Source: an uncultured Clostridia bacterium (GTDB lineage: Bacteria > Bacillota > Clostridia > Christensenellales > UBA1242). From it: a stretch of 45,582 nucleotides of DNA. Position 1 is the first letter of the stretch. Each line of letters begins with the position of its first letter. A program made the translations under genes and the position numbers. The stretch lies in the NCBI GenBank assembly GCA_944381825.1, contig CALWMK010000008.1, forward strand, positions 1-45,582. Reading direction: 5' to 3'. Positions 1-45,582 of this stretch are shown here, in pieces. The notes below the pieces were generated by a model, which had not been told where the DNA came from, searched no databases, and saw only the letters and a program-made list of their open reading frames with translations.

Positions 1-100
1 ACTGATGTTAATTCAAACTGTGATGAAGAAAAAACTTTAGTTTTTGCTTTGTTTTGTGTAAACAAAACTTAAATTTTGATGCAAGCAAAATTTAACATCA
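1..100. repeat. Palindromic repeat, copy 1 (left edge)
   Basis: A nested inverted repeat. The outer arms TGATGTTAA (3-11) and TTAACATCA (92-100) are exact complements. Inside, GTTTTGT (51-57) and ACAAAAC (62-68) pair around a GTAA loop. The core at 31-77 matches positions 3811-3857 almost base for base (I count two differences), while the flanking arms differ between the copies. Bases 1-18 recur at the right edge (45562-45579). It could be a small dispersed palindromic element or a structured terminator family; no coding capacity is visible. Confidence 0.75.
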
Positions 101-179
101 CATAGTTTATATTATTCAAATTTAAAATGAGATTGTTGCACATATAATTTTTTTGCTTTACAATATGACCACTAATTAA

Positions 180-208
180 AATGAGCTCAGTAAAATACTG
201 GGCTCATT
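180..208. terminator. Bidirectional intrinsic terminator
   Basis: Inverted repeat AATGAGC-t-CAGTA / TACTG-g-GCTCATT with a short A-rich loop, flanked by T-rich sequence on both strands. It lies just downstream of the small membrane protein gene on the minus strand (stop at 232) and so probably ends that transcript. Confidence 0.75.
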
Positions 209-231
209 AATTTTAAACAATTAAGTTAAAT

Positions 232-711
232 TTACATTGTAAAGTCATTATCATTTTTTGAGTTATTTTTATTTGTATTAATCTTTCTCTCTTCTTTTAT
301 TGGATTAATAATATTTTCCCTTTGTACATCTTTAATATTTTCATTAATATTTAAGATAATATTATCTTCATCTTTGGATATTACAACTTCATCTTTTCCC
401 TTGCTAAGCAAAATACTTGGTGCGCAAAGGGTATCAAAAATAGCCAATTCAACAAATGATAAAGTTTTAGACATAATTCCAAAACGCTTGTTTGAATTTG
501 GATGATAAAGCATAACTGCTTCTAATATGGATACAACACCAAATAGTATCGAACTAATCAATAAAAAATTTATACCAACAGGTGGAAAAATAATTCCTAA
601 TGACCCACCAAGCATACATAAACTAAGTGCAACAAAAATGTTTGTTTTATCTAAATTCAAATTACCTTCTTTTACATATTTTTTCAAATTATTATACAAT
701 TTATTTTTCAT
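232..711 (-). CDS. Small membrane protein, function unknown
   Basis: Unrecognised protein of 159 residues. I chose the ATG at 711 because AGAGGT lies 5 bases upstream; a longer reading from 738 has no such site. Residues about 25-70 form two hydrophobic segments separated by a glycine/proline turn (GGSLGIIFPPVG), so two membrane helices are likely. The second half is hydrophilic and rich in Asn, Lys, Asp and Glu, ending in a low-complexity tail. A promoter at 729-757 and a terminator at 180-208 make it a single-gene transcript. No family is recognised and function cannot be inferred. Confidence 0.7.
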   Translation of the reverse strand: MKNKLYNNLKKYVKEGNLNLDKTNIFVALSLCMLGGSLGIIFPPVGINFLLISSILFGVVSILEAVMLYHPNSNKRFGIMSKTLSFVELAIFDTLCAPSILLSKGKDEVVISKDEDNIILNINENIKDVQRENIINPIKEERKINTNKNNSKNDNDFTM

Positions 712-728
712 TTTTACCTCTAGAAAAA

Positions 729-757
729 ATTTTAGCACACAAAATACATAAAATCAA
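729..757 (-). promoter_or_regulatory. Sigma-A-type promoter of the small membrane protein gene
   Basis: On the minus strand TTGATT (752-757) and TAAAAT (729-734) are separated by 17 bases, and a TG pair one base before the -10 gives an extended -10. The gene starts 18 bases downstream of the -10 element. Confidence 0.6.
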
Positions 758-840
758 GTACCAATTTTTATATTTTTTCAAGTTATTCTTCGATGTTTTT
801 GACACATTAATGTGCAATTTATATTTACTCTTTATGAATT

Positions 841-889
841 CAAAAAAAAATGGAAGCTTATGCCATATTTCATTGGCTTTTTCTTCCAT
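841..889 (-). terminator. Intrinsic terminator of groEL
   Basis: On the minus strand ATGGAAG (889-883) pairs with CTTCCAT (856-850), and an inner GCC/GGC stem lies inside the loop. A run of nine T residues follows directly. It stands 14 bases past the groEL stop. Confidence 0.8.
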
Positions 890-902
890 CTTTTTATTTT
901 AT

Positions 903-2824
<1,922 letters not shown>

Positions 2825-2883
2825 AAATCCTCCTTAATTGAAAATAAATTTTTGCATAATTGTGCTAAAACTTCAATATTTTA

Positions 2884-2913
2884 ATTATAACTTTTTTTTC
2901 TCAAAATGTCCAA
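2884..2913 (-). promoter_or_regulatory. groESL promoter (sigma-A type)
   Basis: On the minus strand TTGGAC (2908-2913) and TATAAT (2884-2889) with an 18-base spacer that includes an A8 tract. Transcription would start near 2877. No full CIRCE inverted repeat (TTAGCACTC-N9-GAGTGCTAA) is present between here and groES; only a TTAGCACAA half-site-like string occurs. Confidence 0.6.
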
Positions 2914-2933
2914 TTAAAAGCTTTTATCAATTA

Positions 2934-2962
2934 GAATAGTTTGTCGTATTTATGCATACATA
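2934..2962 (+). promoter_or_regulatory. Candidate sigma-E-like sporulation promoter
   Basis: ATA (2936-2938), a 16-base gap, then CATACATA (2955-2962) resemble the Bacillus/Clostridium mother-cell sigma-E consensus (ATA at -35, CATACANT at -10). A ribosome site GGGAGAG (2980-2986) and the ATG at 2998 follow at suitable distances. No good sigma-A promoter was seen for this gene. This is motif matching by eye only. Confidence 0.45.
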
Positions 2963-2997
2963 TGTTATATGACAAAATTGGGAGAGTCAAGAGTTTT

Positions 2998-3753
2998 ATG
3001 CCAAAAAAATTTAAATTGTTTGGAATTTGTGTAATTTTGTTATCGATTGGACTTTCTTTTGTATTGGCAGATTTACTTTCTAGTCTTATCACTATTGGTA
3101 ATTTTGCCTTTTTAACAACTCAAACAACTAAAAGCAATTCATATACCATTTATGCTATTTCATTAGAAAAAGCAATTTCATTAATCCAAGCTAAAGACAA
3201 GGTCAATGATGTCATGCAAAAAAATGGTGCTGGATTTATTTATTCCATTGACAATGTTTATTATGTATTAGCAAGTGGTTATGAAAATAAAAGTGATGCA
3301 GAAAAAGTAGTTGAACATCTTTCAGAAAGCGGGATTTCTTCTGAAATCATTGAAATCAAAGTTGATAAAATAGAAATAGACATGAATTTGACAACGGATG
3401 AAAAATCTACCATGTCTGAAGCAATAAATTTATTTAAAAACACTTATAAAACTCTATATGATATTTCAATAAGTTTAGATACTTCTGTAAAAACAAAAAC
3501 CGAATGTAAATTATTAATAAATGACTTAAAATCAAATATATTGAAAACCCAATCTAATTTTGACACACAATTTAATTCTAAATTAAATTCCAAACTTTTA
3601 AATATAAAGTTAGAAATTAATGAACTAATAACTATCATACAAGCTTTAATAAATAATGCTGATAATGAACTTTTTTCAGCATATATAAAGAGCGCATATT
3701 TAGAAGCAGTAAAATTAAATCAAAATTTAGCAAATGACATTAATTCAACTTAA
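2998..3753 (+). CDS. Membrane-anchored SPOR-domain-like protein, possibly sporulation
   Basis: Protein of 251 residues from the ATG at 2998, chosen because GGGAGAG lies 11 bases upstream and because the longer TTG-started reading from 2941 would run through the -10 element. Residues about 6-28 form one membrane helix. Residues about 50-110 resemble a SPOR domain (YYVLASGYENKSDAEKVV, then SESGISSEIIEIK), the fold that binds denuded peptidoglycan. The rest is Lys/Asn-rich and helical. Similar architecture occurs in SpoIIB, which helps engulfment at the forespore septum; that link is inference from architecture and the sigma-E-like promoter. It is divergent from groESL. Confidence 0.6.
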   Translation: MPKKFKLFGICVILLSIGLSFVLADLLSSLITIGNFAFLTTQTTKSNSYTIYAISLEKAISLIQAKDKVNDVMQKNGAGFIYSIDNVYYVLASGYENKSDAEKVVEHLSESGISSEIIEIKVDKIEIDMNLTTDEKSTMSEAINLFKNTYKTLYDISISLDTSVKTKTECKLLINDLKSNILKTQSNFDTQFNSKLNSKLLNIKLEINELITIIQALINNADNELFSAYIKSAYLEAVKLNQNLANDINST

Positions 3754-3796
3754 ATCAAGTAAAAACCTTTTAAGTAGAATAAAAATAAATTTATTC

Positions 3797-3870
3797 AAAT
3801 AGCGATAAAAAAAACTTCAGTTTTTGCTTTGTTTTGTGTAAACAAAACTTAAGTTTTACGGAAGCTATTT
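3797..3870. repeat. Palindromic repeat, copy 2, between convergent genes
   Basis: Nested inverted repeat with three stem layers: AAATAGC (3797-3803) with GCTATTT (3864-3870), AAAACTT (3811-3817) with AAGTTTT (3851-3857), and GTTTTGT (3831-3837) with ACAAAAC (3842-3848). The core 3811-3857 is almost identical to 31-77, but the outer arms are unrelated to copy 1 and are still self-complementary. It sits between the stops of the SPOR-domain gene and hflX, so it may act as a bidirectional terminator. Confidence 0.75.
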
Positions 3871-3875
3871 ATTGG

Positions 3876-4961
3876 TTATATTTTTAACTTTTCTAATTTT
3901 TCTAAAATTTTAGCTTTTAGTTCTTGTATTCCACTATTTTTTAATGCCGAAATGCAAACATAATCGAAATCCATATCGGGTAATAAATGAATTTTGTCGC
4001 ATTTATTAAAAACAACTAAAATTTCTGCTTTTGCCCCAATATTGTTAAGCACTTCATTAACGACCTTCATTTTTTGCTTTCTTTGACTATCTGAAACGTC
4101 AACCACATGCAAAATTAAATCTGCATTTTTAGCCTCGTCAAGAGTGGAAGCAAAAGCATGCATAAGTGCGTGAGGTAGTTTTTCAATAAACCCAACCGTG
4201 TCTGTTAAAATTATTTCATATCCAAGTTTTAAAAACAATTTTCTGCTTGTAGTTTCTAATGTCGCAAATAATTTATCATCAGCATATACTTCTGCCTTAG
4301 AAAGAAGATTTAAAAGAGTGCTTTTTCCAGCATTCGTATATCCAACTATAGCAACAGAAAACTTGTTAGAATTATACCTAGCTCGATTTTTCACCTCTCT
4401 ATTTTTTTTAATTTCATCAAGTTGTTTCTCTAGATATGAAATTCTTTTTTCTAAATGCCTTTTATCAAGTTCTAGTTTAGTTTCTCCTGGACCTCTTGTT
4501 CCAACACCTCCAGAAGAAAATCTACCACTACTGCCTGAGATACTTGAAAGCCTTGGCAAAAAATATTTTGCTTGTGCAAGTTCAACTTGAAGTTTTCCCT
4601 CATTTGATTTTGCTCTTGTTGCAAAAATATCTAAAATTAAATTAAACCTATCAATAACCTTAATGTTAAGTTCATCGCTAAGGTTTCTAATTTGTGAGCC
4701 AGATAGTTCATGGTCAACAACTAAAACATCAGCATCTTTAACTTTTCCCTTCAATTCTTCTACCTTACCACTGCCTATTAAAAAAGTAGGGTTTATTTCC
4801 CTTAACATCTGAAAATCTTGTCCCACAACTTCAACACCAGCTGTGTCACATAATCTTTCTAGTTCTTTAAGCTGTGCGGAAACCTCAATTTTATTATCAA
4901 AAACAACTCCAAATAAAAAAGCTTTTTCTTTTCTCTTTTCATTACTATAGTTCTTAGACAT
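3876..4961 (-). CDS. hflX: GTPase HflX
   Basis: Ribosome-associated GTPase that binds the 50S E-site region and helps split stalled or heat-stressed ribosomes. The 361-residue reading from the ATG at 4961 is preferred because GAGGAG lies 5 bases upstream. Diagnostic parts are the N-terminal HflX domain (VGQDFQMLREINPTFLIGSGKVEEL), the glycine-rich linker GGVGTRGPGETKLELDKR, a coiled-coil, and the G domain with GYTNAGKSTLLN (G1), DTVGFI (G3) and NKCD (G4). It is a single gene read towards the palindromic repeat at 3797-3870. Confidence 0.96.
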   Translation of the reverse strand: MSKNYSNEKRKEKAFLFGVVFDNKIEVSAQLKELERLCDTAGVEVVGQDFQMLREINPTFLIGSGKVEELKGKVKDADVLVVDHELSGSQIRNLSDELNIKVIDRFNLILDIFATRAKSNEGKLQVELAQAKYFLPRLSSISGSSGRFSSGGVGTRGPGETKLELDKRHLEKRISYLEKQLDEIKKNREVKNRARYNSNKFSVAIVGYTNAGKSTLLNLLSKAEVYADDKLFATLETTSRKLFLKLGYEIILTDTVGFIEKLPHALMHAFASTLDEAKNADLILHVVDVSDSQRKQKMKVVNEVLNNIGAKAEILVVFNKCDKIHLLPDMDFDYVCISALKNSGIQELKAKILEKLEKLKI

Positions 4962-5108
4962 GAATTCTCCTCTAATAATTATTTTACAATAAAAAAATTG
5001 ATTGAACAAACATTTTATATGAAATACGATGCATTTTGTATGATTCTTGGCAATTTAAATTGAATTTCTTATTTTAAAACAATTTTAGTGCACTTTTAAA
5101 AAAGTGTA

Positions 5109-5135
5109 ACACATTTAAAAAAAATGCATAGTATG
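5109..5135 (+). promoter_or_regulatory. Possible sigma-K-like promoter of the Cys-rich gene
   Basis: AC (5109-5110), a 16-base gap, then CATAGTATG (5127-5135) approximates the sigma-K consensus (AC, about 17 bases, CATANNNTA). The implied leader is about 100 bases, which is long, and no convincing sigma-A promoter is seen instead. Low confidence. Confidence 0.25.
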
Positions 5136-5245
5136 AAATATAACACAAAAGAGGTAAAGTGAAGTACAAAAGATAAAATAATTAATTTTTTAAGCGCTTA
5201 TTAAATTAATTAGTGAGATTCAATTTAATAAAGGAGGAAAAAAGC

Positions 5246-5446
5246 ATGAACTTTTTCAATGGCTTTGGCTTTGGAGGATTTGGCGGACACGACAGAAATG
5301 ATAATTGCTGCTGCGACATAATTTTACTTTTATTGCTTCTTTCTTGTTGTGGATGTGATACAAACATTGATATTTGTGGCATTTTGTGGCTTGTTATTTT
5401 ACTTTCTATTTGCGGAAATGGCTGCAACCGCAGACAACCTTGTTAG
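5246..5446 (+). CDS. Small Cys/Gly-rich hydrophobic protein
   Basis: A 66-residue protein starting at the ATG at 5246, which follows a strong AAGGAGG site. The N-terminus is a Gly/Phe repeat (FNGFGFGGFGG), then CCCDIILLLLLLSCCGC, a second hydrophobic stretch (ICGILWLVILLSICG) and a Cys-containing basic end. Ten cysteines in 66 residues is extreme for a cytoplasmic protein. Small proteins of this style are common in clostridia and some are annotated as spore or chorion-like high-cysteine proteins; I cannot assign a role. It is a lone gene closed by the terminator at 5461-5494. Confidence 0.75.
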   Translation: MNFFNGFGFGGFGGHDRNDNCCCDIILLLLLLSCCGCDTNIDICGILWLVILLSICGNGCNRRQPC

Positions 5447-5460
5447 TACATAAAACAAAA

Positions 5461-5494
5461 AACTCTTAAAAGCAACTTGCTTTTAAGAGTTTTT
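5461..5494. terminator. Strong bidirectional terminator
   Basis: A perfect stem, AACTCTTAAAAGCAA against TTGCTTTTAAGAGTT, with a very small loop and T5 after it on the plus strand. It lies between the Cys-rich gene (stop 5446) and the convergent thioesterase gene (stop 5503) and can serve both. Confidence 0.9.
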
Positions 5495-5502
5495 AATTTA
5501 AA

Positions 5503-6177
5503 TTAAAGAAAACTAACTAAAGAACAAAAACAAATATTATCTTTAATTTTAGACATGAGCAAGCCTTGTTCTTTCTCAATAGCATAATTTAAAATTATTT
5601 CATCATTTAATTTTGCTTCATGCTCAAAATTAATTAAAACCTGTTTAAATGATTTTTGAAATAAGTTTTCAATTATCTTTCCGTATACTTTGTTATTCAT
5701 ATGAAAGTTTTCATCTAGATTTTCTTTTTTAACAACAAAAGTAAATTTGTTATTTAAATTAACAAACTCGCTTTTGTTTATTTTTAGAAAATTTTTATTT
5801 TGACGAACAGGAACGGGATAATTTATAATTTCTAAGCTTTCAAACTTTCTTGTAATAATATCAATTAAACACCAGTTATATATAGCTTTAATATAAACTT
5901 TATTATCTGATAATATTTCAAAATATCTATCGCAATCAAATTTTCCTCTATCATTGATATATGTTCTTAAAATATATTCTTTTCCAACCTGAAGTGACTC
6001 AACAAAATCAATTTTTAGTTTTAAAATTACCCAAACTTTATTCTTATAAACTATGCCTAATTCGTTTGCATGCAACACAGCGATTTCTTCAAAAGCATGC
6101 ATTAATGATGATAAAGAAATAGCATTATTTTTAAATTCAGCTTCAGAAAATATAATAGATTTTGAAAATTCAAACAT
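5503..6177 (-). CDS. Acyl-ACP thioesterase-like protein
   Basis: A 224-residue protein with a double hot-dog layout typical of bacterial acyl-ACP thioesterases, which release fatty acids from acyl carrier protein. The first half has the helix LSSLMHAFEEIAVLHANELGI and a VILKLKIDFVESLQVG strand region. The second repeat holds DENFHMNNKVYGKII, which matches the conserved D-x-N-x-H-x-x-N active-site block with His and Asn kept. It is the last gene of a minus-strand group behind the HIT gene, 9 bases apart. A related hot-dog enzyme acting on acyl-CoA cannot be excluded. Confidence 0.75.
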   Translation of the reverse strand: MFEFSKSIIFSEAEFKNNAISLSSLMHAFEEIAVLHANELGIVYKNKVWVILKLKIDFVESLQVGKEYILRTYINDRGKFDCDRYFEILSDNKVYIKAIYNWCLIDIITRKFESLEIINYPVPVRQNKNFLKINKSEFVNLNNKFTFVVKKENLDENFHMNNKVYGKIIENLFQKSFKQVLINFEHEAKLNDEIILNYAIEKEQGLLMSKIKDNICFCSLVSFL

Positions 6178-6186
6178 AAATTATCT

Positions 6187-6588
6187 CTAATTAAGTTTTA
6201 AAAATTCACACATTTCTTCTAAAGTATGTTGAGAATTAGAAAGCTTAGGGAAAACTCTCATTCCGTCATCACTTTTTCTAGGATAAATGTGAAAATGCAA
6301 ATGAAAAATACTTTGTTCGCCTGCTGGTTCATTAGAACAAATCAAATTAAATCCTTCATATCCTTTCGACTTATAGTGATGCATAATTTTTTGAATTGCT
6401 TTCATTACTTCTTGCATAGTATTTTCATCGCAATCTAACAAATTTCTAACATGCTTTTTAGGAATTACAAGAGTGTGACCATCAGCATCATTTGAAATAT
6501 CTAAAAAAGCTAATACATAATCGTTTTCATAAATTTTTTTTGATTCTAATTCATCATTTATAATTTTGCAAAAAATACAACTATTCAA
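6187..6588 (-). CDS. HIT-family nucleotide hydrolase
   Basis: Histidine-triad protein that hydrolyses nucleoside phosphoramidates or adenylated substrates. The N-terminal SCIFCKIINDELESKKIYEND and ISNDADGHTLVIPKKHVRN are diagnostic, and the catalytic triad is HLHFH (His-x-His-x-His). I prefer the TTG start at 6588 (133 residues): AGGAAGG lies upstream and the protein then begins just before SCIFC as usual. An ATG at 6609 gives a longer form but has no ribosome site. The start overlaps the stop of the upstream gene by 8 bases, so the two are likely coupled. Confidence 0.9.
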   Translation of the reverse strand: MNSCIFCKIINDELESKKIYENDYVLAFLDISNDADGHTLVIPKKHVRNLLDCDENTMQEVMKAIQKIMHHYKSKGYEGFNLICSNEPAGEQSIFHLHFHIYPRKSDDGMRVFPKLSNSQHTLEEMCEFLKLN

Positions 6589-6943
6589 AATATCGTTCCT
6601 TCCTTTCATGAATTAAATTTGATTTACATTTAAACAAATATTTGTCAATAAGAATATCTGCATTATCTTTTTTTAAAAGTTGTGAAATAACATATTTTCT
6701 ATAATCTTCGCTCATATCAAAAGACTTATTTAAATTTATTCCTTTTTGCCATTCTAAAACACAATAATAATCATTTAAAGTAAAAATTGCAATTGTATTA
6801 TCATTAAAAATATCATTATAGAATTTAAGTTTAATCAAAGCTTTAAATGAGTTTTTATTAAACTTTTTAAATTCTACATCATATTTTAAAGATTCTTGTT
6901 TTCCGCATACAAATTCTAAAAATTGTTGTTTATTTAAAATCAT
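6581..6943 (-). CDS. Protein of unknown function upstream of the HIT gene
   Basis: An unrecognised 120-residue protein. The ATG at 6943 has a GGA-type ribosome site 6 bases upstream; a reading from 6982 would begin inside the ribosomal-operon terminator. It is rich in Lys, Asn, Phe and Tyr, with a mixed alpha/beta pattern, no membrane helix and no signal peptide. NDYYCVLEWQKGINLNKSFDMS is the most distinctive stretch (given here only in part as NDYYCVLEWQ). It is the first gene of the group with the HIT hydrolase and the thioesterase. Confidence 0.6.
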   Translation of the reverse strand: MILNKQQFLEFVCGKQESLKYDVEFKKFNKNSFKALIKLKFYNDIFNDNTIAIFTLNDYYCVLEWQKGINLNKSFDMSEDYRKYVISQLLKKDNADILIDKYLFKCKSNLIHERKERYFE

Positions 6944-6956
6944 AATAATCCTTTTA

Positions 6957-6999
6957 TTAAAAAAATCGACTTTCCTAGACAAATATTAGTCAAGTCGAT
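6957..6999 (-). terminator. Intrinsic terminator of the ribosomal operon
   Basis: On the minus strand ATCGACTT (6999-6992) pairs with AAGTCGAT (6972-6965), with an extra GAC/GTC pairing inside, followed by a run of seven T residues. It lies about 45 bases after the rplQ stop and ends the long translation transcript just before the unknown gene starting at 6943. Confidence 0.8.
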
Positions 7000-7042
7000 A
7001 TTTTAAAAAATAAATATGTTTTTGTTTATGTCTAGTTAAATA

Positions 7043-7552
7043 TTAAACCAGTTCAATTACAACCATTTCAGCTGCATCGCCACGTCTTTTGCCAAGCTTA
7101 ATAATACGCGTATATCCTCCAGCTGTTCCAAGTTCTTTAGCTCTATCAGCATATTTTGGCGCATAAACATTAAATATCTTTTCAATTAATGGATGATTAA
7201 TACCTTCAACTCTGGCATCAAAATTTGCCTTTTTTTCTTTTGGCATTCTTTGTTCTTGAACATCATATAAAAATGCCATAAGTTTTCTTCTAGCATTGAG
7301 TTTTTTAACTCCATCATTGACGAAATTTTGTTTAACAACATTGCCCTTTGCATCTTTAACATCTTTTGTTACATTAACAACATCGTTATATGAATTAATT
7401 GCAAGTGTTAAAAGTTTTTCTGCTTTACTAGCAACAGATTTAGCTCTGGCTTTGGTTGTTTCAATTTTTCCATACCACAAAAGATTTGTCACTTGATTTC
7501 TAAGAAGTGCAATTCTTTGGTCGGTTGGTTTTCCCAATTTATCGTTAGCCAT
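7043..7552 (-). CDS. rplQ: Large ribosomal subunit protein L17 (bL17)
   Basis: Structural protein near the peptide exit side of the 50S subunit. The conserved parts are KLGKPTDQRIALLRNQVTNL, ETTKARAKSVASKAEKL, INHPLIEKIFNVYAPKYADR and GGYTRIIKLGKRRGDAAEM. At 169 residues it is about 50 longer than the usual 115-125. The extra residues form an internal insert around 53-85 (including VTKDVKDAKGNVVKQNFVND) in the segment between the KAEKL helix and the RKLMAFLYD helix. It is the last gene of the alpha operon, after rpoA as usual. Confidence 0.97.
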   Translation of the reverse strand: MANDKLGKPTDQRIALLRNQVTNLLWYGKIETTKARAKSVASKAEKLLTLAINSYNDVVNVTKDVKDAKGNVVKQNFVNDGVKKLNARRKLMAFLYDVQEQRMPKEKKANFDARVEGINHPLIEKIFNVYAPKYADRAKELGTAGGYTRIIKLGKRRGDAAEMVVIELV

Positions 7553-7586
7553 AAATTTCTCCTATATATTTTTAAATTTATAATGA

Positions 7587-8540
7587 TTAATCCTCATCAT
7601 TTCTTAGTGACAAGTTATAATCTTCAAGTTTAGCAATAACTTCTTCAATAGATTTAAGTCCCAAATTTCTAACCTTAAGCATATCATTCTTAGATTTTTT
7701 AACCAAATCTTCAATTGTGTTTATATTAGCACGTTTTAAGCAATTATATGAACGAACAGAAAGATCCATTTCTTCTATTGGCATTTCTAAATATTTTGTT
7801 TGGTTTTCTTCTTCATGTGAAATTAAAATATTAACATCATTCATTTCAGAACAAAGCGAAACAAAAAGTCCAACATGTTCCATTATAATTTTACCAGCAA
7901 GAGAAACAATTTCTCTGGCAGAAATAGTTCCATTCGTTTGCACTTCTAAAATAAGTTTGTCATAATCAATGCTTTGTCCAACACGAGTGTTTTCAACATT
8001 GTAATTGACTTTTTTGACAGGAGAATAAAGTGAATCTATGGCAACATAATCTACCATGTCAACTCGTTCTTTATTTTGTGCACCACTAACATAGCCACGA
8101 CCTCTTCCAATTAAAACTTCCAAGTCGAAATCGGCATCGCTATCTAAAGTGCATATATGCAAATCTTTATTCAAAATTTCTACCTGATCATTGCTTTCAA
8201 AATCAGCAGCAGTAACCTCTCCTTCGCCTTTTTTCCTAAGTCTTAAAGTTGTTGTGAAATCCGAGTCTTGAGATGTAGTTTTTACATAAAGACCTTTTAA
8301 GTTAAGAACAATATCAACAACATCTTCTTTCACACCTTTCACAGTAGAAAACTCATGCAAAACACCAGCTATTTTAATTGCTATCGGTGCAGCACCAGGA
8401 AGAGAAGATAAAAGAGTTCTTCTAAAGCAGTTGCCAAGAGTAATTCCATATCCTCTTTCTAGAGGTTCAATAATAAACCTAGCAAAACTTCCATTATCGG
8501 TTTCCTCACAAGTGATCCTTGGTTTTTCAATTTCCATCAT
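7587..8540 (-). CDS. rpoA: RNA polymerase subunit alpha
   Basis: Scaffold subunit that dimerises to start RNA polymerase assembly and whose C-terminal domain contacts UP elements and activators. The 317-residue length is normal. Seen: FIIEPLERGYGITLGNCFRR (NTD dimer face), GRGRGYVSGAQN, and the C-terminal helix-hairpin-helix domain from about residue 245 with LSVRSYNCLKRANINTIEDL and RNLGLKSIEEV. Two adjacent ATG codons stand at the start; the first is annotated. It lies between rpsD and rplQ. Confidence 0.98.
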   Translation of the reverse strand: MMEIEKPRITCEETDNGSFARFIIEPLERGYGITLGNCFRRTLLSSLPGAAPIAIKIAGVLHEFSTVKGVKEDVVDIVLNLKGLYVKTTSQDSDFTTTLRLRKKGEGEVTAADFESNDQVEILNKDLHICTLDSDADFDLEVLIGRGRGYVSGAQNKERVDMVDYVAIDSLYSPVKKVNYNVENTRVGQSIDYDKLILEVQTNGTISAREIVSLAGKIIMEHVGLFVSLCSEMNDVNILISHEEENQTKYLEMPIEEMDLSVRSYNCLKRANINTIEDLVKKSKNDMLKVRNLGLKSIEEVIAKLEDYNLSLRNDED

Positions 8541-8561
8541 AAACTATATTTCCCCCTTAAA

Positions 8562-9182
8562 CTATCTTGAATAGAGCTCGATAATCAAGTGTTCTTTGAT
8601 GTTCAAATCAATATCTTCTCTCTTAGGAAGGTCAAGAATTTTACCTGTCAAAGTTTCCGTGTTAAATTCAAGCCATTTTGGCATAACAATTTTCATGCCT
8701 TTAAGATCTTTAAACATTTCAAGGTCTTTTTTATTTTCCTTAACAGCAATAACATCGCCAGCTTTAACCCTATATGAAGCTATATTAACCGATTTGCCAT
8801 TTACTGTTATATGTCCATGATTAACTATTTGACGACATTCACTTCTGCTTGAGCCAATGCCCATTCTATAAATGACATTATCAAGCCTTCTTTCAATAAG
8901 TGAAAGCATGTTTTCACCAGTAACACCTTTCATTCTTTCAGCTTCTTCATAGTATCTTCTGAATTGTTTTTCTAAAATACCATAAGCTTTTTTAACTTTT
9001 TGTTTTTCTCTTAACTGTGTGCCATATTCTGTTACCCGTTTTCTTGAGGCACCATGTTGTCCAGGAATTACAGGTCTTCTTTCAAATGCACATTTTTTAG
9101 TAGTACATCTTTCGCCTTTCAAAAATAATTTACAACCCTCACGACGACATTGTCTGCAGTCAGGTCCAACTGTTTTTGCCAT
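8562..9182 (-). CDS. rpsD: Small ribosomal subunit protein S4 (uS4)
   Basis: Primary binder of 16S rRNA and an early 30S assembly protein; in several bacteria it represses its own operon. The 206-residue protein starts at the ATG at 9182, where MAKTVGPDCRQCRREGCKLF begins; a longer upstream reading would overlap rpsK. The N-terminal Cys set (C9, C12, C17, C26, C31) fits the zinc-binding form. The S4 RNA-binding domain is RRLDNVIYRMGIGSSRSECR and HGHITVNGK. It sits in the alpha operon between rpsK and rpoA, so feedback on the pseudoknot upstream of rpsM is plausible. Confidence 0.98.
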   Translation of the reverse strand: MAKTVGPDCRQCRREGCKLFLKGERCTTKKCAFERRPVIPGQHGASRKRVTEYGTQLREKQKVKKAYGILEKQFRRYYEEAERMKGVTGENMLSLIERRLDNVIYRMGIGSSRSECRQIVNHGHITVNGKSVNIASYRVKAGDVIAVKENKKDLEMFKDLKGMKIVMPKWLEFNTETLTGKILDLPKREDIDLNIKEHLIIELYSR

Positions 9183-9195
9183 GTTTTTTCTCCTT

Positions 9196-9585
9196 TTAAA
9201 TTCTTCTTGGTTTTGGAGGACGACAGCCATTGTGAGCAATAGGTGAAACATCTTTAATCATAGTCACATTAATTTCAGCTGTTTGCAATGCTCTAATAGC
9301 AGCTTCTCTGCCATTACCAGGTCCCTTAACATAGACATCAACATTTCTAATGCCATGTTCTTTTGCGACTTTTGCTGCATCTTCAACACTTTGTTGAGCT
9401 GCAAATGGAGTGCTCTTTTTTGAGCCTTTAAAACCTAGTTTCCCAGAACTAGACCATGAAATCACATTTCCGTTAACATCAGTAAAAGTTACTAAGGTGT
9501 TATTAAAAGACGATTTAATATGCACAGCACCTTTATCAATGTTTTTAGAAATTCTTTTCTTTTTTGTTTTAGTTGTTGTTGCCAT
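9196..9585 (-). CDS. rpsK: Small ribosomal subunit protein S11 (uS11)
   Basis: Platform protein of the 30S subunit near the mRNA exit. The 129-residue protein has a basic N-terminus ([20 protein letters not shown]), [52 protein letters not shown] and the C-terminal [11 protein letters not shown], all diagnostic. It lies 9 bases after rpsM and 13 before rpsD in normal alpha-operon order. Confidence 0.98.
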
Positions 9586-9594
9586 AATTTACTC

Positions 9595-9975
9595 CTAAGC
9601 TTTTCCCTTTTTACTGCTTCCGCCAACGACTTTTCTTGGGCCTTTTCTTGTTCTAGTATTAGTTCTAGTATTTTGACCTCTAACTGGCAAACCTTTACGA
9701 TGACGAACACCTCTATAACAGCCAATTTCGGTCAATCTTTTAATATTAAGAGAAACTTCTTTTCTAAGTTCACCTTCAACTGCATAATCTTTTTCAATTA
9801 CCGCACGAAGTTTTGCAATGTCATTTTCATCTAAATCTTTAACACGGATATCAGGACTAATGCCAGTTTCAGCTAAAATTTTATTAGAAGTCACTCTGCC
9901 TATACCATAAATATAGGTGAGTCCTATTTCAACTCTTTTTTCTCGTGGTAAATCAACACCAGCGATTCTTGCCAT
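9595..9975 (-). CDS. rpsM: Small ribosomal subunit protein S13 (uS13)
   Basis: Head protein of the 30S subunit that contacts the P-site tRNA and forms bridges to the 50S subunit. From the ATG at 9975, behind a CGGAGG site, it is 126 residues: [52 protein letters not shown] and the basic C-terminal tail. It is the first gene of the alpha part of the cluster, and the 176-base gap before it holds a candidate regulatory pseudoknot. Confidence 0.98.
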
Positions 9976-10151
9976 AAAATTTTTCCTCCGAAATTTTAAA
10001 TAATTGATGTCACAACAATACATTGATCAAAAATCAACATAAACAAGAAAGTCCGTGACATAACCTTCTTGCATATATTTCATCGACACTCCCCAAAATT
10101 GCCGCGTAGGAATATCGTTTATTTTCAAGGTTAAATAATATTTAAAGTGAA
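9976..10151 (-). promoter_or_regulatory. rpsM leader with candidate pseudoknot and mini-ORF
   Basis: A gap in an otherwise tight cluster. In minus-strand RNA sense, CAAGAA (10071-10066) can pair with TTCTTG (10049-10044), and GUGACA of 10013-10008 can pair with UGUCAC of 10060-10055 (7 pairs counting one flanking A-U). The segments interleave, which defines an H-type pseudoknot ending about 33 bases before rpsM. In E. coli, S4 represses the alpha operon through a pseudoknot at this gene; use of the same logic here is inference. A mini-ORF of 18 codons (10083-10027), with GGGGAG before its ATG, overlaps the structure. Confidence 0.45.
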
Positions 10152-10268
10152 TTAGCCTTGAGTTTGTTTGTGAGATGGGTCCTTAGGACAAATGACCATA
10201 ACTTTTCCTTCTCTTTTTATTACCTTGCATTTATTGCACATAGGTTTCACAGATGGTCTAACTTTCAT
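10152..10268 (-). CDS. rpmJ: Large ribosomal subunit protein L36 (bL36)
   Basis: Very small zinc-ribbon protein of the 50S subunit. The 38-residue product reads [20 protein letters not shown] and continues to [13 protein letters not shown]. The ligands C11, C14, C27 and H33 are all present, so this is the zinc-binding (C+) form. It starts at the ATG at 10268 after GGAGGG, 9 bases past infA, in the standard infA-rpmJ-rpsM order. Confidence 0.97.
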
Positions 10269-10277
10269 TTTTCCCTC

Positions 10278-10499
10278 CTAGTTTTTTGCTCTCCAAGTGA
10301 TACGACCTTTTGTCAAATCATAAGGACTCATTTCAATTTTGACCTTATCACCTTCAAGAATTTTAATATAATTCATTCTAAGTCTGCCAGAAATGTATGC
10401 AGTAATAACATGCCCATTAGAAAGGCGAACTTTAAAAGTTGTGTTTGGCAAAACCTCTTCTACAACTCCTTCAAATTCTATCACATCTTCTTTTGACAT
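10278..10499 (-). CDS. infA: Translation initiation factor IF-1
   Basis: OB-fold protein that occupies the ribosomal A site during initiation together with IF-2 and IF-3. The 73-residue protein is full length: [40 protein letters not shown] and the C-terminal [18 protein letters not shown]. It lies 11 bases after the KOW-domain gene and 9 before rpmJ. Confidence 0.98.
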
Positions 10500-10510
10500 A
10501 ACAACTCCTT

Positions 10511-10771
10511 TTAGCAGTTTTCCTGAGCACTAAGCACTTTTCTTAAGAACGAATCATTAATTTTTTCATTATTTTTAATTTTGTCTAAAACATGAATAGA
10601 CTTTTGTTTAAAAACAAGATGTTTTTCGTTTTTGCGTTTGGGATTATTAATTTTTCTTGAACGACCATTAACAAGTAAAATTTTGTTTCCTTCATGTCCC
10701 CAAACAAAATATGAACAACCCATGTCCCTTCCAGCAGTTGAAACAACTATATCTGCGATTTCAAATTTCAT
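10511..10771 (-). CDS. KOW-domain RNA-binding protein (L14e-like)
   Basis: An 86-residue protein of the KOW-domain family that clostridia commonly encode between map and infA, related to archaeal L14e. The N-terminus [20 protein letters not shown] fits the KOW beta-strand pattern (G-x-D-x-G), followed by [20 protein letters not shown] and a basic helical end. RNA binding, probably on the ribosome, is inferred from family and position. Its ATG overlaps the map stop (ATGA), so the two are translationally coupled. Confidence 0.88.
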
Positions 10772-11508
10772 AATGTTAAAATCTCCAATCCATTTCTAGT
10801 TATCAAAACTGTGTTTTCATAGTGCGCTGATGGCTGACCATCTTTAGTAAACACTCCCCAACCATCTTTACTTAAAAGAACATTCTTTTTCCCCATATTA
10901 ATCATAGGTTCAATTGCCAGAGCAGTGTTTTCTTGAATAATATAATGATTATCTGCGCAACTATAATTTGGAATTTGTGGATCTAGGTGCAAATTCCTTC
11001 CAATTCCATGTCCAACAAGTTCTCTAACAACAGAAAAACCATTTTGTTCAGCATAATCTTGAATTGCAGACGACACATCGTTGAGCTTCCCACCAAGTTT
11101 TAGTTTTTTTATGCCCTCATAAAAACATTGCTTAGTAACATCTATAAGTTTCTGAACTTGTTTTGAAACCTTTCCGACTGGAAAAGTTCTTGCAGCATCT
11201 GAATACAACCCCTTGTAAATTGCACCCAAATCAATTGAAATAATGTCGCCCTCTTTCAAAACGATATTATCCGATGGGATGCCATGAACCACCATTTCAT
11301 TTACAGATGCACATATGGTGTTAGGAAAGCCATTGTAATTTTTAAAAGCAGGAATTCCACCTTTATTAATTATATATTTTTCTATTAAATTGTCAAGTCT
11401 TAAAGTAGAAATTCCTGGTTTTATAAGGGTTTCAGCATATATTAAAGCTTCAGAAGTAATTTTGCCTGCAATTCTCATAAGTTCCATATCTTTTTCAGTA
11501 AGCAACAT
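10768..11508 (-). CDS. map: Type I methionine aminopeptidase
   Basis: Metalloprotease that removes the initiator methionine from nascent proteins with small second residues. The 246-residue protein shows the pita-bread metal ligands: ISIDLGAIYKGLYSDAARTF (two Asp), LVGHGIGRNLHLDPQIPN (His), TALAIEPMINMG (Glu) and SAHYENTVLITRNG (Glu). The ATG at 11508 is preferred over the GTG one codon upstream because GGAGG is then 7 bases away. It overlaps the adk stop as TGATG. It lacks the extra N-terminal zinc or SH3-like module of long MetAPs. Confidence 0.97.
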   Translation of the reverse strand: MLLTEKDMELMRIAGKITSEALIYAETLIKPGISTLRLDNLIEKYIINKGGIPAFKNYNGFPNTICASVNEMVVHGIPSDNIVLKEGDIISIDLGAIYKGLYSDAARTFPVGKVSKQVQKLIDVTKQCFYEGIKKLKLGGKLNDVSSAIQDYAEQNGFSVVRELVGHGIGRNLHLDPQIPNYSCADNHYIIQENTALAIEPMINMGKKNVLLSKDGWGVFTKDGQPSAHYENTVLITRNGLEILTL

Positions 11509-12122
11509 CACTTCACCTCCAACATATTTAGTATGTTTTTAAAAGTGTCATTAGAGGATGAATTTGACTCAACTTTAAGCAATTTACCTTGATTTTGATA
11601 ATATTGAACTAAAGGCATTGTTTCTTTTTCATAAACTTTAAATCGTTTTTCAATAATATGAGGTGTATCGTCTTCTCTTTGAACTAGTTTTCCACCACAA
11701 CTACAAGTGTTTGAATTATAAATGTCTAAATTATAAACTTTGCCACAATTTTCACAAGTTCTCCTACCCACCAAACGCTCTTTTATAATGTCATATGGTG
11801 TATCAATGTAAACAACTTTATCAATTTTTATCATTTCATCAAGTTTTTGAGCCTGCAAAAGATTTCTTGGGAATCCATCCAAAATTAAATTTGAACTGCA
11901 ATCCTTCAATTTTTCATTTAATAATTTTAACACAATTTCATCAGAAACAAGATTTCCGTTTGAAATAATTTGTTTAAGCATCTCTCCAAGTTCTTTATTA
12001 GAAGAGATGGCATTTCTAATTAAATCGCCAGTAGAAATGTGGCAAAAGTTTAATTTTTCTTCAAAAATTTTAGCAATGGTACCCTTGCCACAACCAGGGG
12101 CTCCTAAAAAAACCAAAATCAT
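11508..12122 (-). CDS. adk: Adenylate kinase
   Basis: Converts ATP + AMP to two ADP, balancing adenine nucleotides. The P-loop GAPGCGKGT is at residues 7-15, STGDLIRNAI and LILDGFPRNLLQAQKLD bind AMP, and the LID domain carries CENCGKVYNL and CSCGGKLVQREDD. The four LID cysteines indicate the zinc-stabilised Gram-positive type, although the second pair is C-x-C instead of C-x2-C. At 204 residues it is about 10 shorter than typical. Its ATG overlaps the secY stop (ATGA), giving the common secY-adk-map coupling. Confidence 0.97.
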   Translation of the reverse strand: MILVFLGAPGCGKGTIAKIFEEKLNFCHISTGDLIRNAISSNKELGEMLKQIISNGNLVSDEIVLKLLNEKLKDCSSNLILDGFPRNLLQAQKLDEMIKIDKVVYIDTPYDIIKERLVGRRTCENCGKVYNLDIYNSNTCSCGGKLVQREDDTPHIIEKRFKVYEKETMPLVQYYQNQGKLLKVESNSSSNDTFKNILNMLEVK

Positions 12123-13420
12123 TTTAAAAACCCTTTATAATTTCTCATAAGCATTTGCGCTTCCAATTGTTTATCTAATTCCAAAGCAACGGAAACTATA
12201 ATCATAAGTCCAGTTGCACTGAAAGCATTAATAAGTGAAGAATCTAAAGCACTACCTGCACCTTTTAATGCTAAAGAAGGAATCAAAGCAATAAAAGCTA
12301 AAAACAAAGCCCCAAAGAAAGTAATTCTAGACGAAATGCGTTTTAAATAATCCGCAGTAGGTTTTCCAGGCCTAATACTTGGAATAAATCCACCATTTTG
12401 TTGAATGCGTTTGCTAACATCTTCTGGATTAAATATTATTTGCGAATAAAAATAAGTGAAGAACAAAATTAAAAGTGCGGTTAAAACAATATAAACCCAA
12501 GTACCCGTTCCTAAATATTTAGCATACCAAAAATATGCATTAGAATTAGGCCAGAACATATTAAATAATAGTTGTGGAAAGGTTAATAAGGCATTTGCAA
12601 AGATAATTGGCATAACTCCTGAACCATTAACTCTAATTGGAATATATGAACTTTGACCTCCATACATTTTTCTGCCTTTAATTTGCTTAGCATATTGAAC
12701 AGGAACCCTTCTCTCTGCAGAGTCTACAAAAACGATAAGACCAAAAATCAATAGAATCGCAAGAGCAAAAATCAAAAGAGTCCACAAATAATTTATATTT
12801 CCAGCAAAAACTTCTTGGAATGCATTTAAAATTGCTGTACCAGCAGAAGACAAAATACCAACAAAAATAAGAAGTGACATACCATTACCCACACCAAGTT
12901 TGGTAATTCTTTCACCAAGCCAAACGGTAAACATTCCACCAGAAATCAACACAGTTGCAATGATAGTGCAAGCCAACCAAGTTGGAGCTCCATTCCAAAG
13001 CATGTTTGGATCAATAAATTCTTTGAAAGCAATTACAATTCCAACAGCCTGAATAACAGAAAGTACTAAGGCAGCAATTCTAGTATAAAGGCTCATTTTT
13101 TTTCTGCCCTCTTCACCTTGCTGACTAAGTCGTTCAAGTGCTGGAATGGCAACTGCTAAAAGTTGAATTATAATAGAAGCACTAATATATGGTGACACAC
13201 CAAGTGCCAATAAGGAACCATTTGCCAAAGCTCCACCACTAATAGAACTTAAAAGTCCTAAAAATTCATTACCTGTAGCTTCGGTGCCAAATGCCGATAC
13301 ATCAATGCCAGGAACTGGCAACCAACAACCAACTCTGAAAATAAACAAAAGAAGCAAGGTGAGAAGAATTTTCCCCCTTAATTCTTTTACTTTAAATGCA
13401 TTAATAAATGTTTTAAACAT
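12119..13420 (-). CDS. secY: Protein translocase subunit SecY
   Basis: Central pore subunit of the Sec translocon, ten membrane helices. The 433-residue protein starts [51 protein letters not shown]-type sequence (here LGVSPYISASIIIQLLAV), VWLGERITKLGVGNGMSLLI, and the cytosolic loop QIKGRKMYGGQSSYIPIRVN are diagnostic. The N-terminus overlaps the rplO stop by one base. It is the usual membrane gene within the spc operon. Confidence 0.98.
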   Translation of the reverse strand: MFKTFINAFKVKELRGKILLTLLLLFIFRVGCWLPVPGIDVSAFGTEATGNEFLGLLSSISGGALANGSLLALGVSPYISASIIIQLLAVAIPALERLSQQGEEGRKKMSLYTRIAALVLSVIQAVGIVIAFKEFIDPNMLWNGAPTWLACTIIATVLISGGMFTVWLGERITKLGVGNGMSLLIFVGILSSAGTAILNAFQEVFAGNINYLWTLLIFALAILLIFGLIVFVDSAERRVPVQYAKQIKGRKMYGGQSSYIPIRVNGSGVMPIIFANALLTFPQLLFNMFWPNSNAYFWYAKYLGTGTWVYIVLTALLILFFTYFYSQIIFNPEDVSKRIQQNGGFIPSIRPGKPTADYLKRISSRITFFGALFLAFIALIPSLALKGAGSALDSSLINAFSATGLMIIVSVALELDKQLEAQMLMRNYKGFLK

Positions 13421-13866
13421 TAAATCACCTCAATTTTTCCGCCAGCTTTTTCAATTTTTTCAATAGCAGATTTAGTAAATTTGCTAGCTTTAATTGTTAG
13501 CGGTTTGGTCAATTCTCCGTTTCCTAAAACTTTTAATCCATAAGGTTGTCTTTTACCAACCAACCTATTAACATAAAGAAGCTCTTCATCGATAATAGTG
13601 TTAGCTTCAAATATTTCAAGTTCTCCAACATTTACAGTTGAATAAACCTTTTTGAAGTCATAGTTATTAAATCCTCTAATTGGAAGTTTTCTAATAAGAG
13701 GAAGTTGTCCGCCTTCAAAACCAGGTCTAACTCCACCGCCACTACGAGCGTTTTGACCTTTTTGACCCTTACCACTTGTTTTTCCAAGTCCACTACCAAT
13801 TCCTCTACCCTTTCTAAATTTAGCAGTTTTAGAATTGTCAGCAGGTTTTAACTCATGTAATTTCAT
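13420..13866 (-). CDS. rplO: Large ribosomal subunit protein L15 (uL15)
   Basis: Late-assembly protein of the 50S subunit lying deep in 23S rRNA. The 148-residue length is normal. The N-terminus [20 protein letters not shown] is followed by the glycine-rich basic extension [20 protein letters not shown] and [19 protein letters not shown]. It lies between rpmD and secY, the normal position. Confidence 0.98.
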
Positions 13867-13879
13867 GCTCTAAATCCTC

Positions 13880-14071
13880 CTATTTAACTTCTTCTACTTT
13901 GAGAAGATGAGCAACATGAGCAATGCTTCCTCTAATGCTTTCATTATCTGGAAATTGCTTTGTTTGACCCAATTTTTTAAATCCCAAAGCTTCAATAATT
14001 TTAGCTTGATTTTTGTTGTAACCTATGCAACTTCTGACATAAGTAACATTAATTTTCTTTTCTTGTGCCAT
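13880..14071 (-). CDS. rpmD: Large ribosomal subunit protein L30 (uL30)
   Basis: Small 50S protein present in many but not all bacteria. The 63-residue product has INVTYVRSCIGYNKNQAKII and LGFKKLGQTKQFPDNESIRG, the typical L30 ferredoxin-like pattern, ending in AHVAHLLKVEEV. Its ATG shares one base with the rpsE stop (TAATG), implying coupling. Position between rpsE and rplO is standard. Confidence 0.97.
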   Translation of the reverse strand: MAQEKKINVTYVRSCIGYNKNQAKIIEALGFKKLGQTKQFPDNESIRGSIAHVAHLLKVEEVK

Positions 14072-14595
14072 TATAAAATCTCCTCTGGGGACTTACCGCG
14101 TTTTGCAGCAACTTCTTCCACAGTTCTGATTGAAAGAAGACCATTTAATGTTGCTTTAACACAGTTGATTTTGTTTGTTGAACCATGAATTTTGGTGACA
14201 ATATCCTTAATTCCAGCAAGTTCAATAACAGAACGTGCACTACCACCAGCTATTACTCCACAACCAGGTTTTGCAGGAAGCAAATGAATTTCGCTTGTAG
14301 AAAATTTACCGATGGCTTCATGAGGAATGGTCCCATTGATAATATTAATTTTTTTCATGTTCTTCTTTGCTTTTTCGGTTGCTTTTTCAACAGCCATTGG
14401 AACTTCGCTAGCTTTTCCAGTTGCAATTCCAACACTACCATTTCTATCACCAACAACCACAAGCGCAGAAAAACGCATTGTTCTTCCACCTTTAACAACC
14501 TTGGTAACTCTTCTTACAGAAACCAAAATTTTATCAATGTCATCCTGTCTTCTTGTTCTTTCAGCATTTCTGCTTTTTTCTCTTTTCTCTTCCAT
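14071..14595 (-). CDS. rpsE: Small ribosomal subunit protein S5 (uS5)
   Basis: Protein of the 30S body near the mRNA entry channel that affects decoding accuracy. I use the second of two adjacent ATGs (14595, 174 residues) because the AGGGGG site is then 5 bases away. Seen: [57 protein letters not shown], and the C-terminal domain [20 protein letters not shown]. It lies 7-10 bases after rplR. Confidence 0.98.
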
Positions 14596-14604
14596 CATTT
14601 CCCC

Positions 14605-14973
14605 CTAAAAATTAAGACCTTTTGAACGAGCACCTTCTGCAAGAGCTTGAACTCTGCCAGTATACAAATATCCACCTCTATCAAAAACAACATCATTTAT
14701 GTTTTTGCTTTTAGCTCTTTGGGCAATAGTTTCGCCAACTAATCTTGCTTGCTCAGTTTTGTTCTTACCTTCCAAAGCTGATTTTAGTTCTTTTTCTTTT
14801 GTGGAAACAGAAACAAGAGTAACACCTTTTTCATCATCTATAATTTGTGCATAAATTTCATTTAAACTTCTATAAACATTAAGCCTTGGTCTTTCAGCAG
14901 TGCCAGAAATTTTTCTTCTTACTCTAACATGACGAACCACTCTGTTTTTGTTTTTATCTTGTTTAGTTAACAT
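14605..14973 (-). CDS. rplR: Large ribosomal subunit protein L18 (uL18)
   Basis: 5S rRNA-binding protein that with L5 places the 5S particle in the 50S central protuberance. The 122-residue protein carries [60 protein letters not shown] and the C-terminal [20 protein letters not shown]. Located between rplF and rpsE as expected. Confidence 0.98.
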
Positions 14974-14981
14974 AACAGCTC

Positions 14982-15530
14982 CTATTTTTTGCCTTTACCG
15001 GCAGTTTTTCCGACTTTTCTAATTACAACTTCATCAGAGTACTTAATACCATAACCATGATAAGGCTCAACTGGTTTTAAAGCTCTAATTTTAGCTGCGT
15101 ATTGGCCAACCATTTGCTTGTCAATACCTGACACTAAAATTTCAGTAGCAGATGGACAATCTAATTTGATTCCATCATTTTCAACAACTTCAACGTTATG
15201 AGAAAGACCAATATTCATAACAATTTTGTTCCCTTGTTTAGAAACTTTGTAACCAACACCTTTTATTTCGAGTTTTTTTGAGAATCCTTCACTCACACCA
15301 TGAACCATATTATTCAAAAGTGCTCTATAAAGACCATGTTTAGCTTTAGCATCGTTGGTTTCATTTGTTCTTGTCAAGCAAACAACACCATTTTCACATT
15401 TGACAACGATTTGTTTATCAACATCTTGAGAAAGTTTGCCTTTTGGACCATTGACAACAACATTTTGTCCATTTACTTCAACGGTGACTCCAGCAGGGAG
15501 TATAATTTCTTTTCTTCCAATTCTAGACAT
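14982..15530 (-). CDS. rplF: Large ribosomal subunit protein L6 (uL6)
   Basis: 50S protein near the sarcin-ricin loop and the factor-binding site. The 182-residue protein has two L6 repeats: [70 protein letters not shown] and the C-terminal signature [20 protein letters not shown]. Located between rpsH and rplR. Confidence 0.98.
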
Positions 15531-15539
15531 AATTTCCTC

Positions 15540-15932
15540 CTACCATACATATGCAAGCACTTCACCGCCTACACCTTTTTCTCTAGCTTGCTTATCTGTT
15601 AAAATTCCCTTGTTTGTGGAAATGATAGCAATTCCCAAACCACTTATAACTTTAGGAAGTTTGTCGCATGGAGCATAAACTCTAAGACCTGGTTTTGAAA
15701 TTCTTTTAAGACCGGAAATAACACTTTCATTATCCATATATTTTAGTGTAATTTTAATATTTTTAAAATTACCACTATTAACAATTTCAAAGTTTGCAAT
15801 ATAACCTTCATTCAAGAGGATTTGAGCGATTGCAAGTTTTTCGTTTGAAATGCTTACTTCAACGACCTCGTGTTTTGCGCCAATCGCATTTCTAATTCTT
15901 GTAAGCATATCTGCTATTGGATCATTAACCAT
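15540..15932 (-). CDS. rpsH: Small ribosomal subunit protein S8 (uS8)
   Basis: 16S rRNA-binding protein; in E. coli it represses the spc operon through an rRNA-like site near rplE. The 130-residue protein starts [20 protein letters not shown] and ends with the typical [20 protein letters not shown] and [11 protein letters not shown]. No comparable operator was recognised before rplE here. It lies 15 bases after rpsN. Confidence 0.98.
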
Positions 15933-15947
15933 TTTTTCGTCCTCCTC

Positions 15948-16133
15948 TTACCAACTTGCCTTTTTAACACCAGGAATTTCACCCTTGTTAGCAAGTTCTC
16001 TAAAACAAATTCTGCAAAGACCATATTTTTTTAGCACTGCATGAGGTCTTCCGCAAATACTACAACGAGTGTATTCACGAGTAGCGTATTTTTGTTTTCT
16101 TTGTTGTTTTTCAATTAAAGCTTTTTTTGCCAT
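15948..16133 (-). CDS. rpsN: Small ribosomal subunit protein S14, zinc type (uS14)
   Basis: 30S head protein. The 61-residue product [20 protein letters not shown] is the short zinc-ribbon (type Z) form with CSIC and CRIC pairs separated by [12 protein letters not shown], ending in [11 protein letters not shown]. The ATG at 16133 follows a GGAGCG-type site; an upstream ATG at 16154 overlaps the rplE end. The zinc form is the usual one encoded within Firmicute spc operons. Confidence 0.97.
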
Positions 16134-16143
16134 TTCGCTCCTC

Positions 16144-16698
16144 CTATCTTTCACTAAAAGGCATTCCTATTGCCTTTAAAAGTGCAAGTGCTTCACTGTC
16201 AGATTGTGCTGATGTAACAATCATAACATCAAGGCCTCTAGTTCTTTCGACTTTATCATAAACGATTTCAGGGAAAATAAGTTGTTCTTTTATTCCCATT
16301 GCATAGTTTCCATGACCATCAAATGATTTTGGAGAAATCCCTCTAAAGTCACGAAGTCTTGGGAGTGCTATGGAAATTAGTTTATCTAAAAATTGATACA
16401 TTTTATCTCCTCTAAGGGTTACCTTTGCACCAATTTTCATACCTTGTCTAACTTTAAAGTTTGAAATCGCTTTTTTAGCAGTAGTTGGAATTGCCTTTTG
16501 ACCTGCTATTGCAGTCAATTCATCAACAGCCAAATTATAGCTTTTTGAATTGTCTTTAACTTCGCCAAGTCCCATATTTAAAACAATTTTTTCAATTTTA
16601 GGAACTTCATTGACATTCTTATACCCAAATTCTTTAATAAGATAAGGAACAACTTCATCTTTATAAAACTTTTTGAGTCTGTTTTCAATCTTAGCCAT
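16144..16698 (-). CDS. rplE: Large ribosomal subunit protein L5 (uL5)
   Basis: 5S rRNA-binding protein of the central protuberance that contacts the P-site tRNA. The 184-residue protein has [80 protein letters not shown] and [20 protein letters not shown]. It follows rplX by 12 bases. Confidence 0.98.
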
Positions 16699-16710
16699 TT
16701 AAATTTCCTC

Positions 16711-17193
16711 CTACTCTTCTGTTTTCTTCACTGTTTTTGCAGTGGTAGACTTTTTTGTAGATGTAGCTTTAGAAGTTTTCTTTTCAGAAGCTTTTGCGGA
16801 AGCTTTTTTTTCTTTAGGCGCAACTTCATCAGCTTTTGCAGCTTTAGCAGACTTTTTAGCATCTTTCTTAACTGCTTTAGCATGTTCTTTGTCAAGGCTC
16901 ATTCCACAAACTTTGCACACTCTAACTTTTTTACCATCAATAATTTTGTGTGCAACTCTTGTAGCCTTTCCGCATGAGCACATAACCATAACATTAGAAG
17001 CATCAATAGGAGCAGGTTTTTTAACAATTCCGCCTTTTTCTTGAGCACTCTTTGGTTTTGTGTGTCTGCTAACAATGTTTACGCCATCAATAATAACACG
17101 ATTTTGCTTAATCAAAACTTCCAAAACTTTGCCTGATTTTCCCTTGTCCTTACCGGTTATAACAACAACGGTATCACCTTTTTTTATATTCAT
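16711..17193 (-). CDS. rplX: Large ribosomal subunit protein L24 (uL24) with basic tail
   Basis: Assembly-initiator protein of the 50S subunit. The KOW segment MNIKKGDTVVVITGKDKGKS and GKVLEVLIKQNRVIIDGVNI identify it, with CSC and CKVC pairs at about residues 71-98. At 160 residues it is about 55 longer than usual: the extra C-terminal part is a low-complexity Lys/Ala/Ser/Thr tail resembling histone H1 tails (for example KKSAKAAKADEVAPKEKK). The reading frame is intact up to the RBS of rplE, so the tail looks genuine. Position between rplN and rplE is standard. Confidence 0.96.
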   Translation of the reverse strand: MNIKKGDTVVVITGKDKGKSGKVLEVLIKQNRVIIDGVNIVSRHTKPKSAQEKGGIVKKPAPIDASNVMVMCSCGKATRVAHKIIDGKKVRVCKVCGMSLDKEHAKAVKKDAKKSAKAAKADEVAPKEKKASAKASEKKTSKATSTKKSTTAKTVKKTEE

Positions 17194-17207
17194 TTTAGCA
17201 ATCTCCT

Positions 17208-17576
17208 TTAAATAACCTCAGGAGCAAGAGAAATAATTTTCATATAGTTTTTATCTCTTAACTCTCTGGCAATAGGTCCAAAAATACGAGTACCTTTAGG
17301 TTGTTTTTGATTATCGATAATAACAGCAGCGTTGTCATCAAAACGGATATGAGTTCCGTCAGAACGTCTAAGTCCTTTACTTGTTCTAACTATAACAGCT
17401 TTAACAACGTCACCTTTTTTAACCATTCCACCAGGAATAGCTTTTTTTACAGAAGCAATAATAACATCTCCAATGTTACCACTTCTTCTATAAGAGCCTC
17501 CAAGCACACGAATGCACATTATTTCCTTTGCACCTGTGTTGTCTGCAACTTTTAATCTTGTTTGTGGTTGTATCAT
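17208..17576 (-). CDS. rplN: Large ribosomal subunit protein L14 (uL14)
   Basis: 50S interface protein that forms bridges to the 30S subunit and is the target of silencing factor RsfS. The 122-residue protein starts [20 protein letters not shown] and contains [40 protein letters not shown] and [20 protein letters not shown]. Located between rpsQ and rplX. Confidence 0.98.
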
Positions 17577-17589
17577 AACGGCACTCCTT

Positions 17590-17850
17590 TTACTTAGCTT
17601 TTTCTACTATTCTAACAAGGCGATAGTATTTATCTTTACTAAGTGGTCTTGTTTCCATAATTTCAACGATATCTCCAAGAGCACATTCGTTGTTTTGGTC
17701 ATGAACCTTAAACTTGTTAGTTTTTTTAACGACTTTTTTATAAATTGGATGTTTTGAGTTGGAAACAACTTTAACTACTATTGTTTTATCCATTTTTCCA
17801 GCACTCACAACTTCGCCAAGTTTTGTAGGTCTTGTGTTTCTATCTTCCAT
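17590..17850 (-). CDS. rpsQ: Small ribosomal subunit protein S17 (uS17)
   Basis: 16S rRNA-binding OB-fold protein of the 30S body. The 86-residue product carries [40 protein letters not shown] and [20 protein letters not shown]. It starts one base after the rpmC stop, which suggests coupling. Confidence 0.98.
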
Positions 17851-17851
17851 A

Positions 17852-18058
17852 TTACACCTCTACTCCTTCTTTGAGTTCTCTTTCTCTCAAAATTGTTTTA
17901 ACTTTTGCAATATCCTTTTTAACCACATGAAGTTGCATATTGTTTGGAAGATTGCCAGTGGCATGTGAAAAACGCAAATTGAAAAGTTCGGTAGTCAAAT
18001 CATTAAGTTTTGCTTTTAATTCCTTAGTTGTCAAACTTCTAATTTCTTTAATTTTCAT
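17852..18058 (-). CDS. rpmC: Large ribosomal subunit protein L29 (uL29)
   Basis: Small helical 50S protein at the peptide exit tunnel. The product (68 residues from the second of two adjacent ATGs, chosen for spacing from AGGAGG) reads [20 protein letters not shown] and [20 protein letters not shown], typical of L29. It overlaps the rplP end by 11 bases, indicating coupled translation. Confidence 0.97.
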
Positions 18059-18476
18059 CATTGCCCTCCTCAGTTCTCTTTATAAATTTTGTTTTGCAAG
18101 GAAGCTTCATAGAACCAAGTCTTAAAGCCTCACGAGCCACAGGTTCTGAAATACCTTTCATTTCAAAAAGCACTCTACCAGGTTTAACAACTGCAACCCA
18201 AAATTCTGGAGAACCCTTACCTGAACCCATACGAGTTTCTGCAGGTTTTTTTGTTACAGGTTTATCAGGAAAAATATTAATCCAAACCTGTCCACCACGC
18301 TTTATATATCTTGTCATTGCAACACGAGCTGCCTCAATTTGGTTTGACTTAATCCAGCAAGGTTCTGTTGCAATAATTCCAAAATCACCATAAGCAAGTT
18401 TATTGCCTCTTGTTGCAACACCAGTCATTCTACCACGATGAACTCTTCTTCTTTTAACTCTTTTAGGCATTAACAT
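18048..18476 (-). CDS. rplP: Large ribosomal subunit protein L16 (uL16)
   Basis: 50S protein near the A site that helps place aminoacyl-tRNA. The 142-residue protein contains [60 protein letters not shown], and the [20 protein letters not shown] block. The ATG at 18476 is 9 bases after GGAGG and overlaps the rpsC stop as TGATG; the ATG at 18470 gives the more common N-terminus. Confidence 0.98.
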
Positions 18477-19141
18477 CAGTCTTTACCTCCTTTGTCCTCT
18501 TTAGCGTTTAAAATTTCGCCTTTATAAATCCAAACTTTAACGCCAAGTTTACCGTAGTTGGTAAATGCAGAAGCAACACCATAATCAACATCTGCTCTAA
18601 GAGTGTGAAGTGGAAGAGAACCTTCCATATATTTTTCGGTTCTAGCAATTGAGTTGGCACCATCTACAACCCCACTAACTTGAACCTTACAACCCTTAGC
18701 TCCAGCTTTCATAACCCTTTGCAAAGCACTTCTTAAGCATCTTCTAAAAGGAATTCTTTTTTCTAGTTGAGAAACAATGCTTTCAGCAACTAAAACAGCG
18801 TCAAGGTCTGGCTTTTTAATTTCTTTAACATTAACAATTAAATTTTTAGTTGGGTTTACAACCTTTTGAAGTTGTTTTTTAAACTCTTCAATTCCAACAC
18901 CTTTAGCTCCAATAAGCATTCCAGGTCTTCCAGTATAGATATTAATAACAAGTTTAGATTTTGTTCTTTCAATAGAAATTTTTGATATGGCACAATTTCC
19001 ATAATTCTTTTTAATAAAATTTCTAATCTTGTTATCTTCTTTGATATACTTAGCAAATTCGTCTTTGTCAGCATACCATGTTGAATCCCAACCTTTGTTG
19101 ATACCAATTCTAAGTCCAATAGGACTAACTTTTTGTCCCAT
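18476..19141 (-). CDS. rpsC: Small ribosomal subunit protein S3 (uS3)
   Basis: 30S protein lining the mRNA entry tunnel, contributing to mRNA unwinding. The 221-residue product begins [20 protein letters not shown], has the KH domain with [20 protein letters not shown], and the C-terminal domain [20 protein letters not shown] and [20 protein letters not shown]. Position after rplV is standard. Confidence 0.98.
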
Positions 19142-19150
19142 ACTAACCTC

Positions 19151-19537
19151 CTACGCCTTTTGGTCAAGTATGATAGTTATATGACTTGACCTTTTAAGCA
19201 TTCTGTCTGCTCTTCCTCTAGCCCTAATTAAAATTCTTTTTAGAGTTGGACCAGGAGAAACATAACATTCCGCCACGAACAAATCTGCTCTATTGATTGA
19301 TTTGTTATTTTCAGCATTAGCAATTGCTGATTTTAAAAGTTTTGAACAAACTTCTGCAGCAGCATGTGGTGAATTTTCAAGTATAGCTGTAGCCACTGCC
19401 ACATCTTTTCCTCTAATTGTATCAAGAACAATACGCACTTTTGAAGGACTCATTCTTATATAGTTTGCTTTTGCAAAAGGTCTTTGGTCCTTGTTTTGCT
19501 TTCTTTTTTCTGTTTTTTCTCTAATTCTTGTAGCCAT
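19151..19537 (-). CDS. rplV: Large ribosomal subunit protein L22 (uL22)
   Basis: 50S protein whose loop lines the peptide exit tunnel. At 128 residues it is about 15 longer than usual because of a basic N-terminal extension (MATRIREKTEKRKQNKDQRP) ahead of FAKANYIRMSPSKVRIVLDT. The rest is typical: VATAILENSPHAAAEVCSKL and YVSPGPTLKRILIRARGRAD. It lies between rpsS and rpsC. Confidence 0.97.
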   Translation of the reverse strand: MATRIREKTEKRKQNKDQRPFAKANYIRMSPSKVRIVLDTIRGKDVAVATAILENSPHAAAEVCSKLLKSAIANAENNKSINRADLFVAECYVSPGPTLKRILIRARGRADRMLKRSSHITIILDQKA

Positions 19538-19548
19538 ATTTCACCTCT

Positions 19549-19842
19549 TTAATCTTTACTACCAGTAGTTTTGCCTTTTTGCTTGCTTCCAGCATGCCCT
19601 TTAAATGTTCTCGTTGGAGCAAATTCTCCAAGTTTATGACCAACCATTTCAACAGTACAGTAAACAGGAACATGTTTTTTTCCGTTGTGGACAGCAAAAG
19701 TGAAACCTACAAATTCTGGATAAATAACTGATGCTCTAGACCAAGTTTTAATTGGCTTTTTAACACCTGTTTTGTTCATTTCTTCAACTCTTTGTAATAG
19801 TTTTGGAAAAACATAAGGTTTTTTCTTTAATGATCTGCTCAT
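19549..19842 (-). CDS. rpsS: Small ribosomal subunit protein S19 (uS19)
   Basis: 30S head protein that binds with S13. The 97-residue protein starts [20 protein letters not shown] and contains [40 protein letters not shown] and [10 protein letters not shown]. Located between rplB and rplV. Confidence 0.98.
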
Positions 19843-19853
19843 ATCTTTAACTC

Positions 19854-20681
19854 CTAGTTAATTCTTTTAACAATCAATCTGTTAGATGATTTGTTTTTCT
19901 TTCTTGTCTTGTATCCAAGTGCTGGTTTACCCCATGGAGTAACAGGTGATTTAAGTCCAACTGGAGATTTTCCTTCACCTCCACCATGTGGGTGATCATT
20001 AGGGTTCATAACCACACCTCTAACAGTAGGTCTAACACCCATATGTCTTTTTCTTCCAGCTTTTCCAATAGAGACCAATTCATGATCTGGATTTGAAACC
20101 GTTCCAATTGTTGCACGGCATCTAGCAAGAACCTTTCTCATTTCACCACTAGGCATTCTGAGCATTGCATACTTGCCCTCTTTGGCAACAAGTTGAACTT
20201 CAACACCAGCAGAACGAGCAATTTGCCCACCCTTACCAGGAATCAACTCAATATTGTGAATTGTAGAACCAACTGGAATGTTTTCAAGAGGAAGACAATT
20301 TCCGACTTTTATTTCTGAATTTGCACCACTTGTCACAATATCTGAAACATTGAGTCCAAGAGGAGCAAGGATATATCGTTTTTCACCATCAGCATAAACC
20401 AAAAGTGCAATATATGCTGAACGATTTGGATCGTATTCAATGGAAGATACTTTTGCAGGGACATCGTCTTTATTTCTTTTAAAATCTATAATTCTATATT
20501 TTTGACGATTACCACCTCCATGATGACGAACTGTAATTCTTCCGTTTGCATTTCTGCCACCAGTTTTTTTCTTAACCGCAAGCAAACTCTTTTCAGGAGC
20601 TTTTTTTGTCAATTCTTCAAAAGAAACTGTTGTTAAAAATCTGCGTCCTGCTGAAGTTGGCTTATTTGTTTTTATTGCCAT
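19854..20681 (-). CDS. rplB: Large ribosomal subunit protein L2 (uL2)
   Basis: 50S protein close to the peptidyl-transferase centre, needed for subunit association. The 275-residue product has [40 protein letters not shown], and the conserved C-terminal [20 protein letters not shown] with the functional His. It is full length and in standard position between rplW and rpsS. Confidence 0.98.
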
Positions 20682-20696
20682 TTTTGTCTATCTCCT

Positions 20697-20999
20697 TTAT
20701 GACAAACTTTCAAAGAACGGAATTGGTTTTGACGAACTTTTAAGTGTTACTATTGCTTTTTTATAGTCACTAGTTCTTCCAACTGTTCTTCCCGACTTTG
20801 TGTTTTGCTCTTTTTTATGTCCTTTCATAACAACTGTTTTAACACTATCAACTTCCACTTTAAAAATTTCTTCCACAGCTTTTGCTATCTCAATTTTGTT
20901 AGCATCTTTTGCAACAATGAAAGAATAAACCTTGTTTTGAATTCCTGAATAGGTTTTTTCTGTGAGAAGCGGTTTTTTAATTATTTCTCTAGCATTCAT
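20697..20999 (-). CDS. rplW: Large ribosomal subunit protein L23 (uL23)
   Basis: 50S protein at the exit tunnel, the docking site for trigger factor and SRP. The 100-residue product begins MNAREIIKKPLLTEKTYSGI and has KVYSFIVAKDANKIEIAKAV and EEIFKVEVDSVKTVVMKGHK. Its ATG overlaps the rplD stop (ATGA), so the two are coupled. Confidence 0.98.
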   Translation of the reverse strand: MNAREIIKKPLLTEKTYSGIQNKVYSFIVAKDANKIEIAKAVEEIFKVEVDSVKTVVMKGHKKEQNTKSGRTVGRTSDYKKAIVTLKSSSKPIPFFESLS

Positions 21000-21622
21000 T
21001 CTTTAAATCCCTCCTCTATAAGTTTGACAGCAGATTTTGTCATGACAATTGTAGGATATTTAACAACTTCATATACACTTAAAACATCAGCAAGTTGAAG
21101 TGAAAGATTTTCAAGGTTTGCGCATGCCCTTGTTACAAGTTCATTATTTTCAGAAACAACAACGAGAGCCTTTCTATTAAGATTAAAATCTTTCATAAAC
21201 TTTTCTGCAAGTTTTGTTTTTGGTTCATCAAATTTAAACTCATCAACAAAAACAATTTCACTAGCAGCAAATTTTCCACTAAGCGCACTAGCAAATGCAA
21301 CTTTTTTTGCCTGCTTGTTAATTTTCTTTGAAAAATCTCTTGGTTTTGGTGCAAATGCAACTCCACCCCCTGTTTGATGAGGTCCTTTAGTTGAACCTTG
21401 TCTAGCATTTCCAGTATGTTTTTGTCTATAAGGTTTTTTAGCATGTCCTCTAACTTCGCTTCTTGTAAGAGCAGATTTAGTTCCCTGTCTTTTGTTAGCA
21501 AGTTGAGCAACAACCACTTCATGAACAAGCCCTTCATTGACATCAGCTTTAAAAACTTCATCACTAACTGTCATAGAACCAACTTCTTCATGGTTCATAT
21601 TATAAAGTTTGACTTTTGCCAT
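20996..21622 (-). CDS. rplD: Large ribosomal subunit protein L4 (uL4)
   Basis: 50S protein whose extended loop lines the exit tunnel; in E. coli it also represses the S10 operon through its leader. The 208-residue protein has the loop signature GTKSALTRSEVRGHAKKPYR, QKHTGNARQGSTKGPHQTGG and FAPKPRDFSKKINKQAKKVA. It follows rplC by 12 bases. Whether it acts on the rpsJ leader here is not known. Confidence 0.98.
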   Translation of the reverse strand: MAKVKLYNMNHEEVGSMTVSDEVFKADVNEGLVHEVVVAQLANKRQGTKSALTRSEVRGHAKKPYRQKHTGNARQGSTKGPHQTGGGVAFAPKPRDFSKKINKQAKKVAFASALSGKFAASEIVFVDEFKFDEPKTKLAEKFMKDFNLNRKALVVVSENNELVTRACANLENLSLQLADVLSVYEVVKYPTIVMTKSAVKLIEEGFKE

Positions 21623-21634
21623 TTTGCTCTCCTC

Positions 21635-22267
21635 CTATGCTTTAACCGCTTGTTTAACAACAACAAGCGAGCCTCTTGGACCAGGAACGCAACCTTTGAC
21701 AAGAAGAATATTTCTATCTGTGTCAACCTTTACAATTTCAAGATTTTGAATTGTTACGCTTTCATGTCCATATTGTCCAGGCATCTTTTTGTTTTTAAAA
21801 ACTCTTGATGGTGTTGAATTTGCACTCATAGAACCCACCTCTCTGTGAACAGGTCCTGTTCCGTGAGTCATCTTAAGCCTATGAGCATTCCATCTTTGAA
21901 TATTTCCAGTAAAACCTCTACCACGAGTTGTTCCACTGACATCAACCATATCATTTTCTGAGAAGATGTCGCATTTGATCACATTTCCGATTTCATATTC
22001 GGCGCTGTTTTCAAATTTGAATTCCTTGAGAGTTCTGCAAGGAGCAACATCACTTTTCTTAAAAACGCCAAGTTCAGGTTTTGTGAGCAACTTTTCCCTA
22101 ACTTGTTCAAAAGCTACAACAACTGCATCGTAGCCATCTTTTTCAGCAGATTTTTTTCTAACAACTGTGACAGGTCCAGCTTCAATGACTGTTACTGGAA
22201 CAACTTGTCCTTCAGATGTGAAAACTTGTGTCATGCCGAGTTTTTTACCAATAATTGCTTTTTTCAC
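21635..22267 (-). CDS. rplC: Large ribosomal subunit protein L3 (uL3)
   Basis: Early-assembly 50S protein reaching towards the peptidyl-transferase centre. From the GTG at 22267 (after AAGGAGG) it is 210 residues and begins [20 protein letters not shown], the normal L3 N-terminus; an ATG-initiated longer reading would overlap rpsJ. Further marks are [40 protein letters not shown] and [20 protein letters not shown]. Confidence 0.97.
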
Positions 22268-22280
22268 TTTTTTAGCCTCC

Positions 22281-22589
22281 TTACAGTTTGATATTGATGT
22301 CAACACCTGCTGGCAAATCGAGCTTCATGAGCGAATCGACAGCTTTTGGCGATGGACTATACACATCAATTAATCTTTTGTGAGTTCTGCACTCGAATTG
22401 TTCACGACTATCTTTATGTTTATGAGGTGAACGGATGATTGTTACCACTTCCTTATCGGTTGGAAGAGGTATTGGCCCTGCGACCTTGGCACCACTTTTA
22501 GTTGCTGTTTCAATTATTCTCAAACATGCTTGATCTAAAAGAGTGTGATCGTAGGCTTTCAGTTTAATTCTGATTTTTTGAGTTGCCAT
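22281..22589 (-). CDS. rpsJ: Small ribosomal subunit protein S10 (uS10, NusE)
   Basis: 30S head protein that also serves as NusE in antitermination complexes and couples RNA polymerase with the ribosome via NusG. The 102-residue product [20 protein letters not shown], with [20 protein letters not shown] and [20 protein letters not shown], is complete. The ATG at 22589 follows CAGGAGG. It is the first gene of the operon and lies behind a structured leader of about 220 bases. Confidence 0.98.
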
Positions 22590-22809
22590 TTTATTAACCT
22601 CCTGTAATAGCAAAACCTCGAAAGCACATCGTTACACTATCCCGTGTGTGTCGCCACCATAGCCAAAATTAAAACCTGAATTAACAGGCATGAAATTTGA
22701 TATGCTTTTGCTCGAGGGCAACCGCTTTTAGCAGTCACTTGTCCGCACAAATTCTCCTTGTCCGCTTGAAGACAAAGTAACCTTATGCATCAACCCAGAC
22801 TATAATAGC
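22590..22809 (-). promoter_or_regulatory. Structured rpsJ (S10 operon) leader
   Basis: A 220-base untranslated leader. Visible potential stems in RNA sense: GUUACUU(U)GUC near 22780 with GACAAGUGAC near 22738, enclosing two copies of GCGGACAAG; UUGC-CCUCGA-GCAA near 22715; CCUG-UUAAUU-CAGG near 22685; and paired CUAU/AUAG and CACA/UGUG segments nearer the gene. It contains a possible 20-codon ORF (ATG near 22790) without a clear ribosome site. Autoregulation by a ribosomal protein is plausible, but I cannot match the structure to a named family. Confidence 0.5.
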
Positions 22810-22815
22810 TTGGTT

Positions 22816-22845
22816 ATTATATAACAGCCTGCCTAGCATTGTCAA
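22816..22845 (-). promoter_or_regulatory. Strong promoter of the ribosomal protein operon
   Basis: On the minus strand TTGACA (22840-22845) and TATAAT (22816-22821) match the sigma-A consensus exactly with an 18-base spacer. Transcription should start near 22809. This is the best promoter seen in the window and fits the demand of a 27-gene translation cluster. Confidence 0.85.
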
Positions 22846-23277
22846 CACTTTTTTAAAACTTTTCAGCTTTTTTAAAGAAAGAACAATTATATATAAAATA
22901 TATAAATAATATAGGAAACAGATAATCAATTTAAGATTTCCATCTCGCCTTAAAAATCAATAATCAACTATTTAAACTCAACTTATTAAGTTACCTTGTA
23001 ACAACATCAATAGTTTTAGTCCTATTCAAAAAATATTTGGCACATAAAGTTGAAAATGCAAAGTTAGACTTGCTATCCTATCTAAAAGGTTAAATTCCAA
23101 GCTTAATTAATTTGTGCACATTATTGTTGATATCCCCTACATAAAATTAAAAACACAATATGACTTACAATTAATAATTTCATTGAAACCTCAAAACATC
23201 CAATGTTTTGAGGTTTTCGCTTAAGAACTAAGCTTCAAGATTTTAACCTTTTACAAATTAAAAGGAGGTGTGATATA
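22846..23277. other. Gene-free AT-rich stretch between rpsJ promoter and toxin gene
   Basis: A 430-base region with no ORF of note. It holds a perfect 12-base-pair hairpin at 23186-23216 and the strong ribosome site AAAGGAGGTG for the next gene. No tRNA, repeat or recognisable gene remnant was seen. The promoter of the toxin-like gene could not be placed with confidence. Confidence 0.6.
23186..23216 (+). terminator. Terminator-like hairpin upstream of the toxin-like gene
   Basis: AAACCTCAAAAC (23186-23197) and GTTTTGAGGTTT (23205-23216) form a perfect 12-pair stem with a 7-base loop and four T residues on the plus strand. No plus-strand gene runs into it here, so it may be an attenuator of the downstream gene or a remnant left by a lost gene. 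Confidence 0.5.
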
Positions 23278-23849
23278 ATGACGGTATTAGATAATGTTAA
23301 AAGTCTTGTTGAAAAGTTTTTTACAACTAATGGTGATTTTTGGGTAATCAGAAAGAGCAGAAGCGATTTAAACATTGAAAAATGCAATGGAGTTGCAGTT
23401 AAAGACGAAAAAGTAAATGCTTGCGAATTATGCGTCGCTTTAAATGAAACAATTTTTAAAGTCTACAACAAACCCGAATACTTTCATACGAATTGCAAAT
23501 GTGAATACATTCCAACAAGCCTTGTAGACATCGTTTTAGATTTTCCTATCGAAAAAATAACAAGATATTTATTTGCAAATATTAATAAAAGTAAGATGAT
23601 GAAAACTATGGGATATCTAATTCAAGACTCTGATGATATGTATAATCTTATTTTGAAAGCGTAAAAACCAATTTTAAAAACGGGAATTACAAGCTAGGTT
23701 TATTAGATACTCATGGTCAACATTTTGCAATAAATCTAACAATATTTGGAAAACGTGACCATATAGGGCAAGTTTTTAATTGCCATGTAGGCTGTGTTGC
23801 TTGGCCTAATGGAAAAATTAAAGTAGCAACACCATTAATTCAAGATTAA
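23278..23849 (+). pseudogene. Toxin-like gene (Cys/His motif + DUF6883-like domain), frameshifted
   Basis: Starts with ATG behind AAAGGAGGTG. The first frame runs 128 residues and stops at 23664; the frame reading GNYKLGLLDTHGQHFAINLT then continues to a stop at 23849. One missing T in the run near 23651-23654 (ATTTTG for ATTTTTG) explains it; restored, the protein has about 190 residues. Residues 49-75 show C-x2-C, then H70-x2-C-x-C, like the treble-clef motif of phage minor head proteins and some polymorphic toxins. The rest, from FPIEKITRYLF to NGKIKVATPLI, resembles DUF6883, from memory often paired with DUF4926. Two DUF4926-like genes follow at once. No secretion signal or delivery domain is present. 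It may be inactive, or the indel may be a sequence error. Confidence 0.6.
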
Positions 23850-23862
23850 AGGAGTATTAAAA

Positions 23863-24198
23863 ATGAAATATTTAGACGATGTAAGAGTAATCGTTAGCAA
23901 AAAAAAATATGAAAATGAAGGAGTTCACAAAGGCGCGGAAGGGGTTATTATTATGTCTGAAATTAGAAAGAACACTTTTGAAATTGCTTTTACTGATGAA
24001 AATGGAAAAGACTATGCCATGATGGAAATTAATGTGGCGGATTTAGAATTAGTAAGAGATAATGGTTTAACAGACGAAGAAATTCTCAAGGACCTTCCCC
24101 TTCATGACCCACACTGGTGGTGTAAAGTTGAAGATGGCTTTATACTCAATCTCTTAGGCGAAAAGAAAAATAAAATACCTTATGATTATAATTCTTAA
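23863..24198 (+). CDS. DUF4926-like putative immunity protein, copy 1
   Basis: A 111-residue acidic protein starting 13 bases after the toxin-like gene's second-frame stop, with AGGAG as ribosome site. The N-terminal part, LDDVRVIVSKKKYENEGVHK through FTDENGKDYAMMEINVADLE, matches the small beta-barrel pattern of DUF4926 (a short DVV-x-KGxxGTVV-like domain). A second part, EEILKDLPLHDPHWWCKVED to NKIPYDYNS, is an added C-terminal module. Immunity to the toxin-like protein is inferred from family pairing and position. It is 80% identical to copy 2, and the differences cluster at residues 22-57. Confidence 0.65.
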   Translation: MKYLDDVRVIVSKKKYENEGVHKGAEGVIIMSEIRKNTFEIAFTDENGKDYAMMEINVADLELVRDNGLTDEEILKDLPLHDPHWWCKVEDGFILNLLGEKKNKIPYDYNS

Positions 24199-24263
24199 TT
24201 CCGTAATTAATTTATAAATTAGTTTAATATGTAAATATCATTTTAAATAATAATGAGGTGAAA

Positions 24264-24599
24264 ATGAAATGGTTAGACGATGTAAGAGTAATCGTTAGCA
24301 AAAAAAAATATGAAAATGAAGGGGTTTTTAAAGGTGCGGTTGGTACAATAATTTTCGCATGGTTAAGAAATGACCAATATGAAGTAGTATTTTCAGACGA
24401 AAATGGAAGAGATTATGCAGACATTATGGTTCATGTGGCGGATTTAGAATTAGTAAGAGATAATGGTTTAACAGACGAAGAAATTCTCAAGGACCTTCCC
24501 CTTCACGACCCACACTGGTGGTGTAAAATTGAAGATGGCTTTATTCTCAATCTCTTAGGCGAAAAGAAAAATAAAATACCTTATGATTATAATTCTTAA
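24264..24599 (+). CDS. DUF4926-like putative immunity protein, copy 2
   Basis: A 111-residue paralogue of the preceding gene. The ATG at 24264 follows TGAGGTG; a GTG two codons upstream is part of the ribosome site. Residues 4-21 and 58-111 are nearly identical to copy 1 (one substitution, Val to Ile at 89, in the latter), and the last 165 bases differ at only three positions. Residues 22-57 differ at about 20 sites (for example TIIFAWLRNDQYEVVFSDEN). This may be diversification against a different toxin variant after duplication. It has no toxin gene of its own and is closed by the terminator at 24761-24793. Confidence 0.65.
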   Translation: MKWLDDVRVIVSKKKYENEGVFKGAVGTIIFAWLRNDQYEVVFSDENGRDYADIMVHVADLELVRDNGLTDEEILKDLPLHDPHWWCKIEDGFILNLLGEKKNKIPYDYNS

Positions 24600-24760
24600 A
24601 AAAATGTTGTCATTTGCGAATTTATATTCAAATATTTTATTTAAAAAAAACTTTTTAACTATAATAGCTTTTATTTTTACAAAATTTAATAATTAATAAT
24701 TAAATATTAAAAAAATATTAAACAAATTAAAAAAAATTAATTAATTAAAATTAATATTAA

Positions 24761-24793
24761 AAAAGATAACAAATATATTTTTGTTATCTTTTT
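24761..24793. terminator. Bidirectional terminator
   Basis: AAAAGATAACAAA (24761-24773) and TTTGTTATCTTTT (24780-24792) form a 13-pair stem with T-rich sequence on both sides. It separates the putative immunity gene (plus) from the HtrA-like gene (minus). The rest of 24600-24877 is very AT-rich and holds no gene. Confidence 0.8.
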
Positions 24794-24877
24794 ATTATAA
24801 TATTTTCAAGCTTGATTTTAATTAAATTATTAATAATTAATTTCAAAATAATAATTAATAATATTTCAAATATAAAT

Positions 24878-25912
24878 CTATGAAACTAAGTTTGGTCTTT
24901 CTTGAGCCACCATAGAAATTGTTTGCTTTTCTCCATTTCTTATAATTTCAACTACTATTTCGTCTCCAATATCATATGAAAACATTTGCATTTTTAAATC
25001 TAACAAAGTTTCAATTTGTTTGTCACCTATTTTAACAATCAAATCTCCCTCTTCAACACCTGCAAGAGAAGCTACTGCTTTGGGATCGACACTCACAACA
25101 TACACTCCTTTCTCGCTAGTTGTTTCGCCATAATAATTTGCTATGTCGGCATCAAAACCAAACACGCCAATGTAAGCTGGTTCAAAATCATTGTTTTTTA
25201 CAATACGTTCAGAAATAGCACATCCCACCTCAATAGGAATTGCAAAACCAATCCCTTCAGACTCACTTGCTTTAAGAGTATTGATTCCAACAACTCTGCC
25301 GTCCAATGAAATTAGTGGTCCTCCACTATTGCCAGGATTTATACTAGCATCATGTTGAATAAGGTTTTGAAGATAACTCGCCCCTCCCATACTTTCAATT
25401 TCTAAGGTTCTGTTCAAAGCACTTACAATACCTTTTGTAACAGTATGTTTAAATTGCAAGGTTAAAGGCGTACCAATGGCTAACACATCCTCACCAACCT
25501 GTAAATCTTTTGAGCTTCCGCATTCCAAATATGGCATGTTTTTAGAACTTTTGATTATCGCCATATCAAGTGATGAATCTGACCAAATAAATTTGGCAGA
25601 AGCATTTGTTTTGTCTGCAAAATAAACAGTTAAATTAGAACTTCCTTCAACAACATGATGATTGGTTAAAATATATCCTCCATCAGCTATAGCAACACCG
25701 CTACCCACACTATATCCTCCATTAACTGCTGCTGAAATTCCAACTACCGCACTTTTAACGCTATCAACAACCTCAACCGCACTTTTATAGTTAGAGGAGG
25801 TTATAAGTCTAGGAGTCATGTCAACACTTGGATCTGCCTTCGCAAATAATGGATTTGAACATCCACAAAAAATAAATATAAAAGATAAACATAAAAAAAA
25901 TATTTTTTTCAT
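24878..25912 (-). CDS. HtrA/DegP-type serine protease with PDZ domain
   Basis: Envelope quality-control protease. The 344-residue reading from the ATG at 25912 has GGAG 7 bases upstream. It starts with a signal peptide (MKKIFFLCLSFIFIFCGCSN) with a possible lipobox at the second Cys, so it may be a lipoprotein. The trypsin-like domain shows the triad H86 (ILTNHHVVEG), D116 (SSLDMAIIKS) and S196 (NPGNSGGPLIS). One PDZ domain follows (residues about 245-335, with GVYVVSVDPKAVASLAGVEE and GDLIVKIGDKQI). Single-gene unit; heat or envelope-stress control cannot be seen. Confidence 0.95.
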   Translation of the reverse strand: MKKIFFLCLSFIFIFCGCSNPLFAKADPSVDMTPRLITSSNYKSAVEVVDSVKSAVVGISAAVNGGYSVGSGVAIADGGYILTNHHVVEGSSNLTVYFADKTNASAKFIWSDSSLDMAIIKSSKNMPYLECGSSKDLQVGEDVLAIGTPLTLQFKHTVTKGIVSALNRTLEIESMGGASYLQNLIQHDASINPGNSGGPLISLDGRVVGINTLKASESEGIGFAIPIEVGCAISERIVKNNDFEPAYIGVFGFDADIANYYGETTSEKGVYVVSVDPKAVASLAGVEEGDLIVKIGDKQIETLLDLKMQMFSYDIGDEIVVEIIRNGEKQTISMVAQERPNLVS

Positions 25913-26074
25913 AAATTTCTCCACAATGTAGTGTGTGCAAAATATTACAACATATTCTTAAAACAAAAAACCATAAGCTTTAGTCACTAACTTTTGAAAA
26001 CTAGCGAAAAAAACCAAGATAATTACAGCATATTTGTAAGGCATATTCATTTAAATTTCATTTTCTCTATCATA

Positions 26075-26215
26075 CTAATATTCTATATGGTGTTTATTTC
26101 TATTTTTGTGATGTATCCAAGCATTTGAATATCCGTTTTGCCTTCTACATTCTGCTATTGGAGAGTGATGGCCGGTATAATACTTCACGCTGTTCATCAA
26201 TTTCCCTAATAATAT
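26075..26215 (-). pseudogene. Fragment of a DUF5662-like gene
   Basis: In one minus-strand frame ending at TAG (26075-26077) the sequence reads MNSVKYYTGHHSPIAECRRQ, then NGYSNAWIHHKNRNKHHIEY. This matches, from memory, the C-terminal part of DUF5662 proteins (SPI-x-C, GYSxAWxHHKxRNKHHxEY). The fragment has about 40 residues with no N-terminal half and no ribosome site. It lies directly after the terminator of the DUF1858 gene. It looks like the remains of a deleted gene, possibly phage-derived. Confidence 0.6.
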
Positions 26216-26252
26216 TATTATAGCATAAATCTTTGCTTTTGTATTAAAAATT

Positions 26253-26284
26253 AAAAAAATACTTTATCAATTTAACGATAAAGT
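26253..26284 (-). terminator. Terminator of the SPFH-DUF1858 operon
   Basis: On the minus strand ACTTTATC (26284-26277) pairs with GATAAAGT (26268-26261) around a short loop, followed by A and seven T residues. It lies 77 bases after the DUF1858 stop. Confidence 0.8.
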
Positions 26285-26360
26285 ACTTTCAAACAAATTT
26301 ACTAGTTTCAAAATTAATAACCCCTACCTCATGGTTTTTTAAAATGTTTTTTTTAAATAA

Positions 26361-26552
26361 TTAATCTTCTTTGTTTAACTTTTTTAAAAGGAAGTCCAAA
26401 TCCACCTCATGAACCTCAGCACCCTCTTCCAAAGTTTCCATTTGAGACATAGGACATCCAAAACAATGAAAACCAAAGCCTTGTAAAATTTCAGCATTTT
26501 TTTTATCAGCTTTTAAAACTTCACCAATAGTTGTATCTTTATTAAATTTCAT
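26361..26552 (-). CDS. DUF1858 (disulfide redox) protein
   Basis: A 63-residue protein of the DUF1858 family, related to the small redox-disulfide domain found beside hybrid cluster proteins. It begins MKFNKDTTIGEVLKADKKNA and has the paired cysteines in GFHCFGCPMSQMETLEEGAE, with C-x2-C likely forming a redox or metal site. It starts 2 bases after the SPFH gene with GGAAGGGAG as ribosome site, so the two are cotranscribed. The substrate is unknown. Confidence 0.88.
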   Translation of the reverse strand: MKFNKDTTIGEVLKADKKNAEILQGFGFHCFGCPMSQMETLEEGAEVHEVDLDFLLKKLNKED

Positions 26553-26554
26553 AA

Positions 26555-27451
26555 TTATCTCCCTTCCAATTTTTCGTTACAAATCGCACACCGTTCATTT
26601 ACAGCATTATTTTCAAACCCACAAAGCAAGCATCTTATTTTTTTATTTTGTTTTTGTTCTAATGCTAAATTTTGGTTTGTGCAACTATTTATAGAATATT
26701 CTTTTTTTATATTAGTGTCAATCTTTTGTTGATTTTGTTTGACATCAATTTTTTTTAAATAGTTTTTTAAATTTTTTTTCATGCCCATCTTTTCAATTAA
26801 AAATCCTTGAATTTCAATTCCAAAAGCAACCATTCTTTCGCAAAGTTTTTCGTAAACCAAATCGGTCAAGACATCCAAATTTGAAACCTGCTCTATTTTA
26901 TAATTATTTTTTTCTATTTCGTCTACAACAAATTCACTCAAAAAGCTTTCTAATATACTCTCCGCCTCATCATTTTTTAAATAATCATAAATTTTTAAAA
27001 GACTATTCACAAAACGAAATGAATCAGCCACTTTAAAAGCAAAACCTCCCTCTAGCCAAATTGAATAATTCCCCAAACATTTGTCAGTTAGGGCTATCTT
27101 GCGGTAGCTTTCCCATTTACTATATTTAAATAATTTCAGATTTACAAAATATGCATTTGCTTCAAAAGTTTTTGGCAATTTACCATCGCTGTCAGCCTTA
27201 TCTAGTCCAAATTTTTTTACCGATTTAGGCAGTGTTGATAAGGACAATTCATGTTCACCACTTTTTAAAATGTCAAAAACCTTTCCCTTTTTAGCAATAA
27301 CAAAATCAAAATTATTTGGAACAATAACTTTGCGGTTTAATCTTATTTGTCCCTTTCTAAGTTTATATACATAAATTAAATGTGAAGAAATATCACAATC
27401 TAAAATGATATCTTTTTTAAAAATATTTTTAAATCTAGAAAATATCCCCAT
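26555..27451 (-). CDS. SPFH-domain protein with C-terminal zinc ribbon
   Basis: A 298-residue protein of the SPFH/Band-7 type resembling YdjI-like proteins. It begins MGIFSRFKNIFKKDIILDCD, then a beta-rich part with KRYSxW-type sequence (LFKYSKWESYRKIALTD), and a helical region of about 100 residues ending in FGIEIQGFLIEKMGM. After a Lys/Gln/Asn linker, the C-terminus has CLLCGFENNAVNERCAICNE, a four-Cys zinc ribbon. No membrane helix is evident. Such proteins are thought to scaffold membrane-associated assemblies; a precise role is unknown. First gene of the pair with the DUF1858 protein. Confidence 0.8.
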   Translation of the reverse strand: MGIFSRFKNIFKKDIILDCDISSHLIYVYKLRKGQIRLNRKVIVPNNFDFVIAKKGKVFDILKSGEHELSLSTLPKSVKKFGLDKADSDGKLPKTFEANAYFVNLKLFKYSKWESYRKIALTDKCLGNYSIWLEGGFAFKVADSFRFVNSLLKIYDYLKNDEAESILESFLSEFVVDEIEKNNYKIEQVSNLDVLTDLVYEKLCERMVAFGIEIQGFLIEKMGMKKNLKNYLKKIDVKQNQQKIDTNIKKEYSINSCTNQNLALEQKQNKKIRCLLCGFENNAVNERCAICNEKLEGR

Positions 27452-27549
27452 GTAAGTATTATATCACATATCCTGTCATATTTTGTCAAAAAAACAAAAA
27501 TCGCTCATAAAAATTAGCAAACTTAATAATTTAAAGTGTGGAGGAAAAC

Positions 27550-28263
27550 ATGAAAGTTTCAGAAATTATCTCTAAAGAAATCATATCTATTTATGAATGT
27601 GAAAGTGTGGGAACGGTAAAAGATGTTTGTTTAAATAAATCACTTAAAAAGGTCAATGGTTTTGTTTTTTTTAATGACGACAGTGATGTAGACTGCTACA
27701 TTTCTTCAAATAAAATTTATAAATTGTATGATGAAGGAATATTAATAAAAAACACCAGCAAAATAGAATATTTTTATGAAGAGAGCAATAATCCCATTAA
27801 CAAAAAGGTTTTTTCAATTGCAGGAAAAGATTGCGGAAAAATTATTGATATAATAATAAATCAAGATAGCAATGTTGAATTTCTGCTTACAAGTAAAGGA
27901 GAACAAATCAATCCAGATAATATTTTAACGAATGGAATTAATATTATTTTAATTAAGGAAAAAAATCAAAAAATATCGATTGCATCATTTAAGCCTAAGG
28001 ACAAAATTGAAACAACTAATGAAAACCTTCAGGTTAAAATAGTAAAAATGCCAATTATTGAAACAGAAGAATCATCCATATCTACTCCACCAAAAATTAC
28101 CGCAAACACCACATCCTTATTGGGAAAACGCGCAAAGAGAACCATAATGGGACTTAACAATGAGGTTATAGTAAAACAAAACCAACTCATTTCACAATAT
28201 ACATTAAATCTTGCAAAAAAACATAATAAAACAAATGAACTCATCTTTAATGTAATGGAATAG
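27550..28263 (+). CDS. PRC-barrel domain protein
   Basis: A 237-residue protein from the ATG at 27550, behind TGGAGG; the in-frame GTG at 27538 is part of the leader. Residues 1-65 (MKVSEIISKEIISIYECESV, GTVKDVCLNKSLKKVNGFVF) and about 80-140 (NKKVFSIAGKDCGKIIDIII) form two PRC-barrel-like repeats, a fold found in RNA-processing and envelope proteins. The C-terminal half is polar with a basic segment LGKRAKRTIMG. It diverges from the SPFH gene and precedes the DUF975 gene by about 140 bases. Function not established. Confidence 0.75.
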   Translation: MKVSEIISKEIISIYECESVGTVKDVCLNKSLKKVNGFVFFNDDSDVDCYISSNKIYKLYDEGILIKNTSKIEYFYEESNNPINKKVFSIAGKDCGKIIDIIINQDSNVEFLLTSKGEQINPDNILTNGINIILIKEKNQKISIASFKPKDKIETTNENLQVKIVKMPIIETEESSISTPPKITANTTSLLGKRAKRTIMGLNNEVIVKQNQLISQYTLNLAKKHNKTNELIFNVME

Positions 28264-28404
28264 AAAAAATAACTTACATTGATGCTAAAGAAAAGTTCAA
28301 TCCTTTAAAAAAATTGCAATTATTTATAACTATTGCAATTTTTTTTAATCTAACTTAATAATATTTTTTTGAATATAGAATCAATTTAAGGAAATAATTT
28401 AATC

Positions 28405-29133
28405 ATGAATAAAAATGTATTTTCAACTATAATTGAAACATTCCAAGCCTTTCCAAAATTTTACGATAAAATTATGCCTGTAACATTGTTAGCTTGGACA
28501 ATTTCTCTATCAACAATATTCTTCTTAATTCCCTTTGGTTTTGTTGTTTGTTTTGTAGTTATGAGTGTTCTTTGTGTTGGTCTGCAAAAATATAATATTT
28601 TAGTTTTAGAAAATAAAAAAACCACACCAGAAATAATTTTTTCTAGATTTAATCAAACTATTACAGCTCTATGTTTAAAGTTTATAAAACTTATATTTGT
28701 TTTAGCATGGTCTCTATTATTGATTATTCCAGGAATTATTTGTCTTTTAAACTATGCATTTTCAAGTCATGTTCTTGCCGAAAATCAAAAATTGACACCA
28801 TTTGAAGTTTTAGAAAAAAGCAAACAATTGACTTATGGTTATAGAAACAAATTATTGTTTTTAGCATTGTTTTCACTTCTTTTGATTTTATCTTCGATAT
28901 CATTAGTTTGTTTTTTTGTTTGGATTTTAACATTAATAGTTTCTTTGCCTCTTTGGGCAATAGGAGTTTTAATAGCTGTCTTATCCTTAATCATTATTGC
29001 ATTTTTAATTTTGCCCTTTATGGAAATATCATTGACAAAATGCTATTTAGAAGCTAAAAATAATAATATTAATCAAAAACAGCAAAAAAATAGTATTAAA
29101 GAAAAACAAAAATCTGATATAATCACAGCATGA
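28405..29133 (+). CDS. DUF975-type integral membrane protein
   Basis: A 242-residue protein with about five membrane helices (roughly 27-50, 52-68, 90-118, 148-175, 180-210). The LLIIPGIICLLNYAFSSHVL and FEVLEKSKQLTYGYRNKLLF blocks (helix, Pro-Gly, then a charged S/K-rich loop) match the DUF975 pattern. The C-terminus is a Lys/Gln/Asn tail. Followed 8 bases later by the next gene, so likely cotranscribed. Family function is unknown. Confidence 0.8.
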   Translation: MNKNVFSTIIETFQAFPKFYDKIMPVTLLAWTISLSTIFFLIPFGFVVCFVVMSVLCVGLQKYNILVLENKKTTPEIIFSRFNQTITALCLKFIKLIFVLAWSLLLIIPGIICLLNYAFSSHVLAENQKLTPFEVLEKSKQLTYGYRNKLLFLALFSLLLILSSISLVCFFVWILTLIVSLPLWAIGVLIAVLSLIIIAFLILPFMEISLTKCYLEAKNNNINQKQQKNSIKEKQKSDIITA

Positions 29134-29141
29134 GGTGAAAT

Positions 29142-29741
29142 ATGTCAGAAAACATTTCTATCATGAAATCAAATGAAGCAAAACAAAAATTTATGGAACT
29201 TCGTCAAAAAGTTGACGAACTTGTTGAAAAAACTAGTTTAAATGTGCTTGACGAAGTTTTTGCGGAAGAATTTAGTAGAATTTACACCGAAGCAACTTTG
29301 GGAAATATTGTTTGTCAAGATTATTTGGGCTATATATTTAAACGCGGCAAAAAAGGACTTGTCCCAGAAAATATTGATCTTTCAATGCAATGGCAAATTT
29401 TGGCAGCATCAAATGGAAATGACTTTTCCATAGATAGACTAGCTATTTTTTTAAACAGTGCATATGATGAAATTGTAGACCTCCCCGATTTTGGAGATAT
29501 TAAATTTTATAATGACATAAACGAAAACAACTATACATACATCATAGGTCGTTTAATATGTGATGCAATTGTAGATATTTTGCAAATCAATGCTTTAAAT
29601 ATTATTAAAGAAATTCCAGACACCCTTTTGTTCAATCAAAAATCCATGCGCGTTTATGAGAATGCAAGACAACAAGCGGTTCCGATAGTTATTAAATTTT
29701 TGCGTTCTAGCTACACCACACAAGAAAATAAAGAAAAATAA
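29142..29741 (+). CDS. Unknown protein, weakly Sel1-like
   Basis: A 199-residue soluble protein with TGAGGTG before its ATG. The N-terminus is helical and charged. Residues about 50-95 (ATLGNIVCQDYLGYIFKRGK, then MQWQILAASNGNDFSIDRLA) resemble a Sel1/TPR-type helical pair, but no clear tandem repeats are seen. No membrane helix or signal peptide. It is paired with the upstream DUF975 gene and closed by the terminator at 29762-29790. Function unknown. Confidence 0.65.
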   Translation: MSENISIMKSNEAKQKFMELRQKVDELVEKTSLNVLDEVFAEEFSRIYTEATLGNIVCQDYLGYIFKRGKKGLVPENIDLSMQWQILAASNGNDFSIDRLAIFLNSAYDEIVDLPDFGDIKFYNDINENNYTYIIGRLICDAIVDILQINALNIIKEIPDTLLFNQKSMRVYENARQQAVPIVIKFLRSSYTTQENKEK

Positions 29742-29761
29742 CTCTAACAAATAAATGTAAA

Positions 29762-29790
29762 AAAAATAAAAGCATCTGCTTTTATTTTTT
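29762..29790. terminator. Bidirectional terminator
   Basis: AAAATAAAAGCA and TGCTTTTATTTT form a 12-pair stem with a TC loop, bounded by A/T runs. It separates the convergent unknown gene (plus) and rnr (minus, stop at 29789). Confidence 0.85.
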
Positions 29791-32095
29791 AATATTCAAA
29801 TGTTGAATTTTTGTGTTTTACATTTCTATGATATTTTTTCTTATTCAAAACGCAACTTTTCTTTTCTATACAATTATTATTATTTTTATCATACTCAATT
29901 TCGCTAAAACCATGCCTCATATTTTTTAATTTGTTATATTTTTTTAAATTAACAAATTTGTGAATACTTTGATTTTCTATAATATTTTTGTTTAATGTTT
30001 TTTCCTTTTGTAAGTCTGTAGAGGTTATAATTGTTCTTGAGTTTCTATCGGTTGAAATAATTTTAACTTTAACACTATCACCCACTTTATATTCTTTTCC
30101 AGACAATAAATTTTTTAAAATAACTTTAGATTCATTTGTTTTAAAACCCAGTGAATTATTTGAAAGTTCAGAGTAAGGCAGTTTAAATTCAACAAGTCCA
30201 TATTTTAATTTCATAAAGTTATTATCAAAACAAACAATCTTACATTCAAAAACTTCATTTATATGATTTTCTGCCCAAATTGTCATAAGCAAGTTATCAC
30301 TCATCCTTTCAGCAGAGTCAGCTTTTCCCTCTCTATCAGTTAAATGTGAACCAATTTTATAAAGCTCTTCCAAAGACAAAGAGGTCTTTTTTGTTGCAAT
30401 TATCTCATGAATTTGTCTATGAACAAGAGTGTCGGGATATCTTCTAATAGGAGAGGTGAAATGAATATAGTTTTTTGAACCCAAGCCATAATGTCCAATA
30501 TTATCTGGATGATATTTTGCTTTAGACATGCAACGCAAAATTGTGTCATTTATAAACTGTTCAGACGGATGCCCCTTTATTTGCCTTAATAAATTTTGAA
30601 TGCCTTCAGAAGAAACATCTCCATCAAAATCAAGTCCCAAAAGATCAAAAATTGGCGAATATTTTTCAATTTTTTCCTCATTTGGCTTATCATGAATTCT
30701 AAATAATGTAGGAAAATTATTTTTAATAAAGAATAAACCTACTGCTTCATTTGCTAAAATCATAAGAGATTCAATGACTTTTTTTGACTGCAAGTTATTT
30801 TTATCAAGAACCTCTTTAACATTTGTTTTAGTTTTATCAAACTTGAATGTTGGTTCATTGCTTACGAAATTCAGCCCCCCTCTTCCCCTTCTATTTTTAG
30901 ATAAAATTTCGTTAATTTGATAAAGAATATCAATATTATTTACAATATCAGAAAACTCTTTTCTTGCATTATTTTTATTTAAATAAATATCTTCAACAAC
31001 TTCGTAAGATAAACAATGTTTAATTTTAATAACAGATTCAATAATATCGTATTTTTTTATGTTTCCATTTAAATCTACATCAACTACAGCTGTCAAAGCC
31101 AATTTGTCGACACCTTCATTTAAAGAGCAAATATCATTTGATAATTTTTCAGGAAGCATTGGATAAACACCATCACCCAAATAACAACTTGTTCCACGAT
31201 TATAAGCTTCTTGGTCAACCAAGCTACCTTTTTTAACATAATGTGAAACATCTGCAATTGCAACAAATGCCCTAAAGCCATTTTCTATTTTTTCAACATA
31301 AACCGCATCATCTTTATCTTTACAATCATATGGATCAATAGTGACAAATGGCAAATGTCTTAAATCAACTCTTTTAGATAGTTCGCTGTTTGAAATATTT
31401 TTTGAAATTTTAGCCACTTCCATTTCAATTTCATTAGAAAAATCTTTAACGAAACCAAACTCAAAGGCAATAGCTTGGTTTTCTACTATTGGGTCACCTG
31501 CTTTACCAAAGATTTTAGAAACATGTCCAAAACAATAATTGCCTAAATTTGAATTATCAAAATAATCTATTGTATAAGCCACTTTTTTTCCCAACGCGAG
31601 TTTTGCTTGCTCATCTTGCCTTAAAATAAGCTTCTGTGAAATATTTAAATTGTCTGGAATAAATACATAGTCGTTTTTACTTTTTGCAACCTGGCCCATA
31701 ACAATTTTGGCTTTTCTTTCTATAACCTTAAGAATAAAGCATTCCTTTTTACCTTTAGAATTATTTAAAAACGCAACTTCAACAACATCTTCATGCATAG
31801 CATTATTTTTATTTGAAACATAATAATCTTGAGATTCACCATCAACATTTACATAACCAAAACTTTTAGTGGTGTCTTTAAAAATTCCTTTTTTTGTTGG
31901 AACGAGGTTTTTAATTAATTTATCTTTATTTGAAAAATAAATTCTTTTTTCAAGTAACAATTGTTTTAAAGCATCGGCAACTGCTTTCTCACTTATATGG
32001 AACATATTAGAAATTCTTATCACGGCAGTTTTTACATCATTATCAAACAATGAATTTGTAAGCAATTTTAAATATACTTTTTCCTTAAGTTCCAT
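29789..32095 (-). CDS. rnr: Ribonuclease R
   Basis: Processive 3'-5' exoribonuclease that degrades structured RNA and takes part in rRNA quality control. The 768-residue protein has an N-terminal winged-helix region, cold-shock domains (about 60-190), and the RNB catalytic domain starting near 240 with VDLRHLPFVTIDPYDCKDKD; the metal-binding Asp residues D254, D260, D262 and D263 are kept. Other marks: YVKKGSLVDQEAYNRGTSCY, HYGLGSKNYIHFTSPIRRYP. A C-terminal S1 domain (about 625-705) is followed by a basic Lys/Asn tail. smpB and ssrA, often nearby, are not in this window. Confidence 0.96.
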   Translation of the reverse strand: MELKEKVYLKLLTNSLFDNDVKTAVIRISNMFHISEKAVADALKQLLLEKRIYFSNKDKLIKNLVPTKKGIFKDTTKSFGYVNVDGESQDYYVSNKNNAMHEDVVEVAFLNNSKGKKECFILKVIERKAKIVMGQVAKSKNDYVFIPDNLNISQKLILRQDEQAKLALGKKVAYTIDYFDNSNLGNYCFGHVSKIFGKAGDPIVENQAIAFEFGFVKDFSNEIEMEVAKISKNISNSELSKRVDLRHLPFVTIDPYDCKDKDDAVYVEKIENGFRAFVAIADVSHYVKKGSLVDQEAYNRGTSCYLGDGVYPMLPEKLSNDICSLNEGVDKLALTAVVDVDLNGNIKKYDIIESVIKIKHCLSYEVVEDIYLNKNNARKEFSDIVNNIDILYQINEILSKNRRGRGGLNFVSNEPTFKFDKTKTNVKEVLDKNNLQSKKVIESLMILANEAVGLFFIKNNFPTLFRIHDKPNEEKIEKYSPIFDLLGLDFDGDVSSEGIQNLLRQIKGHPSEQFINDTILRCMSKAKYHPDNIGHYGLGSKNYIHFTSPIRRYPDTLVHRQIHEIIATKKTSLSLEELYKIGSHLTDREGKADSAERMSDNLLMTIWAENHINEVFECKIVCFDNNFMKLKYGLVEFKLPYSELSNNSLGFKTNESKVILKNLLSGKEYKVGDSVKVKIISTDRNSRTIITSTDLQKEKTLNKNIIENQSIHKFVNLKKYNKLKNMRHGFSEIEYDKNNNNCIEKKSCVLNKKKYHRNVKHKNSTFEY

Positions 32096-32311
32096 ATCTA
32101 CCTCAATTTAATTTGCAAAGAATTCTTTTATATTATTACAATCAGTCTAACATAAATTAAATGACTTTTCAATAGGCAATTTTTCGATTTTACTTTTGCA
32201 AAGCAATTAGCATAACATTATAAAAGATTATATATATTCTTAGTTTTACACTCTAAAAAAACATTTTATTCAATAATTATAAATTAAAAATATATTTAAA
32301 ATTAACACAAC

Positions 32312-32337
32312 CAAAAAAAGAACCTTTAAAAGGTCCT
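32312..32337 (-). terminator. Terminator of the surface-protein gene
   Basis: On the minus strand GGACCTTT and AAAGGTTC (32336-32320) form an 8-pair stem with a tight loop, followed by seven T residues. It lies 20 bases after the stop at 32357. The rest of 32096-32356 is AT-rich without a gene and should hold the rnr promoter, not located with confidence. Confidence 0.75.
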
Positions 32338-32356
32338 TTTAAATTATTGCTTTATT

Positions 32357-35300
32357 TTAGCCTTTATATTTATCAGATTTCTTTTTAGAAACAATAAAGT
32401 AAACAATTACACCAGCTAGTAAAAGTACTGAAATTACAACAAGAACTGTTCCAATCACTTCATTTTTATCAACTCCAGAATTTGAATCAGCATTAACTGT
32501 AAATGTTCTTGTAACGGCCTCAGATTCATTTCCAGCAGCATCTTTAACAGTTATTGTCAATTTATAAGTGCCAGATTTAGCAATTTTATATTCATAATTA
32601 GTTTTGCTATCTCCATGAATATTTGCTATTTCATCATTATCCCTTGTAAGTTTAATAACAAGGTTATCTTTAGAAATATTTGTATCAACCAAATCAGTAA
32701 TTTTAATTAGTGAAAGGTCAATTGATAAAGTGTCGCCAATATTTACATTTGAAGGAACAAGTTTTTTATTTTCTTCATCAATTTCAATTACTGGAGGTTC
32801 CGTATCACCAACTTTAATTGTTTTTGTTACAGTAGTAGTATTATTATAAATATCTTTAACTGTGAATGTCAAAGTGTAAACTTCATTATAATTTAAAGTT
32901 ACAACTCTGTTTGTTGTTGTGTCACCATAATAAATGGTTTTGCTACCATATGATTTACTTGAAAGCACAACTTTTGAATTTTCTTCATCAATTCCACTTA
33001 AATCAAAAGCTGAAAATTGAGGAATTGTAAGTTCATATCCTAAAGCAACAACTGGTTCGACATAAATTTCACCAAGTGTTGGAGCTGTTGTATCAGTCAC
33101 TTCAATTGTAAAAGTTTTTTCTGGATTAGTAATTTCATCATTATTTTTAACTGTTGCATAGTATTGAATTTTATAAACACCCTTTTTGGCAGGAGTAAAT
33201 TCAAATTTATTTAACACTGTATCTTCTGAAGTAGGTCCGCTTATTTGTCTTACAACATAAGATTTAGTTGCGCCCTCTGGAGCTATAATTTCTGCAGTTG
33301 GCATTTTAATAGTTTCACCAAGCTCCATTTTTCCACCATTCAAAGATGTTGGCAATGAAGCAAAACCAATTTCAACTTCTTCAGAATAAGCAGCAACAGT
33401 AAAGTCATAGAAATATATTGTGTAATTATTTTTTAAATCTTTTGAAACATAAGAAACTGTGTATTTTCCAGAATAGGAAGCTAAAACTTTAACACTTTTT
33501 AAAACTATTTCATCATTATCAGTTCCATATGTTATGTCATATTCTGGATCATAAGTTTCTAAAACTGTACCATTTTCGTTTTTAACATAAACACCAACTT
33601 TAACATAATCTGCATAGTCGTCAACATAACTAACTTGATTTAAAGTAATTTCATTACCTTGTTTATAAACATTTCCAGTTGCTTCTACCAAACCTTTTAT
33701 TGAAGTTGGTAAAACATCGTTAGTGTCAATGATATCTATTGTTGCTGTTATTTCATTTGTGTTTCCAGCATTATCAATTGCTTTGGCTCTAAGTCTTAAT
33801 TCATTAGCTTCAATAATTTCAAGTTTATATTCACCATTTTCTGGGGTCAAAGTTTTCCAATCAGACTCTTGTGGTTCATCACTTGTAACAAAAACATAAT
33901 CAACAATAAGTTTTAATCTTGTATCAACATTATCAGTGGCTGAAGGAGAAAGGAAGGTTAAAAGGTCCCCGACTCTTGTTTGTGATGGAAGAGCTTCACT
34001 TTCGCTCCATTTCACTTCTGGTTTTTCATCATCAACAAATCCAGTTTCAAGAGTAATTTTATATGTTGGAGATTCAGATACATTTCCCGCCTTGTCTTTT
34101 GCAATATAAACCACATTGTAAACACCATTAGTTAATGATGCCCCTTCGTTTAAATTTGCTTCAACTTGGGTGTTTGAATCAATTGTAAAGGCCGTGCCAT
34201 CATAATTAAATACAAGTTCCTTATTTGGGTTTTCGCTTGATTCAAAAATAACATCACCATTTGATTTTACAATTTTTCTAGTAAGAGTGAGTTCGGAAAG
34301 TTCTTTTGAAACATTATCATCTGCCCAAATGGCTGGCAAAACAAGATTTTTTGTGTCATGTTTTTCAGCAAGCTGATAAAGTTTGTCATCATCTTCTTGT
34401 GGCTCATCGGTATAAGCGCTTACAAATCTTACTTGTGGAGCTTTAGAATCTTTCACACCCTTTATTTCAAATCTTGAACTTTCAGCGCTATTTCCAAAAA
34501 AGTTTTTAACATTATAAATTATTATATAATCACCATCTTTGTCAGGTGTAAATTTATTTCCATCTATAACTGTAGAAGTTACATCTTCCTCTTTTATAAC
34601 TTCTCCTGTTGTTGTGTTATAAGAAATTCTTTTTGCTTGAATTGTATAATGAACACCAACTGCATCGGAAGTTGTCATATTTTTTCCTGTCACAGAAGGA
34701 AGAGTTGTTTCAACACCAGTAACAGCTGTTGTTGGAATTGAACTATTATAAGAATAAGAAAGCTTGTAATCATTATTATAAGTTTTGTTTGCTGTGAATT
34801 CAGTCACATAAGATGCTAAAATCCTATTATCAGCAGATTTATAAAGATAAGAAATAGTATAAACACCAACAGTATTTGCAGTAAACTCATAAAAACCTTG
34901 TGAATTTTTTATAAGTTGTTCATTATTTAGTTTGTCACCACTTGGTGTCAAAACTTCAACAATTATTTGAGGATTTGGAATTTCTTTACCATCTTCATCT
35001 TTGATAATTGGGTTTGGCAAAGTAATTTTTCCTTTATATTTTTCAATATTTATATAACTTGGAATAATTTGTTCACTATTATCATCGAACTCAAAAACAT
35101 ATTTTCCTTCTTTTGCAGCAACACGAAGCTCTTGAGAATAGTCGCCCCAACTATAAATAACCTTATAGTTACCAATATATTTTACCTCAAAAGATTGTTC
35201 AGCGCCTTCTTCAACTAAGGTTACAGATGTGCCAAAAGGATCTTTAACTGCAACAGAAACACCTGATGCATCATGACTTAATGTACCATTATTGTTTGTT

Positions 35301-35491
35301 GTCACTTTGGCTTTTGGAATAACATAGGTTCCGCCAACATTTACCTCATCTACAAAATTTTCAATTGTAAGATATGAAAATGAAGTTGTGTCAGCATATG
35401 CAAAATTTGCAATTTGTGATATCATGGGCATCGACATGCTAGCACAAAGTACAAGTGCAATTGCCAAAAACAATTTTTTAATTTTTTTCAT
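32357..35491 (-). CDS. Large Ig-like-repeat surface protein, membrane anchored
   Basis: A 1044-residue secreted protein. Residues 1-34 are a signal peptide (MKKIKKLFLAIALVLCASMS, cut near AYADT). The rest is a chain of beta-sandwich modules of about 90 residues with bacterial Ig-like marks such as YKITLETG, DTTAPTLGEIYV, DTEPPVIEID, YTLTFTVKD and YKLTITVKDAAGNESEA. The C-terminus has a helix (VIGTVLVVISVLLLAGVIVY) and a basic tail KKKSDKYKG without an LPXTG signal, so it stays in the membrane with the modules outside. A role in adhesion or wall structure is inference. It has its own promoter at 35535-35563. Confidence 0.85.
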   Translation of the reverse strand: MKKIKKLFLAIALVLCASMSMPMISQIANFAYADTTSFSYLTIENFVDEVNVGGTYVIPKAKVTTNNNGTLSHDASGVSVAVKDPFGTSVTLVEEGAEQSFEVKYIGNYKVIYSWGDYSQELRVAAKEGKYVFEFDDNSEQIIPSYINIEKYKGKITLPNPIIKDEDGKEIPNPQIIVEVLTPSGDKLNNEQLIKNSQGFYEFTANTVGVYTISYLYKSADNRILASYVTEFTANKTYNNDYKLSYSYNSSIPTTAVTGVETTLPSVTGKNMTTSDAVGVHYTIQAKRISYNTTTGEVIKEEDVTSTVIDGNKFTPDKDGDYIIIYNVKNFFGNSAESSRFEIKGVKDSKAPQVRFVSAYTDEPQEDDDKLYQLAEKHDTKNLVLPAIWADDNVSKELSELTLTRKIVKSNGDVIFESSENPNKELVFNYDGTAFTIDSNTQVEANLNEGASLTNGVYNVVYIAKDKAGNVSESPTYKITLETGFVDDEKPEVKWSESEALPSQTRVGDLLTFLSPSATDNVDTRLKLIVDYVFVTSDEPQESDWKTLTPENGEYKLEIIEANELRLRAKAIDNAGNTNEITATIDIIDTNDVLPTSIKGLVEATGNVYKQGNEITLNQVSYVDDYADYVKVGVYVKNENGTVLETYDPEYDITYGTDNDEIVLKSVKVLASYSGKYTVSYVSKDLKNNYTIYFYDFTVAAYSEEVEIGFASLPTSLNGGKMELGETIKMPTAEIIAPEGATKSYVVRQISGPTSEDTVLNKFEFTPAKKGVYKIQYYATVKNNDEITNPEKTFTIEVTDTTAPTLGEIYVEPVVALGYELTIPQFSAFDLSGIDEENSKVVLSSKSYGSKTIYYGDTTTNRVVTLNYNEVYTLTFTVKDIYNNTTTVTKTIKVGDTEPPVIEIDEENKKLVPSNVNIGDTLSIDLSLIKITDLVDTNISKDNLVIKLTRDNDEIANIHGDSKTNYEYKIAKSGTYKLTITVKDAAGNESEAVTRTFTVNADSNSGVDKNEVIGTVLVVISVLLLAGVIVYFIVSKKKSDKYKG

Positions 35492-35534
35492 TTCTTTCTA
35501 GCTCCTAAATTATGATAGAATTTTAAACAGGGTA

Positions 35535-35563
35535 AGTTTATCGTATAATAATTTTTTTGTCAA
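35535..35563 (-). promoter_or_regulatory. Promoter of the surface-protein gene
   Basis: On the minus strand TTGACA (35558-35563) and TAAACT (35535-35540) are 17 bases apart. The gene starts about 44 bases downstream of the -10. Confidence 0.55.
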
Positions 35564-35690
35564 CAAATCTTAGTTCATATTCGACTTTTATTTTTATTTT
35601 TTTCAAGAAACTTAAAGTCTTATCAAATTTGTTTGCTTTTATTGATAATTGACTTTCAACTTTAATTTGTGAATTGAGAAAATATTTATG

Positions 35691-35716
35691 TTAAAAAAAA
35701 GTGACAAATTGTCACT
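35691..35716 (-). terminator. Terminator of the VirB4-like gene
   Basis: AGTGACA and TGTCACT pair around a 3-base centre (35700-35716), followed on the minus strand by eight T residues. It lies 22 bases after the stop at 35739 and separates this gene from the surface-protein gene. Confidence 0.85.
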
Positions 35717-35738
35717 ATTTTTGTCGCTTTTTTTAATT

Positions 35739-38393
35739 TTATGAAAACAAAGATTTAACATAATCATGCGCCACAATCTGAACCATAGTTCTACTCATAG
35801 GTCCAGTTATTAAAAATGCTTGTCCTACACCAGCTGTAACAATAGAATTTTGCTCTTCCTCATTAATTTCACCAGATTTTCGATAAAGTTCTACAAGATC
35901 ATTCATGTCATTTGGTGAAAGCGAAAAAATCATTGAATATTGACTTGCGTTGATTACGGCAGTCGACTGTCTTTGAATCGCCTCACTTCCAACAAAGTCT
36001 TTAATATTTTGGGTAATAACAATTTGCATTCCAGAATATTTTCTAATTCTTTTTGCCATTTGTGCCATAAAGTCTAGTGCTATAGGATAATTAGGATTGA
36101 TAAACACATGGGCTTCATCGACAGCAATAATAATTTTTCTGTTCATACCAAATTTATCGTTAAAATCTTTATTTTTAATAATTTCATTATCCAAATATTT
36201 AAATACCAATAACATTTGCGCACTTGCAATTGTTTGATTTCTATTTGCAAGAAGAGAACGAAAATTAAATGTTACAAAATTTTCTTTTGTTTCAATAGAA
36301 GTAGGTCCATTCCAAAGATTGCTATTTCTACCACCTGTAGAAAATTTTTGAATATATGTTTGCACCGTGATGTAATTTCTTCTATGATATTCATTTGTTT
36401 CTTGGTCAACTTTTTCACAAATATACGCAAACAAATCATCAAAGATTGGATAATCGTTTGGTTTTAATTTGGAAAGATCGGTTTTAGATGTAATTCCTTT
36501 CCTCTTATACACTTCAACAACGGCAGAATTTAAAACCTCAAATGCATCGGAAGAAATTCCTTCCAAAATAACCTTAAAAAATTGCTCCAAAAATTGTAAA
36601 TGAATTGAAAAAGTATCACTATCTTCGGTTTTAAGCAAACTTTCTTTCTCGTCTTCACTTTCTTTTATATCATCTTTTAAATTCGTCATTATATGGAAAG
36701 GATTTATAATACCCATTGCAGAAGAACCAACATCAATGACTTTTCCTTTCAACCTAAATGAAAGATTGGTATATTCATCTTCTGGATCAAGAATAAAAAT
36801 TTTTGTGTTATCAGCTGCGAAATTACTAAGTAGAGTTTTTGTTGCATAACTTTTTCCCGATCCAGATTTTCCAATAATCATCATATTGCTATTAACTCTT
36901 TCCCTATCTCTTTTAAAAAAGTCTACAAAAACTGGGAATTCATTATACCCCACATAAAATCCATTAGGGTCTTGAAGTGCACTAGAAACAAATGGAAACA
37001 ATGCCGCCAAAGTAGAGGTTGGTATACCTCTTTTTGTGTCTTTAATACTATCACGCATGGATATGTTGGAACTTACAAATGCATCTACCTGTCGCCCAAA
37101 CATTTCGCTATATTTAAAACCTTCTTGCTTTAAAATTGCTCTAACTTCTTTTCTAGCTTGGTCTTCACAGGTTATAAAGGTATTCACATCATATAATTGC
37201 TGGTTGTTATTTTTTAAACTTACAAGCAAATCTCTTAGAGTTTCAAGATGGGTTTCATTTTCAATTCTTCTACTTGATTTTCCACTATAAAAAACTTTAG
37301 TTTCCATTTCCATTATAGCTTTATCCAAGTTTTTTTCTGCATCCATTTTTGGAATTGGTTTAATTTTAGTAATAACTCTTGTTCTATCTAAAAGATAATA
37401 TGGAGCACCCCAAGCATTTGCAACTTGCAAAGGATAATCGCTAATAACAAATTGTCTAAATGGCTTATTGTCAATTAAAACTCTATTCGCTTTAAACTTA
37501 ATTTGATTTGGAGTTGCCCAATCAACATGCTTTGACATTGGGATTCCATCAAGTTCTCTTTCATCAAATTCCTTTCCATAATTTGCCCTTAAAAACACAA
37601 CCAAATCACGCCCATAAAGTCTTTGGGTGTAAAGTGGTGTGACAGCATTTACCAGAGTGTTCATCATTCCATTTACGGTGTTTTCTAAAGATTCTTTATC
37701 CTTATCAAAAACCATAAGATAAAAGTGATCTTTATATATTTTATCTTGTCTATTATAATCTTCCATAACCGAAACTCTTTCTTCAAAAACTCCGGCTCTC
37801 ATTTCAACTTCAGCAGGACTAATTTCTCCTTCATATTGAAGTTCAAGAAGATTATCATATTTTTTATCTTCATTATAAATGTAATTGTCCAAAATCATAG
37901 CTTTGTTTAATTTTATTATAGAAGCCATTTGGTCATTTGCCAATCTTCTCAAAGCATTAGCAAAAGTTTCAATCAACATATTTTGCTTATACTCGTTTAA
38001 AAGACCAAACTCTAAAGGAGTTATTTCAAAAACTTGAGCATAGTAATTTTCAAAATCAATAAACCTATCTTGAACAACTCCAACAAAAGGAATAATTTCA
38101 TTAATAGGTGAAAAGCCTTTCACAACTTTTTTGCTAAATTTTTTCCTTTGCGCAAAAAACCTAAATATAAATCCTAAGGTTTCATATAATCTTAAATTGT
38201 CTGCAACTTTAAAATATAAAGAAACAATTATTGTTACCCAAGCTATTCCAAACCAAATGTTATAAGCAATGCCTTGTGAAATAAAAAGAGCAATTGCAAC
38301 AGCAATTCCAATAATGCCCAAAATAATATCACCTATAGTTATTCCACGAATAAACTCAATTTTGACTTTTGTCCTTCTAGGTATAACTCTCAT
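35739..38393 (-). CDS. VirB4/TraE-type ATPase with fused membrane segment
   Basis: An 884-residue ATPase of the VirB4/TrbE/ConE type that powers type IV secretion or conjugation. Residues 18-60 form two membrane helices in a PrgI-like arrangement, fused to the ATPase. A middle domain (about 90-330) is the VirB4 N-terminal region. Walker A is GKSGSGKS at 508-515, Walker B IIIAVDEAH at 754-762, and FILDPEDEY and the QIVITQNIKDF segment fit the family. All motor residues look intact. No relaxase, coupling protein, VirB6, lytic transglycosylase or integrase gene is seen nearby, so it stands alone between a surface protein and an unknown gene. Confidence 0.9.
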   Translation of the reverse strand: MRVIPRRTKVKIEFIRGITIGDIILGIIGIAVAIALFISQGIAYNIWFGIAWVTIIVSLYFKVADNLRLYETLGFIFRFFAQRKKFSKKVVKGFSPINEIIPFVGVVQDRFIDFENYYAQVFEITPLEFGLLNEYKQNMLIETFANALRRLANDQMASIIKLNKAMILDNYIYNEDKKYDNLLELQYEGEISPAEVEMRAGVFEERVSVMEDYNRQDKIYKDHFYLMVFDKDKESLENTVNGMMNTLVNAVTPLYTQRLYGRDLVVFLRANYGKEFDERELDGIPMSKHVDWATPNQIKFKANRVLIDNKPFRQFVISDYPLQVANAWGAPYYLLDRTRVITKIKPIPKMDAEKNLDKAIMEMETKVFYSGKSSRRIENETHLETLRDLLVSLKNNNQQLYDVNTFITCEDQARKEVRAILKQEGFKYSEMFGRQVDAFVSSNISMRDSIKDTKRGIPTSTLAALFPFVSSALQDPNGFYVGYNEFPVFVDFFKRDRERVNSNMMIIGKSGSGKSYATKTLLSNFAADNTKIFILDPEDEYTNLSFRLKGKVIDVGSSAMGIINPFHIMTNLKDDIKESEDEKESLLKTEDSDTFSIHLQFLEQFFKVILEGISSDAFEVLNSAVVEVYKRKGITSKTDLSKLKPNDYPIFDDLFAYICEKVDQETNEYHRRNYITVQTYIQKFSTGGRNSNLWNGPTSIETKENFVTFNFRSLLANRNQTIASAQMLLVFKYLDNEIIKNKDFNDKFGMNRKIIIAVDEAHVFINPNYPIALDFMAQMAKRIRKYSGMQIVITQNIKDFVGSEAIQRQSTAVINASQYSMIFSLSPNDMNDLVELYRKSGEINEEEQNSIVTAGVGQAFLITGPMSRTMVQIVAHDYVKSLFS

Positions 38394-38622
38394 ATGTACA
38401 ACTCCTATTTTATGATTTTATTATATCCTATAAATCAAAAAAAACAAAATATATGAGCTAAAAAATAAATATTAAAAATTTAATAGTGCAACCAAAATAT
38501 AAATTATTAATTTAAAAATTTTTTTTTAACAAAGACAAAAAATTATTCATAAAAAAATAAGTTTTGAATTAATTTTATAAAGTTGTAACATATTTTTTAA
38601 ATTTTTTTAATAAATTGTACTA

Positions 38623-38650
38623 TTGAAATAAAAATTTGTTTATGTATAAT
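38623..38650 (+). promoter_or_regulatory. Promoter of the unknown gene at 38670
   Basis: TTGAAA (38623-38628) and TATAAT (38645-38650) with a 16-base spacer, in an extremely AT-rich divergent region (38394-38669) that holds no gene. The ATG lies 19 bases after the -10, a short leader with an AAAGGA ribosome site. Confidence 0.5.
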
Positions 38651-38669
38651 AAAAAAAGGAAAAATCAAA

Positions 38670-39194
38670 ATGGAAAAATATTTATTTTTAAAAAAATCAA
38701 ATTCTAATATCATAGAAAATAATTTATATAAAATTATTGCGAAAAAAGAAAATTCATATTTAATTGCTGGGAAAGCTCCAAGAAACAGCAATAAAGCTTT
38801 TACATTATATAATCTTCCATTCGAAAAAATAGATGAAAATTGGATTGAATTAGACAAATTTTTAGACATCTGCATTTTAGTTGGTAAAAAATTTTATAGA
38901 ACAAAGGAGCTCCAAGCCAAAAATGAAGCGCCAAATGCCTTTATGAAAGCATCGATATATGAGCCAAAGGTAATCATGCTTGCCATCTGCAGTGAAGGCT
39001 TTATATATTATGACCAAAACAGTAATAATACTTATATTTTAAATTCAACCTATATTGAAGATAAAAATTTGAAATTTTTAAACTCAAAGGCAGATTTGCC
39101 ATTTGAACTTACAAAACAAGCCATAAAAACTGCTGTGGTCAAATCGCTTAACAAAAAAATAGAAAAAAATCTTTTTGAAAATATAGAATTTTAA
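38670..39194 (+). CDS. Protein of unknown function, 174 residues
   Basis: Unrecognised. The ATG at 38670 follows AAAAGGA. The protein is Lys/Asn/Ile-rich and soluble with a mixed alpha/beta pattern: MEKYLFLKKSNSNIIENNLY, a central RNSNKAFTLYNLPFEKIDEN, FMKASIYEPKVIMLAICSEG and a helical C-terminus (LTKQAIKTAVVKSLNKKIEK). Absence of signal peptide and membrane helix suggests the cytoplasm. It diverges from the VirB4-like gene, but a link in function cannot be shown. Single-gene unit ending at the terminator at 39231-39273. Confidence 0.65.
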   Translation: MEKYLFLKKSNSNIIENNLYKIIAKKENSYLIAGKAPRNSNKAFTLYNLPFEKIDENWIELDKFLDICILVGKKFYRTKELQAKNEAPNAFMKASIYEPKVIMLAICSEGFIYYDQNSNNTYILNSTYIEDKNLKFLNSKADLPFELTKQAIKTAVVKSLNKKIEKNLFENIEF

Positions 39195-39230
39195 TTTTCA
39201 ACATAAAGTCATTTTGCAAAAAAGACTATT

Positions 39231-39273
39231 AAAAAAACATCTTGGTTTTTGTTAAATGCCAAAGATGTTTTTT
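39231..39273. terminator. Bidirectional terminator
   Basis: AAAAAACATCTTGG and CCAAAGATGTTTTTT pair (one bulged base) around a 13-base loop, with A and T runs on either side. It serves the unknown gene (plus) and the GNAT gene (minus, stop at 39286). Confidence 0.8.
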
Positions 39274-39285
39274 AATGGTTGTTTT

Positions 39286-39771
39286 TTATAAAATAAAATC
39301 TTCCTGAGCTTTACTAAATTTTAATGTTAAAGTGTTTAAAAGCTTTTGCGTGTCAATGATCATTCTAGTACTATTAATCCCATTAAAAAGAACTTCAAAA
39401 CCCATTTTTTTATAAATATTTTGTGTTTCAATGTCTTTAATATTTAAGTTGGTCGTAATATTTTTATATGAAAAACTATGATTTAAAATATACTTTATAA
39501 TAAGTTCTTCAACATTTTTATTTGCATATTTTACATCAATTGCAAGCTGAGCTATATGTAAATTACCTTTTAAATTTAAATTTTCAAAAAGTGCAGCATA
39601 TCCAATTATATTTGATTTTTCATCTAAAGCACATATCAAAAAACTTGCTTGATTAAAAAGTCCAATATCTTGATAAGTTTTAAAATTCAACGCAGCTTTG
39701 TTAAGAGCGATTTCCTCGCATTTTTCTATAACATCTTCATCTTTTGGACTAACAACTATAATCTTATACAT
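39286..39771 (-). CDS. GNAT-family acetyltransferase
   Basis: A 161-residue protein with the N-acetyltransferase fold. SFLICALDEKSNIIGYAALF (beta3-beta4), LHIAQLAIDVKYANKNVEEL (acetyl-CoA loop region) and ETQNIYKKMGFEVLFNG (C-terminal Y-x-K-x-GF motif) support this. The R/Q-x2-G-x-G/A pyrophosphate loop is degenerate (KYANKNVEE), so activity or substrate is uncertain. The ATG at 39771 follows AGAGGT. Confidence 0.75.
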   Translation of the reverse strand: MYKIIVVSPKDEDVIEKCEEIALNKAALNFKTYQDIGLFNQASFLICALDEKSNIIGYAALFENLNLKGNLHIAQLAIDVKYANKNVEELIIKYILNHSFSYKNITTNLNIKDIETQNIYKKMGFEVLFNGINSTRMIIDTQKLLNTLTLKFSKAQEDFIL

Positions 39772-39865
39772 TTTTTACCTCTTAAAAGAGATTATCACAT
39801 TTATTCTTTTTGTCAAGATAAAAAATTAAATTTTTTTGTCGAAATAAACTAAAACAAATAATATT

Positions 39866-40231
39866 TTAAAAACCTAATGAAATTAATATGGCTCTTCCAA
39901 CTTCTTTCATCTTTGTAGAATCTAATTTTGCAATTTGTTCTTTTAATCTTCTTTTATCTATAGTTCTAAGCTGTTCTAAAAGTATAACTGAATCTTTTGG
40001 CAATTTATAAGTTGTGGCATCAAGTTCAATATGTGTTGGAAGCTTTGCCTTGTTAATTTGACTTGTTATGGCTGCCACAATTACTGTGGGAGAAAATTTA
40101 TTTCCAATATCATTTTGGATAATCAAAACTGGCCTAACTCCGCCCTGTTCACTACCTACAACAGGACTTAGGTCTGCAAAGTATATATCACCTCGTTTGA
40201 TTTCCTCCAATTTTTGCAAGTTCCTTTTCAT
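39866..40231 (-). CDS. mazF: MazF/EndoA-type mRNA interferase toxin
   Basis: Sequence-specific endoribonuclease of a type II toxin-antitoxin pair. The 121-residue protein contains [60 protein letters not shown] and [15 protein letters not shown], which match Firmicute EndoA closely; catalytic Arg and Thr/Ser are in place. The start is uncertain: the ATG at 40231 lies within the upstream gene without a clear ribosome site, while a TTG at 40210 has AAGGA upstream and gives the usual length (114 residues). It overlaps the putative antitoxin gene, so they are coupled. Confidence 0.93.
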
Positions 40232-40454
40232 ATAAATTTAAATCAGACAAATCAGCTTTTTCAGCCAAGGCAATTTCTTGTTTTTCCAATTCACTTAAAT
40301 TTAAATAGTTTTGAAAGTCTGATTTCATTAGCATTGTATGCAACTGCTCACTATTTTCGTTAAGGACCTTATCTAAAATGTCCCCATAAATTTTTTCTTC
40401 TTCACTTATTTTTGTGTTTAAATTATCTCTAAGCTTGTCAAATATTAATTTCAT
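40188..40454 (-). CDS. Candidate antitoxin upstream of MazF
   Basis: An 88-residue acidic, mostly helical protein starting at the ATG at 40454 behind GGGAG. It overlaps the mazF reading frame, the usual order antitoxin then toxin. The sequence ([40 protein letters not shown]) shows no clear ribbon-helix-helix or AbrB-type DNA-binding domain at the N-terminus, so the antitoxin label rests on position, size and overlap. A disordered, Glu/Leu-rich C-terminal half could wrap MazF as known antitoxins do. Confidence 0.6.
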
Positions 40455-40617
40455 ATAATTATCTCCCATAAAACAACTTTTAAACTTCAAATTTATTTTG
40501 CGTAGTTTTCAATTTATTATTCAAATCATTAATAGTACTAAGCTTCAAAATATATATTGACTACACAAAATTTTTCTTGGTCAATCCGACTTCAATATTA
40601 ATTGTCTAAAAGATTAT

Positions 40618-40647
40618 TATAAAAGCGGAATATCTTGTATTCCGCTT
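40618..40647 (-). terminator. Terminator of the MscS gene
   Basis: AAGCGGAATA (40623-40632) and TATTCCGCTT (40638-40647) form a perfect 10-pair stem with a 5-base loop, followed on the minus strand by four T and an AT-rich run. It lies just after the MscS stop. Confidence 0.7.
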
Positions 40648-40651
40648 AAAA

Positions 40652-41671
40652 TTAATTTGTATCGAAATTATTTTTTTTCTTTTTTTTCAACTTTTCTTTC
40701 TTTTTTTCTTCTTTAGTTTTTGTATTTTGGTTATTTTTAGGTTTCGATTTGAATTTTTTTGAGCTGTTTTTTAAATATCTTATAAACTCATCTTCGTCAT
40801 CATTTTCTACGATTTTAACCACTGCATCTTCACTTCTCTTTTTAACAGGAGTAGAATCAAATGGCAAAACTTCAACTTCATCTTTTAATCTAATTTCCAT
40901 TTGATTGAATGGTATTTCAATATTTTCACGTTTAAATTCGTTAAAGACCTGTTCCATAAGTTCAAATTTCAAGTCCCAATAATTTTCTGTAGCACACCAA
41001 CATCCAGTTCTTAAAACAATTGAGCTTTCATCAAACCTTAAAAGCTGAACAACTGGATTAGGCTCTAAAAGAACCATATCATTATTTATCATCAAACCAT
41101 ACAAAAGATCTTTAGCTTTTGGTATGTCTGTACCATAAGACACAGGAAATTCAATCAAAAGGTTTCGCGTTTTATGCTTGTTAAAATTAATTATTTCGCT
41201 TTCGACAACGGTTTGATTTGGAATAGAAACTTCTTTATTGTCAGATGTTTGCAAAATAGTGTGCATCATTTTTATTTCTTTAACTGTTCCTTCCACACTT
41301 CCAATCGAAACATAATCGCCCTCTTTAAAAGGTTTTGTGCTAATTATCACAACTCCATTTGCAAGATTACTCAAACTACCTTGAAGTGCAAGTGAAACAG
41401 CAAGACCAGCTGCGGATATAATTGCAATGAATCCAGTCATAGGAATTCCAATATATTGGAAAATCATCATGAATAATAAAACCCATAATACCACTTTTAA
41501 AAAATTTCTTAAAAATTTTGATGTTGCCCTTTCCATATTTGTTTTTTCAAAAACTTTTTTGACAATTAATAGTATAATTTTTATTAAAATAGCACCAACC
41601 ACGAAAAAAGCAACAGCGATTAAAATTTTTACTCCATAAGTTTGAAAAAAATCAACAATTTTATCCCACAT
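40652..41671 (-). CDS. MscS-family mechanosensitive ion channel
   Basis: Tension-gated channel that releases solutes upon osmotic downshock. From the ATG at 41671 (GGAG 7 bases upstream) it has 339 residues. Three membrane helices lie at about 15-40, 58-78 and 85-110; the pore helix TM3 has AAGLAVSLALQGSLSNLANG, the Gly/Ala pattern of MscS. The beta domain includes FKEGDYVSIGSVEGTVKEIK and HTILQTSDNKEVSIPNQTVV. The C-terminus carries an extra Lys/Asn-rich tail of about 40 residues ending in KKKKKNNFDTN. It is a single-gene unit. Confidence 0.93.
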   Translation of the reverse strand: MWDKIVDFFQTYGVKILIAVAFFVVGAILIKIILLIVKKVFEKTNMERATSKFLRNFLKVVLWVLLFMMIFQYIGIPMTGFIAIISAAGLAVSLALQGSLSNLANGVVIISTKPFKEGDYVSIGSVEGTVKEIKMMHTILQTSDNKEVSIPNQTVVESEIINFNKHKTRNLLIEFPVSYGTDIPKAKDLLYGLMINNDMVLLEPNPVVQLLRFDESSIVLRTGCWCATENYWDLKFELMEQVFNEFKRENIEIPFNQMEIRLKDEVEVLPFDSTPVKKRSEDAVVKIVENDDEDEFIRYLKNSSKKFKSKPKNNQNTKTKEEKKKEKLKKKKKNNFDTN

Positions 41672-41760
41672 TTTTTTCTCCAAATTAAAATTGAACTTTT
41701 TATTTTAGATTATACCACAAAAATAAAAAATAACAAAAAAAATTACAAAATAACATTCAT

Positions 41761-41795
41761 GTTAAAAAAACAAACAATTAATAAATTGTTTGTTT
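41761..41795 (-). terminator. Terminator of ppdK
   Basis: AAACAAACAATT (41768-41779) and AATTGTTTGTTT (41784-41795) form a 12-pair stem with a 4-base loop, followed on the minus strand by seven T residues. It lies just after the ppdK stop at 41814. Confidence 0.85.
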
Positions 41796-41813
41796 AGTTT
41801 TAGTTGTTTGGTT

Positions 41814-44444
41814 TTATCTAGGATATTTTAGATTTGCTTGTGCTGATGCAAGTCTAGCAATCGGCACTCTAAATGGTGAACAAGAAACATATGTGAGCCC
41901 TGCTCTTTGACAAAATTCAATAGATGATGGGTCACCACCATGTTCGCCACAAATTCCAAGTTTGATGTCTGCTCTTGATTGTTTTCCAAGCTTACAAGCC
42001 ATTTCAACAAGTTTACCAACACCATTTTGGTCTAATCTTGCAAATGGGTCAGATTCAAAAATTTTCTTTTCATAATAACTTGGCAAAAATTTTCCAGCAT
42101 CATCTCTTGAAAATCCATAAGTCATTTGAGTGAGGTCGTTCGTTCCAAAAGAGAAGAATTCAGCAGATTTTGCCATTTCATCAGCAAGAAGAGCTGCTCT
42201 TGGAATTTCAATCATTGTCCCCACTTTATAATGCATATTTGAGTTTGCTTTTTTAATAATTTCATCAGCGGTTGAAGTTACAATTTGTTTAACATAATCA
42301 AATTCTTTCTTTTCACAAGATAGTGGAATCATAATTTCAGGAACGATATTCCAACCCATTTCTTTGTTAACTTCAAGTGCAGCTTCAATAACAGCTCTTG
42401 TTTGCATAACAGCAATTTCTGGGAAAGTTACTGCAAGTCTAAGTCCTCTGTGTCCCATCATTGGGTTAAATTCATGAAGTGAATTAACTGTGGCTTTTAG
42501 TTTTTCAAAACTGATATTCATTTCTTTTGCCAATGTGGCAATTTCTTCGTCAGCATGAGGCAAAAATTCATGAAGAGGTGGATCCAAGAAACGAATTGTA
42601 ACTGGATTGCCATTCATTGCTTTATAGATTCCAATGAAGTCATTTTTTTGCATTGGAAGAATTTTTGCTAGAGCTTTTTCTCGCTCTTCAACAGTCGAGG
42701 ATAAAATCATTTCACGAACCGCCATAATTCTATCTGCTTCAAAGAACATATGTTCTGTTCTACAAAGACCTATGCCTTGCGCACCAAAGTTATAAGCTGT
42801 TTTTGCATCTTGAGGATTGTCGGCATTTGTGCGAACTTGCATAACTCTAAACTTGTCTGCCCACTCCATTATTGTCGCAAAGTCACCAGATAAACTTGCT
42901 GGCACGGTTTTAATTTGTTCGCCATAAACATTTCCAGTTGAACCATCAATGGAAATATAATCTCCTTCAACATATTTTTTTCCATCAATTTCACAATAAT
43001 GTTCTTCTTCAACAACTTTTAAGGCAGAGCAACCAGCAACGCAAGCTGTTCCCATTCCTCTTGCAACAACGGCAGCATGAGAAGTCATTCCTCCTCTTGC
43101 GGTTAAAACTCCTTCAGAAACTGCCATGCCCTCAATGTCTTCTGGAGAGGTTTCCAAACGAACCAAAATGGTTTTTTCTTTATTTTCAGCAAATTGTTTT
43201 GCTTTTTCAGCAGTAAAAGCAATTTTTCCACAACCAGCACCAGGAGAAGCTGGAAGTCCAGTTGCAATTACCTTTGCATTTTTCAAAACTTGAGCATCGA
43301 ATTGTGGATGCAAAAGTGCATCTAATTGTTTTGGGTCAATCATTAAGATTGCTTGTTTTTCATCAATTTTACCCTCACTAACAAGGTCTACAGCAATTTT
43401 TAAAGCTGCGCGAGCAGTTCTTTTGCCGTTTCTTGTTTGAAGCATGAAGAGTTTTCCATTTTCAATGGTGAATTCCATGTCTTGCATGTCGTGATAATGT
43501 TCTTCCAAAGTGTTGGCAATTTTAACAAATTGCTCATAAATTTCTGGATTTTGTTCTTTCAAAGTTGAAATGTGTTTTGGTGTTCTAATGCCTGCAACAA
43601 CATCTTCACCTTGAGCATTCATAAGATATTCACCATAAAGTGCTTTTTCACCAGTTGATGGATTCCTTGTAAATGCAACACCAGTTCCACTGGTTTCGCC
43701 CATATTCCCAAAAACCATGCTTTGAATGTTAACAGCAGTTCCCCAACTTGAAGGAATATCATTCATTCTTCTATAAACTATTGCTCTTGGGTTGTCCCAT
43801 GAACGGAAAACAGCTTTAACAGCTTCAATGAGTTGAAGCTTTGCATCTTGAGGAAAATCTGCTTTAAGCTGTTCTTTGTAAAATTCTTTAAACCTAACAA
43901 TCAATTCTTTTAAATCTTCAGCATCAAGTTCATTGTCTAATTTAACACCCTTTCTTTCTTTTAGTTCATCAATAAGTTTTTCATATTTAGATTTTTCAAG
44001 CCCCATAACAACATCAGAAAACATTTGTATAAATCTTCTATAGCTATCATAAGCAAATCTTGGATTTGAAGTTAGTTGTGCAAGACCTTCAACAACTTCG
44101 TCATTAAGCCCCAAATTTAAAATAGTATCCATCATACCCGGCATTGAAGCCCTTGCGCCAGAACGAACAGAAACCAAAAGCGGATTGTTTTTGTCACCAA
44201 ATTTTTTTCCAGTAATTACTTCTAATGAGGCAAGATTTTCCATAATTTCTGTGATAATTGAATCACTTATCATTTTACCATCTTCATAATATTTGTTACA
44301 TGCCTCGGTTGTAACTGTAAATCCTTGAGGAACAGGAAGTCCAATTCTTGTCATTTCTGCAAGATTTGCGCCTTTCCCACCAAGAAGTTCTCTCATTGAA
44401 GCAGAACCTTCACTAAAGAGATAAACATATTTTTTTGTTGCCAT
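41814..44444 (-). CDS. ppdK: Pyruvate, phosphate dikinase
   Basis: Reversibly converts pyruvate + ATP + phosphate to phosphoenolpyruvate + AMP + pyrophosphate; in anaerobic Firmicutes it often works glycolytically to make ATP with PPi. The 876-residue protein from the ATG at 44444 (AAAGGAG site) has the nucleotide-binding domain (LLGGKGANLAEMTRIGLPVP, VSVRSGARASMPGMMDTILN), the swivelling phospho-His domain (LTARGGMTSHAAVVARGMGT) and the PEP/pyruvate barrel (RTEHMFFE, FLDPPLHEFLPH, FSFGTNDLTQM, KLGICGEHGGDP with the catalytic Cys). All key residues are present. Confidence 0.98.
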   Translation of the reverse strand: MATKKYVYLFSEGSASMRELLGGKGANLAEMTRIGLPVPQGFTVTTEACNKYYEDGKMISDSIITEIMENLASLEVITGKKFGDKNNPLLVSVRSGARASMPGMMDTILNLGLNDEVVEGLAQLTSNPRFAYDSYRRFIQMFSDVVMGLEKSKYEKLIDELKERKGVKLDNELDAEDLKELIVRFKEFYKEQLKADFPQDAKLQLIEAVKAVFRSWDNPRAIVYRRMNDIPSSWGTAVNIQSMVFGNMGETSGTGVAFTRNPSTGEKALYGEYLMNAQGEDVVAGIRTPKHISTLKEQNPEIYEQFVKIANTLEEHYHDMQDMEFTIENGKLFMLQTRNGKRTARAALKIAVDLVSEGKIDEKQAILMIDPKQLDALLHPQFDAQVLKNAKVIATGLPASPGAGCGKIAFTAEKAKQFAENKEKTILVRLETSPEDIEGMAVSEGVLTARGGMTSHAAVVARGMGTACVAGCSALKVVEEEHYCEIDGKKYVEGDYISIDGSTGNVYGEQIKTVPASLSGDFATIMEWADKFRVMQVRTNADNPQDAKTAYNFGAQGIGLCRTEHMFFEADRIMAVREMILSSTVEEREKALAKILPMQKNDFIGIYKAMNGNPVTIRFLDPPLHEFLPHADEEIATLAKEMNISFEKLKATVNSLHEFNPMMGHRGLRLAVTFPEIAVMQTRAVIEAALEVNKEMGWNIVPEIMIPLSCEKKEFDYVKQIVTSTADEIIKKANSNMHYKVGTMIEIPRAALLADEMAKSAEFFSFGTNDLTQMTYGFSRDDAGKFLPSYYEKKIFESDPFARLDQNGVGKLVEMACKLGKQSRADIKLGICGEHGGDPSSIEFCQRAGLTYVSCSPFRVPIARLASAQANLKYPR

Positions 44445-44472
44445 AATTTCTCCTTTACCATCGAATATTTTA

Positions 44473-44507
44473 CAAAAAAACACCTCCTTTGGCAAGCAAA
44501 AGAGGTG
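44473..44507 (-). terminator. Terminator/attenuator between recO and ppdK
   Basis: On the minus strand CACCTCTTTTG pairs with CAAAGGAGGTG around a CTTGC loop (44507-44481), 11 pairs with one G-T, then seven T residues. It ends the recO transcript. Since no ppdK promoter is obvious after it, regulated read-through into ppdK is possible. Confidence 0.75.
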
Positions 44508-44528
44508 AATTTTAAAAATTATTAGGAA

Positions 44529-45224
44529 TTAATTTAAAAATCTTCTTTCAAAATTCCTATTAAGCAATTGTAGAATTTCATGAACCACATTTTTGTTCAA
44601 GTTCAACGTATTTAATCTATCATAATCTATTTCTGATAAAAACTTAAAAGCTTTGTTCATTGCATAACTTATTTTAACACAATCATCGTCACTGCAAAAA
44701 GAACAAAGAACCTCACCTGAGCTTAAACAAAGATATCTATCATCCATAAGTTCCATATTACAATTACTACAACGTTCGGTGTGAAAATTGTATCCTTGAT
44801 TGAAAAAAATTGCCAATAAAAACTTACAAAGCGCCAAATTATTTTGAACATTTGAATAAGCTAAAACCTTTAAAACTTTTAATGTTTCTATAAACAAAGC
44901 AGGATTCGCTTCATTTTCCAAAACAATAATTTTTAATATTTTTAAAACTTGCACTGCCTCATTAAACTTGTCATAGTCAGTTGTTATTTCATAAAACGAA
45001 TCAAAACACTCAGCAGAAGTAACTGTATAAAAACCATTTTTTTCTGCTAATAAAAATTCAGCAAAACAAAAAAGTTCTTTTGCAAATTTTTGTTTTGACT
45101 TGGCTTCTTTAACACTTTTAATTTTTGCCTTAATAAGACCTTTTTCTAAAGAAAAAAGGGTGATTAAAGCATCTTTATCACCACTATCTTGTCTGTTAAT
45201 TACAATTGCTTTTGTCTTTAGCAT
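44529..45224 (-). CDS. recO: DNA repair protein RecO
   Basis: Recombination mediator that with RecR loads RecA onto SSB-coated single-stranded DNA. The 231-residue protein has an N-terminal OB fold (KTKAIVINRQDSGDKDALIT, LFSLEKGLIKAKIKSVKEAK), a helical middle and a zinc finger with CSNC and CSFC pairs separated by MELMDDRYLCLSSGEVL. The C-terminus is helical. It lies 6 bases after the small gene at 45231-45419 and probably shares its promoter. Confidence 0.95.
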   Translation of the reverse strand: MLKTKAIVINRQDSGDKDALITLFSLEKGLIKAKIKSVKEAKSKQKFAKELFCFAEFLLAEKNGFYTVTSAECFDSFYEITTDYDKFNEAVQVLKILKIIVLENEANPALFIETLKVLKVLAYSNVQNNLALCKFLLAIFFNQGYNFHTERCSNCNMELMDDRYLCLSSGEVLCSFCSDDDCVKISYAMNKAFKFLSEIDYDRLNTLNLNKNVVHEILQLLNRNFERRFLN

Positions 45225-45230
45225 AAATTT

Positions 45231-45419
45231 TTAAAATTCGCGTCCTTCATCTTTAATTCTTTCTTTGTTAGAATCTATGTCATTTATTTTTTCATTTTGA
45301 GGAAAATCTAAATTAATCAACAAACTAAAATAGCCCAAAGGTGCTTTTATATTGTGTTTAGAATAATATTTCAAATTTTTCCAAATTATTTCTTGAAGTT
45401 CACACTTGAAACCATCCAT
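45231..45419 (-). CDS. Small protein upstream of recO
   Basis: A 62-residue protein with a strong AAAGGAGG site 6 bases before its ATG. It begins MDGFKCELQEIIWKNLKYYS and has APLGYFSLLINLDFPQNEK, then a polar acidic/basic C-terminus. Many Firmicutes carry a very short YqzL-type gene just before recO; the W and aromatic spacing is faintly similar, but I do not consider it established. It is first in the transcript with recO. Confidence 0.65.
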   Translation of the reverse strand: MDGFKCELQEIIWKNLKYYSKHNIKAPLGYFSLLINLDFPQNEKINDIDSNKERIKDEGREF

Positions 45420-45461
45420 AAAAGCCTCCTTTTGTTATTGAAGATTAATTCTCATATAATA

Positions 45462-45490
45462 AGTATATAGTATTATATGCAAATTATCAA
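45462..45490 (-). promoter_or_regulatory. Promoter of the recO operon
   Basis: On the minus strand TTGATA (45485-45490) and TATACT (45462-45467) are 17 bases apart. An overlapping TATAAT at about 45473-45478 has no matching -35. Transcription would begin near 45455, giving a leader of about 36 bases. Confidence 0.55.
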
Positions 45491-45523
45491 GAAAAATTTA
45501 TATTAATAGTTTATATTATCGGA

Positions 45524-45564
45524 AGTTTTGTCTGCAAGCGACGGAGTCATTTGCAAGCAAAACT
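45524..45564. repeat. 41-base hairpin element at right edge
   Basis: AGTTTTGTCTGCAA (45524-45537) pairs with TTGCAAGCAAAACT (45551-45564) as a 14-position stem with one mismatch and one G-T, around GCGACGGAGTCAT. Together with the 18 bases from 45562 that repeat the left edge, it marks a palindromic dispersed-repeat unit. No T-run follows, so it is a poor intrinsic terminator. Confidence 0.65.
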
Positions 45565-45579
45565 GATGTTAATTCAAAC
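45562..45579 (+). repeat. Direct repeat shared with the left edge
   Basis: ACTGATGTTAATTCAAAC is identical to bases 1-18 in the same orientation. The next three bases differ at one position (AGT here, TGT at the left edge), so it is not a simple circular overlap. Confidence 0.85.
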
Positions 45580-45582
45580 AGT

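Follow-up and report, generated by a model that had tools for sequence, protein, structure and literature searches.

A probably domesticated T4SS without a linked relaxase, fixed in the chromosomes of the gut Clostridia family UBA1242

Introduction

Why should a gut bacterium with a reduced genome keep a conjugation-type VirB4 ATPase among its housekeeping genes, and what might that ATPase serve? Genomes of UBA1242 measure about 1 Mb and lack standard sugar, amino-acid and peptide transporters as well as many biosynthetic pathways; the family is predicted to consist of probably obligate symbionts or parasites, for which the means of contact and the route of metabolite supply from partners are not known (PMC12306168). 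Whether Gram-positive bacteria possess dedicated effector-translocating T4SSs is likewise a long-standing open question according to a 2025 review (PMC12857230). A literature search on UBA1242 and "secretion system" found no paper, and none was found that describes the system presented here. The locus lies in a window of 45,582 nucleotides, the whole stretch of DNA that was analysed, from a draft genome of 31 contigs. A first-pass annotation had read the VirB4 gene as an orphan motor that might be either chromosomally fixed with a new role or left over from conjugation.

The VirB4 gene and its surroundings

The gene and its main features in the window are as follows.

35739..38393, minus strand: VirB4-type ATPase gene of the Mbov_0397 (mycoplasma TraE) type, 884 aa (open reading frame, profiles, alignment, model)
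38402..38406, minus strand: ribosome-binding site AGGAG, 8 bases before the ATG (read from sequence)
38220..38336, minus strand: N-terminal membrane hairpin, residues 20-58, at the position of a fused VirB3/PrgI (model helices; hydrophobic segments)
36849..36872, minus strand: Walker A, GKSGSGKS, residues 508-515 (conserved in 26 family members)
36108..36134, minus strand: Walker B, IIIAVDEAH, residues 754-762, with D759-E760-A761-H762
35700..35716, minus strand: intrinsic terminator downstream of VirB4, a 7-bp stem followed by a T run
32357..35491, minus strand: Ig-like surface protein of 1044 aa, secreted and C-terminally anchored (cluster c17), downstream of VirB4 (Pfam Big_13, 3.7e-10)

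VirB4 is encoded in one open frame without interruption, is single-copy in this genome and is monocistronic in the window. The protein matches the VirB4/TraG P-loop family (Pfam PF19044, 7.4e-17) and, over its full length, the NCBIfam model NF045975 VirB4_plasma, which represents the Mbov_0397 ICE ATPase of mycoplasmas (571.3 bits, E 2.9e-171, profile positions 6-893 of 894). This score falls 19 bits below the curated cut-off of 590, yet NF045975 is by far the best family; an ICE copy of VirB4 scored 589.6 against the same cut-off. Among solved relatives the protein matched 4ag5 (3.5e-48), and its structural model (pLDDT 79) aligned with this Thermoanaerobacter VirB4 at Z 36.4 over 371 residues and with R388 TrwK/VirB4 at Z 27 over about 660 residues. 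In an alignment of 26 members, the Walker A residues and D759-E760-A761-H762 of Walker B show no or almost no variation. The predicted fold, taken together with these motifs, qualifies the protein as a T4SS VirB4 ATPase, and the earlier description of an intact ATPase with its own terminator holds.

The two N-terminal helices that had been likened to PrgI are indeed present in the model (residues 20-38 and 45-58), but they are not unusual: a pair of hydrophobic segments lies ahead of the ATPase in all 26 core members and in 21 of the 22 ICE or mollicute members, and the hairpin is thus an ordinary trait of this VirB4 type. VIA-align rows scarcely reach it, so its putative VirB3-like identity is a matter of position and topology only.

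The backbone of the window is that of an ordinary chromosome, with ribosomal-protein genes including rplB, secY, rpoA, a chaperonin and an HflX-type GTPase, and Rfam and tRNA scans of the window gave no matches. The Pfam search bore out the flanks as first described, an Ig-like surface protein on one side and an unmatched open reading frame on the other. In 9 further loci a member of cluster c17 is likewise encoded no more than 10 kb downstream of VirB4, and the Ig-like protein is a candidate contact factor that may belong to the T4SS.

Partner genes on another contig of the same genome

Profiles built from the linked operons of other genera located the following genes on contig C16, all of which pass the NCBIfam cut-offs of their models (NF045849, NF045973 and NF045889).

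C16 18383-18628: VirB2-like pilin (Mbov_0395 pilin)
C16 19123-21087: VirD4 (CD1115 VirD4)
C16 21571-23445: first VirB6-like gene (Mbov_0396 membrane protein)
C16 24325-25626: second VirB6-like gene (Mbov_0396 membrane protein)

Contig C16 terminates just past the second VirB6. The pilin scores 40.5 bits on PF18895, the family of VirB2-like pilins (cut-off 26.6), and a fold search with the model of a related pilin gave no useful match. VirB4, VirB6 and VirD4, a set expected of a monoderm T4SS, are therefore present in one genome, on contigs C8 and C16. With these partners at hand the label "orphan" is wrong, and VirB4 is one part of a split system; the reported absence of a coupling ATPase and of VirB6 is true of the window and fails genome-wide. 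The relaxase, by comparison, stayed missing when the whole genome was searched for two families, MobL and PF03432. No VirB1- or VirB8-like part was found among the annotated neighbours of the T4SS genes, and mycoplasma ICEs have neither a VirB1-like hydrolase nor a VirB8-like subunit (PMC12857230).

Fixation across the family

Profile searches of the contigs of 118 UBA1242 genomes from 42 genera recovered VirB4 in 112 genomes (42/42 genera), VirD4 in 115 (42/42), VirB6 in 115 (42/42) and the pilin in 113 (41/42). All 6 genomes without VirB4 have VirD4 and all 3 without VirD4 have VirB4, so these absences are probably assembly gaps. When identity to the window's copy was taken as the reference, 99.4% of the variance in VirB4 identity lay between genera, against at most 50% in shuffles. 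Core and second copies were placed in a tree together with mollicute proteins and with homologues that other families of the order carry, but with no Patescibacteria VirB4; in this quick search, computed without bootstrap, a branch with an SH-aLRT of 98 sets the core copies apart from the rest. The core VirB4 thus shows neither the patchy distribution nor the discord with the host tree that characterise a conjugative element; elsewhere in the order, homologues of this type have a patchy occurrence. The central metabolic enzyme PPDK was considered as a vertical marker and rejected, being found in only 34/42 genera with diverged copies in g27 and g41, and its correlation with VirB4 is weak (rho 0.26; 0.49 without these two genera).

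Two markers of a mobile element are missing from the core loci: a MobL relaxase or ICE-type integrase was found at 0/81 of them, and MobL occurs within 20 kb of none of 111 core VirB4 and none of 114 core VirD4 genes. Genome-wide, MobL is absent from 96/118 family genomes, that of the window included, and PF03432 exceeds its cut-off in 1/118; in some genomes MobL is present and unlinked to the T4SS. The suggestion that the gene is chromosomally fixed and lies outside any ICE is strongly supported by the lack of MobL and integrase at the core loci, by the presence of VirB4 in 112/118 genomes and all 42 genera, by the single clade and by the ribosomal-protein, secY and rpoA backbone of the window.

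True ICEs in the same family

Close relatives carrying the gene inside an ICE had been named as grounds for rejecting fixation. Such copies are indeed found in UBA1242, but as a separate second-copy lineage which groups in the tree with ICE copies of other families, apart from the core clade. MobL lies within 20 kb of 6 of the 8 second-copy VirD4 genes, an ICE-type integrase is present in 3 of these elements, and in the best-preserved a stretch of about 20 kb contains MobL, integrase, VirD4, pilin, VirB4 and a short VirB6. Since they are true ICEs of this type and reside in genomes that also have the fixed system, they provide internal controls.

The loci concerned (L131, L133, L135-L136, L139 and L141-L142, in genomes G012, G026, G084, G004, G072 and G050) are bona fide ICEs with the same VirB4 type, most with MobL and some with a tyrosine integrase, and occur alongside the fixed system. 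Outside UBA1242, in a different family of the order, an open frame at L158:9756-13109 (G183:C2) joins MobL (residues 1-333) to VirB4 from model position 94, the relaxase replacing the VirB3-like hairpin; this may be a real fusion or an assembly join.

Operon dispersal and enlarged channel proteins

In several genera VirB4 lies in an operon of pilin-like, VirB6-like and VirB4 genes followed by further genes, with VirD4 adjoining. Early branches keep the T4SS as one operon; in the clade of the window it is split. VirB4 and VirD4 are within 20 kb of each other in 36 genomes, and in 7 genomes they share a contig at a distance of 25-76 kb, so the separation is real and not an effect of assembly. 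The tree requires no more than two breaks, one ancestral to the clade of the window and the other along the L096 lineage.

The VirB6-like proteins have a median length of 904 aa in core loci vs 490 aa in ICE-type loci, and their genes are often multiplied. Several genera (G021, G038, G056, G081, G082 and others) have up to six or seven VirB6-like matches, with open frames of about 1,600 to 4,110 aa, for example at L144:6527-12049 and 15163-20000.

T4SS genes have an excess of large secreted proteins encoded next to them (33/293 vs 8/615, odds ratio 9.6), in a comparison of related, non-independent loci with shared ancestry uncorrected. A lipoprotein of ~3300 aa (cluster c3) lies directly downstream of VirB4 at L060:12779-22661 and at 25 other loci in a large group of relatives. 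In the genome of the window, a 2565-aa secreted protein with a C-terminal anchor and no Pfam match (L123:2280-9977) adjoins the pilin and VirD4. The idea of one soluble partner behind VirB4 everywhere was rejected: c7, a 600-aa protein encoded downstream, is limited to 6 genera and shows no detectable relationship to c30 from the linked operons, and the homologue of c7 in the window's genome is on contig C5.

Comparison with known systems

Among the closest known systems is the conjugation module of mycoplasma and Spiroplasma ICEs and plasmids (Mbov_0395 pilin-like, Mbov_0396 VirB6-like and Mbov_0397 VirB4), whose proteins belong to the same families and whose VirB4 also bears an N-terminal membrane hairpin. 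The order pilin-VirB6-VirB4 is common to UBA1242, a Spiroplasma plasmid and Mesomycoplasma loci. The ICE and plasmid modules are mobile elements, however, whereas the UBA1242 genes are fixed family-wide with no linked relaxase or integrase, have a VirB6 about twice as long and, in the clade of the window, a split operon. In Mesomycoplasma hyorhinis (NZ_LR214949.1, L161:9039-18205), dprA, pilin, VirB6, VirB4 and Mbov_0399 stand in a row among housekeeping genes, with neither VirD4 nor a relaxase annotated; this may be a further fixed system, here beside a DNA-uptake gene.

Patescibacteria offer a likeness in lifestyle and mode of working, as their T4SS is chromosomal, nearly universal and relaxase-free, has VirB2-like pilins and is found in monoderm, genome-reduced, partner-dependent hosts (PMC12102498; for Southlakia, PMC12857230); a PF18895 pilin accompanies the T4SS in the genome of the window as well. 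For Patescibacteria no VirB3-VirB4 fusion is reported, and only a minority of their VirD4 genes lie near virB4 (PMC12102498), whereas in UBA1242 the hairpin is within VirB4 and linked loci regularly have VirD4 next to it. The absence of such fusions argues against placing the UBA1242 VirB4 in a Patescibacteria clade, and the nearest relatives found for the core copies, in a tree without Patescibacteria VirB4, are Clostridia ICEs. The rvh T4SS of Rickettsiales is similarly fixed and vertical, dispersed in islets, with several VirB6 proteins bearing long extensions in reduced genomes, but it is Gram-negative, has VirB8-VirB10 and VirB11 and is not homologous as a system (PMC2653234). The 89K T4SS of Streptococcus suis is Gram-positive like that of UBA1242, and there is evidence that it exports protein; unlike the UBA1242 system, 89K lies on a pathogenicity island, has a canonical VirB1/VirB8 set and is not family-wide (PMC12857230).

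What the system may do

We consider it probable that UBA1242 possesses a domesticated, relaxase-free and chromosomally fixed T4SS, acquired in a single capture, inherited vertically and used for translocation at cell contact. These data suggest a former DNA-transfer device that the bacterium now uses for itself, probably where it touches other cells. The source would have been a conjugative element of the Mbov_0397 type, captured before the family, as sampled, had diversified. The machine comprises a VirB2-like pilin, VirB4 with its fused VirB3-like hairpin, enlarged and often duplicated VirB6-like channel proteins, and VirD4. VirB4 hexamers, anchored by the hairpin beneath the VirB6 channel, may power the assembly of a pilus or channel, with the pilin as pilus or channel lining; VirD4 would deliver substrate into the channel, and large surface proteins encoded nearby may grip the partner cell. 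Cargo crossing the envelope at contact would be protein or, less likely, unprocessed DNA, and such translocation would support the partner-dependent life predicted for UBA1242. The retention of VirD4 argues for export, and the lack of a linked relaxase for protein over processed DNA.

Two readings keep the system intact but give it another task, and both seem unlikely to us. A competence-type T4SS could take up DNA from the surroundings or from a partner and pass it to ComEC, to supply nucleotides or for recombination. ComEC is present in 117/118 genomes, which leaves DNA uptake some weight; UBA1242 is reported to lack nucleotide biosynthesis (PMC12306168), and the Mesomycoplasma hyorhinis set directly follows dprA. 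Against it, VirD4, normally an export coupling protein, is kept in almost every genome. Helicobacter ComB, the classic import T4SS, is not known to have a VirD4. Furthermore, the patescibacterium Southlakia is viable without comEC while its T4SS is essential (PMC12857230). The same pore could instead export chromosomal DNA or relaxase-bearing elements in trans, the relaxase being encoded elsewhere, and this we rate no higher: VirD4 is conserved, unlinked MobL genes exist in some family genomes and in mycoplasmas ICEs of this type promote the transfer of chromosomal DNA (PMC12857230), but with MobL and PF03432 absent from most genomes mobilisation cannot explain universal retention, unless another relaxase class is general.

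That VirB4 and the C16 genes are left-overs of a decaying ICE is very improbable and already largely refuted by the retention data. The split operon and the absence of a linked relaxase and integrase would fit such decay, but the genes have been kept in 42 genera despite reduced genomes, their frames long and open and their motifs invariant, the parts are retained together, and VirB6 has been enlarged and duplicated instead of lost. The notion that VirB4 is a motor working by itself in a new role, with no tie to the C16 genes, fares just as badly; it draws on the monocistronic gene with its own terminator, but VirB4 sits beside VirB6 and VirD4 in most other core branches, with only the two breaks needed on the tree, and T4SS parts co-occur in every genus. 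Neither "conjugation remnant" nor "orphan motor" suits a VirB4 that is accompanied by VirD4, VirB6 and pilin in essentially every genome.

If the domesticated T4SS is accepted, a gut Clostridia family with reduced genomes keeps a T4SS without its linked DNA-processing part, which makes it a concrete candidate organelle and a second system for comparison with Patescibacteria. More speculatively, and in our view less likely than not, it may represent a second independent origin of a T4SS as the core device of a partner-dependent monoderm lifestyle, in which Clostridia would have turned a conjugation machine into an organ of contact-dependent translocation or feeding, in parallel to Patescibacteria.

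Further observations in the window

Two RNase R-type genes occur in this genome, one in the window (29789-32095) and one at G000:C2:88135-89886. The window copy has diverged strongly, sharing about 30-43% identity with relatives, and, as a divergent second copy, was dropped as a marker. The window also contains a MazF/PemK-type toxin gene (39866-40490), and the overlapping upstream 100-aa open reading frame is probably its antitoxin.
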